Assembly (NCBI GenBank): GCA_030019205.1
Contig: JASEFH010000016.1
Span: 1-62,623, forward strand
Origin: Methanomicrobiales archaeon
Lineage (GTDB): Archaea > Halobacteriota > Methanomicrobia > Methanomicrobiales > JACTUA01
Direction: 5' to 3'
Length of the DNA stretch: 62,623 nt
This document shows positions 1-62,623 of the stretch, piece by piece. Every line of letters starts with the position of its first letter. Within the stretch, counting starts at the first letter, position 1. The translations under genes were made by a program, and so were the position numbers. The notes beneath the pieces were generated by a model. It worked only from the letters and a program-made list of their open reading frames with translations. It ran no database searches and was not told the DNA's origin.

Positions 1-302
1 TAGATCCAGGAATTAATCGCAATTCGATTTTAGTATGGTTTGTGGAGGGGGTTAAGGTGATCTTTGTCTGCAGGTGATTGTCCAGAATTACCTTCCGGGC
101 AATTCCCAGGTTATTCATTAAACATCAAGATAAAAATAAATCTACAACTTAGAATTTACATCAAACACTAAAATATATCGTAGTCTCTCAAATCTGCAAT
201 TAACTATAGAAGATTTCCTCCACAAGAGAAGTTCCCAGAGTAAAGTTCCCAGAGTAACATGATTTCGAATACTAGTATTTCCTATGTACCCCTACCTATT
301 CA
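1..302. other. AT-rich intergenic stretch, no gene seen
   Basis: No coding region is recognisable before the first glycosyltransferase, which ends at 303. A 14-base unit (aagttcccagagta) occurs twice in tandem at 229-242 and 243-256, just beyond that gene's 3' end. The AT content matches the neighbouring AT-rich glycosyltransferases rather than the GC-rich bulk of the window. Confidence 0.5.
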
Positions 303-1601
303 TTACAAGACATCTCGTATTGTTTTTGAAACGTGCCCCAGCAAATTATCATCCTGCTCATCAACACCCAGATCCAGCAACGCTTCTGATATCTGTGTCA
401 TCACAATCTCATCCCCATCAACAACCGATTTAATATACCGGTAAAACTCTTTTGCTATTCTATCGGGGTTATGTTCACGCTCTACCCATCGCAGTGCGTT
501 CTCTCCGATGGTCTCGCGCATTCTAGCATTTGCAGCAAGAGTCTGCATATATGCAAGGAGAAGATCTTCTTCGTAGGAATCCACGGCAACCTTTAAACAG
601 CAATCATCGGGAATTTCGGAGAACCACCCCACATCTGAGACGATGACAGGTTTTTTCGCTGCCATGATTCTCAAAATGCTTCCACTTGTTTCACCTGCTG
701 TCGGATGCCGAAGATTGACACAGTAATCAGCTATTGCTAGATAGTTGAGAGTTTCGGCAAAAGGCACAAAACCAGTCTTTATTACTGATTGGTCCAATCC
801 AAGTCTAGCGATCAGGCCATCAATTCTCATCAGATCTTCTCCAACAAGAAGAAGAACCGCATCTGGATAATCGTTTAATAGGTTTTTAAAAGAATTGAGC
901 AGTACGTGATATCGTTTATGGGGGGAAATGTAACCAAAGCTAATAATTATCGGATTTTTTTCCGGTATTGATAATTTATTCTTTATTGCCTTGATATTGC
1001 GTTTTTCCACCTCTCTGATCTCTTTGGGGATTGTCATGGGATGATTTATCTTAGCGATACTAATATCATGCTTTTCTCTTAATGCTGTCTGAACGCAGAA
1101 CTCATTGTGACAGACAATCCCCAGACTGTTGTCGAGAATTCTCCTGATGAGTGGATACTCAAAATCTGGATATGCCTTAGCTTGAATCGCACGATCCGCT
1201 ATCATCACACCCTTTTCACCATAGCAGTATCCAAACTCCTCTCTGTAGCGGTCAGCATTGCCTCGTGCAATGGAAATGCTCGATAAAAAACCATGTAAGT
1301 AAATATCATGGAAAACAGTAATTCCGGGATTTTTTATCAACGAACGATAAATGAATTCGTGAAGTTGATTGTTGCCCATATGATAGAGCGGAATGTCATA
1401 GTATCCTTTCAACCTTTCATATTCGGTATAAGGGTAGATGTCAAAATTTTCGATTAAGAACCCATTATCCGGCTTTACATTTATATCGATAAAAATATCA
1501 ATATCCATGTATCTGGAAAGGTACGGCAGTAATTCACACTCGGAATAATCAGCAATTCCCGTCTTCTGAGGACTTACAGGTGAGAAATATGCAATTCTCA
1601 T
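303..1601 (-). CDS. GT4-family glycosyltransferase
   Basis: A 432-residue GT-B fold glycosyltransferase, presumably cytoplasmic, transferring a sugar from an activated donor onto a growing surface glycan. The C-terminal donor-binding half has the usual GT4 blocks, with a 'SFGYISPHKRYHVLL' segment near residue 215 and 'GETSGSILRIMAAKKPVIVSDVG' shortly before residue 340 read here as two parts: GETSGS and AAKKPVIVSDVG. The first Glu of the EX7E motif is present but the second position is Ile, so it is atypical. Its ATG overlaps the stop of the upstream gene by four bases (ATGA), so the two are translationally coupled. Base composition is clearly AT-richer than the genes right of 4000, suggesting transfer. 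The sugar specificity cannot be told from sequence. Confidence 0.85.
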   Translation of the reverse strand: MRIAYFSPVSPQKTGIADYSECELLPYLSRYMDIDIFIDINVKPDNGFLIENFDIYPYTEYERLKGYYDIPLYHMGNNQLHEFIYRSLIKNPGITVFHDIYLHGFLSSISIARGNADRYREEFGYCYGEKGVMIADRAIQAKAYPDFEYPLIRRILDNSLGIVCHNEFCVQTALREKHDISIAKINHPMTIPKEIREVEKRNIKAIKNKLSIPEKNPIIISFGYISPHKRYHVLLNSFKNLLNDYPDAVLLLVGEDLMRIDGLIARLGLDQSVIKTGFVPFAETLNYLAIADYCVNLRHPTAGETSGSILRIMAAKKPVIVSDVGWFSEIPDDCCLKVAVDSYEEDLLLAYMQTLAANARMRETIGENALRWVEREHNPDRIAKEFYRYIKSVVDGDEIVMTQISEALLDLGVDEQDDNLLGHVSKTIRDVL

Positions 1602-2644
1602 TGCATCGGCTCCAGGAGTTTTTTGATTACATTATCCCAAGAGAGATTCATGGAGGAAACTTTTCTGTACCCATTCTGTCCCATTTTTTCACAAAGTCCG
1701 TTTTCAAATAATTGTTGGACTTTTTCGGCAATACTTTCGGGTGAGGGGGCAGCAATAAACCCATTCACTGAGTCTTCAACAAACTCCAGCGGACCGCCCG
1801 AATCTGTACAGGTTATCACCGGCTTTTTTGAGAGAAAAGCTTCGAGCGTTACGTACCCCATATCTTCATCTATAGGAACATAAACAACAGCGGCTGCGTT
1901 AGCGTAAAGATCCAGCAGTTCCTCTTCAGGAACATAGCCTAAGATGTCAACGCGATCGTCAACCCCACATTCCTTTGCCAGCGATCTTATATAGTCAAGA
2001 TGAGGACCGGTTCCCGCAATCTTGAGACGAATATTTGAATTGCAATGCTGCAGACATTTAATTGCAAGATCCTGTCTTTTTATCGCGTCAACCCTACTGG
2101 GATAAAAAATATAATCGCAATAACTTTCGCACCGATATTGACCCATGAGCGGCGGGGGATGGTAAAGTGGTTCTCCTGCAATTCGATTATATCTCCATAA
2201 CCTTCGCGCTACATTTTCAGAGTTTGTATAAATTTTCCTCGCCTCGTTGAGGCCGAGATAATCCATTTTATATATCTTTTGTCTGACAATTTCCCCAAGT
2301 TTTCCGTAAGGTAATAAGTCGTCCATCTCTGTATGTGCTAGATCGTATGCTGGCCTATGCTGGTGGAGAAGCCACACGACCTTATTAGGATGTCTTACAA
2401 GATACGATGGAAATTTTTGCGCAATAACCCCGTCAATCTTCATGCCATTGCTTTCGGAGAGATCCAACAACCTCCAGATCAAAGCATGGTTTACTATTTC
2501 CTCTGGAGGGTACCATTTAAAAGGAATTTTAATATACTCAACATCGTAATCCCTCTTTAGTAACTCAGCATAAAGATTATCAAAATGATACTCTGCCCCT
2601 CCTTTTACAAAAGGCACCTGGACTGCGCATATCGCAATTTTCAT
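1598..2644 (-). CDS. GT4-family glycosyltransferase
   Basis: A 348-residue GT-B glycosyltransferase. An N-terminal acceptor domain (starting MKIAICAVQVPFVKGGAEYH) is followed by a donor-binding domain with 'FYPSRVDAIKRQDLAI' and an intact EX7E motif in 'EDMGYVTLEAF', then 'SGGPLEFVEDSVNGF', all typical of family GT4. The start is supported by a GGAGG ribosome-binding site about seven bases before the ATG. It is coupled to the downstream glycosyltransferase by a four-base overlap. Like that gene it is AT-rich and was probably acquired together with it. Acceptor and donor are unknown; surface polysaccharide or S-layer glycan assembly is inferred from the exporter and epimerase genes in the same run. 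Confidence 0.88.
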   Translation of the reverse strand: MKIAICAVQVPFVKGGAEYHFDNLYAELLKRDYDVEYIKIPFKWYPPEEIVNHALIWRLLDLSESNGMKIDGVIAQKFPSYLVRHPNKVVWLLHQHRPAYDLAHTEMDDLLPYGKLGEIVRQKIYKMDYLGLNEARKIYTNSENVARRLWRYNRIAGEPLYHPPPLMGQYRCESYCDYIFYPSRVDAIKRQDLAIKCLQHCNSNIRLKIAGTGPHLDYIRSLAKECGVDDRVDILGYVPEEELLDLYANAAAVVYVPIDEDMGYVTLEAFLSKKPVITCTDSGGPLEFVEDSVNGFIAAPSPESIAEKVQQLFENGLCEKMGQNGYRKVSSMNLSWDNVIKKLLEPMQ

Positions 2645-3231
2645 CGCTTTCCTCCATTGTAATCAATTGAGACCAAATTTTGAGGTGTTCTCGGTGGAAT
2701 TATCAGCACTTGCTCACATCTTCCAAGTTATTGCATAATCTTGCTCCCCAAAGGATTCACTTCAATATGTCGGGATTACTGTCATGGACATTAATCTAGT
2801 AGCTATATGAACCACCCCAACCCTTGCAGACAGTTTTCAGGCCTTGTCTTCTCTGGCAACAGAGGCAATTCTTCTTAACTTCCCGAACTTCGATGAATTC
2901 AAGGAGAAAACTCAGCGTTTCCGGGCGAAGGGGTAAGGGGTATCTTAAATCCATATTGAAGTAAACAACCGATATATACGATTGGAAGTAAGCCATTTTT
3001 GCGACAGGATATAGACCGTATTGCAGCTTCTGAAAAGAGAATTGCAGCAATCTGGTGAGGTATTCAGACCCCATATGCCCTATCGCCTTATCGATAAAGA
3101 TGCTGCTTGGCTTCTTATCCTCAAATGGCATGTCTTTTAGCCCGCTTTCCAGTTTCCCTCTGCCAAGCATCCCTTCACACCACAAGGAAAGACATATTTT
3201 TAATCAAATTATCCCAAAGGTATAATCACTG
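2645..3231. other. AT-rich gap with one doubtful 129-codon frame
   Basis: A 587-base gap inside the polysaccharide cluster. One minus-strand open frame (2796-3185, 129 codons) is present. It has no recognised domain; its C-terminal part carries a CLCCQRR cysteine cluster, and I see no convincing ribosome-binding site. In AT-rich sequence a frame of this length is less expected by chance than in the GC-rich parts, so it may be a remnant gene. The function is unknown and I do not claim it as a real gene. Confidence 0.25.
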
Positions 3232-4398
3232 TCAATCTCTTTGCTCTTCCCCAATAACACAATAAACATGCCAGTTGTCCTGATAATATCCGCTCTCGAT
3301 AACGTTTAAGCCTTTACTTTTTAATATGAAATTCCATTCTTCAAGTGACATTTTTCTCTCGTTTCCATACTCTCTGTGCGGATAATATTTTGACGGGACA
3401 GAAAAAATCACGTAATTTGAAACTAAGAGTTGTCTTTCTAAAATCTTCGAAATGGTTTCATTGTCAAAATGCTCCATTGTACCCTGGGAAAAGGCAACAT
3501 CGAAATATTTAGGCTTGAGCATATTTAAATCCATTATATCCATAAGCAAAAACTTTGCATAACCTCCCAATCTATCATTTGTTCTAAACGCTTCATAAAT
3601 TATCGAGATATCGTTATCAATCCCAACCACTTCAAAGGCCATCTCAGAAAAATAAATCGACATTGTTGCGGTGCCTATTCCAACTTCTAATAATTTAGGA
3701 ATATCTTTTTGGGCGGATTTATGGGCATATTCTTCGATTAATGAAATAAACTCTTTGTGATGGTTTATATTCCCCTCCAGTTCCTCATGTGTAATCTCAT
3801 GATCATAAAATTTTGCCCAACCCGCCTTTCTAATATCTTTGGACTCACACTCTTTAATCTGCTCCTTGTCCAGGGGTTGCCGCCCAATCTGAGATCGTAA
3901 CTCCTTGATAACTTCCTTAATCTGTTTGCTGGTGTCATCCCGAAGTTGTTGCAGCAGAGAATCAAGCTCACGTACCCGATCATCAAACTCACGTATACGA
4001 TCCTCAACCCCGGAGAGTCTGTGAGCGGCATCCCTAAGCACCTGGCTCGTAGCCCGGTTGAACTCGGCCTGCTTCCAGATCACCGGGTCGACGTATCGCC
4101 GCACTTCGCCGTGAACGAGCTCCCGCCCCTTCACCAGGACCTTCCCAGCGACGGGGCGGTGGGAACTGATGAAATAACTGTTGTTCTGGATGTTCCAATT
4201 GCCGGAGATATATGCGAGATCACGGGCAAGCTCAGTGCTGCTCCCGGCCGAAGCCTGCGGGGTCACGAGGGAGTCAGGGTCCGGTGGATAGATCCCGGCC
4301 GCCTTCCGCCGCCGGATATTCTCGCGAATCTTTTCCATGATCTCTTCGACGTTGATCTCGTCGTCGCGAATCTCGAACGGAGCGTCATCCATATACAT
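3232..4398 (-). CDS. SAM-dependent methyltransferase with N-terminal coiled coil
   Basis: A 388-residue protein. Residues 1-110 include an acidic N-terminus and a conserved-looking segment around 'NSYFISSHRPVAGK'; residues about 115-180 are a predicted coiled coil (heptad-rich, repeated RE/LD/LRD). Residues about 190-388 form a class I methyltransferase, with SAM motif I 'LLEVGIGTATMSIYF', an acidic motif II end at 'VVGIDND' and 'FSQGTMEHFDN'. It sits six bases downstream of the Wzt-type ATPase in the same operon, so it probably modifies or caps a lipid-linked glycan. Composition switches inside the gene: the N-terminal codons (about 3960-4398) are GC-rich like the exporter genes, while the catalytic half is AT-rich. 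This suggests that the catalytic part was exchanged by recombination. Confidence 0.82.
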   Translation of the reverse strand: MYMDDAPFEIRDDEINVEEIMEKIRENIRRRKAAGIYPPDPDSLVTPQASAGSSTELARDLAYISGNWNIQNNSYFISSHRPVAGKVLVKGRELVHGEVRRYVDPVIWKQAEFNRATSQVLRDAAHRLSGVEDRIREFDDRVRELDSLLQQLRDDTSKQIKEVIKELRSQIGRQPLDKEQIKECESKDIRKAGWAKFYDHEITHEELEGNINHHKEFISLIEEYAHKSAQKDIPKLLEVGIGTATMSIYFSEMAFEVVGIDNDISIIYEAFRTNDRLGGYAKFLLMDIMDLNMLKPKYFDVAFSQGTMEHFDNETISKILERQLLVSNYVIFSVPSKYYPHREYGNERKMSLEEWNFILKSKGLNVIESGYYQDNWHVYCVIGEEQRD

Positions 4399-4404
4399 CT
4401 CCTC

Positions 4405-5607
4405 TCACAGCCTCCATAAACAGGGAATATTGAAAAGCCCGGCATCCCTCCCTGTCGGGATGACGTCGAACGCATACGCCTTGTCCTGCCAGTCGTAGCA
4501 CTCCCCACTGCGGGTGTGAGCCGCAACCGTCAGCAGGAATCGTCCGGCGAGCATCGGAAGCCTGTCGATCCAGAGATCGATATACCCCTCGCCATTAATA
4601 AACTCGATCGGGACGTCTTTCAACTCGGTATTCGTCCCGTAGAGGTGCTCCCCGCGTTCGGAGTAGAGAGCGATCCCGAAGACCGGATCGGGAATCCGTT
4701 CGCGGGCCGAGTAATAAATTCTGATCGTCATCGGATCGAAGGCATTGAATCGCGTGCACTCTGCACCGAACTTGTTGAGGAATTTCACACCCGTGATCTT
4801 CACCTTGCCGTTCCCCGAAGTTGCCTCTTTGGCGGGAGGGGCTTCACCGGCTGGCGCAACGATCTCCGCAGTCCCAGCTTCTATTTTGCCGTAGACGTAG
4901 CGGTCGATCACCTCGTCCGTCTCGCCGAGGGCCACCTGCTCCCCCTGACGGAGGAGGAGGGTCCGATCGCAGAACCGCCGGACCGAGCCCAAGTCGTGGG
5001 AGACGAAGACGATGGTGACACCCTCGTTTCGGTAGCGTGCGAGTACGTCCATGCACTTCTGCTGGAACTCCATATCGCCGACGGCGAGCACCTCGTCGAG
5101 GAGGAGGATCTCGGGATCGGTCTGAATCGCGGTCGAGAACGCGAGCCGCACCTGCATTCCGGATGAGAAGTTCTTCAGCTTCGTGTCTCTGAACTTCTCG
5201 AGCCCGGCGAATTCCAGGATGCCGTCGGCCTTGTCGGCAATCTCCCGCTTTGATAGACCCATGATCGTCCCGTAGGTTCTGATGTTCTCGACCGCTGTAA
5301 AATCGGGGTGGAAACCGACACCGAGCTCGAGGAACGGCGTGAGCCGCCGGTTCACCGAGACCACCCCCGAAGTCGGGCGCAGGATCCGGGCGAGAATCTT
5401 CAGGAGCGTGCTCTTCCCGCTCCCGTTCTCCCCGATGATCCCGAGCATCTCCCCATCCTCCACGGAGAAAGTAATATCGCGGAGCGCCGGGAACGTCTCG
5501 TAGTGCACGGGCCGGAAGAGCCCGGTCAGGGCTTCATAGAGCGTGGTCCGCTTCTCGTGCGGGATTCGGAATACTTTTCGCAGATGCTCCACTTCGATTG
5601 CGTTCAC
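4405..5607 (-). CDS. Polysaccharide ABC exporter ATP-binding protein (Wzt-type)
   Basis: A 400-residue ATPase of the O-antigen/teichoic-acid exporter class. Walker A 'GENGSGKST' lies near residue 60, the signature 'FSSGMQVRLAF' near 165 and Walker B 'ILLLDEVLAVGD' near 190. Residues from about 265 onward form an extra beta-rich domain of the kind that in bacterial Wzt recognises the glycan end. That length (about 140 residues beyond the ATPase) argues that the exported chain has a specific terminal modification, and the next gene is a methyltransferase. The start codon is GTG, immediately after the TGA of the permease gene, so the two are co-translated. Acts at the inner face of the cytoplasmic membrane. 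Confidence 0.92.
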   Translation of the reverse strand: MNAIEVEHLRKVFRIPHEKRTTLYEALTGLFRPVHYETFPALRDITFSVEDGEMLGIIGENGSGKSTLLKILARILRPTSGVVSVNRRLTPFLELGVGFHPDFTAVENIRTYGTIMGLSKREIADKADGILEFAGLEKFRDTKLKNFSSGMQVRLAFSTAIQTDPEILLLDEVLAVGDMEFQQKCMDVLARYRNEGVTIVFVSHDLGSVRRFCDRTLLLRQGEQVALGETDEVIDRYVYGKIEAGTAEIVAPAGEAPPAKEATSGNGKVKITGVKFLNKFGAECTRFNAFDPMTIRIYYSARERIPDPVFGIALYSERGEHLYGTNTELKDVPIEFINGEGYIDLWIDRLPMLAGRFLLTVAAHTRSGECYDWQDKAYAFDVIPTGRDAGLFNIPCLWRL

Positions 5608-6387
5608 TCACATCTCCTCCGCAAACCCGGGCTCGTAGCGGGCAAAGATCAGGTAGCCTATCGCGAGTGCAGCGAGCGAGGCGATGCCTGCATAGAGGAG
5701 GCTGCCCGGTGATGGCGCCGTCGCGTAGATGATCGTGTTTCTCGCTTCGATAACGATATGGGCCATTGGATTCAGAAGAAAGAGCTCCCGAAGCCCCTCC
5801 GGGAAGATCGTGACGGGATAGAGGATCGGGGTGGCGAAGAAGCCAGCCTGCAGGACGACCGCCCATATGAACTGGACGTCACGATAGTAGACGTTCAGGG
5901 CCGCGATGGCGAGTGATATCCCGAGGGCGAACACGAATAGGATCAGCAGGATCAGCGGCACGTAGACGAGCGTCGGCGAGGGCGGCACCTGGAAGACCAC
6001 CATGAAGAGCGCAAAAACCACGGACTCGAAGATGCTCATGAGTAAGGCTGTGATGCAGATCGAGATCACGAGAATATCTCTCGGGAAGTAGATCTTCTGG
6101 ACCAGACTCGGTCTTCCGACGATCGCGGAAAGCCCGAGCGACGTTGCCCGGGCGAGAAAGTTCCAGAGTATGATCCCGAGCAGCAGGAAGAGCTGGTAGT
6201 ACTCCACCTGAATCCGCATGAGGTTTGAAAAGACCACATAGAGAACCACGAGCATCAGCAGGGGTTCGAGCAGCGACCAGAAGTATCCGAGGATCGAGTT
6301 CTTGTAGCGCTGCTTGAACTCACCCCAGGCGAGTGTCCGGATCAGGTTGCGATAGCCGTAGATGGTCCTAGCATGGTCAAGAAGCAT
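5608..6387 (-). CDS. Polysaccharide ABC exporter permease (Wzm-type, ABC-2)
   Basis: A 259-residue integral membrane protein with about six hydrophobic segments, of the ABC-2 exporter family. The N-terminus (YRNLIRTLAWGEFKQRYKNS) is the amphipathic cytoplasmic segment typical of Wzm/TagG permeases, and 'ALNVYYRDVQFIW' and 'NPMAHIVIEARN' are family landmarks. It pairs with the ATPase whose GTG start directly follows its stop, and it overlaps the upstream glycosyltransferase by 11 bases. Expected to move a lipid-linked glycan across the membrane. Confidence 0.92.
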   Translation of the reverse strand: MLLDHARTIYGYRNLIRTLAWGEFKQRYKNSILGYFWSLLEPLLMLVVLYVVFSNLMRIQVEYYQLFLLLGIILWNFLARATSLGLSAIVGRPSLVQKIYFPRDILVISICITALLMSIFESVVFALFMVVFQVPPSPTLVYVPLILLILFVFALGISLAIAALNVYYRDVQFIWAVVLQAGFFATPILYPVTIFPEGLRELFLLNPMAHIVIEARNTIIYATAPSPGSLLYAGIASLAALAIGYLIFARYEPGFAEEM

Positions 6388-7450
6388 CGTTCACCACGCG
6401 CCGTATCTGCTCTTCGAACGCGGAGCGATCAAACATCTTCGCTCTTGCCAGGCAGGCTTGCCGATAAAGCTCCGGGTTGGCTGAGACTGTCCTGACCGCA
6501 CCAACTATTGCAGGAACCTCGGCCGGAACTAGAAATCCAGTGACACCATCGATAACGCTTTCGCGATACCCTCCTTCATTAACGGCAACAACAGATTTTC
6601 CGGCAGCCATCGCCTCCACCGGAGCCATCCCGAAGTCTTCATCCCGAGCTGTAGTAATGAATCCCTTACACTGTGCGTAGAGATCCACAAGTTCCTTTTC
6701 AGAGATCTCACCGCGTAATTCGACGTTCTCAGGAAGATCTCGTCGGATACGGTTAACATACGGGGCAGCATGATCTCCTTCCGAATACCCGCCAACGATG
6801 ATCAGACGCTCATCCGGCATTGACCTAAAGGCTTCGGTCTGTAATTCTATCCGTTTCTCGGGGTAGAGACGGTTCACTGAGAGCCAGAAATTCCCGTATT
6901 CTTTACAGGGATAGCTCGATGTATCGATTGGAGGATAAATTATCGATGCATCCCGATGATAAAATCTTTTTATCCGAGTGCGAACGTTCTCTGAATTAGC
7001 AACAATTGAGTCCATATAGCGTATCGACCTCTGGTCCAGAATTCTGTGACTGTTTGCCCATATGCGGAAAAATTGACGACGAACAAGGTTCTGCCGAGAG
7101 AGATAAGTGGAGTAGAGATCATAGAACGCTCTCGTCGGGGAGTGGCAGTACCAGAGATTTGGATGGTGTTTCTTCCCGGCATACTGCGCCCAGTTGCCGC
7201 TGAAAATGAAGAAGTCGTACTCATCGGAAAAATCGCAGTTGAGAAACATCATTGTGGCAGATACTTGTTTGAGTGGTGGGATTTTCATCGTTTCCCCAAG
7301 AGAAATACATTTTCCGGGCAACTCCAGCACACCGAGTGCCCGAGTGTCTGTTGTAATAACATCGGCACCAAGGGCTTTCGCCATGCACAACGTTACCTTC
7401 TCCGCGCCGCCTACGGCCCCAAAAAAATCATGAAATATTGCCACCTTCAT
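6377..7450 (-). CDS. GT4-family glycosyltransferase (paralogue 1)
   Basis: A 357-residue GT-B enzyme starting MKVAIFHDFFGAVGGAEKV, where the Gly-rich loop marks the acceptor domain. The donor domain shows 'SVNRLYPEKRIELQ', 'ELRGEISEKELVDLY' and an intact EX7E in 'EDFGMAPVEAMAAGK'. It is the same length as, and clearly similar to, the gene at 7599-8672, so the two arose by duplication. The 11-base overlap with the permease gene places it in the exporter operon. Probably a mannosyl- or related transferase, but the donor is not determined by sequence. Confidence 0.88.
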   Translation of the reverse strand: MKVAIFHDFFGAVGGAEKVTLCMAKALGADVITTDTRALGVLELPGKCISLGETMKIPPLKQVSATMMFLNCDFSDEYDFFIFSGNWAQYAGKKHHPNLWYCHSPTRAFYDLYSTYLSRQNLVRRQFFRIWANSHRILDQRSIRYMDSIVANSENVRTRIKRFYHRDASIIYPPIDTSSYPCKEYGNFWLSVNRLYPEKRIELQTEAFRSMPDERLIIVGGYSEGDHAAPYVNRIRRDLPENVELRGEISEKELVDLYAQCKGFITTARDEDFGMAPVEAMAAGKSVVAVNEGGYRESVIDGVTGFLVPAEVPAIVGAVRTVSANPELYRQACLARAKMFDRSAFEEQIRRVVNDAS

Positions 7451-7598
7451 CCGGCATAACCATCATTTCTGATAACCATATGAGACTATTTCGTACCTTA
7501 CCCTGGGAAGAAACTCTAACAACCAACTAATTCCGATAGAAATGTCGATAAATAGAATAATAAGGATTATGACTCTAACACAGCATACAGCCAGACAT

Positions 7599-8672
7599 CT
7601 AGTCGTTCTGGAATTGCACGATCTCACGTATCCTCTTCTGGAAGATAGATATATCAAAGAGTCGCGCTCTTTCTAGGCATGGTTTCCGATAAGCATCAAT
7701 ATCGTTCATGATCTCTCTGAGCGCCATGACGATCTCAACTGGATCGGGGTTTACAAGTCTTCCCGTCTCCTCCGTAACCGTCTCCAGGAATCCGCCAGAT
7801 TTGACTGCAACAACCGCTTTGCCGCTGGCCATCGCCTCCAGAGGGGTGATACCGAAAGGTTCGTTGAACGAGGTGCAGATCAGACCTTTTGAACGGGAAT
7901 ATAAGTCGACGAGTTCATCGAAGGGGACTTCACCCGCCAGCGTGACATTCTCGGGAAGATCCCGTTTCAACCAGCGGATGTATGGGGATGAGTGGTCTGC
8001 AGCCGCGTGCCCGCCGACAACGATTAACCTCTCTTCGGGCATCATGCGGAACGCATCCACCTGGAGCTCGATTCTCTTCTCCGGGTAGAGTCGGTTTACC
8101 GAGAGCCAGTAGTCTCCTGCCTCTCGGTGGACATAGCGGGAGACATCGACAGCAGGATAGAGGATTTCAGCAGTTCTCCCGTAGTGCTGACGTATCTGAT
8201 CACGGACATTCTTCGAGTTCGCAACGATTCGGTCGATATTCGCAATGGAGCGTCTGTCAAGCGGGCGGTTGAGAGACGACCCGAATCGATAAAAATTCCG
8301 GAATAAAAACCCCGCATGATCGTAAAAAGGGACCTGTTCGTTATTCATCGCTCCGATAAGGATGTGACAGTACCAGAGATTTGGATGATGCTTTCTTGCG
8401 GCATGATGCGACCAGTTCCCGCTGAAGATAAAGAAGTCGTAATCATCGGAGAAGTCGCAGGCAGCGAACCGTGCCGCAGCGGAAATTTGCTTGAAAGGAG
8501 CGATTTTAACTGTATTGCCAATACTGAGCACATCCCCATGCCGTGCAATTTGAGTGACGGCATCTGTATCGGTAGTAATGATGTCAGCACCGAGTGCATC
8601 CGCCATCATCAGAACTACATTCTCGCCACCGCCAATGGCTCCGAAGTAGTCGTGGAAAATGGCGACCTTCAT
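7599..8672 (-). CDS. GT4-family glycosyltransferase (paralogue 2)
   Basis: A 357-residue paralogue of the enzyme at 6377-7450, with matching N-terminus (MKVAIFHDYFGAIGGGENV), 'SVNRLYPEKRIELQ', and EX7E in 'NEPFGITPLEAMASGKAV'. Its ATG overlaps the stop of the dehydratase gene by four bases (ATGA). A 148-base gap follows before the next gene. Two adjacent near-identical transferases often add successive residues of the same sugar. That role is an inference here. Confidence 0.88.
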   Translation of the reverse strand: MKVAIFHDYFGAIGGGENVVLMMADALGADIITTDTDAVTQIARHGDVLSIGNTVKIAPFKQISAAARFAACDFSDDYDFFIFSGNWSHHAARKHHPNLWYCHILIGAMNNEQVPFYDHAGFLFRNFYRFGSSLNRPLDRRSIANIDRIVANSKNVRDQIRQHYGRTAEILYPAVDVSRYVHREAGDYWLSVNRLYPEKRIELQVDAFRMMPEERLIVVGGHAAADHSSPYIRWLKRDLPENVTLAGEVPFDELVDLYSRSKGLICTSFNEPFGITPLEAMASGKAVVAVKSGGFLETVTEETGRLVNPDPVEIVMALREIMNDIDAYRKPCLERARLFDISIFQKRIREIVQFQND

Positions 8673-9895
8673 GCACGTCTCTTCTCGTCCATGAAATAGT
8701 TGAGCTGGTCCCGCACGATATCCCCGACACTGTGCGTGGTCCTGAATCCCAGCCGCTGGATCTTCGTCGTATCGGCAAAGAGGATCGGGACCTCTGCAGG
8801 CCTGAACCGATCGGCGTCAAAGACGATCGGTATCCTCCGTCCGTCACTGTGGACGGCTATCCCCTCGTCCGCCAGCGAGAATTCCAGGTCGCCCTCGAGC
8901 ATCAGGCGATCGACCCGCGTCTTCTCGAATGATACCCCGAAGATATCTGAAGTGTCCTTCTCGGTGGGAGCGTCGACGGTTTTGCCGTTCCGGAACGTCT
9001 CGATCCGCTCGACCGGCATCCCCGCGCTCTCGAGACTGAAGAGGATGTAGCTCAGGACCGATGTCGTCCGCATCGACCCCTGGTTGTAGACGTCGCCCGG
9101 TTGCCCCTCCTCCGCGAGGAGGCAGTAACCGCGCACGACATCGAGGACGTGGGACCAGTCGCGGAACGCCCCCACGTTGCCGATGGTGAGGCGATCGAGA
9201 TCCCCGGCGGCGAGTTTCGCCACCTGGTTCGTGATGACGGACGTGACGAACATGATCCCCCTTCCCGCTCCCTCATGGTTGAAGGCGCGGGAGACGATGG
9301 CACGGGTCCCGTAGGTATGATAATAGTTGCGCATGAGGAAGTCGCCGTAGACCTTGCTCACAGCATAGGGGAACATGGGACGGAGGGGATTCGTCTCCCG
9401 GATTGGGACCTCGGGAATCGCCGCAGGCTCAGGAAAGATCGATCCGTACTTCTTTCTGGCAGACTCGAACTGCTCCTGTGAACTGAAGACGAGCCCGTAC
9501 TCCTCCGAGGATCCGGCAAACACAATCACCGGATCGTACTCTTTCCGCCGCACTGCTTCGAGGAGATTGTTGGTGCCTATGGAGTTGATCTGAGCCGTCT
9601 CGATGGGATGGGTGAACGAGCGGGGGACATAGGACTGTGCCGCCAGGTGAAAGACGACATCCGGCTGTGCGATGTCGAGCGCCGTGGCAAGCCCCGATAT
9701 GTCCTCCAGGTTCCCTTCGATGAAAGTGATCGCGTTCTGCACCCCTTTGGCCCGTATGCTCTCCGGAAGGGAGCCATCAGCCCTGCGCCGAACCAGTCCG
9801 TAGACGTGAGCACCCGCATCCACAAGGTGTCGCGCCAGATAGGCACCGGCAAACCCTCCGATGCCGGTTATGAATACGTTCTTCTCCTTCCACAT
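8669..9895 (-). CDS. GDP-mannose 4,6-dehydratase-like nucleotide-sugar epimerase/dehydratase
   Basis: A 408-residue extended short-chain dehydrogenase. The Rossmann glycine motif is 'GIGGFAGAYLA' near residue 10, 'HLAAQSYVPRSF' and 'GSSEEYG' form the substrate pocket, and the catalytic Tyr-Lys is in 'YAVSKVYGD'. These fit the GDP-mannose 4,6-dehydratase or GDP-4-keto-rhamnose reductase branch, giving a deoxysugar for the glycan built by the neighbouring transferases. The frame stays open 81 codons further upstream, but the ATG at 9895 is preceded by a GGGGGGAG ribosome-binding site and by a TATA box at 9974-9986, so I chose it. First gene of the minus-strand cluster. Confidence 0.88.
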   Translation of the reverse strand: MWKEKNVFITGIGGFAGAYLARHLVDAGAHVYGLVRRRADGSLPESIRAKGVQNAITFIEGNLEDISGLATALDIAQPDVVFHLAAQSYVPRSFTHPIETAQINSIGTNNLLEAVRRKEYDPVIVFAGSSEEYGLVFSSQEQFESARKKYGSIFPEPAAIPEVPIRETNPLRPMFPYAVSKVYGDFLMRNYYHTYGTRAIVSRAFNHEGAGRGIMFVTSVITNQVAKLAAGDLDRLTIGNVGAFRDWSHVLDVVRGYCLLAEEGQPGDVYNQGSMRTTSVLSYILFSLESAGMPVERIETFRNGKTVDAPTEKDTSDIFGVSFEKTRVDRLMLEGDLEFSLADEGIAVHSDGRRIPIVFDADRFRPAEVPILFADTTKIQRLGFRTTHSVGDIVRDQLNYFMDEKRRA

Positions 9896-10560
9896 CCGCC
9901 AATCTCCCCCCCGGAAGAGATGAACTCCGGGAAAATACCGTGTTTTATTTAAATTATCGCCAGATTTTGATAAATTTTTATATACGCATTCCAAGAGCGA
10001 TGTGAGATAGTAAGTATTTCTCGTCCCCTTTGGGGCGTGGAGTACATCTCGATGGACCATCGATCCCGCACCATGCGGTTCGACGCGTTTGGCCTTATGG
10101 GAGGCACTATAGAAAACCTCTCCGGCGTATTTGTACACCTATCCTGCGGGTATTCCCCCGGTTCCGATCGTGCGGGTCCTCCCATCCCCGCAGTGCGATA
10201 GGCCCGTATGGGTCTCTCCCGATCGGGGCCGTCGCACGGAGGGGACGGGGCCTTTCCTGCGAATATGCTGCCCTGGAGCAGCGTCTACCTTCGATGTGGA
10301 TTGCAACAGAGCCCTTCCGGGAGAGGTTTACAGCATTCGCCGCAGATAGCATCTTGTGACAATTGAGTGCCTGGCGATGCCAGAGCGCTTGCCCGCCTGT
10401 TCTGGCCTCCATGGGCAACTATTACCGGTCCCATCGGGAAATTCGGTAGATGCCTTTTGGGATAAGGCGAGCCTTGGATGCAATTCCACCATCCCGGAGA
10501 CCAAGATTAGCCCTCGAGCCCCGCCCCCGATACCATCGACCGGAAATTTTCGCGCACCGC
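9896..10560. other. Gap without a recognisable gene
   Basis: Apart from the promoter and leader of the dehydratase gene (9896-9990), I see no supported gene. The open frames present are short, overlap each other on both strands and encode low-complexity Arg/Pro/Gly-rich sequence typical of noncoding GC-rich DNA. Confidence 0.5.
9974..9986 (-). promoter_or_regulatory. TATA box for the polysaccharide cluster
   Basis: On the minus strand the sequence reads gcgtatataaaaattt, a strong archaeal TATA element in an AT-rich island. A start of transcription about 25 bases downstream (near 9950) would give a leader of about 55 bases before the dehydratase ATG at 9895, with its own ribosome-binding site. 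Confidence 0.6.
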
Positions 10561-10971
10561 TCATCCTTCAACCGTTTCCAGATACCCCGCAATATACCGG
10601 GCAAACTCGCTGAAGTCTCCGAGGTTGTTCTGCAGGATGCCGAATAGAATTCCGATGCCGATATCGGCGTACCAGGATGTTGCGGAGGTTCACCGCCTCG
10701 GCAAAGCGTGCTGCGAACGGTCCGGGCAGAATCCCCTGCTCCCCCACGATCTCGATCACCTCTTTGTACGTATCCGGTTTTCGCAGACCTTGGGCGGCGA
10801 TGATCCTCTCCCCGATAAAGATGCAGGATTCGAGGGCGACCTCAAGATACTTCTGGCTCCCCGGAGCGTGTAGTCCTCCCGGATCTATTGGAGGCTGAAT
10901 TTTCCATACGAATCCAGTATCCTGACGCATTCCTGCAGCCGGTCCATTTTCCTTACGATCTCGTTCTTCAT
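10561..10971 (-). pseudogene. hepT: Broken HepT-type (HEPN) ribonuclease toxin
   Basis: Reading from the ATG at 10971 gives a HepT-like N-terminus (MKNEIVRKMDRLQECVRILD). An in-frame TAG stands at 10885-10887. After a frame change near 10865 the family resumes with 'KYLEVALESCIFIGERIIAA' and 'FAEAVNLRNILV'. A second frame change falls exactly in the catalytic RX4-6HXY motif near 10680, and the tail 'YADIGIGILFGILQNNLGDF' follows in a third frame to a TGA at 10561. The total span of 137 codons equals an intact HepT. With a stop and two frameshifts this is a dead gene, not a sequencing error. Its partner lies directly upstream. Confidence 0.85.
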
Positions 10972-11394
10972 GGCAGCCCTTTTTTGCAATCCTTTGGAGC
11001 GCGAATCCGGTATGCCGCTCGATATCGTACTTCATATCCAGGTACTCCGACAGGATCCCGCTCTCCACACGGATCCGGGTCTCCCTGTCGTCTTTCATCA
11101 GTTTGCCGTGCTTGATGATGTTGAACTTCAGAAGCGGCGGGCATCGTTCATCACCACCCGATCGACACGGTCCGTCCGCAGAATGCCCGCCAGTTCGGAC
11201 ATCAGCCTCAGCCGCATCCTGAACCCCGCACGAGCGTCCAGCGACTCGTCGAGGTTGACGGCAATGTCGATATCGCTCAACGGCCCCTCCCTTCCCTCTG
11301 CAGCCGAGCCGAAGAGGTAGGCGAGTCTGACGCTCTCTCTGCTGCCGAAATATTCCACGACCTTCTCCTCGGCGCCGGGGAAGTTCTCCGCCAT
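10972..11394 (-). pseudogene. mntA: Frameshifted MntA-type nucleotidyltransferase antitoxin
   Basis: The ATG at 11394 opens a minimal nucleotidyltransferase with the hallmark GSX10DXD motif at residues 29-43 (GSAAEGREG...SDIDIAV). In HepT systems the antitoxin AMPylates or blocks the HEPN toxin. Near 11138-11142 one C appears to be missing: the frame ends in 'VMNDARRF', but shifting by one base restores 'PPLLKFNIIKHGKLM' and the family's C-terminal stretch 'SGILSEYLDMKYDIERHTGF'. It runs into the hepT start at 10971. A single-base change could be an error, but the heavily damaged toxin next door makes real decay more likely. Confidence 0.82.
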
Positions 11395-12569
11395 CTCCGC
11401 TTTCTCCTTATGCAAAGATGGTATGCACAGGAAAGGTTGATGAATCCTCTGATTGCCCCGCAATCTCTCCTGCATGTCCAGCAGACGCAAAACCCGGACG
11501 CGTCACCGGTCGGCACGGGTTGCATCCTCAGGGAGGGGAGAGGTGGGTCCTCCTCATGCTCCGGGGCAATTTTCGGTATTTTCATGGGAGAGGACTTGGC
11601 CGTTCCATCCACGGGAGGTCTGCGCACGGGACGGATCGAAGGAGATGTGAGAGGATGTTACCAGGGTTTCCCTAAAAGATCGTGGATGCACGCGGAATAC
11701 GGTCACAGCACGGGGCCAGGGAGACGATCGAATATTCGAAACGCAGGACGGCGATAGGGCGGCACCCCATCCCCCACGATTGCGACAGGGCTGGTTGGGG
11801 GGCACGAGATCGATCTCGGAAAAGAGTCCGAGATTGGAGCGATATCGCTCCTGTCCCCCGGCATCCCCAATGCGAGGATATTGCACGCAGGGTGGAGGCG
11901 CGGTGAAGTATCACCCCCGATCTACCCCCCGGGGAAACCGTCGCAACAGCAGGGGCGGGGGCGGTTGGGGGGTGCTTTCCCCCTCCGGTGCGATGAGCCT
12001 GCAGGAGGGGCTTTTCGGACCGGTGTCGTACGCAAGATCCCCGACCTCGTGCAGGAACATCGAGAAGGAGCCGGCAACCCGGATCGAGACCTGTCCTGCT
12101 GCGGGGATGCATCCCTCTCCCGATCCCCCCGTAGTCGCGATAGCCCGAAGGGTCCTGCCCTCCCCGGGGAGCGATCTACCAGCACACCGGCGTCCATGGT
12201 CTGCCACCGTCCGAAGAGCCGACGGGAAGGGGGAGGGCAACTCTGCCGACCCGGTAAATGGCGGTATGACCGCGGCTCCCTGCAGAGATGTGCCGGATCG
12301 CGTTTGCGCATCCAGACCGCCCCCGCCGACGGGGAGAGCCCATCGGGCCCGTCTGTCGCAGACAGGTATTCTGCGTCCTGCCGCACCCGTTGAACAGGGA
12401 GTCCCGGATAATGAGCCGCTTCGCTCCGGACCGGCCGGATACGACGAGCCCCCACCATGCGCCCCTGGATCCCGCAAAAAAGTTCCCCGCATCCCCATAC
12501 CGGTACAGACGGGTGAGATCGCCGGGCAATGCGATCCTTCAAGACTTCTGCCGTCCCATGCTCAGGGGA
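11395..12569. other. 1.2-kb gap without a recognisable gene
   Basis: No frame here encodes a protein I recognise. Long open frames on both strands are Arg/Pro/Gly-rich and mutually overlapping. Runs of G such as ggttggggggcacg and gcggttggggggtgc recur at about 11790 and 11965 within similar surroundings. The open frame that enters from 11780 becomes genuine coding sequence only at the FAD synthase start, 12938. Confidence 0.5.
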
Positions 12570-12941
12570 ATGAAGATCCGCGGCATCACCCGGAGCCTCC
12601 TCGACCTCCTCCTCCGGCTCGGGGCCGAGAACCACCCCTGCGAGTTCGCCGCCGTGCTCCGCGAGGAGGGCGGGGTGATCCAGGAGCTCGACCTCCTCCC
12701 CGGCACCATCGGGCGGGAGGAGAGCGCCTCCGTGCTCCTCGACATGATGCCGCTCGACACCCACATGGCCGGGAGCGCCCACAGCCACCCGAACGGCGTG
12801 CTGACGCCGTCGGGCGCGGACCTGGCCTTCTTCCCGCGGACGGGGAGGTACCACGTCATCGTCGGATACCCCTACAGGAAGCACAGCTGGCGCTGCTACT
12901 CGGCCGGCGGGGATCCCGTGGAGATCGAGGTGATCGAGTGA
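12570..12941 (+). CDS. JAMM/MPN-domain metalloprotein
   Basis: A 123-residue single-domain JAMM (MPN+) protein. The zinc motif is complete: 'HSHPNGVLTPSGADL' supplies His-x-His, Ser and Asp, and an upstream acidic residue lies in 'CEFAAVLREEGG'. Members act as isopeptidases on ubiquitin-like (SAMP) conjugates or process sulfur-carrier proteins; which applies here is unknown. The ATG at 12570 begins MKIRGITRSLLDLL; an ATG at 12558 is an alternative, and neither has ideal ribosome-binding-site spacing. The stop overlaps the GTG of the FAD synthase gene (GTGA), so both are made from one message. Confidence 0.8.
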   Translation: MKIRGITRSLLDLLLRLGAENHPCEFAAVLREEGGVIQELDLLPGTIGREESASVLLDMMPLDTHMAGSAHSHPNGVLTPSGADLAFFPRTGRYHVIVGYPYRKHSWRCYSAGGDPVEIEVIE

Positions 12942-13366
12942 GGCGGGTGGTCGCGACCGGGACCTTCGACATCCTGCACCCCGGGCACATCTACTACCTG
13001 GAGGAGTCGAGAAGACTCGGGGACGAACTCCACGTCATCGTCGCGCGGGACGTGAACGTGCGGCACAAACCGCGGCCCATCGTCCCCGAGGCGCAGCGGC
13101 TGCAGATGGTGAGCGCCCTGAAACCGGTCGACCACGCGTGCCTGGGGGACCTGGACGACATGTACCGCCCGATCCGGGAGATTCGCCCGGCGGTGATCAC
13201 CCTCGGCTACAACCAGCACTTCAGCGAGGAGCGGCTGCGGCAGGAGCTGCGGGCCCGCGGGCTCGAGACCGAGGTGGTGCGGATCGGGCCCTACTGCGGC
13301 GCGCCGCTGGTGAGCTCCACGCAGATCGTTCAGCGCGCGATCGAGCTGCGATCCCCGAAACCCTAG
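12938..13366 (+). CDS. ribL: FAD synthase, archaeal RibL-type
   Basis: A 142-residue nucleotidyltransferase of the glycerol-3-phosphate cytidylyltransferase superfamily. The signature is 'TGTFDILHPGHIYYLEESRR' (HPGH at residues 14-17), followed by 'VIVARDVNVRHK' and the distal 'VSSTQIVQ' that corresponds to the (I/V)SST motif. Length, and the cysteine in the C-terminal segment 'IGPYCGAPLVSST', agree with archaeal RibL, which adenylylates FMN to FAD. The frame is open far upstream, but the GTG at 12938 gives the canonical N-terminus and overlaps the JAMM gene's stop by four bases. Confidence 0.88.
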   Translation: MRRVVATGTFDILHPGHIYYLEESRRLGDELHVIVARDVNVRHKPRPIVPEAQRLQMVSALKPVDHACLGDLDDMYRPIREIRPAVITLGYNQHFSEERLRQELRARGLETEVVRIGPYCGAPLVSSTQIVQRAIELRSPKP

Positions 13367-13424
13367 ACGCCGCCATCCACGACTATTAAGAGGTCGCACC
13401 GCCACCACTCTTTTACGATGCGCC

Positions 13425-14072
13425 ATGCGTTCCGAACTTGCCGAAGAGATCGATAAACTTGCCGCCCTCGCGCGGGAGCGGGGGGCGGAGGTGCGCACGA
13501 TCCGGGCGAAGGATGTCGTCGTCGCCGACTGGGTGCGGTTCAAGTGCCGCTACGGCTGCAAGGGGTACGCGAAGCACATGTCCTGCCCGCCGTACGCCCC
13601 GCCCGTTGCGGATACGAGGAGGATGGTCGCCGAGTACGACCACGGCATCCTGGTGCGGTTCGAGGGCATACCGGGCCACAGGGACCTCAAACCGGAGGAG
13701 ATCCCCGAAGACTTCCACCCGTTCCTCCGCGACCTGATCCTCTGGGTGAACGGCACCATCCACTTCCTGGAGAAGACCGCCTTCTACGACGGGTTCTACA
13801 AGGCCTTCGGATTCGGCGCCTATCCCTGCATCTACTGCGAGCACGAGCATTGCGTCGCCGAGGAGCAGGCGGGCGTCGTCGACGAGAGCATACGGCGGAT
13901 GTGCCGCCACATGGACCTCGTCCGCCCCACGATGGAGGGGGCGGGCATGGACGTCTTCGCCACGGCGAAGAACGCCGGCTGGGACCTGCGCGTCGTCCCC
14001 TGCAGGGACCTGGAGTACGGCATGATCGTCCACGGCAACATCACCTCGATCGGGCTTGTGCTCCTGGAGTGA
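13425..14072 (+). CDS. DUF2284 predicted metal-binding protein
   Basis: A 215-residue cytoplasmic protein of the DUF2284 family, common in methanogens. The cysteine motifs expected of the family are present: 'CRYGCKGYAKHMSCPPYAPP' near residues 40-60, 'YPCIYCEHEHC' near 135-145, and a late cysteine in 'VVPCRDLEYG'. These probably ligate a metal or Fe-S cluster; no reaction is known. A TATA-like actattaaga at about 13382 lies upstream of the ATG. Monocistronic by position. Confidence 0.85.
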   Translation: MRSELAEEIDKLAALARERGAEVRTIRAKDVVVADWVRFKCRYGCKGYAKHMSCPPYAPPVADTRRMVAEYDHGILVRFEGIPGHRDLKPEEIPEDFHPFLRDLILWVNGTIHFLEKTAFYDGFYKAFGFGAYPCIYCEHEHCVAEEQAGVVDESIRRMCRHMDLVRPTMEGAGMDVFATAKNAGWDLRVVPCRDLEYGMIVHGNITSIGLVLLE

Positions 14073-14189
14073 AGGGGGACGCGCGCGGCGGGTGCACGGG
14101 GGACCGGTCTGCGGCGATGCGACGATGCCGCACGGCGGACCCGGGCGGACGAGAGGGCGGGCACCGCGCGGGCGCGGGGGGGAACCGCA

Positions 14190-14201
14190 TAAAAAGTATA
14201 T
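14190..14201 (+). promoter_or_regulatory. TATA box for the VapBC-like pair
   Basis: The sequence gcataaaaagtatatc stands out in a GC-rich surround. Transcription about 25 bases downstream would start close to the ATG at 14227, consistent with a nearly leaderless antitoxin mRNA. Confidence 0.5.
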
Positions 14202-14226
14202 CATCCATGCCTGCGGACGATCCCGC

Positions 14227-14463
14227 ATGGGAACGAAGACGACCGGCGCGGCGATGCCCGCGAACGCCGGAAGCCGTGGACGGGCGCCAGATCCGCGAGG
14301 TCCCGCAGAGTGCGCTTCGATGGATGCACCGCCACAGAGGAGGTTGTCAGCGATCGTCCGGGAGTTCGGACCCAACCCGGACCTCGCGGATGCGATCGAG
14401 AAGGCGTATCGGGAGATGCGGAACCTAAAACCGCGGGAGTCCGGTCCGCATGCCGACTCTTGA
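14227..14463 (+). CDS. Putative VapB-type antitoxin
   Basis: A 78-residue frame starting MGTKT, the N-terminus typical of archaeal VapB (DUF217-like) antitoxins. It ends with 'LSAIVREFGPNPDLADAIEK', a helix of the kind that binds the PIN toxin. It overlaps the toxin start by 14 bases, the usual toxin-antitoxin arrangement. The middle (about residues 6-40) is low-complexity and does not look like the family, so the gene may have suffered compensating frameshifts. An ATG at 14320 would give only the C-terminal 47 residues. Identity rests on position plus both ends, hence moderate confidence. Confidence 0.5.
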   Translation: MGTKTTGAAMPANAGSRGRAPDPRGPAECASMDAPPQRRLSAIVREFGPNPDLADAIEKAYREMRNLKPRESGPHADS

Positions 14464-14821
14464 CGCCTCCTTCATCGCCGCTCTCATCCGCCACGAGTCA
14501 GCGGCGCTGGCAACGCTGGCGGAACTCGAGGAGAGCGGCGCCCCCCTGGCGACGACGCCGATCGATCTGCTCGCACTGTTCCGGGGAGTCTATGCGACGG
14601 AGTCGATCGAGCAGAATCTCCGGGAGGCGAAGGCGATCCTCGAGCACCTGACCCTGCTGCCCATCGCCGAAGAGACCTGCGAGGTCTTCGGGAAGATCGC
14701 CGCATACCTCCGCGCGCAGGGGAGACCGATCGGGGATCTCGAGGGGGCGATCGCGGCAGCCGCTCTCTGCAGCGACGAACGCTTCTCGAGAGTGCCGGGT
14801 CTGACCGTGATGCCCTACTGA
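14450..14821 (+). CDS. PIN-domain ribonuclease (VapC-like toxin)
   Basis: A 123-residue PIN-domain protein. The first catalytic acid is in 'MPTLDASFIAALI', a later one in 'IGDLEGAIAAAAL', and 'RFSRVPGLTVMPY' is the common C-terminal PIN ending. The acid normally found in the second motif (E-L-x-x-G) is not at its usual place: the segment reads 'IDLLALFRGVYATE', so metal binding may use Asp or may be weakened. Expected to cleave RNA and to be restrained by the overlapping upstream gene. Confidence 0.75.
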   Translation: MPTLDASFIAALIRHESAALATLAELEESGAPLATTPIDLLALFRGVYATESIEQNLREAKAILEHLTLLPIAEETCEVFGKIAAYLRAQGRPIGDLEGAIAAAALCSDERFSRVPGLTVMPY

Positions 14822-14938
14822 CCGGCCACCTCCGGCTGTCGCACCGGGACCCGATGGCGGGGCCTGCACGACCCGTCCCGGCGGCAACCGCACAGCGGTG
14901 CGCAGGTGCGGGGCGGGCTGCCCTCTCCGATGGAGAGG

Positions 14939-15271
14939 TCAGATCAGGAAGAAGAGGTTGTTCACGATCACGGCGAGGTAGAAACCGGCCAGGGCCACGA
15001 TCAGGTACGCACCGCTCGACGGGACGAGCCTCTCGCAGCACCGGGCGACGATAACGATCACCGCCAGGACAGCGGTCTTCACCGCGAGGTGGAGCAGGGG
15101 GCTTGCCACCACCTGCTCCATCAGGGGATTGTGCTCCAGCAGCCCCAACCGCATCGCCGCCTCGGTCGTGATCACGTCCGCCCACATGAGAAAGCCCAGA
15201 ACGCACCCGAATATGGCAACCCGGCTCTGCTTGCCCTCTCCCGGGGTCATCGATGTATGCATGCGGATCAT
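14939..15271 (-). CDS. Small membrane protein (DUF5658-like)
   Basis: About 110 residues with three to four hydrophobic helices. The pattern 'DVITTEAAMRLGLLEHNPLM' (Asp-x-x-Thr-Thr ... Glu-x-Asn-Pro) resembles the DUF5658 family of small archaeal and bacterial membrane proteins of unknown function. I prefer the ATG at 15271 (MIRMHTSM) because the preceding codons look noncoding; ATGs at 15262 and 15247 are alternatives. It faces the DUF365 gene across a short divergent region. Confidence 0.65.
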   Translation of the reverse strand: MIRMHTSMTPGEGKQSRVAIFGCVLGFLMWADVITTEAAMRLGLLEHNPLMEQVVASPLLHLAVKTAVLAVIVIVARCCERLVPSSGAYLIVALAGFYLAVIVNNLFFLI

Positions 15272-15307
15272 TCTATATGAACGTTGCCCCCTCACCGCCG
15301 GTGCCAA

Positions 15308-15318
15308 GCATTAAACAC
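15308..15318 (+). promoter_or_regulatory. TATA box for the DUF365 gene
   Basis: The element gcattaaacac is centred about 29 bases before the ATG at 15342, the spacing expected for a leaderless archaeal transcript. Confidence 0.4.
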
Positions 15319-15341
15319 ACCCTGAAGAGTACCTGAGATCG

Positions 15342-15755
15342 ATGAGCAGAATCGTCGGTGTTGCCTACCCCATCCCCCGGCGCTACGTATCCCGCTTCTT
15401 CGGCGGCGGCCGGACCGTCTTTGTCAAGCCCGCCAGCACCTACCGGCACCTGAAAAGCGGCATGCGGTTCCTCTTCTACCGGAGCGGGGAGGACCCCGCC
15501 CTCGTGGGAGAGGCGCGTATCAAACGGATCTTCGTCTCGGAGAATCCCCTCCAGTTCCTGGACACCTACGGCGACCGCCTCTTCCTGGACCGGGACGAGC
15601 TCCTCGCCTACATGCAGTCCCGCGGGAGCGGGGACGGGCAGGCGGACGGCGCGCGCCTCTGGGTGGCGATCGAGCTCGAAAACATCCAGCCCCGCGAGCG
15701 GACGGAGGGAGAGGCTCTGTCCGTGCCCGCCGGCGGGCAGTACATCCGCGAGTGA
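15342..15755 (+). CDS. DUF365 protein
   Basis: A 137-residue archaeal protein of the DUF365 family, recognised by 'GVAYPIPRRYVSRFF', 'TVFVKPASTYRHLKSGMRF' and 'VGEARIKRIFVSENPLQFLD'. The fold is PUA/ASCH-like, so RNA binding is plausible but untested. It converges on the metallopeptidase gene, with only five bases between the stops. Confidence 0.8.
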   Translation: MSRIVGVAYPIPRRYVSRFFGGGRTVFVKPASTYRHLKSGMRFLFYRSGEDPALVGEARIKRIFVSENPLQFLDTYGDRLFLDRDELLAYMQSRGSGDGQADGARLWVAIELENIQPRERTEGEALSVPAGGQYIRE

Positions 15756-15760
15756 AGAGT

Positions 15761-16540
15761 TCAGGATCCGCCGGAGGGGCGGCGTGAACGGTTCTCCCAC
15801 TCCCCCATCTCGCGGATCACGCGCCAGCAGCGGTTCCTCTGGAGGACGATCCAGTACTTCCTGAGGTCCCGGTCCGCCTGCCGCAGATCGGGGCAGTAGG
15901 TCTCCACCGTCTGCCAGAAGAGGGGGGAGTGATCGGGGTGGATCAGGTGCGCCAGCTCGTGGACGACGACGTAATCCCTGAGCGGGTCCGGCAGCGCTGC
16001 CAGGGCGAGGTTGAAGGAGAGGTGCTTCCTCCCGGAGCAGCTGGCCCAGCGTGTCTTCTGCGTCCGCACCCCGATGCTCTCGTAGTCGACCCGCATCCGC
16101 TTCGCGGCGCGCTCCACCCGCCGGGCGAGGTCCGACTTGAGGTTCGCGATCAGGAACGTTCTGAGACCCTGCGGCGTGGAGTAGGTGAGCGCCCCATCGT
16201 CGGCGAACCCGCACCCGGTTCCCTGCCGCAGGAGGTAGTACCGCCCGTTCAGGAGCAGGAGATCCTCCGTGCCCAGCGTGTCTTCGGTGAGATCCGCCAG
16301 TTCTCTGCGCTTCTTCTCGATCCAGGCGGACTTGCGCCGGATGAACGGCTCCACGTCCACGCCCGGCGGGGCGGTGACCTGCAGCCGCCCGTCCGGCAGC
16401 ACCCGAAGCCGCATCACGGTGACCGCTCTCCGCAGAACCTCCACATCGGTCTCGTCCGGTCCCGGCACCATGGATTGCAGGAAGGTTTCTTCTCCTCCCG
16501 CATAAACCCCCACAGTCCGTCTCGCCGGCCGAAGACCCAC
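15761..16540 (-). CDS. YgjP/DUF45-family metallopeptidase
   Basis: A YgjP-type (M48-like) metal-dependent hydrolase of up to 259 residues. The motif 'VVHELAHLIHPDHSPLFW' gives HExxH and the third ligand His, and 'WASCSGRKHLSFN' is the family's other landmark. 'IRRKSAWIEKKRREL' is the helix usual before the catalytic part. The start is uncertain: GTG at 16540 gives the longest form, ATG at 16471 a 236-residue form that begins just before the conserved domain. In bacteria such genes often accompany restriction systems, and here it lies back to back with an ATPase-TOPRIM pair. Confidence 0.82.
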   Translation of the reverse strand: MGLRPARRTVGVYAGGEETFLQSMVPGPDETDVEVLRRAVTVMRLRVLPDGRLQVTAPPGVDVEPFIRRKSAWIEKKRRELADLTEDTLGTEDLLLLNGRYYLLRQGTGCGFADDGALTYSTPQGLRTFLIANLKSDLARRVERAAKRMRVDYESIGVRTQKTRWASCSGRKHLSFNLALAALPDPLRDYVVVHELAHLIHPDHSPLFWQTVETYCPDLRQADRDLRKYWIVLQRNRCWRVIREMGEWENRSRRPSGGS

Positions 16541-16610
16541 GCATCGACGCCGTTATGTAGGAGCATGCCGGAATACCGGGTATACCTGCGGCAGAAAGGG
16601 GATCTGACCT

Positions 16611-17846
16611 GTGCGAATCGACGGGATACGCGCCTCCAACTTCAAGACGTTCCGGGAACTGAACCTGGACCTCGGACCCTACGACGTGCTCATCGGCACG
16701 AACGCGGCGGGGAAGTCCAACTTCATCGACATCCTGAAGTTCGTGCGGGACATCGCCCTGCACGGGCTTGAAAACGCCGTCTCCCTCCAGGGAGGGGGGG
16801 AGTACATCCAGAACATCTGCGTGGAGTCCACGGAGCCGGTCGCGCTCGAGCTGCGGCTCCATCCGGTGCCCCGCCCGTTCGTCATGCGGTTCTGCGAGGA
16901 CCGGGAGAAGCACATCGAGGCCGCCGTGTCGTCCTGCACCTACCGCCTCGTCCTCGCCTTCGGACCGGGGCGGTTCTCCGTTGCGGACGAGAGGATCGCC
17001 GCCCGCTGCCGCATCGGAGCGGGCGGCGCGGCCCCGATCGAGGGGGAGGTCGTCCTGGGGCGGGACGGGAACGGTGCGGGGACCTACGCCGTGCATCCGC
17101 GGGACATTCAGGCGCGGATCGATTTCGCCTCCGTGAACCCCCGGCGTCTCGCGCCGCAGGAGTCGCTCCTGGAGTCGCCCTTCAGCATCCCCCTCTTCGC
17201 ACCGCTCCTCCACCGCCTCGCCGCCTTCTTCCGGGACATCGGCATCTACGACTTCGACCCGAAGATCTCCCGGAAGACCACGTCCCCCATGGGCATGGCG
17301 GAGCTCGAGCCCGACGGGAGCAACCTGGCGATCGTCCTGCGGCGCATCCTGGAGAATGCCGGGGAGCGGGAGATGCTGCTGCCGCTGATCAGCGAGATCC
17401 TGCCGTTCGTCGAGGACGTGAACGTGGAGAGGCTCGCGGGTGCGTCCCTGGTCGCGGGCTTAAAAGAGATCTACTGCGGGCGGAGGTTCACGCCGGCGAA
17501 CCTGCTCTCGGAGGGCACCATCAACCTCGCCGCCCTCATCATCGCCCTCTACTTCGAGAGAAAGTCCCCGATCGTCCTGGAGGAGCCGGTGCGCAACGTC
17601 CATCCTCACCTGGCGTCCCGGATCGTCGAGATGATCCGCGACGTGTCCGAACGGCTGGATAAGCAGGTGATCATCTCGACGCACAGCCCGGAGATCGTGA
17701 AGTACGCGGGCGCGGAGCGTCTGCTGCTGGTGAAGCGGGACCGGTTCGGGTTCTCCAGCATCATCCGCCCGCGGGAGAAGGAGGAGATCCGGGCCTTCCT
17801 GGTGAACATGGGCATCGAGGAGCTCTACGTCCAGAACCTGCTCTGA
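16611..17846 (+). CDS. AAA15/AAA21-type ATPase, OLD-like, paired with a TOPRIM protein
   Basis: A 411-residue SMC/ABC-like ATPase starting at GTG (MRIDGIRASNFKTFREL). Walker A 'GTNAAGKS' is at residues 29-36. A long middle insert (about 90-290) is followed by a signature-like 'LLSEGTINLAALIIAL', a Walker B region 'PIVLEEPVRNVHP', and 'VIISTHSPEIVKYAG' with the switch His. The usual EEPE of this group is EEPV here. Such ATPases act in OLD, Gabija and PARIS-type phage defence, normally with a TOPRIM nuclease. That partner follows one base after the stop. Defence function is inferred from family and context. Confidence 0.82.
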   Translation: MRIDGIRASNFKTFRELNLDLGPYDVLIGTNAAGKSNFIDILKFVRDIALHGLENAVSLQGGGEYIQNICVESTEPVALELRLHPVPRPFVMRFCEDREKHIEAAVSSCTYRLVLAFGPGRFSVADERIAARCRIGAGGAAPIEGEVVLGRDGNGAGTYAVHPRDIQARIDFASVNPRRLAPQESLLESPFSIPLFAPLLHRLAAFFRDIGIYDFDPKISRKTTSPMGMAELEPDGSNLAIVLRRILENAGEREMLLPLISEILPFVEDVNVERLAGASLVAGLKEIYCGRRFTPANLLSEGTINLAALIIALYFERKSPIVLEEPVRNVHPHLASRIVEMIRDVSERLDKQVIISTHSPEIVKYAGAERLLLVKRDRFGFSSIIRPREKEEIRAFLVNMGIEELYVQNLL

Positions 17847-17847
17847 C

Positions 17848-18372
17848 ATGCCATCCATCCTCTTCTTCCTGGAAGGGAACGACGACGAACGGTTCTTTGC
17901 GCGGGTGATCGCCCCGCCCCTGGAGGACCGGAACTGCACCGTCCGCATCTGGAAGTACGCGCGGGAGAAGAGGAAGCGCACCATCCAGCTGCTCAAGTCG
18001 GTGCAGGGCGCCGGCATGGCGTACGTCTTTGTGCGGGACATCGACGATGCACCGTCCGTTCGCGCCAAGAAGGAGGAGATGGTGCGCTGCTTCGAGGTGC
18101 TGACGGGCGAAGACATCGCCGTGGTCGTCATGGAGATCGAGAGCTGGTACCTGGCCGGGGCGAACGCTGCGTTCCTGAGCAGGATCGGCGCCGATGGCAT
18201 CTGGAACACCGACCATATCACCAAAGAGCAGTTCAACCAGCTGATCCCCCGCCCGATGTCCCGCATCGTCTTCATGCAGGAGATCCTCAAGCACTTCGAT
18301 GTCGAGGTCGCGAAGAAGAGGAACGCATCGTTCCGCTACTTCATGCACCGCTGGATCGAGAAGGGGGACTGA
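17848..18372 (+). CDS. TOPRIM-like (DUF4276/DUF4435-type) putative nuclease
   Basis: A 174-residue protein with the acidic constellation of a TOPRIM fold: Glu9 in 'FLEGNDDERFF', Asp64/Asp66/Asp67 in 'FVRDIDDAP', and Glu96/Glu98 in 'MEIESWYLAG'. These probably bind Mg2+. The 'EIESWYLAG' block is characteristic of DUF4276-like proteins that accompany AAA15 ATPases. Its ATG starts one base after the ATPase stop, so the two are co-translated and probably form a complex. It could cut phage or host nucleic acid, such as tRNA, on infection. The substrate is unknown. Confidence 0.75.
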   Translation: MPSILFFLEGNDDERFFARVIAPPLEDRNCTVRIWKYAREKRKRTIQLLKSVQGAGMAYVFVRDIDDAPSVRAKKEEMVRCFEVLTGEDIAVVVMEIESWYLAGANAAFLSRIGADGIWNTDHITKEQFNQLIPRPMSRIVFMQEILKHFDVEVAKKRNASFRYFMHRWIEKGD

Positions 18373-18548
18373 CCGTCCCTTCGCCCCTCTGGGCATCGCG
18401 GCAAGCATGAGAACGGCCATCAGAACGCGACTCCATCCTTCCAGCAAAGCTACTCGGACGCTGGACGATTTCGAGGACCCCGGGCCCTGAAAAAGGCTTA
18501 AACTATCCGAAAATACTGTTTTGAACCGGGTCGAGGGGCGGTTCCCTG

Positions 18549-19142
18549 TCACCTCCTCCGGGTGAAGAGGTGCCGCAGGGTGAGGACCGGCATGGCCATC
18601 CATCCCTGTCCCTTCTGCGGGAAGATGCCATCGCTCACCTGCTTCACGCTCTCGATCGTGTAGAAGGCCTGCGGGTTGCACCTCTCGATAGCGGCCGCAA
18701 CCGCCCTCACATCGTGGCGATCCACCACCGTGAGGACGATCTGAACATCGCCATAGGCGCCCCGTCCGGGCATCCGGGTGAATCCGAGTCCTGCGCCTTT
18801 CAGATATTCCAGGAGCGGAGCGGCATCCTCCCGCAGCACGATGCGGATGATCACCCTGCCGATCGCCAGGCGCTCTTCGATGGTTATCCCCGCGCATATT
18901 CCAAGGGAGAAACCGAACCCGTAGGCGAGGAAGTAGAGATAATTATTCAGATTCTGCAGGATCTGGCCGATGGCCAGCAGCCAGATGAGCACCTGGAAAA
19001 AACCGATGGCAATGGAAGGATATTTGAGCCCCCGCGTGATGAAAATGACACGGACCGTGCTGAAGCACACTTCCGTCAGGATCGCAAGGAAGATGAGCGC
19101 GGGCATCACCACCCAGGGCAGAAACCAGGACTGCAGGGGCAT
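18549..19142 (-). CDS. UPF0316/DUF2179 membrane protein (paralogue 1)
   Basis: About 197 residues: three N-terminal membrane helices with 'EVCFSTVRVIFITRGLKYPS' and 'GFFQVLIWLLAIGQILQNLN', then a soluble DUF2179 domain with 'ITIEERLAIG' and 'GDVQIVLTVVDRHDVRAV'. I chose the ATG at 19142 because a GAGGTG ribosome-binding site stands about nine bases upstream; a GTG at 19160 is possible. DUF2179 folds resemble ACT-like or PII-like ligand sensors, so a ligand-regulated membrane role is plausible. Next to a homologue at 19294-19896. Confidence 0.85.
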   Translation of the reverse strand: MPLQSWFLPWVVMPALIFLAILTEVCFSTVRVIFITRGLKYPSIAIGFFQVLIWLLAIGQILQNLNNYLYFLAYGFGFSLGICAGITIEERLAIGRVIIRIVLREDAAPLLEYLKGAGLGFTRMPGRGAYGDVQIVLTVVDRHDVRAVAAAIERCNPQAFYTIESVKQVSDGIFPQKGQGWMAMPVLTLRHLFTRRR

Positions 19143-19293
19143 CTCCACGGGACACCTCACGAATACAGGGGGAAATATCCACCCGAAAGGGGATAACCTG
19201 CACGAAACAGGTGCATATACGCGAGTACCTGTTCAGAGGGATATTTCGCGGGCATAATGCAGGTATTGGCCTGGCGGGGGATTGCAGGGGACC

Positions 19294-19896
19294 CTACTTC
19301 CCCTTGGAGATCTGCCGGAACCAGGGGAGATGGCTTCTCAGGTAGCCCGGCTCTTTCACCGGGAAGACCCCCTCGTTCACGTGTCGCACGTCCTCGATGG
19401 AGTAGAAGGCGTGGGGGTTGAACTGCTGTATCTTCTCCACCACGCGCGGGATGTCCTGGCGGCCGATCACCGAGAAGATGATCTTCACCTTCCCGTAGGC
19501 GCCGTCCCCGTCGATGGTGGTCACCCCGTAGTGCTCTTTTTTCAGGAAGTCCACCAGCGGTTCGGCGCTGTTCTTCGTGATGATCCGCAGCACGACCGTG
19601 CCGATGGAGAGGCGGTCCTCGATCGTCATGCCGACGAAGTTGCCCATCGCGAATCCGCCCGCGTAGGCGATGTAGGAGAGGGGGTTGTCCAGGTTCCGCA
19701 TGATCTGGCCGATCGCCATCAGCCAGATGGAGATCTCGAAGAACCCCAGGATGGGCGCCAGCGTGCGGAGGCCCCGGGAGACGAAGATGATCCGGATCGT
19801 CCCCATGCTCACGTCGACGATCCGCGCGCAGAAGATGAGGAGAGGCAGGATCACCCACGCGAACAGGTCAGAGTGTACAACGAACGAGTAATCCAC
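19294..19896 (-). CDS. UPF0316/DUF2179 membrane protein (paralogue 2)
   Basis: A 200-residue homologue of the neighbouring gene, with 'ARIVDVSMGTIRIIFVSRGL', 'GFFEISIWLMAIGQIMRNLD' and the DUF2179 segment 'MTIEDRLSIGTVVLRII'. The start codon is GTG, with a GGAGG ribosome-binding site about ten bases upstream (19906-19911). Tandem UPF0316 genes suggest hetero-oligomers. The biochemical role is unknown. Confidence 0.87.
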   Translation of the reverse strand: MDYSFVVHSDLFAWVILPLLIFCARIVDVSMGTIRIIFVSRGLRTLAPILGFFEISIWLMAIGQIMRNLDNPLSYIAYAGGFAMGNFVGMTIEDRLSIGTVVLRIITKNSAEPLVDFLKKEHYGVTTIDGDGAYGKVKIIFSVIGRQDIPRVVEKIQQFNPHAFYSIEDVRHVNEGVFPVKEPGYLRSHLPWFRQISKGK

Positions 19897-20129
19897 CGGC
19901 GCTTTCCCCTCCGATCAGGATGGTTTGTATAGTATCTCACCCGAGGAATTAAAAGGTATTATCGATCCGTTTCATGGTTAATAATGACCTGGAATCCCGT
20001 TCAGGGAACCGCTGCGGGAGAATCCGTATATCCAGGCACGGATTCAGGCGCTTCCCTTTGCAGTCAATCTCCGGTCCGCCGGGATCGCCGCTTCACCCGG
20101 GTCTCCTGCAATCCAGCCTTTTTTCCAGA

Positions 20130-21247
20130 AGCAGCCCTCGATGGATCTGCTGTTCCGGGATGCGAACGCGCCCACATCGGAGGTGACAGTGACCATCGCA
20201 CCAATCGTTGCAGATGCGGGTGCCGATCCGTGGATGGCGGCGATGGCAATGGCGAACTCACCGCGTGCCAGGATGTTCAGCCCGATCTCCCTGCCTGCAA
20301 AGGGGGTATGGTGACGTCGAAATTCTCATCAAGAGCCCGTGCAGGGCTCCCGGGTGTTTCTCCGGGGAAGGGCCTCTCTCCTCCGGCCCCTTCGTGCGAC
20401 AGAGAGCATCCTGCCCGGCATTCCCGCTCCGATGCGGGCCTGTCGCACGATTCCCCTCACCGAGGGGAGGGGTGAATGCGGATCATCGATGGATCATCCG
20501 CGGGATAGATGGAAAATCCGCCGGGGAGCTTTGCTGCAGAGCCCGGAGATGTGTCCTGCCAGGGGCAATTGCCCTCTGCGGGATCCCGGGGTTCGCCGTC
20601 GAGAGGGCGGATCCGGGGATCAGGACAAGAGCCGCCTCCGGAATGCCAGGACAGGCCGAGACGGCGATCGCTCCCAGCACCGGGCCGAATGCCCGGAGAA
20701 CGGGCACCTCAACGAACCTCTGCAGAGCGGCGATCATGCGGACCCGGACGACGCTGAGGAGGGCCAGCAGGGCGCCCATTTTGAGGAGGATGAAGAGAGG
20801 GGCCTGCAGCCCGGAAGAGACGACTCAGATCCTCGAAGATCAGCAGCCGGATCATCGTCTCGGACTCCGGGGAGGTCAGCCTGCAGTACTCGGTGAGCCC
20901 GGCGGCTGCCGGGGCAGGGCTGGTATCGAAGAACGCAGAACCGACGACGAACGCCTCGACAGGGTTGAAGCCCGGCGCCAGCGCTCCAGAGAATCCGACG
21001 GCCATGTTGACGTCGAGGTCGAGGAGTCCGCTGACAGGGAAGCCGGATCCCCGGGAGAGGAACCGCGGCAGCCTGAACTCCGGTCCGGAGCAGAGCAGCA
21101 GGAAGATCAGGCCCGGGTACGGGGGGAGGAGGCTCTCCTGGGAACAGGGAATGCCGGAGTTCCCGATATATGCCCCGGCCAGGATGGAGCGCGGCACGGG
21201 GGGACCGGCAGATGCTTCGAGAGGATCGCAAGAGCGACGCTCTCCAT
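20130..21247 (-). pseudogene. Decayed Kef/KhtU-type cation:proton antiporter
   Basis: Pieces of one CPA2 antiporter occur in order on the minus strand in changing frames. First is 'MESVALAILSKHLPV' from an ATG at 21247, then 'SILAGAYIGNSGIP', 'PGLIFLLLCSG' and 'AGLTEYCRLTSPESETMIRL' followed by a LLIFEDL segment. Next come 'FILLKMGALLALLSVV' and 'AFGPVLGAIAVSACPGIPEA'. Last, near 20240-20290, is 'EIGLNILARGEFAIAIAAI', the family's conserved late segment. No single frame covers more than a third of the gene. The spacing matches an intact protein of about 370-390 residues. The order and the gene just upstream identify a former K+/H+ efflux operon. Confidence 0.75.
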
Positions 21248-21683
21248 CCAGGTCCCGAGTAGCTGGCTCTCAAAGTTCTTCAGCTGTTCGGGCTCCCCGA
21301 TGGCCGCGACGACCTCCCCTTCTGCAAAGGCGAACGACGCCGAGGGACCGATGACATTCTCGTTCTTGCGGGGGACCGCAACGATGGTGGCGCCCGTCTG
21401 TGTGCGGATCGGAGTTCTGCGATGGATGTTGCGGCGCGTTTGCGGGGGTGAGGCAGGTCCGGAGATCGGCAAGAGCAGAGAAGGCGATCCCGGCTGCTTC
21501 TTTTTCAGCCTCGATGATGGCGCCGGTGAGGATGCTGCCCTGCCGCCGCGGGAGAGGAGCGCCCTTTCTCGATGAGGCGGATCTGGTTGCGCCCCGACTT
21601 TCAGAAAGACGATCGAACGCCATCGCCCGCTCCGTATCGGACTTCGTCCCGATGCCCGGAAGATCCACCGATCGGGCATCCAT
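21248..21683 (-). pseudogene. Decayed KhtT-like regulatory subunit (RCK_C/TrkA-C domain)
   Basis: From about 21683 the reading 'MDARSVDLPGIGTKSDTER' matches the N-terminal domain of KhtT-type antiporter regulators. In the same frame 'GSILTGAIIEAEKEAAGIAF' continues it. A frameshift near 21415 leads to an excellent RCK_C domain, 'IRTQTGATIVAVPRKNENVI' then 'EGEVVAAIGEPEQLKNFE', ending next to the antiporter start at 21247. In living systems this subunit gates the antiporter in response to pH or nucleotides. Between the two good segments the reading is garbled. Confidence 0.75.
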
Positions 21684-21887
21684 GCCAGAAGCGGATCCAG
21701 AAATGCTGTTCGAGCGTATTCGCGCTCCTTCTGGAACCGGACGCACCGGTGGGCCGGCGGGGCGTACGCCGCCAGCGCGCCTGCGTGCCCTGCCGCTGCA
21801 GCAGAGCAGGATGCCGGAAAGACCCACATCCGGCAGGGAATCTATCGTCAGCTATTAAATCAGAGGGAGATGACAGTACTCTTAAGA

Positions 21888-22829
21888 ATGGACTGGATCG
21901 CCGCCATCCTGATCGTCGCGGGACTGGTGCTGTTCGAGACGATCAGCAGCATCGATAACGCCATCATCAACGCCGAGGTGCTCTCCACCATGCAGGAGCG
22001 CTACCGCAGGTGGTTCCTCATCTGGGGGATGCTCTTTGCCGTCTTCGTCGTCCGGGGCGTCCTCCCCTGGCTGATCGTCTGGATATCCACCCCCGGTCTG
22101 GGGCCGACGGGAGCGCTCCTGGCAACGTTCAGCAGCGACCCGGCGGTGATCGAGGCGATCGAGGAGTCCTCGCCCATGCTCCTCATGGGCGGCGGCACGT
22201 TCCTGATCTTCCTCTTCTTCCACTGGCTCTTCCAGGAGCCGAAGCACTACGGGCTGCGGGGGGAGAGGTACATCCACTCCAAGGGAGTCTGGTTCTACGC
22301 CATCGTCTCCATTCTCCTCGCCACACTGGTGTGGTTCTCCCTTCAGGAGAACGCGATGATGGCGTTCGGGGCCGTCGTCGGTTCTTCGGCCTTCTTCATC
22401 GTGCACGGGTTCCGCCAGAACGCCGAGCAGCAGGAGGCGAAGCTCTTCGACAGGAACCTCTCGGACGTGAGCAAGATCTTCTACCTGGAGGTGATCGACG
22501 CCACCTTCAGCATCGACGGCGTGCTGGGAGCCTTTGCCTTCACCCTCGCGGTGCCGCTGATCCTGCTCGGGAACGGGATCGGCGCCCTGGTGGTGCGCCA
22601 GGTGACGGTGAGCAACATCCAGCGGATCAAGCGGTACGTCTACCTGAAGAACGGCGCGATGTACTCCATCCTCTTCCTGGGATGCATCATGGTGATCGAC
22701 AGCTTCGGGTTCCACATCCCTCCCTGGGTCTCGCCTGTCGTCACCTTCGGCGTGGTCGGCTACTTCCTCTTCAAGTCCCTCCAGTTTGCGCGGGTCCAGC
22801 AGTACAAGGAGCAGAACGGCGGCGTTTGA
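21888..22829 (+). CDS. TerC-family / DUF475 integral membrane protein
   Basis: About 313 residues with eight or more hydrophobic helices. 'ETISSIDNAIINAEVL' near the N-terminus and 'DATFSIDGVLGAFAFTL' near residue 210 are the paired acidic membrane motifs of the TerC/DUF475 superfamily, whose members handle metal ions such as Mn2+. A TATA-like gctattaaat (21851-21860) would start transcription near 21880, so I prefer the ATG at 21888; an ATG at 21870 adds six residues. No partner gene is adjacent. Confidence 0.82.
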   Translation: MDWIAAILIVAGLVLFETISSIDNAIINAEVLSTMQERYRRWFLIWGMLFAVFVVRGVLPWLIVWISTPGLGPTGALLATFSSDPAVIEAIEESSPMLLMGGGTFLIFLFFHWLFQEPKHYGLRGERYIHSKGVWFYAIVSILLATLVWFSLQENAMMAFGAVVGSSAFFIVHGFRQNAEQQEAKLFDRNLSDVSKIFYLEVIDATFSIDGVLGAFAFTLAVPLILLGNGIGALVVRQVTVSNIQRIKRYVYLKNGAMYSILFLGCIMVIDSFGFHIPPWVSPVVTFGVVGYFLFKSLQFARVQQYKEQNGGV

Positions 22830-22890
22830 GCGGATGCGATCCTCCTTCATTTGCCCCGCCGCGGGACGCGGGGAGGCGGCCGCGCCTGCG

Positions 22891-23898
22891 CTAGCCGCCC
22901 AGGACGGGAGACGCATGCGGCAGGCGGATCATCTGCATGGCCTCCCGGGCGGCCTTCTGCACCTCGGCATCCTCCAGGTCGTTCAGCACCTCGAGGAGGT
23001 GATCGAAGGCCTCGCCGTCCCGCAGGAGCCCCAGGGATCGCACGGCAGCCAGCCGCACGTCCTTCTCCGGATCCTTCAGGGCGCCGACGAGCGCCGCCAC
23101 CACCCTCCTCTCCCGAAACGCCCCGAGCGCCCGTGCGGCGTTCTTCCGCATGCGGCAGTCCCCGCTGCCCAGCGCTTCGACGAGGGGATCGATGGTGAGC
23201 GGATCGCATATCCAGCGGAGGGCGAGGGCCGCCTCGTAGCGCACGCACGGCTCCGCGTCCTGCAGCCGCTCCCGCAGGGCCCCCGTGGCGCGGGGGTCCC
23301 GCAGCTCCCCGAGCGCCCAGGCTGCTCCCCGGCGGACGTCCCTGTCTTCATCCTGCAGGCACATAACGAGCGGCTCCACCGCCGCCGGATCGTGCACCTC
23401 GCCGAGAGCCCAGGTCGCCACGACACGCACGAATACTTCCCTGTCTTCGAGGGCACGGATGAGAGGGCGGACCGCGCGGCGATCCTTCATCTCCCCCAGA
23501 GCCCAGACGGCCCCCAGGCGGATATCCCGGTCCGCATCGGAGAGGGCGCCGAGGAGCGGCTCGAGCGCCGTCTCCCCCATCGCGACCAGCGCCAGGGTGG
23601 CATGGAACCGCACGTGCCACTCCTCGTCCCGCAGGGCCTCGATCAGAGCGGGGATCGTCCTCCCGGATCGCAGCCCCCCGAGTGTCTCCGCCGCCGCACT
23701 CCGCAGGCGCCGATCTCCCTCGCGGAGCGCCTGAACGAGGGGATCCACCGCCGCATCCCCGAGGGCGATGAGGGCCTGCTGCACGCGGCGGAGGTCTTCC
23801 GACTCGTGGTTCCGCATCACCCGGATCAGGCCGTCAGCGTCGGCGGATGCCTGCATCTTCTCGATGTTCGGTGCGAACAGGCTGCGGTTGAGACTCAT
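22891..23898 (-). CDS. HEAT-repeat (PBS lyase-type) protein
   Basis: A 335-residue protein made almost entirely of about ten HEAT/PBS-lyase repeats of roughly 31 residues (recurring 'A..ALGEL.D.RA...L...L.D.D..VR..A'). It forms a curved superhelix for protein-protein contacts, and no catalytic residues are visible. The ATG at 23898 is followed by a short non-repeat segment. A 15-base inverted repeat, cccgcc-aga-ggcggg, lies upstream at 23932-23946 near the expected transcription start. The partner is unknown. Confidence 0.88.
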   Translation of the reverse strand: MSLNRSLFAPNIEKMQASADADGLIRVMRNHESEDLRRVQQALIALGDAAVDPLVQALREGDRRLRSAAAETLGGLRSGRTIPALIEALRDEEWHVRFHATLALVAMGETALEPLLGALSDADRDIRLGAVWALGEMKDRRAVRPLIRALEDREVFVRVVATWALGEVHDPAAVEPLVMCLQDEDRDVRRGAAWALGELRDPRATGALRERLQDAEPCVRYEAALALRWICDPLTIDPLVEALGSGDCRMRKNAARALGAFRERRVVAALVGALKDPEKDVRLAAVRSLGLLRDGEAFDHLLEVLNDLEDAEVQKAAREAMQMIRLPHASPVLGG

Positions 23899-24043
23899 GA
23901 ACGCAGAAAACCCCCGTATCCACGAGATCCACCCGCCAGAGGCGGGAACTAGAAGAAAGTAAAGGCCGTGATCCTTAATACGCTTCTCGATGTGGCATTC
24001 GGTTTTTTTGCACGTATCCCGCGCCGATCGGGAGTGTTGCCCC

Positions 24044-24826
24044 TCATACGATGAGCCTCTTCCGCATCAGGTTCACCGATACGACGAACAGAACGCCGGA
24101 TACGACCAGAATCCAGGCCAGGTTGAAGAGCAGGTCAGCGCTCAGGTTCGCCAGCGTGAGCGCCCGGATGATCGCGACCAGGTGGGTGAGGGGGAAGACA
24201 GCAAAGGCGATGCCCTGGACGGGCTCCGGCAGGAGCGTGATCGGGAAGAATGTCCCCGAGAAGAGGAACATCGGGGTGATGAAGAGGAACGTGGGCAGAT
24301 TGAGCGTATCGATGTGCGGGGTGACGGACGTGAAGCACATCCCGATGACGGCGAAGAGAAACCCGCCCAGGAACGCGAAGGGCAGGATCAGCAGGGACGA
24401 GGGGAGAGCGACGACGCCGAAGAGGATCAGGATGGGCAGCATGATCGCCGCGTTGATCAGGCTCCGCGTCGCTCCCCAGAGGATCTCGCCTGTTATGACC
24501 TCCTCGATGGTGAGCGGCGTGGCGATGATGGCGTCGAAGGTCTTCTGGAAGTACATGCGGACGAACGAGCTGTAGGTCGTCTCGAAGAAGGCGGAGTACA
24601 TGATGGAGACGGCGACGAGAGCCGGGGCGATGAAGCGGGCGTAGGAGACGCCGTCGATCTCGCTCACGAAGGTCCCCAGACCGAACCCGAGGGCCAGGAG
24701 GTAGAGGATCGGCTCCAGCACCGGCGGGAGGAAGTTCACCTTGAACGTCTTGAAAAAGACGTCACGGTTCCGCCTCCAGACCTTCCAGACGCCGCCGCCG
24801 ATCTTCGGTACCTCGAGGTATCCCAT
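24044..24826 (-). CDS. ABC-2 type transporter permease
   Basis: A 260-residue membrane protein with six hydrophobic segments, of the DrrB/NodJ-like ABC-2 permease family ('RNRDVFFKTFKVNFLPPVLEP', 'FSGTFFPITLLPEPVQGIAF', then the PLTHLV motif). It starts six bases after the ATPase gene and with it forms a complete exporter. Substrates of related systems include drugs, lipids and polyketides; none is indicated here. Confidence 0.9.
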   Translation of the reverse strand: MGYLEVPKIGGGVWKVWRRNRDVFFKTFKVNFLPPVLEPILYLLALGFGLGTFVSEIDGVSYARFIAPALVAVSIMYSAFFETTYSSFVRMYFQKTFDAIIATPLTIEEVITGEILWGATRSLINAAIMLPILILFGVVALPSSLLILPFAFLGGFLFAVIGMCFTSVTPHIDTLNLPTFLFITPMFLFSGTFFPITLLPEPVQGIAFAVFPLTHLVAIIRALTLANLSADLLFNLAWILVVSGVLFVVSVNLMRKRLIV

Positions 24827-24832
24827 GCCGCC

Positions 24833-25726
24833 TCACTCCCGCAGGGATCTGCCGGTGATCTTCAGAAAGACGTCCTCCAGCGTTGCCGGACGGGCGAAGA
24901 TGCGCTCCGTCTTGCAGCTGTCCAGGAGGGCGGCGGTGATCTCCCGCGGGCGGTCGGTGTAGACCTGGACGCGGTTGTCCCAGACGTCGAACTTCGCCCC
25001 CCTCTCCCGCAGGCAGTCGAGCACGCGGGGCTGCGCCTCCGCCTCCACGATGCTGGTGCCGATGTACTGCCGCACCAGCGCGTCCGGGTTGCCCTCCACG
25101 AAGATTCTGCCGTTGTCCATGATCACCAGCCGATCGCAGAGCCGCTGCGCCTCTTCCATGTAGTGCGTGGTGAGGACGATGGTGTTCCCCCGCGCCTGCA
25201 GGCTGCGGAGCTTCTCCCAGATGAGGTGCCGGGCCTGCGGATCGAGACCGATGGTGGGCTCGTCCAGGATCAGGAGGGAGGGGTTGTTCACCAGCGCCCG
25301 CGCCAGGATCAGGCGCCGCTTCATCCCGCCGGAGAGCTTCTCGATGGAGGCGTCCCGCTTATCCTGCAGCTGCACGAACTCGAGCAGGTCTTCGGCCCGT
25401 GCCGAGGCTTCTTCGCGGGGGATGTCGAAGTAGCGCGCGTATACCAGCAGGTTCTCGTAGACGCTGAAGTCCGGGTCCAGGTTCGTCTCCTGGGGCACGA
25501 CCCCGAGGCGGCGTTTGATCTCCCGCTGATGGGCTTCCACGTCCATCGAAAAGACCTCGAGCCTTCCGGAGGTCTTGGGGGATACGCACTGGATCATCTT
25601 CATGGTGGTGGTCTTTCCCGCGCCGTTGGGCCCCAGGAACCCGAAGACCTCCCCCTGCCGCACCTCGAACGTGACATGGTCCACGGCGGTAAAGCCGCCA
25701 TACCGCTTCACCAGATCCTCTGCCAC
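24833..25726 (-). CDS. ABC transporter ATP-binding protein (DrrA/NodI-like)
   Basis: A 297-residue ATPase with Walker A 'GPNGAGKTTTMKM' near residue 35, Q-loop 'GVVPQETNLDPDFSV', signature 'LSGGMKRRLILARAL' and Walker B 'LLILDEPTIGLDPQ'. A C-terminal extension of about 80 residues is typical of the drug/lipid exporter class. The start codon is GTG at 25726. Co-transcribed with the permease gene at 24044-24826. A long AT-rich divergent region separates it from the second ABC system. Confidence 0.92.
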   Translation of the reverse strand: MAEDLVKRYGGFTAVDHVTFEVRQGEVFGFLGPNGAGKTTTMKMIQCVSPKTSGRLEVFSMDVEAHQREIKRRLGVVPQETNLDPDFSVYENLLVYARYFDIPREEASARAEDLLEFVQLQDKRDASIEKLSGGMKRRLILARALVNNPSLLILDEPTIGLDPQARHLIWEKLRSLQARGNTIVLTTHYMEEAQRLCDRLVIMDNGRIFVEGNPDALVRQYIGTSIVEAEAQPRVLDCLRERGAKFDVWDNRVQVYTDRPREITAALLDSCKTERIFARPATLEDVFLKITGRSLRE

Positions 25727-25953
25727 GATGACGGGAGGTATAGAGCACCACCACCTGTTCGCCCGGTCGCCGTTGAGCCGCGGGCTGCCGGGGTAACCGT
25801 TGTGCCTCCCCAGAGAAAAAGGTTCAGCTGCGGCGGGAGTGCTGCATCCCCGCTCTTTCCCGCACGAGCATCGGACGCTATCCCCGTTGGTCCGAATTAA
25901 TTCTTTTGAATTCTAATTAATCGACGCATATTGAAAATGGAAAAATAAAATGA

Positions 25954-25963
25954 TTTAAATATA
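25954..25963 (+). promoter_or_regulatory. TATA box of the second ABC system
   Basis: The element atttaaatata is centred 27 bases before the ATG at 25985, so the transcript should be leaderless. The 260-base AT-rich stretch 25727-25984 must also carry the promoter of the divergent exporter genes. It holds the near-palindromic attaattcttttgaattctaattaat around 25895-25922. Confidence 0.6.
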
Positions 25964-25984
25964 CAATGCTCAAACTATCTGTAA

Positions 25985-26722
25985 ATGTCTGCGACGCTGA
26001 ACACCGTGCCCGATCCGGCGATCGAAGTGCGGGATCTGACGAAGCACTACGGAGAGGTGAGGGCGGTCGAGGGCGTCTCCCTCACCGTGGGCAGAGGGGA
26101 ACTCTTCGGTCTGCTCGGACCGAACGGCTCCGGGAAGACGACCATCAACCGCCTGCTGACGGGCCAGATCCGCCCGACGAAGGGGAGCGCCCGCGTCCTC
26201 GGCGTGGACGTCCTCGACCGCCCCCTGGAGGTGCGGGAGCGGGTCGGCATCATCCCCGAGCAGGAGACACCCCCGAGTTTCCTCACGGCGGAGGAGTACC
26301 TGCACTTCGTGGGGCGGATCCGCGGGGTCGAGCGGATCGATGCGCAGGCGGACCGCTGGTTCCGCCTGCTCGACTTCGAGGAGAAACGGGAGGTCCTCTG
26401 CAAGGACCTCTCCCGCGGCACCCGCCAGAAGCTGATGTTCGCCCAGGCGTTCCTCCACGAGCCGACGCTCGCCTTCATCGACGAGCCCCTGATCAACCTG
26501 GACCCCATCATGCAGAGGCGGGTCAAGAACTTCCTGACGGAGTACGTCGCGGAGGGGAACACCATCTTCATCTCCACCCACATCCTGGGGATCGCCGAGG
26601 AGATCTGCTCCCGCATCGGCATCATCTACCGCGGGCGGATCGTCCACGACGCCCCCGTGCGGGACCTGAGGGAAGGGGGGACGCGGCTTGAGGATCTCTT
26701 CCTCGCCTGCACAGCGGCGTGA
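25985..26722 (+). CDS. ABC transporter ATP-binding protein
   Basis: A 245-residue ATPase: Walker A 'GPNGSGKTTINRL', Q-loop 'IIPEQETPPSFLTAEEYL', signature 'LSRGTRQKLMFAQAF' (LSGGQ replaced by LSRGT), a Walker B region 'TLAFIDEPLINLDP' and switch His in 'ISTHILGIAE'. The altered signature is seen in some ABC-2 family ATPases. It is followed 25 bases later by a large permease gene. Confidence 0.9.
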   Translation: MSATLNTVPDPAIEVRDLTKHYGEVRAVEGVSLTVGRGELFGLLGPNGSGKTTINRLLTGQIRPTKGSARVLGVDVLDRPLEVRERVGIIPEQETPPSFLTAEEYLHFVGRIRGVERIDAQADRWFRLLDFEEKREVLCKDLSRGTRQKLMFAQAFLHEPTLAFIDEPLINLDPIMQRRVKNFLTEYVAEGNTIFISTHILGIAEEICSRIGIIYRGRIVHDAPVRDLREGGTRLEDLFLACTAA

Positions 26723-26747
26723 CACCGCCGCTCTCCTCCTCCGAGCC

Positions 26748-28133
26748 ATGATCGTCGAGGAGTGGCGGCTCCACTCCAGCGTCTTCGGCGGGCTGATGTT
26801 CGCCCTCCTCCCCGCCCTCGTCGCATTCTTCTCCGCCGCAGCAGCCCTCTCCCTGCCCGTCTTCTCGCGGATCGTCCCCATGGAGCAGGTGGTGCTCCTC
26901 GCCCACTACCTCTTCGCCTTCTTCGGTCTGAACGTGGGCGGCTTCGGGCTGATGGGACGGGAGTTCATGAACCGCCGCTTCGGGCAGGCGAGCCTGATCG
27001 CCTACTCCTCGCGGAGCCTGCCGGTATCGGAACGGCGGATCTTCTTCAGCTTCCTGGTAAAAGACGTCCTCTTCTACTTCGCCCTCTGGATCCTCCCCTG
27101 CGTCGCCGGTCTCGCGATCGTCTCCCCCTTCCTCGGGATCCCCCCCGTCGCCATCCTGCACCTGCTCCTCACGCTCTCCCTCGCCTTCCTGACCGGGCTC
27201 TCCGCCGTCTTCTTCCTCTCCACCCTCTACGCCCACTCGCAGAAGCTGCTGATCGGCACCGTTCTCGCTGCCGCTGCCGCTGCCCTCCTGACGGGCGCAT
27301 GCCTGAACCTGAACGTTCTCTGGGCCCTGCCGCCGTACCGGCTCTTCCGCGACCTCTCGGCGGGAAACCTGCTCGCGTCCCTGGCGCTGGCGATCGTCCC
27401 TGCCGCACTCTCGCTCGCCTTCCTGAACGTGGACTACCCCGAGAAGAAGCGGACCTACCGCAACGCCCTGGACGGGCTGGCCCGCCGCATGCCCTGGGCG
27501 GCGTATGCCCCCTTCATGGCCAAGGACTGCCTCGACCTCTCGCGGAGCGAGGGGGGTCTCGGGAAGATCGTCTTCTCGTTCCTCCTCCCGATCGCGCTCA
27601 TCGGGGTGCTGCTGTTCGCATTCCTGCCGTTCGTCCCCGCCCTGCAGCCGCTCCCCCTGTTCGCCCTCTTTCTCGGGATCATCACCTCGACCGTCTACAA
27701 CTGGCTCACCGAGTACGACCTCTTCGCCAGCTATGCCTTCCTCCCCGTGCAGGTATCGACGGTGATCCGCAGCAAACTCGCGAGCTACGCCCTCTTTAAC
27801 GCCATTCCCCTGCTCATCCTTGCGGCGCTGGCGATCGGGACGGGGGATCCCGCCCCGTTTCTCCCCGTCATCGCCACGTTCGTCTCCCTCTCCGCCTATG
27901 CGGTGGCAGTGATCGTCTACCTCACCGGCCTGCACCCGAACATCCTGCTCTACAACGCCCGGGTGTTCGGCCAGTACGTCGCCGCCCTCGCGCCCCTGCT
28001 GCTCGCCTTCATCTTCCTCTCCCTCCTCTCCCCCTATTACCTGACCGCAGGGCTGGCGCTCCTGCCGCTCTCCGCATGGATCCTGCAGAAGAGCTACCGC
28101 AAGTGGGACGCCGCGGAGTCGCTGCGCTTCTAG
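26748..28133 (+). CDS. Large ABC-2 type permease / multi-pass membrane protein
   Basis: About 461 residues with roughly ten to twelve hydrophobic helices, partner of the ATPase at 25985-26722. 'LMGREFMNRRFGQASLIAYS' after the second helix resembles the cytoplasmic loop of archaeal ABC-2 permeases. I chose the ATG at 26748 (MIVEEWRLHSS), whose amphipathic start fits the family; a TTG at 26688 inside the preceding gene is less likely. The substrate is unknown. Confidence 0.8.
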   Translation: MIVEEWRLHSSVFGGLMFALLPALVAFFSAAAALSLPVFSRIVPMEQVVLLAHYLFAFFGLNVGGFGLMGREFMNRRFGQASLIAYSSRSLPVSERRIFFSFLVKDVLFYFALWILPCVAGLAIVSPFLGIPPVAILHLLLTLSLAFLTGLSAVFFLSTLYAHSQKLLIGTVLAAAAAALLTGACLNLNVLWALPPYRLFRDLSAGNLLASLALAIVPAALSLAFLNVDYPEKKRTYRNALDGLARRMPWAAYAPFMAKDCLDLSRSEGGLGKIVFSFLLPIALIGVLLFAFLPFVPALQPLPLFALFLGIITSTVYNWLTEYDLFASYAFLPVQVSTVIRSKLASYALFNAIPLLILAALAIGTGDPAPFLPVIATFVSLSAYAVAVIVYLTGLHPNILLYNARVFGQYVAALAPLLLAFIFLSLLSPYYLTAGLALLPLSAWILQKSYRKWDAAESLRF

Positions 28134-28213
28134 ACCGCCGGCGGGACCCGCGCGGGTCCGCCGGGGCCTGTTCCCCCACCCTTTATCTGGATGCAGCGTG
28201 CAAGAAGGGGGCG

Positions 28214-28819
28214 ATGCTCTTCGAGGCGTTGCTGGAGCGCCTGCCGGACCGGAGCCTCATCCTGGTCGAGGACGACATCGGATTCGTGAAGACGATCTTT
28301 GCGGAGAGGCTGGCGTCGAAGGCGGCGTCAGCCGGCTGGCAGGTGCGCTACATCACGGCGGGCTACAAAGAGGACGTCCAGGCGGAGATGCGCATGCAGG
28401 GGCTGGAAGCGGCGGAGCGGATCGAGTTCTCCGACCGCTTCCGGGACCGGAAGACGCTCGCCGCGAACTGCACCGGGGATCTCTGCATTGTCGACGCCAT
28501 CACCACGCTCCTCTCTGATGCGGGGGCGACGGAGGTGGCAGGTCTCGTCGACTCCCTGCTCGATGCCAGCCGGCAGGGGCGCATCATCCTGATGCTGGCG
28601 GACCGGGGGGTGCTGCAGGCGGGAACCGAGCGGTACCTGCATGTCCGTGCGGACGGCGTGATTCAGTTCGGGGGTTCCGGCGAGGGGAGGTTCATGCGGA
28701 TCCTGAAGATGAAAGGGTCATGGGCGGCGTCCGAAGTTTCCCTCCGCATCACGGAAGCGGGGACGCCGCTCCTGGAAGAGAAGCAGGAGAGGGGCAGCCC
28801 CGAGACCAGCCGGGCGTGA
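28214..28819 (+). CDS. RecA/KaiC-like protein lacking a clear Walker A
   Basis: About 201 residues with an alpha/beta pattern like the FlaH/KaiC branch of RecA ATPases: 'SLILVEDDIGFVKTIFAERL', 'GWQVRYITAGYKEDVQAEM' and 'DLCIVDAITTLLSDAG' (strand ending in Asp, like Walker B). The P-loop position reads VEDDIGFVKT instead of GxxxxGK[T/S], so nucleotide binding is doubtful, although the Lys-Thr is retained. The ATG at 28214 follows an AAGAAGGGGG ribosome-binding site. Possibly a type IV pilus or archaellum-associated regulator, but no such genes are nearby. Confidence 0.6.
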   Translation: MLFEALLERLPDRSLILVEDDIGFVKTIFAERLASKAASAGWQVRYITAGYKEDVQAEMRMQGLEAAERIEFSDRFRDRKTLAANCTGDLCIVDAITTLLSDAGATEVAGLVDSLLDASRQGRIILMLADRGVLQAGTERYLHVRADGVIQFGGSGEGRFMRILKMKGSWAASEVSLRITEAGTPLLEEKQERGSPETSRA

Positions 28820-28909
28820 GAGGATCCTCCGCCCTCGCCGGGGAACGCGGGCACAACCGCAGGCTGCCGGGAGATTGCCGGAGCGCGGCGATCTCCCCCC
28901 TTCGCGCGT

Positions 28910-30019
28910 TCACGGAATGATCTCGCAGCCGTTGTACTTGTCGTGCCGGAAGTCCTCGAGTGCGATGGCGCCGTCGTCCAGGAGCGATCGGATCGCCGGC
29001 AGGGCCTCCACGATCGCATCGTGCAGGTTCTCCACCGTCCCGCAGACGAGTCTCCGCTGGTCCCGCGTCCAGGGCTGGAGGACGTTGGCGTAGAGGCAGC
29101 GGCCCCCGCAGAAAGAGCGGATCCGGCAGCCCTCGCACAGGTGCGGCGCCTCCAGGATCGGCAGGCGGAGGGGGTCCGAGGTTGCGATATGCCCGAGGTA
29201 ATATGGGCGCATCCCCACCATGCAGGGGCAGGGCGCGATGCTGCCGTCGGTCAGGATGGTGTAGTTGGCATGGCCGGAGCCGCAGCGGAGCGCCGTCGCC
29301 GTCCTCCCGCGGAGCAGGTCTTCGGCCGTATCCAGGAACGGGTACCAGCGGGGCACCTTCCCCTCGCGGCGCATCGCGTCGACCCAGTCCCGCACGAGCC
29401 TGCGGATGCCGGGGTTGTAGCTCTCCTGCGCCCAGGTGCCGAAATCCCTTGCCTCGAAGTCCCGCGAGAAGTTCGCGTCCAGCTGCCAGTGGATGGAGGA
29501 GAAGGAGAAATCGTGGCTGCACGCGAGAGCCCGCACCGCGCTGTGGATGTCGGTCTGCTCGGCGACCGTCATCCGCGCGATGATCTCCCCGGAGAACCCG
29601 GCGGCGACCATCCCCTGCAGGTTCCCGATCAGGCGGCGGTAGGTCCCCCTCCCCCGGTAATAGTCCGTCAGATCCTCGGGGCCGTCGATGGAGACGAAGA
29701 CCGTCGAGAAGCGGTTCGTCCACTCCGGCTCCAGGCGGTGGAGGATCTGCCCGTTGGTGTAGATGGCAAACTTCCGCACGGGGGCGTGCTGCAGGATCTC
29801 GCGGACGAGATCCGCCCGGAGCAGCGGCTCCCCGCCGTAGAACATCAGGACCGGATCGGGGTCCCGCGCCAGGAAGCCGTACAGGAGATCCAGATCCACG
29901 GCGAGCTCCGCAGGCGTGTCGATATCGACCGCCGGTTCCCCCTCCTCGAAGATCGCCTTGCCGCGGCAGTAGCGGCAGTTGAGGTTGCAGTCGTCGGTGA
30001 GGATCAGGTGGTAGAACAA
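28910..30019 (-). CDS. Radical SAM/SPASM peptide-modifying enzyme (Mhun_1560-like)
   Basis: About 369 residues. The radical SAM cluster motif is 'CNLNCRYC' near residues 11-18, followed by 'VLMFYGGEPLLR' and 'FVSIDGPED'. The C-terminal SPASM-type region has clustered cysteines ('PCPCMVG', 'CEGCRIRSFCGGRC', 'VCGTVENLHD'), binding further Fe-S clusters. It fits the methanogen family annotated as putative peptide-modifying radical SAM enzymes. No ATG is available near the start: TTG at 30019 gives 'LFYHLILTDDCN', the expected N-terminus. An ATG in another frame at about 30080 hints at a possible lost base. I found no obvious precursor peptide. Confidence 0.8.
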   Translation of the reverse strand: MFYHLILTDDCNLNCRYCRGKAIFEEGEPAVDIDTPAELAVDLDLLYGFLARDPDPVLMFYGGEPLLRADLVREILQHAPVRKFAIYTNGQILHRLEPEWTNRFSTVFVSIDGPEDLTDYYRGRGTYRRLIGNLQGMVAAGFSGEIIARMTVAEQTDIHSAVRALACSHDFSFSSIHWQLDANFSRDFEARDFGTWAQESYNPGIRRLVRDWVDAMRREGKVPRWYPFLDTAEDLLRGRTATALRCGSGHANYTILTDGSIAPCPCMVGMRPYYLGHIATSDPLRLPILEAPHLCEGCRIRSFCGGRCLYANVLQPWTRDQRRLVCGTVENLHDAIVEALPAIRSLLDDGAIALEDFRHDKYNGCEIIP

Positions 30020-30720
30020 GGGATCCCGGGGAAGGTTGGGGGGACGGGAGGAAAAATCTGGCGGTTTGACGGACTGTTCATGCCGGAACCGCCGGCGAGG
30101 CGGGACGATCGCTGCCGCCGTCCCCGGTATGGCGCACCGGCGGCTCCGGCTGCGGGTATCCTCTCTCCATCGGGGACGGACCGCCGCTGCAGCCCCGGCC
30201 GCACCGCACGCGGCGATGATGGATGCTCCCCCGCCCCCGTCGCGGGCGGCCGCCGGCGCGGGTGCAGAACAGATCCCGTCGGGAACGTCCGTTGCAGGGG
30301 GGCAGACGGGGACTGTCGGCAAGAGGGTACTGCACAGGATACCGAAATTACCGCACCGGCGGGAGAGGGGCGCTCCCCCTCCCCCCCCCGTGCCCTCGTC
30401 CCCGCGTGCGATGGGGCCTGCTTCCGGGCACAGGAGCTGCGGGATTCGGAAAAGCGAATCGTATCGACCCAGGTCCGCTCATCCTTCCTATACTGCAGGA
30501 TACCTCTCCCTCCAATTTTCCCCGTACCGGGCCATCATACCAATGGAGCAATGCTACTCCTTGCCCCACTCTGTGCTTTGGACATCCCATAAGCCAACAC
30601 GATATCCGGAATGACCACGGAGTTTCGAATGCCAGAGGATGGGATCGGGGAGCGCTGCAGTTCGGGAGAACGTTTCACCCTTATCTCCTTATACGTTCGA
30701 TATCGACTGGGCTATCAAAT
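30020..30720. other. 0.7-kb gap, no supported gene
   Basis: Only low-complexity, mutually overlapping frames are seen. I looked for a short Cys- or Gly-rich precursor peptide for the adjacent radical SAM enzyme and found none I could support. An AT-richer patch near 30655-30725 may hold signals for flanking genes. Confidence 0.4.
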
Positions 30721-31991
30721 TCAATCTGCGCGTTTCGGGTGCCACTGCTCCATGTGCTCCGCATGCGTCCTCAGGTAGGCTCCAGGACTGAAATGGCGGT
30801 CGTAGAACTCCCGATCCAGATGGTGGGCCTGCAGGCAGGTGATCACGAAGATGCTCGGAACCGTTGCGGGGAACTTGCCGAACCGGTCGTAGATGTACCG
30901 CGCCTGGAGGGCGACGCACTCCCGGAACTCCTCGTCGTGCACGAGAGCGCTCCCCCGCACGCGCGGGGTCTCCCGATAGGGCCCGGGCGTGCCGGGATGG
31001 AACGGCCCTCCCGCTCCGAAGTTCCGCTGCACCAGGGCGTCGACCGCCTTCCGCATATCGGTATAGTGGGGCGGGGTGTAGCCCGCGAAGATGCCCGGAA
31101 GACCCGTGGGGTTGGGAAAAGGCCAGCGCTCGTCGAAGGTATAGCGGAAGCCCAGGCCGGGTGCATCGGGACTGCCGCTGGCGCCCAGCACCGTGTAGGG
31201 ATCGAGACCGTCGAACATCCAGCCGCCGAGCCCCATTGCCTGGAGCATGAGGACGCCGGCATAGCAGGCGGTGGAGAGCTCGGCGGTCAGTTCTGCCAGG
31301 GAGATCTGCTCGAGGAACGTCAGGGGAATGGGGTTCTGCAGGTTGACCAGGTGCCCGAAGCGGTCCAGCCCTGCAATCCTCTCACGGTGAATGTCGTCGT
31401 AGAAGCACTGCCCGTTCTGGGTGAAATAGCAGAGTGCCGCGAGGACGTGCTGGGCGAGATCCCCTACCGGTACGACCAGCGTGCTCCCCGGACGGTTGAC
31501 GACCCAGGTGTTGTGGCCCCCCATGTAGGGGATCTTTGCGGGGATCCGGAGGCGCCCATCATGGATCTTCCGGATGCGGGACTGGTGCGCAGTGAGGAGG
31601 TCCAACAGATCCGGAACTCCATCCTCCGGCATATCCGCAGGGGGCGGCGCATCCCGGGTCTGCAGGCAGTACACCCCCTCGTCGTCCGTGAAGAAGATCT
31701 CGCTCGTATGGAATCCTGCTGCCGATGCCGCGTAGTCCGGGATGTGCGGCGAATACCGGGGATTGTGGGGGATCAGAGCCACCCCGTGCTGCCGCCCACC
31801 GCGGTCAGCACCAGCAGCTGTTCGAGCCGGGAGAGCGGCAGCGGTTCGTGGCGGGACGTAAAGGCCAGCTCGCCCGCCGGTATCGAGGCCCCGAGCAGGA
31901 ACCTTCGGGAGCGTCTTCCCATCAGGGCTCCTACTAACGGGAAGTTCCTCATCTCCTCGAAACCGGGAGGGTAGTCTTCTGGAGCATGCAT
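30721..31991 (-). pseudogene. Nitroreductase-like protein gene with one frameshift
   Basis: An ATG at 31991 opens 'MHAPEDYPPGFEEMRNFPLV' then 'GRRSRRFLLG' and 'SRLEQLLVLTAVGGSTGW', which resembles the FMN-binding N-terminus of nitroreductases. The frame stops near 31770. The protein continues in the neighbouring frame from 'LIPHNPRYSPHIPDYAASAA' through 'FFTDDEGVYCLQTRDAP' to 'HMEQWHPKRAD' at 30721. Joined, it would be about 420 residues. The reading is otherwise undamaged over more than 340 codons, so this is either recent inactivation or a one-base sequencing error near 31775-31785. Function beyond a flavoenzyme-like fold is unknown. Confidence 0.65.
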
Positions 31992-32269
31992 GGGCGGGGA
32001 TGACCCCGGCGGGACGCATGAAGGTTACGGTCAGCGGGAGGGTCCAGCAGAGGGAGCCTTTCCAAGGGGGTCATAGCACCCGCCGCGTGCACGCGGTCTG
32101 TGATGTCACCAGAAACCAGATTCGATGCGTTCGTGACGTGGCAGCCTGTTTCATCCCGATCCTTCAGGGGCGTATGCCCCATCCCGAAAACCTTATCCGC
32201 TCCACTATTGTAGAACTGATAGTGACCGCAATTGCAGCCATTCCTGCTGTTGCGGAAAGGTGGATCTGG

Positions 32270-33019
32270 ATGAAGACAAAACTTCTGATTCTGGTCGTTC
32301 TGCTCTCTGCGCTGTGCATCGTCATGGCCTCTGCCAGCATGCTGGTTCCGGCCAGCGACCGGGCCCGGGAGGTGTCGCAGGCCCCGGAGCACTCGCCTGT
32401 CATCGGCGAGAGTTTTGCCGTTGAACGGGTTGATTTTATCCACTATGTGAAACCCCCCTCGGCAGCGGCAAAGCCAAAGGCGGACACATGCTATAAACTG
32501 CTGGGAGTCAAATGGCTGGCGACTCCCGTACAGTATACTGTAAATCCTGCGAATACCGAGGGATTGGAAGATGGTTCAGTCTTTGCCGCCATCTCGGATT
32601 CTGCGGAAACCTGGGATGCCGCGACTTCCAGAGAGTTATTCGGTTCGTATACCGCGAGCAGTTCAGCGTATTACGGCACGTACGACCGCATCAATGCCAT
32701 CTCCTTCGGCCCCATGCGCGATGACAACGTCATCGCCGTGACCTCGATATGGTATTCACGCGTTGGAAAACAGATCGTGGAGTTCGATATACTGTTCAAC
32801 GACTACTTCGACTGGGGAGATGGATATGCGGACTCCACCAAGATGGATCTTCAGAATATCGCGACCCATGAACTGGGGCATGCCGTCGGCATGGGGGATG
32901 TCTACTCGACCACCTGTTCGGCCGTGACGATGTATGGATATTCGGAGGAAGGGGATACGGAGAAGAGGACCCTCGAACCGCCCGACATTGCCGGACTGCA
33001 GAGCCTGTACGGTGCCTGA
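32270..33019 (+). CDS. Secreted matrixin-like zinc metalloprotease
   Basis: A 249-residue protein with an N-terminal signal peptide (MKTKLLILVVLLSALCIV) and a catalytic domain carrying 'HELGHAVGMGD' at residues 200-210. This is the HExxHxxGxxD/H zinc motif of M10 metzincins, here with Asp as the third ligand position. A Met-turn-like 'AVTMYGYS' follows. The ATG at 32270 is set by an AAGGTGG ribosome-binding site and the signal peptide; the longer open frame from 32000 is not coding. Expected outside the cell or on its surface, digesting proteins or processing a surface protein. Confidence 0.85.
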   Translation: MKTKLLILVVLLSALCIVMASASMLVPASDRAREVSQAPEHSPVIGESFAVERVDFIHYVKPPSAAAKPKADTCYKLLGVKWLATPVQYTVNPANTEGLEDGSVFAAISDSAETWDAATSRELFGSYTASSSAYYGTYDRINAISFGPMRDDNVIAVTSIWYSRVGKQIVEFDILFNDYFDWGDGYADSTKMDLQNIATHELGHAVGMGDVYSTTCSAVTMYGYSEEGDTEKRTLEPPDIAGLQSLYGA

Positions 33020-33143
33020 ATAGAGGGCACAGGGGGAGTTCCCCCATACCTGCGTTTTCTATTATCTACGTTCGAAACGGACCACCAGATCCTGCAATCG
33101 GGATGGACGGGGTATCGTCCCCCGTCCATCCCGGGGATACCGC

Positions 33144-33575
33144 CTACATCATCACCGTCTGAACGGCCGTCGGATACTTCTGCAGGATGGCGTAGACGAT
33201 CGCCCGCGAGACCCAGAGCCTGCCGTCCCGGAAGGTGCGGAGCGGACTGAGTTCCCCCAGTTCCTGGAGGGCCTGCGCCGCCGTTCTGTCGGTGAGGTAT
33301 GCGCTGTCCGAGACCTCCGTATCGAAGTAGAACAGGATGGGCAGCCGCAGTCTCCCGTGCAGATCCTTCGGGAGGGCTTCCCCCAGTCTCTGCAGCACGT
33401 CCCTGCGGTAGAGATGCTCTTCGCCGCCCCGGGTGCGGGAAGCAGGCTTCACCTCCTGGAGAAGATCCTCCAGAGTCTTTCTCTCCGAGACGATGCCCCT
33501 GTTGATTCTCCCGAGCTCCGTCCGCATCCAGCGGAGGAAGACGGCATCGTCGGTCATGGACGGCCGCTCCGGCAT
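33144..33575 (-). CDS. DUF61 protein
   Basis: About 143 residues of the archaeal DUF61 family: 'FLRWMRTELGRINRGIVSER', a middle 'RRDVLQRLGEALPKDLHGRL' and 'PILFYFDTEVSDSAYLTD'. The role is unknown, and the family is nearly confined to methanogens and relatives. The ATG at 33575 has a CGGGAG ribosome-binding site eight bases upstream; ATG at 33557 is an alternative. The open frame further upstream is not coding. It is divergent from the dehydrogenase gene. Confidence 0.8.
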   Translation of the reverse strand: MPERPSMTDDAVFLRWMRTELGRINRGIVSERKTLEDLLQEVKPASRTRGGEEHLYRRDVLQRLGEALPKDLHGRLRLPILFYFDTEVSDSAYLTDRTAAQALQELGELSPLRTFRDGRLWVSRAIVYAILQKYPTAVQTVMM

Positions 33576-33712
33576 GCTGGCTCCCGATCGGTCGAACCCG
33601 CTCGAGCGGGTTCCAGTGCCTCCTGTTATAGAATCTCTCAAATAAAAAAACATGTCCTGTTCGGGGCCGGGCCAGAAAGTATTATTGCCGCAGAGCAGCA
33701 CTCTCGACCACC

Positions 33713-34558
33713 ATGGACGGGCGCACCATCCTTGTCACGGGCTCCACCGACGGCATCGGGAGAGCGGCGGCGCGGATCCTGGCGGAGAGAGGGTATCACG
33801 TCCTCATCCACGGAAGAAACGAGGCGAAGGGCCGGGCCGTCCGGAAGGAGATCGGAGAGCGCACGGGTTCCGAACGGCTCGATCTCCTCATCGCCGATCT
33901 CTCGGTTCAGCAGCAGGTCCGCCGCCTGGCAGCGGAGATCCGGGATGGGTACGACCGGCTGGACGCGCTCGTCAACAATGCCGGTGTCTACATGCGAGAG
34001 AGGATGATCACGCCCGACGGCCTGGAGACGACCTTTGCCGTGAACTACATCGCCCCGTTCCTGCTCACCCACGAACTCCTCCCCCTCCTCCGGCGGAGCG
34101 CTCCCGCCCGCATCGTCAACGTCGCGTCCATCGCGCACCGCAGCGTGCGAAGCGTGGACTGGGGGAACCTGCAGGGGGAGAAGCGGTACGATCCCTACGA
34201 GGCCTATGCCCTCTCCAAGCTGGGCGTCGTCGTATTTACCTACGGGCTGGGCCGCATCCTCGACGGCAGCGCGGTCTCCGCCAACTGCCTGCACCCGGGG
34301 GTCATCGACACCAAGCTCCTGCGGGCGTTCTCCGGCTACCACCAGGGGGCGCCCCCGGAGCACGGCGCGGAGGTGGAGGTCTACCTGGCGACGTCCCCCA
34401 GGATCGACGGCATCCACGGGCGCTACTGCGAGGAACGCCGCTGGGCACCCTCGTCCCCGCTCAGCATGGATGCGGCGGTCCGGGAGCGGTTCTGGAGGGC
34501 GGGGCTGGACCATGCCGGGCTGCGGGAGTGGACGAACAGGATCCCCGCCCGCCCGTAG
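33713..34558 (+). CDS. Short-chain dehydrogenase/reductase
   Basis: A 281-residue classical SDR of the retinol-dehydrogenase-like group. The cofactor motif 'TGSTDGIG' is at residues 9-16, the NNAG motif at 'LVNNAGVYM', the catalytic Ser in 'IVNVASIAHRS' and Tyr-Lys in 'YEAYALSKLG'. Arg following the second strand ('HGRNEAKGRAV') suggests NADP(H). The substrate is not indicated by neighbours. A TATA-like aaagtattattg lies about 35 bases before the ATG. Confidence 0.88.
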   Translation: MDGRTILVTGSTDGIGRAAARILAERGYHVLIHGRNEAKGRAVRKEIGERTGSERLDLLIADLSVQQQVRRLAAEIRDGYDRLDALVNNAGVYMRERMITPDGLETTFAVNYIAPFLLTHELLPLLRRSAPARIVNVASIAHRSVRSVDWGNLQGEKRYDPYEAYALSKLGVVVFTYGLGRILDGSAVSANCLHPGVIDTKLLRAFSGYHQGAPPEHGAEVEVYLATSPRIDGIHGRYCEERRWAPSSPLSMDAAVRERFWRAGLDHAGLREWTNRIPARP

Positions 34559-34811
34559 CGATGCTCCCGGCACGCAGGACCGATCGCATCTCCGCCCTCG
34601 CAGACGGTGCTCCCCCGGATGCTCCGGGAACTCCATCGCTGCTCTCACGGGGCGGACGGGGTGGCGCTCCCGCAGCGGGCCCCCATACATTCAAATACGA
34701 GGGAGGGGAGAGGAGAGGCTCGCCGACAGACTCGAGATACCGAGCTGCCGGGGGTGTCCGCGCAGCATCCCTGCGTGCGGTCTCCCCGGACACCGGCTGG
34801 AGGTTTGCAGA

Positions 34812-35111
34812 ATGCCCGAGGGAGAGAGAGAAACAGGAGAGCTCGCCCCCGTCACGTTCACGTGCTACAGGGTCGAGCTGGGAGAGAGGGAAGTCCCCGA
34901 GGATATGAACATGTACAGCGTCGTCGTGGTGCAGCCCGACGGTTTCTTCCGGCACCAGGTCGTCTGGGCGAGGAGCCCGGAGGAGATGGGGGAGTCGATC
35001 CGGGTTCAACCGGGATCGAGAGTCTTCGCGACCCAGATGGCGAACAACATGGTATGGGACAGCGGGGCGACCGAGGCGACCGGGGGGCCGGAAGCGGCAC
35101 CGTCCGCCTGA
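34812..35111 (+). CDS. Small protein of unknown function
   Basis: A 99-residue protein (MPEGERETGELAPVTF...), with a beta-rich centre including 'NMYSVVVVQPDGFFRHQVVW' and an acidic start. I recognise no family. The reading is supported by a GGAGGT ribosome-binding site eight bases before the ATG at 34812 and by normal amino-acid composition, unlike the longer open frame it lies in. Confidence 0.55.
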   Translation: MPEGERETGELAPVTFTCYRVELGEREVPEDMNMYSVVVVQPDGFFRHQVVWARSPEEMGESIRVQPGSRVFATQMANNMVWDSGATEATGGPEAAPSA

Positions 35112-35414
35112 TGCGGCGGGGGGCCCGCACCCCTCACGGCATGGAGGAACGCGGGGATCTGCCGGGCATGGAGATAAAAATTGCGGTTTTTCTTTCCAGA
35201 ATATATCACGATTATTCCCGGAGCAGACCCGGTATTCCACAGAACAGATTCCTGCGGCGGGATCGGCAGCGGTATGCCGATATTGGATGGGTATAACTTC
35301 ACGAAATTCAAAAATACGGATCTAAGCGCCACCTACGGGGAATTGAACCAGTATTTCCCATGAATGCACCATGGCGAAAGCCTTCATTAGCGTGATGCTC
35401 GAAACCATCCTCTG
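35112..35414. other. AT-richer intergenic region
   Basis: About 300 bases with a TATA-like gagataaaaattg near 35169 and a 60-codon frame at 35181-35363 that has no recognisable features and no good ribosome-binding site. I treat it as the regulatory region of the beta-propeller gene rather than as a gene. Confidence 0.4.
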
Positions 35415-37142
35415 ATGCGTTGCCATCCCCTGTTCAAACCCATCCTTGCGCTTCTCCTGGTGCTCTGCCTCCTCCTACCGGCAGCCGCCCAGGACACGGG
35501 AGCCCTATCCCCCGAAGCGGAAAACGGGAGCGAGGATCCGCCCCTGTACGGCGCGATAGGTACGGACGCCGGCGAGTACATCGTCGCCGAAGAGGACTGC
35601 CCCGTGGAGGAGCCCTGGCTCCTGGAGAACGAGACCGCCGACGGGGCCTCCGATGACGGGACGGCATCGGACAGGGAGATAGCCGGCGAGGGGATCGATA
35701 TCGGCAGTGCCGAGAACCGGGATATCATCCTCCCGCCGTCCCTGTCTCCCGCGGAGGTCTGGAACGCTTCGGCCCGCGAGCGCATCACGAGCACCTCGAT
35801 CACCGGGGACGGGTCCCACGCGGTTGCCGCCACCCACCGCCCCGGAACCATCTACTACTTCGACTCTTCCGGAGCGGTGCAGTGGAGGCGGCCGATGGAG
35901 GTGCCGGTATTTGGCGTCGCGATCTCCCCCGACGGCACGCACGTCGCCGCCGCGGCGGAGAAGCTTTACCTCCTCTACCCCCACGGCGGCGAGATCTGGA
36001 GCGAAGACAGCGGTTACTTCGTCTACAGCGTGGCAGTCTCCCGCGGCGGGGAGCGCATCGCCGCCGGCTACGACGACGGCACCGTCCGACTGTTCGATCG
36101 GGACGGTCACCTTCTCTGGTCCTATACCGCCGGGGACGACGTGATCAGCACGGCGATCGCCGCCGACGGCTCGTATGTGGCAGCCGGCTCCGAGGATCAC
36201 CACCTCTACTTCCTGGACGGATCCGGCGGCCTTCTCTGGAAGTACAGGACCGGCGACGGCGTCCAGGGAGTGGCGCTCTCCGCGGACGGATCCCTGGTGG
36301 GTGCGGGTTCCGGCGACCGGGTCGCCTACGTCCTGGACGGCCGCGGGAACCTGCTCTGGAAGTATGCGGCGGAGAACCGCATCCGTGCGGTCTCCGTCTC
36401 CCCGGAGGGGGCTCTCGTGGCGATCTGCGAGGGGAGCCGGCTGCACCTGTTCGATCGCGAGGGGCGGAGCCTCTGGGAGCTCGACACGGGTTCGGGCGGG
36501 CGGCAGGTCTCGACCTCCTCCACCGGCGCCACCGCCGGTCCCGCGGTGACCGCCGCTGCCCTCTCCTCGCATGGACTCCGCCTCGTCGTCGGCACCGGCA
36601 GCGGAGACCGGCGGGTCCTTTTCTACGCGGCCGATGCAGCCGTGGAGCCATCCGTCCGTTCCGTGCAGGAAACGGGCATCCGCGCGCCGGTCGAGGCGCT
36701 CGAGGCGTCGTACCTCCAGGATGCTGACGACGGCAGCGTGCGGGAATCGGCCTACGTCTCCAGCATCACCCGCCTCGGCCCGCATCCGCACGATCCGGTT
36801 GCGGTGCGGATCGCCGTCTCCCCGCACTGGCTGGCGGGCCGCCCGGGCGGTGCGGAGGGGATCCGGATCCTGGAGAGAACGGAGAACGGCACGGAGACGA
36901 TGCTGAAGACCACGATCGTCGGCTACGATCTCCGGAACAACACCATCTTCGAGGCCGTCTCCGGCAACCGCTCCGCCGTCTACGGACTCGCCTCCGGCGT
37001 GACGGACGACGGCGCGGCGCCGACGGGCGAGTGGTGGAGCCTGCGGTCTCTCCTGGGAGGCGGCGAGAGCGGAGCGCCCCCGCTGCCGGGCGGGTATCCG
37101 CCCATCCTTCCGCACCTGCTGCACCGGATGGCGTCGGCCTGA
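35415..37142 (+). CDS. Secreted PQQ-like/WD40-like beta-propeller protein
   Basis: A 575-residue exported protein. The signal peptide is residues 1-25 (hydrophobic 'LALLLVLCLLLPAAAQ'). After an acidic linker, six to seven repeats of about 40 residues recur with 'V.VAVS.DG..VAAGS.D..LYLLDRDG.LLW.Y', a blade pattern of PQQ-like or WD40 propellers. The C-terminal 150 residues are unlike the blades. No membrane anchor is obvious at the C-terminus. Probably a surface or periplasm-like binding or scaffolding protein. Confidence 0.82.
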   Translation: MRCHPLFKPILALLLVLCLLLPAAAQDTGALSPEAENGSEDPPLYGAIGTDAGEYIVAEEDCPVEEPWLLENETADGASDDGTASDREIAGEGIDIGSAENRDIILPPSLSPAEVWNASARERITSTSITGDGSHAVAATHRPGTIYYFDSSGAVQWRRPMEVPVFGVAISPDGTHVAAAAEKLYLLYPHGGEIWSEDSGYFVYSVAVSRGGERIAAGYDDGTVRLFDRDGHLLWSYTAGDDVISTAIAADGSYVAAGSEDHHLYFLDGSGGLLWKYRTGDGVQGVALSADGSLVGAGSGDRVAYVLDGRGNLLWKYAAENRIRAVSVSPEGALVAICEGSRLHLFDREGRSLWELDTGSGGRQVSTSSTGATAGPAVTAAALSSHGLRLVVGTGSGDRRVLFYAADAAVEPSVRSVQETGIRAPVEALEASYLQDADDGSVRESAYVSSITRLGPHPHDPVAVRIAVSPHWLAGRPGGAEGIRILERTENGTETMLKTTIVGYDLRNNTIFEAVSGNRSAVYGLASGVTDDGAAPTGEWWSLRSLLGGGESGAPPLPGGYPPILPHLLHRMASA

Positions 37143-37314
37143 CCTGCCGCCGCCGCAGCAGCCCGGTCCTTCCGCCGCTGTCCGGGGGCGGCAGCTGCCG
37201 CTTTGAATGCATTCCCCGCCGTGTGATGCGCCGGGCAGGCGGGCTGCGATCCCGCGGGAGGGTGGCGGGGGCCCCGGGCGCGATCGATCGCTCTCCCGGA
37301 CGGGAGGGAGCGAT

Positions 37315-37326
37315 TGTATCATATAC
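37315..37326 (+). promoter_or_regulatory. TATA box for the deaminase gene
   Basis: The element tgtatcatatac is centred about 26 bases before the ATG at 37347, predicting a leaderless mRNA and deciding the start against an upstream in-frame ATG at 37314. Confidence 0.5.
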
Positions 37327-37346
37327 GGGCACACCGACAGTGGGAT

Positions 37347-37850
37347 ATGGATCTGCGACAGGACCGCGGGGAGGCGTTCACGCCCGATGCGGGAGCGATG
37401 CAGCGGGCGATCGAGGCCGCCCGCGAAGGGGTATCGCACGGCGAGAGTCCGTTCGGCGCCTGCATCGAGCTCGGCGGCCGGGTGATCAGCACCGCGCACA
37501 ACCGCGTCTGGGAGTTGACGGACATCACGTGCCATGCCGAGATCGTGGCGATCAGCGAGGCGTGCCGCCGCCTGTCCGCGGTCCACCTCCCCGGCGCCGT
37601 GCTCTATTCCACCTGCGAACCGTGCCCGATGTGCTTTGCCGCCGCCCACTGGGCAGATATCGCCAGGATCGTCTACGGCAGCGGGATCGGCGATGCCGCG
37701 GGGCTCGGTTTCCGCGAGCTCACCCTGTCGAACCGCATGATGAAGAACCACGGGGGTTCGCGGATCGAGATCACGCCGGGTTTCCTGCGCGACGAGTGCC
37801 TGGCGGTCTTTCGGGAGTGGTCCAGACGGGCGGACCGGAGGACGTACTGA
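37347..37850 (+). CDS. Nucleoside/guanine deaminase (cytidine-deaminase fold)
   Basis: About 167 residues. The zinc site is 'CHAEIVAISEA' (His and catalytic Glu) plus 'CEPCPMCFAAAHW' (two Cys). Length and the 'NRMMKNHGG' segment with the C-terminal helix fit guanine deaminases or related nucleoside deaminases rather than TadA. It hydrolytically removes an amino group from a base, in purine salvage. The start at 37347 is set by the TATA spacing. The thiC gene follows 37 bases later, so the two may share a transcript. Confidence 0.83.
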   Translation: MDLRQDRGEAFTPDAGAMQRAIEAAREGVSHGESPFGACIELGGRVISTAHNRVWELTDITCHAEIVAISEACRRLSAVHLPGAVLYSTCEPCPMCFAAAHWADIARIVYGSGIGDAAGLGFRELTLSNRMMKNHGGSRIEITPGFLRDECLAVFREWSRRADRRTY

Positions 37851-37887
37851 GGGGCGCGGATCTGCCGTGCGGAGTGCTGGGTGCCGT

Positions 37888-39114
37888 ATGACAGCGCAGC
37901 TCGAACAGGCGAAGCGCGGGAGAATGACGCCGCAGATCGAGGCGGTTGCACGGGCGGAAGGGATCGACCCGGGCACGCTCCTCTCCCGCGTTGCATCCGC
38001 AGAAGCCGTCGTCATGTGCAGGGGCGGGAGAGCGGTCGGCATCGGAAGGGGGCTGGGAACCAAGGTGAACGTCAACATCGGGACGTCGCCCTCCCGCATC
38101 GATCCCGATGAGGAGGTGAGAAAGGCCGTCATCGCCGAACGGTATGGCGCGGATACGATCACGGACCTCTCCACGGGAGGGGACATCGAGGCCATCCGCC
38201 AGCGGGTATTCCAGGCCACCACCGTTCCCATCACCACGGTGCCGATCTACCAGACGGCAGCGCAGAAAGGCATCGGCAGCATGACGGCGGACGACATCCT
38301 GGCCACGATAGCGGCTCACGCGAGAGAAGGGGTTTCATCGGTCGTCCTCCACTGCGCCGGCAGGGACCTGATGGACGTCGTGAGACGGTGGGAGAGGATC
38401 ATGGGGGTCGTCTCGAAGGGGGGTGCGATCACCCTGGCATACATGCGCCGCAACCGCTGCGAGAACCCGTTTCTGGAGCACTTCGACGAGGTCCTGCGGA
38501 TCCTGCGAAGATACGATGTCGTCCTCTCGCTGGGGAACAGCATGCGGAGCGGGTGCATCCACGACGTCCGGGATGCAGCGCAGGCGGGGGAGATGCAGTT
38601 GAATGCCCGGCTGGCGCGGGAGGCGTACGAACGGGATGTGCAGACGATCATAGAGGGCGTCGGCGGGCACGTGCGGGCTGACAGGATCGCACCCTACGTG
38701 AAGCAGTACAAAGACCATTCCCCGGCACCGCTGTTCGTCGCGGGACCTCTGCCCACGGATGTCGCCGTCGGGCACGACCACATCGCCGGCTGCGTCGGCG
38801 CGAGCATCGCCAGCGGCGCCGGCGCCGACTACCTCTGCTACATCACGCCCTCGGAGCACATCGGGCTCCCCGGTCCGGAGGAGGTGAAAGAGGGTCTCAT
38901 CGCGTTCAGGATTGCGGCGCACATCGGGGATACGATCAAGTACGGCCGGGACGATCCCGACAGGGACCTCGCCGAGAGACGCGCAAGGCTCGACTGGAAG
39001 GGGCAGGCGGAGTATGCCATCGACCGAGAGGCGCTCGTGCGTGCCGCACCCGGTGCAGGACCCTGCACCATGTGCGGGGATTTCTGCGCCCTGAAACTGA
39101 TGCGGGAGCCCTGA
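37888..39114 (+). CDS. thiC: Phosphomethylpyrimidine synthase ThiC
   Basis: About 408 residues, the shorter archaeal form. ThiC is a radical SAM enzyme that rearranges aminoimidazole ribotide to hydroxymethylpyrimidine phosphate for thiamine. Landmarks are 'GLGTKVNVNIGTS', 'GADTITDLSTGGDIEAIR', 'VPITTVPIYQ', 'PFLEHFDE', 'LSLGNSMRSG' and the C-terminal cluster motif CX2CX4C in 'CTMCGDFCALK' from about residue 393. I use the ATG at 37888; an earlier in-frame ATG at 37867 lies in noncoding-looking sequence. I saw no TPP riboswitch upstream. Confidence 0.93.
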   Translation: MTAQLEQAKRGRMTPQIEAVARAEGIDPGTLLSRVASAEAVVMCRGGRAVGIGRGLGTKVNVNIGTSPSRIDPDEEVRKAVIAERYGADTITDLSTGGDIEAIRQRVFQATTVPITTVPIYQTAAQKGIGSMTADDILATIAAHAREGVSSVVLHCAGRDLMDVVRRWERIMGVVSKGGAITLAYMRRNRCENPFLEHFDEVLRILRRYDVVLSLGNSMRSGCIHDVRDAAQAGEMQLNARLAREAYERDVQTIIEGVGGHVRADRIAPYVKQYKDHSPAPLFVAGPLPTDVAVGHDHIAGCVGASIASGAGADYLCYITPSEHIGLPGPEEVKEGLIAFRIAAHIGDTIKYGRDDPDRDLAERRARLDWKGQAEYAIDREALVRAAPGAGPCTMCGDFCALKLMREP

Positions 39115-39228
39115 TCGATTCCGCAGGCGGCGCGCAGTCCCCGCGGAGAGCGGACGAGCGGCTGGCATCCCTCGTGGGTGCCGCCCTCTGGCGGCTGCCG
39201 CAGCGCCGCACGGGGGAAGCGGCACGCG

Positions 39229-39288
39229 CCGGGAGCGGGGATCGAACCTCTGTTCCGGCACCCGTGCGCAGAACAGCCCCGCTCCCGG
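39229..39288. repeat. 12-bp perfect inverted repeat with nested stem
   Basis: The arm ccgggagcgggg at 39229-39240 is perfectly complementary to ccccgctcccgg at 39277-39288. Between them a second stem, ctgttc (39250-39255) with gaacag (39271-39276), stacks directly on the outer stem, leaving a nine-base bulge and a loop containing gcac/gtgc. It lies 115 bases after thiC and 70 before the convergent methyltransferase gene. There is no U-tract, so it is not a standard archaeal terminator; it may still end or stabilise either transcript, or be part of a small structured RNA. Confidence 0.5.
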
Positions 39289-39360
39289 GTCCGGAGGGGG
39301 CGCATGCGGGGGGAGAGTACGGAAACGGGGCGCCGCCGACCCCGCGTTCAGCCCAGCCCG

Positions 39361-40218
39361 TCATCCCCGGGTATCGGGACTGCCCTGCTCCTTCTCCCAC
39401 CAGACCGCCGCCGTCGGGCGGACCGTCGTCTCGACGAATTTACCGTCCTCGTTCCGCCGCAGCGTCCGGGCGAAGTAGTCGTAGACCGGAGAGAGATCCT
39501 CGAGCCCGGGACTGTGCATCGCCACCCAGGACTGCACCGCCTCGTCGACGGAGTCGTAGACCGCATCCCAGATCGCACGGTAGATCCGCACGTTCGCGAA
39601 GATGCCGGCGTCGTGCAGGATGTTGACGGCGTAGATGTAGTCCGGGTATCCCTTCCGCCGGGCCCCCTCCTCTCCGAACACCGCCGAATAGAGCTCCATC
39701 TCCCGTCCGCCCCGCCACTCCCCGGCGTGCCAGAAGAGATAGACCGCGCGGCGGGCGGCGGCGTCGAGCTTCTGCAGGGCGGCGCCGAGATCGTAGAACC
39801 CGAGCGAGAACGCGGCGATGACCACGTCGTGGGGCTCGATGTCCCGCCCGATCACGGCATCCTCCCAGCGCATCCGCACGCAGGAGTAGTTGCTCCGCCC
39901 CGCCTCCGCCATGCGTTCCTTCAGGATGGCGAGCATGCCGCCCGACGGGTCCAGGGCGGTCACGTGGGCAGCGGTGCGGGCGACGGGCACGGCAAGCCTC
40001 CCCGTGCCCGCGCCCATGTCGAGCACGGTGTCGCCCGGGCGGATGTCCAGAAGGAAGAGTTCCTGCTCCGTCGCCCGCTTCTCGTCGCGGGTGACCCGCT
40101 GGTAGGCGGCGGCGCGTCTGTCCCAGACGGCGGCAGGGTCGCGCTCCTTCTCCTCCCGCCAGGGGGAACTCGCGTGGACCGCCTTCCAGAGTTCGTTCCA
40201 GTCGATGATGCGGTGCAT
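39361..40218 (-). CDS. Class I SAM-dependent methyltransferase
   Basis: A 285-residue methyltransferase with SAM motif I 'VLDMGAGTGRLAVPVA' near residue 65, 'VTALDPSGGMLAIL' (motif II acid) and 'DVVIAAFSLGFYD'. The N-terminal 50 residues (RIIDWNELWKAVHASSPWRE) and the C-terminal half resemble uncharacterised archaeal methyltransferases. A GGAGGG ribosome-binding site precedes the ATG at 40218. The substrate is unknown. Confidence 0.82.
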   Translation of the reverse strand: MHRIIDWNELWKAVHASSPWREEKERDPAAVWDRRAAAYQRVTRDEKRATEQELFLLDIRPGDTVLDMGAGTGRLAVPVARTAAHVTALDPSGGMLAILKERMAEAGRSNYSCVRMRWEDAVIGRDIEPHDVVIAAFSLGFYDLGAALQKLDAAARRAVYLFWHAGEWRGGREMELYSAVFGEEGARRKGYPDYIYAVNILHDAGIFANVRIYRAIWDAVYDSVDEAVQSWVAMHSPGLEDLSPVYDYFARTLRRNEDGKFVETTVRPTAAVWWEKEQGSPDTRG

Positions 40219-40406
40219 GTAGTTCCCTCTCCCTCCGAGGGGATAAGCGCTCGCGATCCGGGGACGGTGCGGCGCACGGTCCGTGCAATCCTATATGAAG
40301 TGGCGCGTCCTCCCTCACCCGGGGTGATCGGATTACACGAACGACCCGGTACAGCGCGGTCAACCTGATCGCGGACGCGGGAGTCGACCCGGACCGCTGG
40401 AGCCGG

Positions 40407-41003
40407 ATGCCGGACGATGCCGTGCTGGAGAGGACGGTGGCGGCGATCGAGTCGCGGAACGTGCGGGTGATCCTGACGGGGACGGGCGAGGAGGCGCTGG
40501 ACGCCATCCTCGATCTGATCCCCGCCGGCGCCGAGGTGATGAACGGCTCCTCGACGACTCTGATCGAGATCGGGTTCGAGCGGTTGCTCGACGAGAACCC
40601 GAAGGGCTGGCGGGACTACCACGGGATCGTCACCGCCGAGGACGATGCGGAGAGGCGGCATGCACTCCGCCGCAAGGGTGTGGCGGCCGACTACTTCCTC
40701 TCCGGGGTCCAGGCGATCGCCGAGTCGGGCGAGATCGTGGGATGCGACAGGACGGGGAGCCGGGTGGGGGCGTGGCCCCATGCGACCGCCCACCTCGTCC
40801 TGGTCTGCGGCGCGAACAAGATCGTGCCGACGCTGGACGAGGCGCTCCGGCGCTGCCGGGAGTACGCCCTGCCGCTCGAGAACCAGCGTTCGCAGCGCGT
40901 CTACGGCAATCCCAGCGCCATCGGCAAGTACGTGATCCTGGAGAACGAGGCCGAGGCGGGGCGAATCACCCTGATCCTGATCCGCGAGAGCCTCGGCTAC
41001 TGA
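40407..41003 (+). CDS. LUD-domain (LutC/YkgG-like) protein
   Basis: A 198-residue protein with the LUD fold: 'GAEVMNGSSTTLIEIGF' near residue 40, 'YFLSGVQAIAESGEIVGCD' near 95, and 'VCGANKIVPTLDEALRRCRE'. In bacteria such domains take part in lactate oxidation complexes. Single-domain archaeal copies are uncharacterised. The frame remains open upstream of the ATG at 40407 without another standard start codon except distant ones. A TATA-like cctatatgaag at 40289-40299 is the likely promoter, giving a leader of about 85 bases. Confidence 0.82.
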   Translation: MPDDAVLERTVAAIESRNVRVILTGTGEEALDAILDLIPAGAEVMNGSSTTLIEIGFERLLDENPKGWRDYHGIVTAEDDAERRHALRRKGVAADYFLSGVQAIAESGEIVGCDRTGSRVGAWPHATAHLVLVCGANKIVPTLDEALRRCREYALPLENQRSQRVYGNPSAIGKYVILENEAEAGRITLILIRESLGY

Positions 41004-41319
41004 ACGACAGCCGTGCCGCCACCGGCGGACAGGGCTGGAGGGTGCGGCCGCACGGGGATCCCGGAGAAGGAAGGGCACGGACATCGGTCTCGTTTCCGGC
41101 GGTGCGCAGGACACCCCGGCAACGGCGGTGGAAGAGTCCGCCATGAGCGCATGCAGCGCACGGCCAGGATCTGCCAGAGATTGCGGATGGAACCGCAGCG
41201 GGGCGATGGTCGCCCTCCCGCCTCACGCTGCGGAATGCCGCGATGCGGCGTCGACACGTATACGATGCCATTCTGCCACCGATCCCGATGGTCGACCCCC
41301 GGTCTCCGCCGATATTCTC

Positions 41320-41575
41320 ATGTGCTCCGGGGCTATAATCATCGTGCTCGGGGGCGCAACGCATATCGCCCCGCTGGAGCAGGGTGTCGCCGGGCCGGTA
41401 TCGGGGGATTATTCGGCCCATCGCCGCCATGCCGCGGATGGGAGAGGGATTGACACTCGTCGGCGCACCTGCCGCTCTCGCCGCCTTCTTCGGGGGCGTG
41501 CAGAATCCCGTCTCCAGCATCGTGTTCCGCTCCTCTGCCGCATTTCTCGTCGCGCTGGGGTACGGACACTCCTGA
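41320..41575 (+). pseudogene. Frameshifted small membrane protein
   Basis: An ATG at 41320 begins the hydrophobic reading 'MCSGAIIIVLGGATHIAPLE'. After about 30 codons the frame becomes Arg/His-rich, while the next frame continues with 'LTLVGAPAALAAFFGGVQNP' and 'SIVFRSSAAFLVALGYG'. Together they look like a two-to-three-helix membrane protein of about 85 residues broken by a frameshift near 41410. I do not recognise a named family, so confidence is limited. Confidence 0.4.
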
Positions 41576-41769
41576 CCGGCTCCGGGAGATCTGTCCGCTC
41601 GTGAAGACGGCAGTCGCGCTCCTCCCCCGGATCGGAAACTCGCTTCAAATACCCTCCCCGGCAGGAAGGGAGCATGAACCGATCTCCCGGGCCCGACGGG
41701 ACGATGCTTGCCGCCGATATCCCGGCGGCACGGGGCCCGGTCCGCCTGTTCCGGATCGACGCTGCATCG

Positions 41770-41890
41770 GGACCGAAGGCGCGGAGGATCGCGCTCCCGG
41801 GCGATCCCCGCCCGCAATCCGGTCCCCCTCGTATCCCCCTGCCACCGCGTCCTGCGATCGGACGGGCGTCCGGGCGGGTGCTCATGGAGC
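41770..41890 (+). pseudogene. ogt: Remnant of O6-alkylguanine-DNA alkyltransferase
   Basis: Around 41809-41880 one frame reads 'ARNPVPLVSPCHRVLRSDGR' followed by PGG, which is the active-site region of MGMT/Ogt with the alkyl-acceptor Cys in PCHRV. Sequence before it (about 41770-41805) resembles the preceding helix only in another frame, and nothing recognisable follows after 41890. No open frame joins the parts. The intact protein repairs alkylated guanine; here only the core motif remains. Confidence 0.6.
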
Positions 41891-41954
41891 GCGTGGGGCA
41901 CTACCAGCCCCGCTGCCCCGGCGGTGCCCCGAAACCCGTGGTTTCCCGGACCGA

Positions 41955-42344
41955 TCAGCCGCCGACCCCTGCCTGCCGCGGGAGTTCCTGCGGGAACCGC
42001 TCCTCGAGGTACTCCCGGAAGGCGACGGCGTTGTTGTGCCGCTCGTTCTTCGCGCCGAAGAGGATGGTCACGTCCCCGCTACGGGCTCTCTCGAGGATTG
42101 CCCGCACGCTCTCCCGGGCCTTCGGGCTATCGAGCTCCTCGAAATACCTCCGACGGAACTCCTCCCAGCGTTCGTCCCGATGCCCAAACCACTGCCGCAG
42201 CGCCGTGCTCGGCGCCGCTTCGCGGGCCCAGAGATCCACCTTCGCATCCGCCTTCCGCAGACCCCGCGGCCAGAGCCGATCGATGAGAACCCGGAACCCG
42301 TCGTCCGGGCCGGGCTTCTCGTATATCCGCCTGATCCGGATCAT
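41955..42344 (-). CDS. DUF488 (YeaO-like) family protein
   Basis: About 129 residues. 'VLIDRLWPRGLRKADAKVDL' and 'APSTALRQWFGHRDERWEEF' identify the DUF488/YeaO family, small proteins of unknown function sometimes linked to metal or stress responses. The ATG at 42344 (MIRIRRIYEK) is chosen because a TATA box lies 27 bases upstream, predicting a leaderless message; the ATG at 42392 is upstream of that promoter. Confidence 0.83.
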   Translation of the reverse strand: MIRIRRIYEKPGPDDGFRVLIDRLWPRGLRKADAKVDLWAREAAPSTALRQWFGHRDERWEEFRRRYFEELDSPKARESVRAILERARSGDVTILFGAKNERHNNAVAFREYLEERFPQELPRQAGVGG

Positions 42345-42365
42345 ACCGGCACGATCCGATTGGCG

Positions 42366-42378
42366 GCATATAAACTGT
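42366..42378 (-). promoter_or_regulatory. TATA box for the DUF488 gene
   Basis: On the minus strand the sequence reads acagtttatatgccg, centred about 27 bases before the ATG at 42344. Confidence 0.5.
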
Positions 42379-42603
42379 GTGCCGGCATCCACGCGAGGAG
42401 GGCACCCGACGCCGCAGACCGGATGGGCGGTCGTGCTCGCGGCAGACCGGCAGTGCCGGTCTTCTTTACGGGACGGCTCCGTTCGAGCGGCGAATCCGCA
42501 CCGTTCGACGATGCGTTCGGCATCGCAACGGTCGAGCCGGGGCGGGGAAGAGGAGAGCGATGATCTCTCCGAAGGCGATCGAAATGCTGAAGCGTGACGT
42601 ATC

Positions 42604-43053
42604 TCATCCCTTCCTCAACTCCAGGCAGTATCCCTTCTGCGAGGCGATGCGGTCCACCATGGAACGGAGCAAGTTCGATCTCTCTTTGATATTCACTCCG
42701 CGGGACATCCGGTCTGCTTCAGCCAGCGCTCCTTTCAGCTCCCCGCTCTCCAGGAAGGTTGAGGCAATGCAGCAATAGCTCTTCGAACGCCCCTCCCTGT
42801 ATTCCTGTAGCATCCGGCGCAGGACCCGCTCTCTGACGTTCTGCAGATCCACGAACCCGGCTGTCCTCCCCCCGTCCTGGATGAAGGCGGCGTCATCTTC
42901 AAGTTTCTGATAGCATTCGAACGAATCGGCGCTCTTTCCCGCTTCCCCGTGCCTTTTCCAGAGATCGCACGTCTCACTATCCGCACAATCCCGGCAGAAT
43001 TCGACTCCCTTTCTCTGCAGCGCGCAGGTGATGGAAGGGCAGCCGGCAGCCAT
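42604..43053 (-). CDS. DUF3795-like cysteine-rich protein, 5' end unclear
   Basis: The frame from the ATG at 43053 encodes 149 residues including 'ITCALQRKGVEFCRDCADSE' with paired cysteines. The same frame continues upstream to about 43096 as 'CGLSCRLCPGSHTD' and 'RCPGCRSAGRM', which is the normal DUF3795 N-terminus, but it meets a TAG without a standard start codon. The adjacent frame begins MRIEIPRTWNM at 43165, so one missing base near 43098 would restore MRIEIPRTWN-ICGLSC. The gene is either frameshifted or misread there. The family may bind a metal through its cysteines; no function is known. Confidence 0.6.
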   Translation of the reverse strand: MAAGCPSITCALQRKGVEFCRDCADSETCDLWKRHGEAGKSADSFECYQKLEDDAAFIQDGGRTAGFVDLQNVRERVLRRMLQEYREGRSKSYCCIASTFLESGELKGALAEADRMSRGVNIKERSNLLRSMVDRIASQKGYCLELRKG

Positions 43054-43155
43054 TCTGCCTGCGCTCCTGCAGCCCGGACACCGGCTTTTCGCGTCCGTAT
43101 GAGAACCCGGGCAGAGTCTGCAGGAGAGCCCGCATATTCCAGGTTCGGGGTATTT

Positions 43156-43536
43156 CTATCCGCATGGTCCCTGAGAGGATGTATTCGGCCCGCCTGAAAC
43201 CCAGACTCCGCTCCCTTCCGGCAGCCGGCGGGTGCGCCCGAAGACTATCCCCAGCAGCAGGAACACAACCAGAGCGACCCCCACGCAGCCCACGATCCCG
43301 ATGTTCCGCACATTCGCGTCTGCAAGCGGCACACCGAGCAATCCCGCCAGGGACAGCACGACGATGAGCAGCTCCATGATGGAGAAGTACGGGTCGCCGA
43401 TGGGATCCTGGGGCGACGCGAGCGAGAGAAGTCCAAGCGTCAGCGCAATCGCGTATGCGATCAGGAGGAGGACCGCGGCGAATGCTGCAGCCGTTCCCAG
43501 CATCGCATGCTGTCGTGTGAAACCTTCATGCGCCAT
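43156..43536 (-). CDS. Small membrane protein, function unknown
   Basis: A 126-residue protein with three hydrophobic helices ('AAAFAAVLLLIAYAIALTLG', 'IMELLIVVLSLAGLLGVPLA', 'IVGCVGVALVVFLLLGIVFG'). I recognise no family. An internal ATG at 43503 would remove 11 residues. Its 3' end overlaps the beginning of the possible upstream extension of the DUF3795 gene. Confidence 0.55.
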   Translation of the reverse strand: MAHEGFTRQHAMLGTAAAFAAVLLLIAYAIALTLGLLSLASPQDPIGDPYFSIMELLIVVLSLAGLLGVPLADANVRNIGIVGCVGVALVVFLLLGIVFGRTRRLPEGSGVWVSGGPNTSSQGPCG

Positions 43537-43745
43537 CGTTACGATCCCGCCCGGATCCCTGGCCCCCGGAAACGCGGGGGTAATGGACGTGACGGATGTA
43601 TTTAAAACTGGTACAGAGATGGGCGTTCAGCAGCCCGCAGCCATACCCGTTCTCTGCATGCAGCCTGGAATCCCGCACGGCTCACCGGCGGCAACCCATA
43701 TCCACCCGACCGGCTCCGGATACGTTATTACCACATGACGGTATC

Positions 43746-44423
43746 ATGCCGATCAAAGGACGGGATATGGCCCTCGCTGATTATATCGGGAAGTTCTGGG
43801 CGGGCGCCGAGGTCATGTACGGCGTGATCATCGCCATGACGTTCACCAGCACGCTCCGGGGGTTTCCGGGCATGTTCGAGGTCGTCGTGCGGCACGTCAC
43901 CGCGGCTGCGCTCCTCTGCTGCGTCGCCTGGGGCATTGCCGACGGACTGTTCTATCTCTGGGAGCGTCACTACATCGTCCGCCAGGAGAACCGCATCATC
44001 GAGTACGCGCAGTCTGACCAACATCGGGAGACCGCCCTGTCCCTGATCGGGGAGCAGCTGGACGACACGATTCTGCGGAACGTTCCGGAGAAGGAGAGAC
44101 TCCTGTTCTACGACAGGCTCTCGCGGATCCTCCCGGGCGCACCCGCGCGGGAGGGGGTGTCTCCCCGTGAGACGGCGGCGATCCTCTTCGGCACCTTTCT
44201 GATGTCGGCCGGGAGCGGGGCGATCGTCGTTCTGCCGTTCTACATCGCCGCCGATGCTGCACAGGCCCTGACGGTCTCGAACCTCGCAGGAATCCTGCTG
44301 CTGTTCGGCATCGGCTGTCTGAGAGCGCTCGAGAGGGGGATCGTCCCGAAGGTGCTGTCCGGGCTCGGGTCGGCGCTGATAGGCATCATCGTCGCAGGAA
44401 TCACGATCGTCCTGGGCGGCTAG
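43746..44423 (+). CDS. VIT1/CCC1-like membrane protein
   Basis: About 225 residues with five hydrophobic helices, two before and three after a central soluble segment ('ENRIIEYAQSDQHRETALSL' to 'RLSRILPG'). The N-terminal 'GAEVMYGVIIAMTFTSTLRG' and helix arrangement resemble the VIT1/CCC1 family of Fe/Mn transporters, but the match is by pattern only. ATG 43746 (MPIKGRDM) and ATG 43767 are both possible starts. Confidence 0.6.
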   Translation: MPIKGRDMALADYIGKFWAGAEVMYGVIIAMTFTSTLRGFPGMFEVVVRHVTAAALLCCVAWGIADGLFYLWERHYIVRQENRIIEYAQSDQHRETALSLIGEQLDDTILRNVPEKERLLFYDRLSRILPGAPAREGVSPRETAAILFGTFLMSAGSGAIVVLPFYIAADAAQALTVSNLAGILLLFGIGCLRALERGIVPKVLSGLGSALIGIIVAGITIVLGG

Positions 44424-44837
44424 CAGCGGCGGCGATGCCCGGCGGAGGGGACGGAGCGCATGCCTCCGTCCGGAACCGCGCGCCCGCAGATCTCCTCCCC
44501 GGAAGATCGTCCCGCTGCACCGGGGGGCGATCCGAAGGAGCCGCAGCCGCCAGTACGCACGGATCGCAGGGGCGGGGCGATCGGGATCGTCGGGAGGCTG
44601 GTTCCGCCAGGCACGCCCGAAGACGCCGCCCTGATCGGGCGACGGCGGAGCGTCCCGGATCTGTCACCGACATCCCCGCAGGACCGGGCAACCAACCGCC
44701 CCGGATGCGGGGGAAGCCGTTCGGCGCACCCGCAGGGATCCGCTCCTGCCGCACGGGGATCCCGCGGAGGAACAGGTTTTTCATTCCGCAGGTCGAACTT
44801 CCTCCAGCATAGATATCCCCAGTACACCAGGAGCGAA
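44424..44837. other. Gap before the histidine kinase, no gene seen
   Basis: Frames on both strands are open but Arg/Pro-rich and lack recognisable features. The long plus-strand frame continuing into the kinase becomes plausible protein only from the ATG at 44838. Confidence 0.45.
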
Positions 44838-47105
44838 ATGCCGGCATCCCCTCACACCCCCAGGGACAGAGAGCACACTGATCAGGATCGGGCGCACCTG
44901 GAGCTGGATGCCATCTACGCCTCCGCTCCCATCGGGTTGTGCCTCATCGATGCGGACACCCGCTTCCTCCGCGTCAATCGGCGGTTTGCAGAGATGGGCG
45001 GGTTCTCCGTCGAGGAGATCCTCGGAAGGAGGGTCCGCGATCTGATACCGGCCCTTGCGGACCGGCTGGAGGAACTTACCCGTTACGTCGTGGATACAGG
45101 CGAGGCGCTCCTCGAGATCGGAGTGGAGGGAGAGACACCGGCACATCCCGGCGCGCTTCGATCCTGGAGGATCAATGCGTGGCCTGTGCGGGATTCTCGC
45201 GGGCAGGTCATCGCGATCAACATCGCCGTTGACGAGACCACCGAGCGCAATCGGGCGGAGGAGGCTTTACAGCAGGAGAAGGAGCGGATGGGGGCCATCC
45301 TCACCGCGCTGGACACGGGACTCTCCCTGATCGACCGGGATATGACGATCCTCTGGGTCAACCAGAAGGTGCGGGATCTGTTCCCCGGCCGCGACCCCGT
45401 CGGCCAGAAGTGCTACCGGTTCTACGAGAGGAAGGAGTCCCCCTGCGGTGTATGTGCAGCCCGGCAGTCCCTGGCCACGGGGAAGGTGGCCAGCGTCGAT
45501 AAGTACGTTCCGGGAGAGGGATCGGCTCCCGGTCACTGGCTCCACCTGGTATCCCAGCCGGTCAGGGACCGCTCCGGACAGGTTACCCAGATGCTGGAAT
45601 CCTTCACGGATATCACCCCGCAGAAGAAGATGGTGGAAGCCCTGCGGGAGAGCGAGGCGAAGTACCGGTCGCTCATCGATACGCTCCAGGAAGGAGTCGT
45701 CGTGATCGATAGGGCAGGCGTCATCCGGTATGCGAATCCCCCGCTGGCTGCCATGCTGGGGTACACCGTGGAGAATACCATCGGGAGATCTGTCTTTTCG
45801 TTCATGGACGCACAAAATGCCCGCATCCTCCGGGAGCACATGGGGCAACGACAGAAAGGCAGGAAAGAGCAGTACGAACTGGAGGCCGTCACCGAACAGG
45901 GGGTCAAGAAACACATCCTTATCGAGGCTTCGCCCGTGACCGATGAACAGGGGAATTTCATCGGCTCCATTGCAGGAGTCATGGATATCACCGAGCGCAA
46001 GCGGACCGAGGAGGCGCTACGGGAAAGCGAGGAGAAGTATCGGGATCTCTTTCTCAATGATCTTACCGGGGATTTTGTGGGGTACCCCGATGGAACAATC
46101 CAGGACTGCAATCTTGCATTCGCCCGCATGTTTGGATTTGCATCCATCGAGGAGGCAAAAGCATCCAATTTCCTCCATACTTTCATCGATGCGGAACAGC
46201 CGGGGCAGCTGCTTGCCCGCCTCAGAAGGGAAAAGAAGATCGAGTCTGTTGGAACGTACCGAAAGAGGAGGGACGGGACCCGGATCCACGTCATTGAAAC
46301 GCTCATCGGCATCTTTGACGACAGCGGAGCGCTGGTGCAGTTGCGGGGCTATCTCTTCGAAGACACGGAGCGCGTTCGCGCCGAAGAGGCCATGAGAAGG
46401 TACCTGGACCAGCTCAAACGCAGCAACGAAGATCTCGAACGGTTCGCCTACATATCCAGCCATGATCTCCAGGAACCCCTGCGGACGATCGTCAGTTACG
46501 CCCAACTGCTGGAGCGCAAGTACAAGGGGATGCTCGATGCCGATGCCGATGAGTATCTCCAGTACCTCGTCAAAGGCGGCAAGCGGATGCAGAACCTCGT
46601 CCATGATCTGCTGGAGTATTCCCGCGTCAATACGAAAGGCTCGGAGCTCCGCGAAACGGATGCCTCCGCGGTTGTTGAAGATACCCTCCCCATCATCCGC
46701 ACCCTGGCAGAGGCGAATGGAGCGACCGTTACGTACGATGCCCTGCCCATGGTGATGGCCGATCCCACTCAGCTCCGGCAGGTCTTCTCCAACCTGATCA
46801 GCAATGCCATCAAATTCAGGAGAGAGGGGGTTCCGCCTGACATTCATATATCTGCCAGGAAGAGAGATGGCATGGTGCAATTCTCGGTCCGCGATAATGG
46901 CATCGGGATCGAGCCCCAGTATTTCGAGCGGATTTTCGTCATCTTCCAGCGGCTCCACGGAGTGGAGGCCTATGAAGGAACAGGCATCGGCCTTGCCATC
47001 GTGAAGCGGATCATCGAACGGCACGGAGGGCGCATCTGGGTGGAGTCCGAGCCGGGGCAGGGGTCGACGTTCCACTTCACGATACCGGCCCCAAAAAGCG
47101 GTTGA
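44838..47105 (+). CDS. Multi-PAS sensor histidine kinase
   Basis: A 755-residue cytoplasmic sensor with no membrane helix. Four PAS-type domains at roughly residues 15-135, 145-265, 275-390 and 400-520 are linked by typical 'ITERKRTEEALRESEEKYRD' coiled joints. Then a HisKA domain has phospho-acceptor His542 in 'SSHDLQEPLRT', and the ATPase domain has 'NLISNAIKFR' (N box), 'VRDNGIGIEP' (G1) and 'GTGIGLAIVKRII' (G2). PAS2 has four cysteines ('CYRFYERKESPCGVCAARQS'), so it may sense redox state or bind a metal. The ATG at 44838 has an AGGAG ribosome-binding site. No response regulator is adjacent. Confidence 0.92.
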   Translation: MPASPHTPRDREHTDQDRAHLELDAIYASAPIGLCLIDADTRFLRVNRRFAEMGGFSVEEILGRRVRDLIPALADRLEELTRYVVDTGEALLEIGVEGETPAHPGALRSWRINAWPVRDSRGQVIAINIAVDETTERNRAEEALQQEKERMGAILTALDTGLSLIDRDMTILWVNQKVRDLFPGRDPVGQKCYRFYERKESPCGVCAARQSLATGKVASVDKYVPGEGSAPGHWLHLVSQPVRDRSGQVTQMLESFTDITPQKKMVEALRESEAKYRSLIDTLQEGVVVIDRAGVIRYANPPLAAMLGYTVENTIGRSVFSFMDAQNARILREHMGQRQKGRKEQYELEAVTEQGVKKHILIEASPVTDEQGNFIGSIAGVMDITERKRTEEALRESEEKYRDLFLNDLTGDFVGYPDGTIQDCNLAFARMFGFASIEEAKASNFLHTFIDAEQPGQLLARLRREKKIESVGTYRKRRDGTRIHVIETLIGIFDDSGALVQLRGYLFEDTERVRAEEAMRRYLDQLKRSNEDLERFAYISSHDLQEPLRTIVSYAQLLERKYKGMLDADADEYLQYLVKGGKRMQNLVHDLLEYSRVNTKGSELRETDASAVVEDTLPIIRTLAEANGATVTYDALPMVMADPTQLRQVFSNLISNAIKFRREGVPPDIHISARKRDGMVQFSVRDNGIGIEPQYFERIFVIFQRLHGVEAYEGTGIGLAIVKRIIERHGGRIWVESEPGQGSTFHFTIPAPKSG

Positions 47106-47811
47106 CGTTCCGGGCTGCTCCCGAGAAGCGGCTCCGGGCCAGCGTTTTACGCCGCAACCGGAGGTGAACCGCGTTCCCGGAAGAGGGCGGACGACCTTTC
47201 CCGCGCGGCGCCACGGCCATTTCCTCCCTCCTCTCCCTGCAGCCCACCCGCGATCTGCTGCTATCCGTGACCATCCTGCCCGCGCTGCTCGCGACGGCGT
47301 TCTCCCGGGGGAGGAAGATCCGGGGCGGGCGCCGGCGGATCGGCGAGGGAGCGGAGCATCCACGTGTCGCCCGCTCATGCCGCTGCCGCCGATACCGGCA
47401 GAGAGCGGGAGATAGTGGCTTCGTGCCACGGGCGCGCACCGAATCGGGACCCGGTACATTCCGGGTCGCCGGTATGCGGCTGGCGACCGGAGCGCGTTCC
47501 ACCGGATTATATGGGCGAGCAGGCACACTCTGCGAGGGGAAGGCTGGGGCGCCAGCTGCTCCCCCGATGGAACCGCACCCGTGCACGGAGGGAGGGCTTC
47601 GCTGCCCGGAGACGGAACCACCCGAAGATCGGTCGCGAACCATGAGGGCCGACCGTGCGACGGGACGTCGGGCCTGTCCGCAGACGGGACGGGTGCACGC
47701 TGCGCCGGAGAGCGTATGTCCCCGGAAAGAGGGGGTATTTTCCTCTTCGTCCGGGAAGCGGTGTTCGTGGCCGCCTGCAGAGCCGTGACCACAGTACTCG
47801 ATACGATCCCC
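47106..47811. other. 0.7-kb gap without a recognisable gene
   Basis: Several overlapping frames are open on both strands, all low-complexity and Arg-rich. I see no family motif, clear ribosome-binding site or strong TATA box. Confidence 0.45.
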
Positions 47812-48672
47812 TCACGGGTCATCGGGAGAACCGGGGGGATCCTGTCGGGCGTAGCGGTAGCAGGCCAGGGTTTTCGGACCCCACAGGAATACGACGGCAC
47901 CAGCGGCAGCGGCGAGGATGGCACTCACGACTACGGGATCGTACGGGAAACCGTAGTCGGGGACGGTGACCAGGTTGATCGTCGTATGGAAGAGGACCAT
48001 GCCAAAGACGCTCTTCCCGGCGTTGTTGTAGATCCAGACCATGAGCACGCGGACCAGAATCGTGGATGCGCACTGCCCCGCCACCCAGAGCGGGGGATTC
48101 GCAAGGGTGTAGGGCACGAGATGCCACAGGGCCCAGACCGCCCCGATCGCAAGGGCCGACGGCAAGGCGCTCCACCGCTCCTGCAACGGATCGAGGGCAT
48201 ACCCCGACCAGCCGAGCTCCTCGCCGATTGCCGCGAAGAAGAAGACGACGAGATACGCGGGCATCATCAGGACCGGGACCCGGAGGGCGGGGACGGATGC
48301 TCCCGCAAGGCTCGTCCATGCCATGGCGAGGATCCCCGCCGCGGGCATCAGGAACAGGATCGGTGCATACCAGATCTTCTGCGCGATCCGCCGGTGGTCG
48401 ACAGCCCTCCCCAGCAGGCGCTTCACGCCGTCCCATCCCGTCTCCCGACAGGCCAGGATCGAGGCTGCGAGCACCGGAATGCCGACCATCGCCAGGGTGT
48501 ACGGAGGCACAAGCCCCAGCACGTAGCCGGGAACCGAGATCAGGACGACCAGCAGAAAGTAGATCCAGGGATGTCTCTCCGTCTCGGCCTTCTCCATCGG
48601 CATCGCTCCGCGCCCGCGGTCCGGAAGGTTCAGGTCATTTCGTTCCCCATCGTTGAAAAGGTTTGCATTCAT
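47812..48672 (-). CDS. CPBP-family intramembrane metalloprotease
   Basis: A 286-residue protein with seven to eight membrane helices, of the CAAX protease and bacteriocin-processing family. The catalytic motif is '[16 protein letters not shown]' (Glu151-Glu152), with His184 in 'ALWHLVPY' and a later His in '[10 protein letters not shown]' near residue 230. Such proteases cut substrates within the membrane. The ATG at 48672 gives a polar N-terminus; an ATG at 48603 ([11 protein letters not shown]) would start closer to the first helix. Confidence 0.88.
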
Positions 48673-48896
48673 GGTTCGTGACGGCTCCCGGCAACCCGGC
48701 GAAAGGACGGGATGGCAGAGTACGTACGCCCCCCATCCCCTCGTCCTCCGGGGGAGGGGGATCCACCCTGGAGCGGCACGCTATCGTCCCTCTCACGCAT
48801 ACTGATCTCTTCCGGCGCACTGCACGAAGGTCCTGCGGCAGGAAACGTATATCAGCGATGAAGGGCATGAGTCGCCCCGAAAGGAGATCGACCGGC

Positions 48897-49478
48897 ATGG
48901 CACAGACAGAGCAGTCGGGAACGGAGACGGCAATCGCCCGATCCGGGAGCAGAGGGGGGCAGGTGCGTCCTGCCCGGATCATCGCAGAACCGGGAAGACA
49001 GGAGTTCGTCGTCATCCGGGAGTTCGACGCCCCGCGGGATCTCGTCTTTCGGGCGTACACCGATCCGGAACTCTACGCGCAGTGGATCGGTCCGCGGACG
49101 CTCTCCACGGCGATCGAGACGTTCGAGCCGCGGAGCGGGGGCAGGTGGCGGTATATCCAGAAGGATCCGCAGGGCAACGAGTTCGGTTTCCACGGGGTGC
49201 ACCACGACGTCACGCCGCCGGAGCGGATCATCGAGACCTTCGAGTACGAGGGGCTGCCGGAACCGGGGCACGTCATCCTGCAAAGAGCGGACTTCGAGGA
49301 GCTCCCGGAGAACCACACGCGGGTTACCAGCAGATCGGTCTTCCTGTCCGTAGAAGATCGCGACGGGATGCTGCAGTCCGACATGGAGGAGGGCATGAAC
49401 GACTCTTTCTCCCGCCTGGACGAGCTGCTGGAGAGGCTGCAGAGATCGCGATCCGGAAGGGGGGACCTGCAGCACTGA
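48897..49478 (+). CDS. SRPBCC/AHSA1-domain protein
   Basis: About 193 residues with an Activator-of-Hsp90 (AHSA1)-like START fold: '[20 protein letters not shown]', '[20 protein letters not shown]', '[20 protein letters not shown]' and '[20 protein letters not shown]'. These proteins bind hydrophobic ligands; the specific ligand is unknown. The ATG at 48897 has a GGAG upstream. In-frame ATGs at 48858 and 48867 lie just after a TATA-like acgtatatca (48845-48854) and are too close to it to be in the transcript. Confidence 0.85.
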
Positions 49479-49602
49479 TCCCCTTCTGTCCACCGGAACG
49501 GGATCTCGCACGTTCGCAACCGGCGTCTCCCGGGACAGCAACGGACCGCGGCATCCCGGGGGGCGGGAAGAATAATCCCGGGAGGCGGAGAGAGGAACGG
49601 GT

Positions 49603-49905
49603 ATGAAGGGAAACCAGATCGCGGGAGGGTTAGCCGGCGCTTTCATCGCATCTCTCGGCCTGTTATGGTTTCTGCAGGGGACGGGAATTCTCCGGATGCG
49701 TCCCATACTGTGCATCGCAAACTGCGAGGAGATTGCCGGCAGATCCCCGTTCTGGGCAGGCGCTGGAGCGATCGTGTTCGTTATCGGGATTCTTGCCGTC
49801 CTCGCGAGTGTCCGGCGCGCCTGTACTCCCCGAATAACAAGGGGCATGAAGGCTCTTTGCGCCGCGGCTGCCCCTGGAAGGCCTCGAAATGTCCGGTCAC
49901 CCTAG
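49603..49905 (+). CDS. Small two-helix membrane protein
   Basis: A 100-residue protein with two membrane helices ('IAGGLAGAFIASLGLLWFLQ' and 'FWAGAGAIVFVIGILAVLAS') joined by a loop containing 'MRPILCIANCEEIAG'. Similar short proteins of unknown function occur in archaea. It ends 18 bases before the rubredoxin gene and may be co-transcribed with it. Confidence 0.65.
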   Translation: MKGNQIAGGLAGAFIASLGLLWFLQGTGILRMRPILCIANCEEIAGRSPFWAGAGAIVFVIGILAVLASVRRACTPRITRGMKALCAAAAPGRPRNVRSP

Positions 49906-49923
49906 GAAGCATGGCGGTGCCGC

Positions 49924-50088
49924 ATGACGCTGTATCGCTGCGATGTCTGCAACGTGTACACCTACGACTCCCAGCGGGGCGACCCCGGAACCAGTATTCC
50001 CGCCGGTACCCTTCCTGCCGATTTCCCCGACACCTGGAGATGCCCCTTCTGCGGTGCGACGAAGGTTCACCTGCGGCCGATACGATGA
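49924..50088 (+). CDS. Rubredoxin
   Basis: A 54-residue mononuclear iron protein. The two ligand pairs are present: 'YRCDVCNVYTYD' (CX2C, residues 5-8) and 'WRCPFCGATK' (CX2CG) near residues 42-45. Between them are the conserved aromatic and Pro-Asp-Thr-Trp segment ('FPDTWRC'). It is an electron carrier, in methanogens often serving oxygen or superoxide detoxification. Start at ATG 49924, stop TGA 50086-50088. Confidence 0.93.
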   Translation: MTLYRCDVCNVYTYDSQRGDPGTSIPAGTLPADFPDTWRCPFCGATKVHLRPIR

Positions 50089-50194
50089 CAGGGAACGACC
50101 CGCGGGGATGAAGGACGGAGTGCCGTCTCCGCACCTCCGCCCGAACGAATTTCCAAATCCTTATTCCCGCCCTTGCAGAAGGATCCCTGTCTGC

Positions 50195-51487
50195 ATGCTC
50201 GGGGATGACAGGCGGACCGCGGAAGGACCCTCGCTCTTCGGGATGCCCGCGGAGAGGGGGCGGTGGGGGCTCGTCGCCGCAGGGCTGGTTATCAACCTCT
50301 GCCTCGGGACCGTCTACGCCTGGAGCGTCTTTGTAAATCCGCTCATAGAGTATTTCTCCGTGCACCTCGGGCAGACCGTCACCGCGAACGACGTGCTGAT
50401 GCCGTACTCGGTGATCCTCGCCGTCTTCGCGCTCACCATGGCCCTGACCGGCAGGTCCGTCGAGACGCTCGGCCCGCGGACGATCACCATCGCCGGATGC
50501 ATTCTGACCGCTCTCGGCTGGCTGCTGGCGTCGGCGGCCTCCTCCATCGCCATGCTTGCCGCCATGTTCGGGGTGATCGGGGGCATCGGCATCGGGATCG
50601 CCTACGGGGCGACGGTCGCCGTTGCCGCCCGCTGGTTCCCGGACCGCAGGGGGCTCGCGGTCGGGCTGACCGTGTTCGGGGTCGGGTTCTCGGCATTCGT
50701 CACAGCAAACCTCGCCGGTCACCTCATCGCCGCATACGGGGTGATGACCGCGTTCCGCGTCTTCGGGATCGGGATCGTTCTCGTAACGGTGCCCCTGGCA
50801 CTCCCGCTCGCCTTCCCGCCGGAAGGGTGGAGACCCGCCGCCCGGAGTCCTCCCGCCCCGGGAGAGGGCGGGCACGCGGCCCGCGAGTGCGACCGGGGGG
50901 AGATGCTACGGACCCCGGGATTCTACGGCCTCTGGATCTGCTACTGCATCGGGTGCACCGCGGGGCTGATGGCCGTCTCCATATCGCAGCCGGTCGGGAC
51001 CGACCTGCTGCAGATCGAGACCGCCCTCGCGACCGCCCTCGTGGGATTCTTCGCCGTCTTCAACGGCGGCGGACGGCTGGTCTTCGGGGTTCTCACCGAC
51101 CGCCTCAACCCGGGAAACGCCGCCAGGCTGTCGTTTCTCCTGATCGCGCTGGCCTCCGTGGCGATGTGGCTGGCGCCGGCAGTCCCGGTGTACATCGCCG
51201 CCTTCGCCGTTCTCTGGGGATGCCTCGGCGGCTGGCTCGCCATCGCGCCGACGGCCACGGCGACCTATTTCGGGACCTGCGACTACCCGCGGTGCTACGG
51301 CGTGGTCTTCCTCGCCTTCGGTGCGGGGGCGATCGCCGGTCCGCAGCTGGCCGGGTTCGTCCGCACGACGACGGGGACCTACGCCGGGGTGTTTCCCTGG
51401 GCGTTCGCCCTCGCGGTCGCCGGTCTTCTGACGGCATCGGTCCTGATGAAGCCGCCGAACCGCGAACACCCGCGGGCAGGCCGTTGA
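50195..51487 (+). CDS. OFA-family MFS transporter
   Basis: A 430-residue major facilitator with twelve membrane helices. 'NLCLGTVYAWSVFVNPLIEY' is the opening signature of the oxalate/formate antiporter (OFA) subfamily, and 'GIAYGATVAVAARWFPDRRG' is its loop 4-5 motif. 'GRLVFGVLTDRLN' is the cytoplasmic loop after helix 8. Substrates are likely small monocarboxylates, unproved here. I chose the ATG at 50195 because a TATA-like ccttattcccg lies about 35 bases upstream; the open frame extends further back through the rubredoxin gene in another frame. Confidence 0.87.
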   Translation: MLGDDRRTAEGPSLFGMPAERGRWGLVAAGLVINLCLGTVYAWSVFVNPLIEYFSVHLGQTVTANDVLMPYSVILAVFALTMALTGRSVETLGPRTITIAGCILTALGWLLASAASSIAMLAAMFGVIGGIGIGIAYGATVAVAARWFPDRRGLAVGLTVFGVGFSAFVTANLAGHLIAAYGVMTAFRVFGIGIVLVTVPLALPLAFPPEGWRPAARSPPAPGEGGHAARECDRGEMLRTPGFYGLWICYCIGCTAGLMAVSISQPVGTDLLQIETALATALVGFFAVFNGGGRLVFGVLTDRLNPGNAARLSFLLIALASVAMWLAPAVPVYIAAFAVLWGCLGGWLAIAPTATATYFGTCDYPRCYGVVFLAFGAGAIAGPQLAGFVRTTTGTYAGVFPWAFALAVAGLLTASVLMKPPNREHPRAGR

Positions 51488-51563
51488 CCACCCCCCCCTG
51501 TCATTCGCCCCGTTCTGTCCAGCGGGGCGAAAGGACTGCGCCGGTTTAGCGTGGGGCTGCGGC

Positions 51564-52796
51564 TCATCCATGGAAGGGATCTTCCACCCCGATGGAGCGG
51601 TACATGGCTGCCCGCAGGGCGACCTCTCTCGGGTCCTCCAGATACGCCCCCATGCGGTTCGGGATATACCCATAGCCGATCTCATGGCGGGGATCGGCAA
51701 ACCCGAAGGAACCTCCCGTTCCCGGGGCCCCGAAGGCGCTCGGGTGAGCAAAGGGATTCTCCGGGCCCGGCTTCAGGAACCCGAGCGAGAACCGAACCTC
51801 CACCTTCAGGCATGCATCGCGGAACCCGCGGCTCGGCGGAACGGCGGGCGCCATCAGCTGCCGGAGCGTCTCCTCGCGCAGTCCGAGGTCTCTCCCTCCG
51901 GTCGCGAAGACGCTGTAGGCCTTCGCCATGGCCCGGGCCGTCCCGACACCGCCCCCGGCCGGCACCTCCAGGTTCCGGGCGTAGATGTGCTCTTTATCCT
52001 CCGCCGGCAGCTCCGACCCCTGCAGGCAGCGGCGGAAGCGCGAGCGCGGGTTCATGGCGGAGAGCAGGAGGGGGACGGGCAGTGCGAAGAGCGCTTCTGC
52101 CATGTTGAACCGCTCGAGCGTCGCCAGCCGTGCGTTCGGGATCTCCGCGGGCAGGCGGATATAGAAGTCGAGCCCCAGCGGATCGGCGATCTCCTCCTGG
52201 AAGAACCGTCCCAGCGTGCGGTGCCCGGGATCGACCCGGCGGAGCAGTTCGCTCTCGTAGAACCCCAGGGTGATGCCGTGGTAGGCCTGGCGCGTTCCCG
52301 GCTCAAAGGCCGGTCTCTGCCGCGCGAGCACGACGGCCAGCCGCTCGGGATCCGCGACGAGGCTCCTGTCCGGCCGCACGTCCAGGGCGAACAGCCCGCC
52401 CTGGTGCGAAAGCAGCTGGCGGACCGTGATCCGATCCTTGCCGCGCTGGCCGAACTCCGGCCAGTAGGTGCTGACGTACTCGTCGTAGTCGTACAGCCCC
52501 CTTGAGTGAGCGAGCGCCATGGCGAGCCCGGCCATGCCCTTTGTCGAGGAGTGGACCAGGGCCATGGTGCCCTCTTCCCAGGGTTCGCCCGTCGACCGGT
52601 TGCGGATGCCGCCCCAGAGGTCGACGACCTTCTCCCCGCGATGGTAGATGCAGCAGGCAGCTCCGAGCTCCCGGCGGCGCTGGAAGTTCTCCACGAACGC
52701 CTCCCGCACCGCCTCGAACCCTGCCCCGGCAAACCCTCCCACGGCAAACGGTTCCATCGGCGCCCTCACACCCTCTCTCCCTCTCGCAGCCGCCAT
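51564..52796 (-). CDS. Class C beta-lactamase-type serine hydrolase
   Basis: A 410-residue hydrolase of the beta-lactamase/transpeptidase (EstB-like, family VIII esterase) fold. The catalytic SxxK is 'SSTK' at residues 83-86, 'ITVRQLLSHQGGLFALD' is the downstream landmark, and 'AYHGITLGFYESEL' holds the Tyr motif. No signal peptide is seen, so it is probably cytoplasmic, acting on esters or D-amino peptides. An alternative ATG at 52757 (MEPFAVGGF) removes 13 residues. Confidence 0.87.
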   Translation of the reverse strand: MAAARGREGVRAPMEPFAVGGFAGAGFEAVREAFVENFQRRRELGAACCIYHRGEKVVDLWGGIRNRSTGEPWEEGTMALVHSSTKGMAGLAMALAHSRGLYDYDEYVSTYWPEFGQRGKDRITVRQLLSHQGGLFALDVRPDRSLVADPERLAVVLARQRPAFEPGTRQAYHGITLGFYESELLRRVDPGHRTLGRFFQEEIADPLGLDFYIRLPAEIPNARLATLERFNMAEALFALPVPLLLSAMNPRSRFRRCLQGSELPAEDKEHIYARNLEVPAGGGVGTARAMAKAYSVFATGGRDLGLREETLRQLMAPAVPPSRGFRDACLKVEVRFSLGFLKPGPENPFAHPSAFGAPGTGGSFGFADPRHEIGYGYIPNRMGAYLEDPREVALRAAMYRSIGVEDPFHG

Positions 52797-53077
52797 CTAC
52801 CTGTCTCGTCCGAAGAACCGATCTCGAGATTCTCCCCGATCTTCTGATCGGCCTTCTTCCTCCCCTCTCGTTTACAAGCTTAAAAGCCCGGGATCTGATA
52901 TATGTTTCATCAGAGTCATGCTGGAAGAACGCAACCCCGCATAGAGCCCAGGTGCACCGGGCTCTCAAATCGCAGCATGCGGCGCCCATAGGAAGGGTGC
53001 GATGCGGAGCATCCGAACGATCCCGTCGCACCGACGCAGTCGGGGCGGTATGACGAAGGGGGATTCCCCGGAGAACA

Positions 53078-53482
53078 TCAGACCGCAGGGACGGGGACAA
53101 CGAGAAATAATGCGTAGCCCTCGCCGATATTCCGCGTCACGTGCCCCTTCCCCGCGGTGTCTTCCAGCAGGATGAGGTCCCCCGATCCCAGCCGCCGCAC
53201 CGTCCCGTCCGTCGTCTCCACCTCCACCGCACCCGACATGAGGGCCAGGAACTGCCGGGCGGGAGCCGGGTGCAGTTCGCCGATCCAGCCGGGCGGAAAC
53301 GTGTAGAAGCGATACTTCGACGCGGGTCTGTCCTCGGAGACGTAGAACGGGGCGGCGGGTGGCGCTGCCTGCACGAGACTCTGTTCGATCGTCACGGTGT
53401 CGACGTGCGAATCGCCCCGGGCGTCCGTATATACCCTGTGGTACTTCACCTGTGCGATACGGGGCGAGTGCGGTTTCGTCAT
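53078..53482 (-). CDS. Cupin-domain protein
   Basis: About 134 residues. A single cupin barrel is seen in 'FYTFPPGWIGELHPAPARQF', 'LALMSGAVEVETTDGTVRRL', 'GSGDLILLEDTAGKGHVTRN'. Two His residues ('ELHPAP', 'KGHVT') could ligate a metal. The ATG at 53482 (MTKPHSPRIAQVKYHRVY) starts the conserved part; the frame further upstream is not coding-like. The function is unknown; cupins of this size are often small-molecule binding or oxygenase proteins. Confidence 0.78.
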   Translation of the reverse strand: MTKPHSPRIAQVKYHRVYTDARGDSHVDTVTIEQSLVQAAPPAAPFYVSEDRPASKYRFYTFPPGWIGELHPAPARQFLALMSGAVEVETTDGTVRRLGSGDLILLEDTAGKGHVTRNIGEGYALFLVVPVPAV

Positions 53483-53713
53483 GGTCGTCCTCGATGTGCG
53501 GGGAATGCTTCCCGATAAGAGTACGAACAGGGCCATAACGGATGAATGTTGCGGAAGGTCTTCGGCCGTGGGAGGTCTGAGTCTCCAGCAGCGCTGCGAA
53601 TTGGAGGGGATCGACGCGCGGACGATGATCCACCGCCGACCAGCACCCGGACCGCGGGAGTGAGGGGTAGGGAGATAGTGCCTCCCCTTCACGGCAGGAT
53701 TCGGCCTGCCGGA

Positions 53714-54861
53714 TTATTCCCGGAGAGGGCGGAAGAACTCCCGCATATCTTCTGCGATCAGCTGCGGCTCCTCCCATTCGGCAAAGTGACCTCCGCGGGG
53801 AAGCAGGGTCCAGCGCTGGATATTGAAGAATCGCTCCTCCCATTCGCGGGGCGACAGCGCCAGCCCGCGGGGCGGCATGGCCTGAGCCGTCGGAGTATCG
53901 ATGTGGCGGAACTGTTCGGGGTCCGGGTGCTGGGTGGACTCGTAGTACAGACGCATGGAGGAATGGATGGTCTCCGTTACCCAGTAGAGCGTGAGGTGGT
54001 CAGCAGTTCGTCCCTGGAGAATCGCCTCTCCACGTCGCCGCCACTGTCGCTCCACTTCCGGAACTTCTCCACGATCCAGGCGGCAAGACCGGCCGGGGAG
54101 TCGTTCAGGCCGTACGCGAGAGTCTGAGGGCGGGTGGCCTGGATCGCGGCGTAGCCGCCCTCATCCTGGAGCAGAATGCGGCTCGTCTCCAGGTACGCCT
54201 GCTCCGCTTCGGTCAGGGGTCCGGGCGGAGGGGAGAACGGAGGGGTGGCACCGGACAGGTGCAGTCCTGCCACGTTCCGGGGGAGGCGGCGCGTCATCCC
54301 CATCGCCACGCCAGTCCCCAGGTCGCTTACCCGGAGACCGAACCGCTGCCACCCCAGCCCGTCCCGAACCAGGCGGGAGAATATCCCGGCTATGCGGGAG
54401 ATGCTCATCCCCTTCTCCGTCGGACGATCGGAGAATCCGTATCCGGGGAGCGAAGGCACCACCACGTCGAAAGCGTCAGACGGGCCCCCACCGTAGCGGG
54501 CCGGATCTGTGAGCATCGGAATGATCTTCTCCATCTGAAGGAAGGAGCCCGGCCAGCCGTGGAGGAGCATGACGGGGAAGGGATCTCTTCCCTTCCCCCG
54601 CTCGTGGATATAGTGAATCCCGAATCCATCCACGGTCGCGCGGAAGTGGTGGAACGCATTCAGCCTCGTTTCTATAGCCTTCCAGTCGAAGCGGTCCCGC
54701 CAGTACCGGACGAGTTCCTGCATGTAGGCGAGATTGGATCCGTAATCCCAGCCGGCGCCAGCCACCTCGTCCGGCCAGCGCGTGCGGGACAGGCGGTCCC
54801 GGAGATCCTCCAGAACAGGGTCGGGAACAGCGATGGTGAAGGGCTCGATCTGCATGGGCAA
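53714..54861 (-). pseudogene. Epoxide hydrolase-like alpha/beta hydrolase, one frameshift
   Basis: The first frame (54861-53977) has the epoxide-hydrolase N-terminal domain ('IEPFTIAVPDPVLEDLRDRL', 'RTRWPDEVAG'), the oxyanion motif 'LLHGWPGSF', 'LPGYGFSDRP', and a nucleophile-position Asp in 'LRVSDLGTGVA'. It loses frame near 53995-54002 at 'RDELLT'. The next frame continues with 'LTLYWVTETIHSSMRLYYES' and the catalytic His in 'LPRGGHFAEWEEP', ending at 53714. One missing C would join both into about 382 residues, the normal length. Every motif is otherwise intact, so this may be a very recent mutation or a sequencing error. Confidence 0.8.
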
Positions 54862-55095
54862 CCCATACAGGATGGAAGAGATATAGGTTTCTGCCGCCCG
54901 GATGCAGGTCTCTGGCTGCGAGAAGCTGTTCTCCGCTGGTTAAGCATTCATTCTCTGGAACAGGATAGGTAACGGTTGAAGCGTGAAGGCAGACCCTGCC
55001 AGAACCCGGGCGGGGCTAAAACATTCCCCAATGCCTGCTTCTCATGCAGGATGAAACGGCACGCGCTCCTCCCCACCAGGAGTCCTGAACCTGTG

Positions 55096-55340
55096 AAATA
55101 CCCGCTCTGTCGAGTCCTTGACAGCTTCAGCGCACATCATACTATTAGATTCAGGCAATACGCCGCCAGCAACAACATCCCTCTCGTGCATCATCCACCA
55201 TCCGCTCCGGATCTCAACCCGATCGGATCGGGCGAGCGATCCGGCGGGAGCGACGTTCATCCCCGGCTGCAGACACCTCACTGTTCCGATTGCACAACCA
55301 TTCAAGAAACGTGCAGCGAAGAGAATGAATTGAGAGAAGT
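55096..55340 (+). mobile_element. Remnant of an IS630-family transposase
   Basis: The reading 'VLDSFSAHHTIRFRQYAAS' then 'NNIPLVHHPPSAPDLNPI' (about 55111-55230) matches the DDE catalytic segment of IS630/Tc1-like transposases (D-N-x-x-x-H ... PPYSPDLNPIE). The next part reads on only in another frame to about 55333. Neither start nor inverted repeats are visible, so the copy is dead. It marks the left edge of the AT-richer island. Confidence 0.65.
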
Positions 55341-55488
55341 GGGTGGCTCACTCTCTGAGTCCGAAGAATAGTTCGGACCTGTTGAGCAAGCAACGATAGT
55401 TGCGAACCGCCAGGTCGGATTCCATATGCTATAATGTCAGAGAGATACCAGTATAATCAAGACTGTATCGGCAGGAGTTCTCCGGGAC

Positions 55489-56424
55489 ATGGGAAAACGG
55501 ACACGACTCGTTCCATCGGCTCGACCATTTCTCAAGTGGGCTGGAGGCAAAACCCAGCTGCTGAACGAGCTCACCCGACGTCTGCCAGGAGAATTGACAG
55601 AAGGAGAAATTACGAAATATGTCGAGCCATTTGTTGGCGGAGGGGCGTTTTTCTTCTATCTTAACCAGAGATTTTCGTTTGAACAGTGTTACATCTGCGA
55701 TATCAATGAAGAACTGGTCCTCTCCTATCGTGTGATTCAACGCTCCGTAAATAGATTAATCTCTGAACTGAAAACGCTTGAGTCAGACTATCTTTCCCGG
55801 AGTGAGAAGGAGAGGGAGTCGCTCTATTATGAGATCCGTGATGCATTCAATCGGAAACGATCGGAGATCGACTTCGAGACATACAGCTCAGAATGGATCG
55901 AACGTGCAGCCCAGATTATCTTCTTGAATCGCACCTGTTATAACGGCCTGTTTCGTGTAAACCGAAGAGGAGAATTCAACGTCCCATTCGGAAGGTACAA
56001 AAATCCGGAAATTTTGAATGAAGATAATCTAAAAGGCGTCTCGGAGTTGCTGAAAACAACGCAGATCCTGCTGGGCGATTTCACCCGGTGTCGAAAATAT
56101 GTGGATGATCGTACATTTGTATATTTTGACCCACCTTACCGTCCGCTCAATCCGACTTCATCGTTTACCTCGTATTCAAAGAATGGATTTCGCGAAGAAG
56201 ATCAGGTGCGTCTTGCCAAGTTTTTCCGGGAACTTGACGAAAAGGGCGCAAAAATTATGCTGAGCAATTCAGATCCAAAAAACGAGAATCTCGACGACTC
56301 ATTTTTCGATGATCTCTTCTCTGATTATTATATCGAGCGTGTTCCTGCAAAGCGTATGATCAATTGCAACGGCGCCCGTCGAGGGGATATTAACGAATTA
56401 ATTATTACTAACTATCGCATATAG
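55489..56424 (+). CDS. Dam/DpnM-type DNA adenine-N6 methyltransferase
   Basis: A 311-residue type II methyltransferase of the D12 (Dam) class. SAM motif 'FLKWAGGKTQLLNEL' is near residue 14, 'YVEPFVGGGAFFF' near 43, 'IIFLNRTCYNGLFRVN' near 145, and catalytic DPPY at residues 214-217 followed by 'TSSFTSYSKNGF'. Dam-class enzymes usually methylate A in GATC or a related short site. AT-rich compared with the genes to its left, so probably acquired. A damaged gene follows directly and may be what is left of its restriction partner. Confidence 0.9.
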   Translation: MGKRTRLVPSARPFLKWAGGKTQLLNELTRRLPGELTEGEITKYVEPFVGGGAFFFYLNQRFSFEQCYICDINEELVLSYRVIQRSVNRLISELKTLESDYLSRSEKERESLYYEIRDAFNRKRSEIDFETYSSEWIERAAQIIFLNRTCYNGLFRVNRRGEFNVPFGRYKNPEILNEDNLKGVSELLKTTQILLGDFTRCRKYVDDRTFVYFDPPYRPLNPTSSFTSYSKNGFREEDQVRLAKFFRELDEKGAKIMLSNSDPKNENLDDSFFDDLFSDYYIERVPAKRMINCNGARRGDINELIITNYRI

Positions 56425-56440
56425 AAGGCATAATCGTGCT

Positions 56441-56776
56441 TTGATGACGCAAAATGACATTGCCGGGGAGAGAATTTTCAATCGCCTGCACCTGCTGGCT
56501 GCTATTGAACAACATGGTTCTGTCTATGTCAGTGCAGACGAGATCCAGCAGGCAAGTGACCGACGTGATCCTCGACTCCTTGCCAAACAGAATACAAAGG
56601 ACTCTCGTTCGAGAATATTCAAGCAGCATAATCGATGCTTTCGGTTGAGAACAGCAAGTAAGGTATCTTTAAAGACGAAGCATCGATGACCTGGGGGTCT
56701 TCTCCATTTCTCCCTAAAGTTCCAGAGCATGAATCGTACATTTCTCCAAAATGTGGCACGATTCCACATATCTGGT
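56441..56776 (+). pseudogene. Broken gene beside the methyltransferase (possible restriction enzyme)
   Basis: The first 60-odd codons from 56441 look coding: 'LHLLAAIEQHGSVYVSADEI', 'DRRDPRLLAKQNTKDSRSRI'. The frame then becomes Lys/Arg-rich and stops. A second frame contains a TAA and then continues plausibly: 'GIFKDEASMTWGSSPFLPKV', 'PEHESYISPKCGTIPHIW', to a TGA at about 56776. The wording 'RDPRLLAKQNTKDSRSRIFK' resembles a motif in type II restriction endonucleases of this genomic setting, but I am not certain of the family. Position 17 bases after a Dam-type gene supports the idea. Confidence 0.5.
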
Positions 56777-56809
56777 GAGTAGGGGCATGTCTATTGCCAC
56801 GAGTGAGAA

Positions 56810-58030
56810 TCAGGTGTCATAACCCAGATCATATTTTTGCGTAAGTGCAAGCCATTGTGAATAGTGGTACTGATCGAGGACCCGCCCCATCGATTCCAGG
56901 TTCTTTAATGCGATCGCATCCTGGTATTCCCTGCTCACATCGAGGGAATTCGTTCCTCCTTTGAGATGAATGATAGTTACATCGGATGTAACTTGAAAGC
57001 CGCCAAGATACGTGTCAGGGATGTACGTGATGATTGTAGGCCGTGTCGTTTCAATGAACGCATATCCGCTGTTCTGAAAATCGTACGGGCTATCGCATTT
57101 CACTCCAACCGCCATATGATCGGAGAACTCAAACAGCACCACATCGTAACCCAGTCTGTTCAAGAGGTAGCCCAGGAGCAACGCCTTATCGGTGCATACC
57201 CCCTGGTTGTGGTGAAGTGTCTCGTAGGGGTAGTACCAATCGGTATGCGTCCCGGAATAACGGCTCCAGCTGTAGGGAATGTGCTGGACCAGGCTGATCG
57301 CTATCCGAGCCTGGGAATCGGGAGAAGAAGACGTCTTTTTAATCTTCTCGATAAGCAGCTCGAGATACTCGTCCTGATAGTGATTTTCCAGCAACTCCAT
57401 GATGACTTCATCTACGTAATCGTATCGATATGTATGGCTCTCCTTGGAAAAATAATCGTTCAATCCGCTATAGGTTGTAAAACTCAAAGTTTTTCTACCG
57501 CCGAAATAGTAGGGGTAACTGTGCGATTTTGGCGCATCGTTAAAAGATGCCGAAGGATCGATCGTTGGTCCAACAATAGGGATATCTGAAATTGGAAAAC
57601 TCTGATCATCTGTGGGACCAGAAGATGCGGCTTGCGTCGATAGAGATTCCTGGGAGATGGGGGAAATAGAGTCATGCAAACTATTTCCTACCGAGGAAAC
57701 GAGCCCGATTATGTGAGGATAGAACAGGATTAGGCCAGCAATAATCGCAATAATACCGAAGGCCTTCGTTATCCTGCGTTTTGTTCGCCATGTTGGTTTG
57801 CGTGAGGGAGGTTTCTTTGGATATTCATTTGCACAATTATCACGCGGATAATAGCCCTCAGGCCTTCTCTTGGAATAATCCCTTTTCTCCGGGCAGGAAT
57901 GGTACTCAGGCAATCTATGGTCGGAACAAAAATGGTGTTTACACCGCCTACACGTATACGGTAAGCCCTCAATTTGACGACCACAGAAATAGCACGTAGC
58001 CACGTTCAATAACAATTGCCAAAAGAACAT
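56810..58030 (-). CDS. AN1-zinc-finger, membrane-anchored transglutaminase-like protein
   Basis: A 406-residue protein of three parts. Residues about 11-55 form an AN1-type zinc finger ('CYFCGRQIEGLPYTCRRCKH', then HFCSDHRLPEYHSC). One membrane helix lies at about 88-112 ('GIIAIIAGLILFYPHIIGLV'). A C-terminal transglutaminase/peptidase-like domain has the catalytic Cys in 'NQGVCTDKALLLGYLLNRLG' and His in 'SDHMAVGVK', with a later acid around 'GYAFIETTRP'. The finger would face the cytoplasm and the catalytic domain the outside. The combination occurs in archaea but its role is unknown. A GTG at 58003 could start just before the finger. Confidence 0.8.
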   Translation of the reverse strand: MFFWQLLLNVATCYFCGRQIEGLPYTCRRCKHHFCSDHRLPEYHSCPEKRDYSKRRPEGYYPRDNCANEYPKKPPSRKPTWRTKRRITKAFGIIAIIAGLILFYPHIIGLVSSVGNSLHDSISPISQESLSTQAASSGPTDDQSFPISDIPIVGPTIDPSASFNDAPKSHSYPYYFGGRKTLSFTTYSGLNDYFSKESHTYRYDYVDEVIMELLENHYQDEYLELLIEKIKKTSSSPDSQARIAISLVQHIPYSWSRYSGTHTDWYYPYETLHHNQGVCTDKALLLGYLLNRLGYDVVLFEFSDHMAVGVKCDSPYDFQNSGYAFIETTRPTIITYIPDTYLGGFQVTSDVTIIHLKGGTNSLDVSREYQDAIALKNLESMGRVLDQYHYSQWLALTQKYDLGYDT

Positions 58031-58209
58031 AACCCTTTCGAAATTTCGATACTATCGGGATACAATCAGGGTTGGAGAACAAAGAAGCGATTCAGAAGAA
58101 AAATTCTACAGAGCCAAAATGGTGACATTTGATTAATTGAGTCCCGGTTATTCAAGACAATCGAATACGCCGCTAAAAAAGGTAATGGCTCTATAAAGGT
58201 ATTATTCCT

Positions 58210-58862
58210 TCATACCCTCTTCCGTATGAACAATACGATTGCACAACTCAGTCCGATAAGTGCAATCAGTGTTCCAAATCCGGGTAACGCAAACGCCGGC
58301 AGTTCACTTTTCGCATAGATCTCTGTTGTGAACGCGTCTGATCCGGTTAAATGCCACTCGGCTTTATTCCCACTCACTACATTCGCATTTGTATCGACAA
58401 TGTTACCGGGCATTTCGAGATAGTAGTGGATGGCGACGCCCCCCAGCATGGCTTCCGTATAATCGTTAGAATCGCCAATAGGTTCATCTGACAGGAGTCG
58501 TCTGTCATTGTAAACCATGTAGCCGCTTTCTTTTTTGATCTGCCATTTTTCAGGATCCGTTGATTGCACTGGTTGTGTACTGGCGATACGGATCGTAACA
58601 GTACTTCCATCCCAGACTTCGTTGTAGGTATACGTCCTCGGGTCAGCATTCGATGTCATCGACTCCCTTAAAGAGGAGTAACCCTGCTCTTTTGCGTTAT
58701 TCTTAAGGGCATTGTACACAAATTGACTCGTTGTAAGTTCGATCGAATACGAGCCCAGTGTGGCATCTGGGTTTACTTTTGAGTGGATTTCAAGAGTAAA
58801 GCAGCCACAAGAAAGCACCAAAAAACCATGAAAAGGCAAAAAATTGAGTGGTTTGCTCTCAT
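58210..58862 (-). pseudogene. PGF-CTERM surface protein with a frameshift in its signal peptide
   Basis: The C-terminus 'LPGFGTLIALIGLSCAIVLF' then IRKRV is a PGF-CTERM sorting signal for archaeosortase processing, which attaches proteins to the S-layer membrane. The body (about 170 residues) is beta-rich and unassigned. The body frame has no good start. An ATG at 58862 with a strong AAGGTGAT ribosome-binding site begins a signal peptide (MRANHSIFCLFMVF) in another frame. One extra T in the run of six (58820-58825) would fuse the two perfectly. This is a homopolymer frameshift: a real off-state or a sequencing error. Confidence 0.7.
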
Positions 58863-59018
58863 AAGGGAAATATCACCTTAAACGATATTTAGGACTTTTT
58901 ATTTCGATCTCCCGTCTCATCGGCCAAATGAGATCTCAAGTACTCATGAGGATTGGATGGTTTGGATCCTGCTACTTCTGCATTCAGTAAGGGTTGTATG
59001 CGCAAAATATCTCTAAAG

Positions 59019-59310
59019 TGCCAGGTCCCTCAGCTCCCCTTCCTCCCATTTCAGAACAACACGAGATCGTCCGCCGCATCGATGCCCTCTTTGCCCTCGC
59101 CAATAAGATCGAGGTCGATTTTGCTGCGGCACGCGGAAAATCGAGACAATGCGGCAGTCCCTTCTCTTCCGGGCATTCTCCGGGCGACGGGCCCCCACCG
59201 AGGCGGAACTCGCCCGGCGGGAGGGGCGCGAGTACGAGCCGGCATCGGTCCTGCTAGAGCGTACCCGCTCTGAGAGGAGAAAGAAGATGGGGAGAAGAGA
59301 GGTTTCAGTC
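59019..59310 (+). pseudogene. hsdS: C-terminal fragment of a type I restriction specificity subunit
   Basis: 'LPPISEQHEIVRRIDALFAL' followed by ANKIE is the conserved end of the second target-recognition region and central helix of HsdS. After a one-frame slip near 59140 the next frame has 'EAELARREGREYEPASVLLE' and RTRSERRKK, the usual HsdS C-terminus. No target-recognition domain remains upstream, and no hsdR or hsdM is in the window. Confidence 0.72.
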
Positions 59311-59839
59311 CACGTTGGTATGAGGGTGTGTCCACTCCTCGCTGAAGAGTTCGGAATCTCAAAACAGCATCGGATGATCCTGAAGACGCTGAGAGTATGT
59401 GTTTATCTCGCCGGGAAGCCGGGCAAATGAGGTGCATCAACGGGCTCCTTCATCGAATTTACAACCACAGCCAGGGTAATTCCATGCTGAAAATGAATCA
59501 AATAGAAATTGCCAGATTCAATCTGGTCGAATGCCGTCAAACTCTAAAGTAAGATCATTGTCTGGCTCAATCGCCTCAAAATCCGAGAAGAGGTTGCCGA
59601 GGAATTACTTCCGAGGTGTATCACAAGCAATAACTGCATAAGTTCCTTGTTGCGTATCTTGGAAGATAAGAATCGGTACAAATCAACGTAAGTTGACTTA
59701 GAAGCAGCGCATCAGGGATATGTCAATCGACGTTGACATACATTTGTAAAAGGTATACATGGTCACGGTTAGGTGACTTAGGGCTACAAATGTTGACTTG
59801 ATGTGACGTTTCGTTTGGTTGATTCAATAATACTTGCAC

Positions 59840-59851
59840 GTGGTCGACCAC
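59840..59851. repeat. 12-bp perfect palindrome upstream of DUF4331 gene
   Basis: The sequence gtggtcgaccac lies about 30 bases before the TATA box at 59881-59890, a usual place for an activator or regulator site. Upstream, tacatttgta (59741-59750 area) and ctacaaatgttgac (about 59783-59797) form an inverted pair, and gttgactta recurs near 59693, 59775 and 59792. Confidence 0.4.
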
Positions 59852-59880
59852 ACGCTGTGATTGCGCTGTGCAGACACAAA

Positions 59881-59890
59881 AGTATAAAAC
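59881..59890 (+). promoter_or_regulatory. TATA box of the DUF4331 gene
   Basis: agtataaaac predicts a transcription start near 59911, a leader of about ten bases, and translation from the ATG at 59922. This decides against an upstream GTG at 59868. Confidence 0.55.
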
Positions 59891-59921
59891 GTACGATGAT
59901 CCTCACTCGCCGGTGTTTTTC

Positions 59922-60968
59922 ATGACGCACCACTATTCAGGACCAAATTTTGGCTTCCCTCGCGGAGACGCTCGTGTGGATTTCACCGATCTTTTTGCGT
60001 TTCCCAAACCCGGCGACGCCAGCAAGTCCATCATTATCATAAATACGCATCCTTCTCATGGGCTCGATCCAGAGAGACCGTTCAACCAGCAGGAACCGAC
60101 AACCAGCGAACCCTACGCACCCGAGGGTCTCTACGAGCTGAGAGTGGATACAGACGAGGACATGGTCGCGGACATCGCGTATCGGATGCGCTTCTCCTAT
60201 AACGAAAATGGTACGACGATGGCGACTGTACGTCGGGCGGAGGGAGAAGAGGTTGCCAAAACAGGCGATGCAGGAGAGGTTATCTTCCAGGGATCGCCCG
60301 TATCCATGGGTCCCGAGGCAAAGGTGGCGGAGTCCGGTGCGTATCGCCTGTTTGCCGGCTGGCGCAGCGATCCGTTCTTCTTCGATATCGATGGCGTTCG
60401 GAACAACATGCAGTTCACGGGGACGGACTGGTTCGCCGACAAGGATGTCTGCAGCATAGCCTTAGAGATTCCCGTCAGCGAATTGGGCGGAGGAGCAAGG
60501 TTGAACTTATGGGTTCGGACGCTCGTGCAGGTCGACGGTGCCTGGGTGCAGGCGGACCGCGGTGCGAGACCCACGCAGACCCCCTTCATGGCGGAAGCAG
60601 AGAGGGAGGCATACCTGGGTGGCGAGCCGGCAGATGACGAGCGGTTTGTGCCCATGTTCGCACACGTTCTGGAGCAGAGTGGGGGGTATACCCAGAAAGG
60701 GGCGGAGGCGGCAGCGAGGAGCCTGTTGCCCGATGTATTGCCCTACGATCCCGGGAAGGAAGCAGCGTATCCAGCAAATGGGAGAAAGCCCGCGGACGAT
60801 GGGAAAGGCGTCTTTCTGACGGTTTTCAACGGCAGATTGACCAGTGACAGGACAGGACCGCACACCGACATGCTGGACGTGTTCCCGTACCTGGGTGCAC
60901 CGCACATCCAGAGGACCTTCCGTGCAAAGACGCAGCAATCCAGTTCGATGGCTGCGCCAGGGGGTTGA
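59922..60968 (+). CDS. DUF4331 family protein
   Basis: About 348 residues. The start 'MTHHYSGPNFGFPRGDARVD' then FTDLFAFPKPGD is the DUF4331 hallmark, and 'FAGWRSDPFFFDIDGVRNNM' is a second conserved block. 'VCSIALEIPVSELGG' and the C-terminal 'GPHTDMLDVFPYLGAPH' complete the family pattern. Full-length and intact. The function is not known; the His-rich start suggests metal binding. Base composition is closer to the chromosomal average than its AT-rich flanks. Confidence 0.88.
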   Translation: MTHHYSGPNFGFPRGDARVDFTDLFAFPKPGDASKSIIIINTHPSHGLDPERPFNQQEPTTSEPYAPEGLYELRVDTDEDMVADIAYRMRFSYNENGTTMATVRRAEGEEVAKTGDAGEVIFQGSPVSMGPEAKVAESGAYRLFAGWRSDPFFFDIDGVRNNMQFTGTDWFADKDVCSIALEIPVSELGGGARLNLWVRTLVQVDGAWVQADRGARPTQTPFMAEAEREAYLGGEPADDERFVPMFAHVLEQSGGYTQKGAEAAARSLLPDVLPYDPGKEAAYPANGRKPADDGKGVFLTVFNGRLTSDRTGPHTDMLDVFPYLGAPHIQRTFRAKTQQSSSMAAPGG

Positions 60969-61355
60969 ATTTCCCGTGGTCCAAGCTGAACGGTATCGAT
61001 TCTGCAACATGGACTTTTTTTGGAAGGAGTTCATGCAGATACCGGACCTCCCCTGTATGAGGAATTAAAGGAGACATTAGTTCGAATTTTTTGTCGATCA
61101 ACATCACGTTTTTAGTCCTGGACTCTTTAAATAGATCCTGCTAACGAGGATGTTCGGTCTATGGTGAAGGGAAATAATGGAAAACCGAATGCCAATACAG
61201 GCAAATCGGGCAACATATTCACCTAACACTCTCCGAAGACGCCGTAAAAAATCCTGAAAGATACGGGCAATACGGCCTCCAGAGCGATAGTAAGACTATT
61301 TTTTTGAGCATTCACGGAATCGAGGCCCATTCGAGTGTTGATTGGCGAAAAGGGA

Positions 61356-61403
61356 TGGGTCCGGAGGGATTCGGACCCCCGACCTCCGCCGTGTGAAGGC
61401 GAC
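61356..61403 (-). other. 3' fragment of tRNA-Val(CAC): probable attachment site
   Basis: On the minus strand the sequence gives the 3' part of a tRNA: anticodon loop ttcacac (anticodon CAC, Val) with stem cgcc/ggcg, variable aggtc, a T arm around ggtccgaatcc, and an acceptor strand ending ggaccca. The matching 5' half (expected to contain gggtccg) is absent upstream. Such 3' tRNA fragments are left by integrases that recombine into tRNA genes. Given the orientation, the element should lie to the right, between this fragment and an intact tRNA-Val beyond the window. Confidence 0.75.
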
Positions 61404-61579
61404 TCAGGAAGCAAATCGAGCAATAGAATCGGTGGGATTCGAGAAAAGAGTGTGAGAGAAAGAATTCCAGAACAATACTCGAAGAATGCAGTACCTTTGT
61501 GGAAGTACCACCCGATTCGTTTCCAGATCTCTTCTCTTGAAAATGCTCAATAAAAATGATTATTCCCATCCTCGATATT

Positions 61580-61633
61580 CGATTGAGTATAAAATGTAAT
61601 CGATTGAGTATATTTTATAATCAATTGAGTACA
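61580..61633 (+). promoter_or_regulatory. Three direct repeats spaced 21 bp, likely operator
   Basis: The 12-mers cgattgagtata (61580-61591), cgattgagtata (61601-61612) and caattgagtaca (61622-61633) start exactly 21 bases apart, two helical turns, so they face one side of the DNA. AT-rich TATA-like sequence lies between them (tattttataa, 61611-61620), 28 bases before the ATG at 61648. They fit autoregulation by the winged-helix protein encoded just downstream. Confidence 0.6.
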
Positions 61634-61647
61634 ATATTATAACTAAC

Positions 61648-62217
61648 ATGCTGGAGATGCTCATCTCATCCGAGACGCGAGTCCAATTGCTTACCTTATT
61701 TCTTCTCAATCCTGGTAATGAGTACTATATCCGTGAAATCGAACGATTGACGGGGAAAAACTACAACATCGTTCGAAATGAGTTGAATCGATTGAAATCC
61801 TTCGGTTTAATTAAATCCACTCTCAAAGGGAAACAACTTTACTACACGGTAAACCAGAACTTCTTTTTATATGAGGATTTACAAAAAATCGTCCTGAAGA
61901 CGGAGGGCGTCTCCAAATACCTGAAGGACAGACTGGCGGATCTGGAGACTATCGAGTGCATATTTATCTATGGCTCCTTTGCTTCCGGAAAAGCCATCGC
62001 TACGAGCGATATCGATCTGTTCATCGTCGGAGAGGCGAGCGATGAGCAATTGATACCAACCATCAATGAATGCGAGAAGACCATTCAGAGAGAGATCAAT
62101 TACACATTGGTGCGGAGAGATGAATTGCTCAAGCGAATGAAGGAATCCGATCCGTTCGTCACACATGTCATGAATGGTCCAAAAGTGGTCATCTTCGGAG
62201 ACTGCAACTATGGTTAA
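61648..62217 (+). CDS. Winged-helix DNA-binding / minimal nucleotidyltransferase (MNT) fusion
   Basis: A 189-residue protein. Residues 1-75 are an ArsR-like winged helix ('NEYYIREIERLTGKNYNIVR', then wing 'STLKGKQLYYTV'). Residues about 95-189 are a minimal nucleotidyltransferase with Gly109-Ser110 and Asp121-x-Asp123 in 'YGSFASGKAIATSDIDLFIV'. The nucleotidyltransferase would neutralise a HEPN toxin by nucleotide transfer, while the winged helix would repress the operon, probably through the three repeats just upstream. The next gene, a HEPN protein, overlaps its end by eight bases. Confidence 0.85.
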   Translation: MLEMLISSETRVQLLTLFLLNPGNEYYIREIERLTGKNYNIVRNELNRLKSFGLIKSTLKGKQLYYTVNQNFFLYEDLQKIVLKTEGVSKYLKDRLADLETIECIFIYGSFASGKAIATSDIDLFIVGEASDEQLIPTINECEKTIQREINYTLVRRDELLKRMKESDPFVTHVMNGPKVVIFGDCNYG

Positions 62218-62524
62218 ACGGCTGGAGAAGGAGGGAAAGATCGAGAAATTTAGGGTCGATCCTAAGGTCGTAAAGGAGTCGATGACAATTGCAGAACGTG
62301 ATCTCGCCGTGGCAGAAAAGAACCTGGAGATCAACGATGAATGGGCATGGAATATCGCGTACAATGCAATCTTATCAGCAGGCCGGGCGCTGATGTTTGC
62401 AAAAGGGTATCGCCCGAAAGGGGATGAACGGCACGTTGCGGTGCGGGAATTTCTGGAGAGAATTCTGATTATCCTCCCCCTCCAACCACAAGAGCTTTAC
62501 CGGAGCACGACAAATGGTGAGTGA
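62210..62524 (+). pseudogene. HEPN-domain toxin gene truncated by an insertion sequence
   Basis: From ATG 62210 the reading 'MVKRLEKEGKIEKFRVDPKV', 'AWNIAYNAILSAGRALMFAK', 'DERHVAVREFLERIL' is a HEPN domain. After about residue 85 the sequence is unlike the family and stops at 62524 with the ending 'STTNGE'. The C-terminal RNase motif (R-x4-6-H-x-Y) is missing. A transposase gene begins at the same point, so an insertion replaced the catalytic end. The partner is the upstream nucleotidyltransferase. Confidence 0.72.
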
Positions 62525-62623
62525 TGGATTCGCTCACCGATTTTGCCCTGAACGAGGAGTACAAACGCATCCAGAAACTCGGGGATAAGCTCTCCGAACT
62601 CGAGTCACTGATCGACTGGGAAG
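62524..62623 (+). mobile_element. Insertion sequence, start of an IS5/IS1182-like transposase (runs off window)
   Basis: The ATG at 62524 overlaps the TGA of the truncated HEPN frame and begins 'MDSLTDFALNEEYKRIQKLG', then DKLSELESLIDWE, to the end of the window. This matches the N-terminus of methanogen IS5/IS1182-group transposases, in which the '..LIDWE' block precedes the catalytic domain. The left terminal repeat should lie between about 62465 and 62523, where the HEPN similarity ends. I could not define it without the other end. Confidence 0.65.

Follow-up and report, generated by a model that had tools for sequence, protein, structure and literature searches.

An ATPase-TOPRIM gene pair under long vertical inheritance in Methanomicrobiales and its possible role in chromosome maintenance

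Adjacent genes for an ATPase and a TOPRIM protein are usually taken for a defence system. What OLD, PARIS and Gabija have in common is a two-metal TOPRIM nuclease that is positioned and gated by an oligomeric ABC-type ATPase. A pair of this kind lies in a contig of a Methanomicrobiales archaeon (JASEFH010000016.1; all 62,623 nucleotides were analysed and are called the window below), and the initial annotation put it forward as a possible undescribed variant of ATPase-nuclease immunity. The question raised by this locus is whether the pair protects its host against invaders or serves the cell itself. A clade of such pairs that is vertical and syntenic, and strongly constrained by purifying selection throughout an order, is a direct test case of whether modules like these serve the cell in archaea as well.

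The two proteins and their arrangement

The upstream gene encodes a protein (Table 1) that matches the Pfam families AAA_21 (6.4e-24) and AAA_15 (3.8e-16) and carries the complete ABC-type set of Walker A, signature, Walker B and H-loop that is expected of an OLD family ATPase, which bears out its first assignment to the OLD/AAA15 type. These catalytic motifs are invariant or almost so across relatives, and the AlphaFold model of the protein (pLDDT 84) retrieves PtuA, SMC heads, Rad50, OLD and GajA in Foldseek. The acidic motif had been described as an altered form, EEPV, but E324-E325-P326 is the same in 38 of 38 ATPases and just the fourth residue varies (V, G, A or E), which rules out an altered motif or a changed catalysis on this ground.

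The small downstream protein was recognized by its fold: Pfam gave no meaningful match for the window's own protein, a search of solved structures by sequence returned nothing useful, and the fold search alone worked. The AlphaFold model, built from 11 sequences (pLDDT 83), has as its top PDB match the OLD TOPRIM domain of B. pseudomallei (6nk8), with a modest score (E 1.5e-3, prob 0.99, TM 0.46). This match agrees with the residues E9, D64 and D66, which are unchanged in all 40 relatives, so that both the fold and the E and DxD metal-binding residues of an OLD-like TOPRIM nuclease are present in the model and the sequence. The protein is thus very probably a TOPRIM nuclease, in line with its first description. 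The further suggestion that it is DUF4276-like holds in part: PF14103 is weakly matched by 4 of 11 relatives (best 8.5e-5), but the window protein has no match and the gathering score is not reached, and membership was rejected. OLD-like_TOPRIM is matched by 2 of the 11 relatives. In a viral fold library no match was significant, and only a weak RloB-like phage protein appeared. Stops inside some TOPRIM matches were considered as signs of pseudogenes, a reading that was dropped as the match there runs to its natural end.

A single base separates the ATPase stop from the TOPRIM start, which confirms the spacing first reported (17846 vs 17848). Relatives keep the gene order, with the ATPase directly upstream of the TOPRIM gene in essentially all complete loci and an intergenic gap of -4 to +11 bases, and in the loci examined the genes are separate, without fusion. 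The PARIS/OLD-like architecture of the initial annotation, separate adjacent ATPase and TOPRIM genes, therefore stands. Dozens of loci hold the two adjacent frames, conserved and subject to purifying selection, which places the pair far beyond chance, and the best explanation is that the two genes form one operon-like unit of a split OLD-like or HEC-01-like kind.

The YgjP-like gene had been noted as a frequent companion of restriction or defence genes. It does lie back to back with the pair, and of the six loci read in families f1 (the window's family) and f2, five have it in divergent orientation to the pair; the adjacency is absent in the loci read outside these two families. Because of this restriction the gene is not evidence for defence, and its use as a defence marker was rejected; it is probably outside the ATPase-TOPRIM unit. 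Other genes in the vicinity are a PIN-domain-like protein, which could be the toxin of a toxin-antitoxin system, and, immediately downstream of the ATPase-TOPRIM genes, two DUF5698/DUF2179 paralogues in tandem.

Table 1. Positions, strands and key residues of the pair and of other features in the window
Feature	Position	Strand	Remarks
PIN-domain-like protein	14450-14821	+	slightly below Pfam cut-off
YgjP-like metallopeptidase (HELAH)	15761..16540	-	PF01863, 1e-44
ABC/OLD-type (AAA_21/AAA_15) ATPase	16611..17846	+	411 aa, GTG start
ATPase Walker A	G29-x-N-A-x-G-K35		
ATPase ABC signature	S300-x-G302-T		
ATPase Walker B/acidic	E324-E325-P326		
ATPase H-loop residue	H358		
Small TOPRIM nuclease (very probable)	17848..18372	+	174 aa, ATG start
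Residues of 174-aa protein	E9, D64-x-D66, E96-I-E98-S-W-Y		
DUF5698/DUF2179 paralogue	18549-19160	-	
DUF5698/DUF2179 paralogue	19294-19896	-	
Kef-type antiporter region	20709-21829	-	shorter frames, e.g. 162 aa at 20709-21197
Adenine DNA methyltransferase with DPPY	55489-56424	+	orphan/type II

Profile matches, distribution and neighbourhoods

Profile searches with both proteins gave HEC-01 as the best match. The best PADLOC model for the ATPase is HEC-01A (5.3e-42), in keeping with the ATPase component of that system, and HEC-01B matches the window's TOPRIM protein weakly (2.5e-5, about 23 bits) and all 11 of its relatives (best 2.3e-9). Of the models named in the initial annotation, DUF4276 and those of PARIS are weaker or below threshold. 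AriA matches the ATPase at 2e-23, ranked under HEC-01A, and AriB is matched by only 3 of the 11 TOPRIM relatives; since AriA and AriB are not the best match, membership in PARIS (class 4 OLD) was rejected. Membership in MADS3 is ruled out by the MAD3 score of the ATPase (117 bits, far under the NF047739 cut-off of 420 bits), and mad4 is matched by 4 of the 11 TOPRIM relatives. The mad3 matches among neighbours of the focal loci and among other proteins of the window were read as cross-matches, because in the window their count equals that of the ABC transporter ATPases.

A search with the TOPRIM protein as query found matches in 81 of 199 Methanomicrobiales genomes, nearly all of them in single copy, and in a handful of genomes of the phylum outside this order. 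Matches occur in 45 of 59 good genomes of the best-sampled family (the relic in G068 counted in); some genera are positive throughout (9/9, 4/4, 3/3 and 3/3), others are mixed (20/23 and 2/5 good genomes), and one is negative (0/7). Homologues of the pair were also searched in the viral contigs of IMG/VR, the phages of INPHARED and the plasmids of PLSDB, and none was found there. The only bacterial locus, L012, comes from a Syntrophales MAG and has a near-basal place in the focal clade. Syntrophales are syntrophic partners of methanogens, and for this relative of the pair (L012:6741-8525) transfer and misbinning are both possible.

Three neighbourhoods of the pair recur, and they are core-type. 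In one of them, found in genera g13 and g15 of family f5 and in genus g11 of family f6, the pair lies between TspO and FprA, the name used here for a flavodiiron-type ODP/metallo-beta-lactamase protein, and in f5 the FprA gene is followed by TrkH, NifH-like and nitrogenase-like genes. FprA is downstream of the pair in all 13 g15 loci read and also adjoins it in g30, and TspO lies about 48-87 bp 5' of the ATPase in nine loci of two families (L058, L059, L111, L119-L121, L124, L125 and L134). Both neighbours are oxygen-related, a weak hint of oxidative stress. The upstream TspO has the look of an operon-like membrane partner and recalls the membrane gene beside cran1. Another neighbourhood, with an ABC-2 transporter upstream and homoserine dehydrogenase and its neighbours downstream, occurs in f5 (g10, g17, g23, g27, g37 and part of g31). 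The remaining one is an upstream block common to f1, f2 and f3, with JAB-like and nucleotidyltransferase-like genes as read from the sequences, and in several loci of these families a Kef-type antiporter gene lies 3' of the pair. In relatives this antiporter (cluster c12) is encoded by a single frame of some 370 aa; the split form in the window is perhaps a frameshift or a pseudogene.

Among 118 pooled neighbours of the focal loci, two defence matches were traced, a Cas3 in locus L117 (genome G260) and, in L115 (G261), a type IIG enzyme; both loci belong to families outside Methanomicrobiales. The same pool holds one Cmr3-like and a second mad2-like match whose loci were not assigned; an L117 protein guessed as Cmr3-like has no PDB match. 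The window's clear placeable defence-type match, the orphan adenine methyltransferase, is about 37 kb from the pair. The link to defence islands suspected at first is thus not supported within the order, where the focal loci carry core genes and are not embedded in or near defence loci as would be expected of HEC-01.

Further HEC-01A-like ATPases occur in Methanomicrobiales. The 38 focal ATPases form one clade apart from the 21 others of the order (support 100/100, in 100% of bootstrap trees), in a tree with midpoint rooting and long branches. The 121 neighbour proteins of the other copies include BrxL (3), PglZ (3), PglX (2) and type IIG enzymes (2), and strong HEC-01B partners, reaching 2e-78, lie beside them. 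These separate HEC-01 loci (L135-L154) have BREX and type IIG genes in their pooled neighbours.

Vertical inheritance and loss of the pair

The pair has long been inherited vertically, and its places on the chromosome are stable. Trees of the pair and of RpoB for 30 genomes from five families have 16 of 27 splits in common, and none of the pair-tree splits with support of at least 95 is contradicted by a supported split of RpoB. The distance matrices of the pair and of RpoB are correlated with a Mantel r of 0.81, which is reached in 0 of 5000 permutations. The dS of the pair is within the range of the dS of its flanking genes, as is expected if the pair and its flanks travelled together; this result rests on the closer genome pairs, because dS is saturated in many wider comparisons. 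The dN/dS of the pair is mostly 0.05-0.2, similar to that of its metabolic neighbours, and the TOPRIM gene diverges faster than the ATPase gene in some clades. Inside the order the pair is largely conserved at its locus in relatives and away from defence islands, an outcome that the initial annotation had itself set against its immunity proposal.

It is also evident that the pair can be lost. It is gone from G017, G132, G011, G196 and G201, where the FprA neighbourhood is intact, and at the empty sites of G017 and G132 the distance between TspO and FprA (276-289 bp) matches the spacer between TOPRIM and FprA at filled sites (about 260-296 bp). Out-of-frame remnants of both genes lie beside FprA in G068, and in G112 and G188 the ATPase is damaged and the TOPRIM frame intact, although draft assemblies may contain errors. 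The clean and the decayed sites show that the unit is dispensable yet long retained, and in G017 the pair is non-essential because it is missing from this complete genome. Clean natural loss inside one genus offers ready-made comparisons.

Possible functions and comparison with known systems

Our favoured reading, to which we give a chance only just short of even, is that the pair is a resident, non-essential ATPase-gated TOPRIM nuclease of chromosome maintenance and not a mobile anti-phage system; vertically inherited immunity ranks close behind as the main rival. The constant gene pairing and the invariance of both sets of catalytic residues support a joint machine. In an ATP-dependent manner the ATPase subunits would join into dimers or larger complexes, bind DNA or nucleoprotein and hold the small TOPRIM protein, and two-metal cleavage or nicking would be permitted solely in the right state of ATP and substrate. 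The substrate may be DNA or RNA, and the task of the pair may be to nick or cut DNA where it is damaged or stalled. The maintenance role is placed first because of the analogy with Cran1. Against it stand the clean loss in several species, the decay in G068 and the broken ATPase in G112 and G188, which make the pair not essential, unlike Cran1. Moreover, the catalogued systems closest to it are candidates for defence, one homologue outside the order adjoins Cas3 and another a type IIG restriction enzyme, and no partner gene is conserved in all clades and points to a repair pathway.

The main rival is innate immunity that is vertically inherited and fixed on the chromosome in Methanomicrobiales, an appreciable possibility that we put somewhat under an even chance. 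The ATPase would then sense a viral or plasmid trigger and free or activate the TOPRIM protein to cut tRNA or DNA in a PARIS- or HEC-01-like manner, a mechanism that we hold possible to the same degree. The closest profiles are those of defence candidates (HEC-01A and AriA, and HEC-01B in 11/11 relatives), recurrent clean loss and decay into pseudogenes would suit a defence that can be dispensed with, the TOPRIM protein outpaces the ATPase in some clades, and AriB of PARIS is a two-metal tRNase (PMC12409363). Against it, neither defence neighbours inside the order nor any sign of mobility could be traced, and near-fixation in several genera, the RpoB-congruent tree and a dN/dS like that of metabolic neighbours also count against this reading; an intact TOPRIM frame beside a broken ATPase in two genomes is contrary to a lethal effector restrained by the ATPase. 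That same combination speaks against a toxin-antitoxin-like pair of TOPRIM toxin and ATPase antitoxin, which is very improbable: the genes overlap or adjoin, and AriA restrains AriB in PARIS (PMC12409363), but inheritance is core-like and vertical and not that of addictive mobility, and the ATPase retains all its catalytic motifs. As for an anti-phage module that is mobile and part of a defence island, the PARIS/OLD-like architecture and the related HEC-01 copies of the order that adjoin BREX and restriction genes would suit it; those copies, however, are a separate clade, whereas the focal clade is syntenic, vertical and without a match in the searched virus, phage and plasmid databases, and the window's placeable defence match is far off. 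This reading is largely refuted and we consider it most unlikely. Of the variant first proposed, the ATPase-nuclease pair itself stands; synteny and the RpoB-congruent tree oppose its mobile, defence-island part, and immunity as such stays a near rival. The chromosome-maintenance reading keeps its first place.

Among catalogued systems the pair is filed as a split ATPase-TOPRIM variant of HEC-01-like architecture, for which a defence role of the HEC-01 type is only a candidate. With HEC-01, itself a PADLOC candidate, it shares an adjacent AAA_21-type ATPase and small TOPRIM-like protein and its best profile matches, but it differs in the weak nuclease score, an ATPase clade of its own and a core-like vertical locus. 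With PARIS (AriA-AriB, class 4 OLD) it shares adjacent separate genes and the two-metal TOPRIM residues, yet its matches are weaker and it behaves differently in genomes; class 4 OLD has been reported as restricted to bacteria (PMC12796447). PARIS proper also has an AriA hexamer that holds AriB back, with tRNA cut upon a phage trigger. MAD3 and MAD4 of MADS are alike in profile matches to both proteins, and no other MADS genes were seen beside the focal pair. These likenesses carry a warning that profile-based defence finders, through matches to HEC-01A or AriA, may count core genes as immunity.

The comparison with Cran1 is of another kind. Cran1 is the class 5 archaeal OLD ATPase-nickase of Sulfolobales. 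It was singled out for order-wide vertical inheritance, and its reported role is in the cell cycle, with apparently no action on viruses (PMC12796447). Like Cran1, the focal pair is an archaeal OLD-type ATPase with TOPRIM, its clade lies largely in one order, its tree tracks the species tree and it stands outside defence islands; it thus has the vertical inheritance in one archaeal order of class 5 OLD, but not the fused protein or the essentiality, since Cran1 unites both domains in a single protein and seems to be essential, whereas the focal ATPase and TOPRIM are two genes and are lost at times. It is conceivable, at less than even odds, that, after Cran1 and independently of it, a further archaeal lineage has turned an OLD-type ATPase-TOPRIM system into a chromosomal maintenance enzyme, here split into two genes and present in most families of the order.
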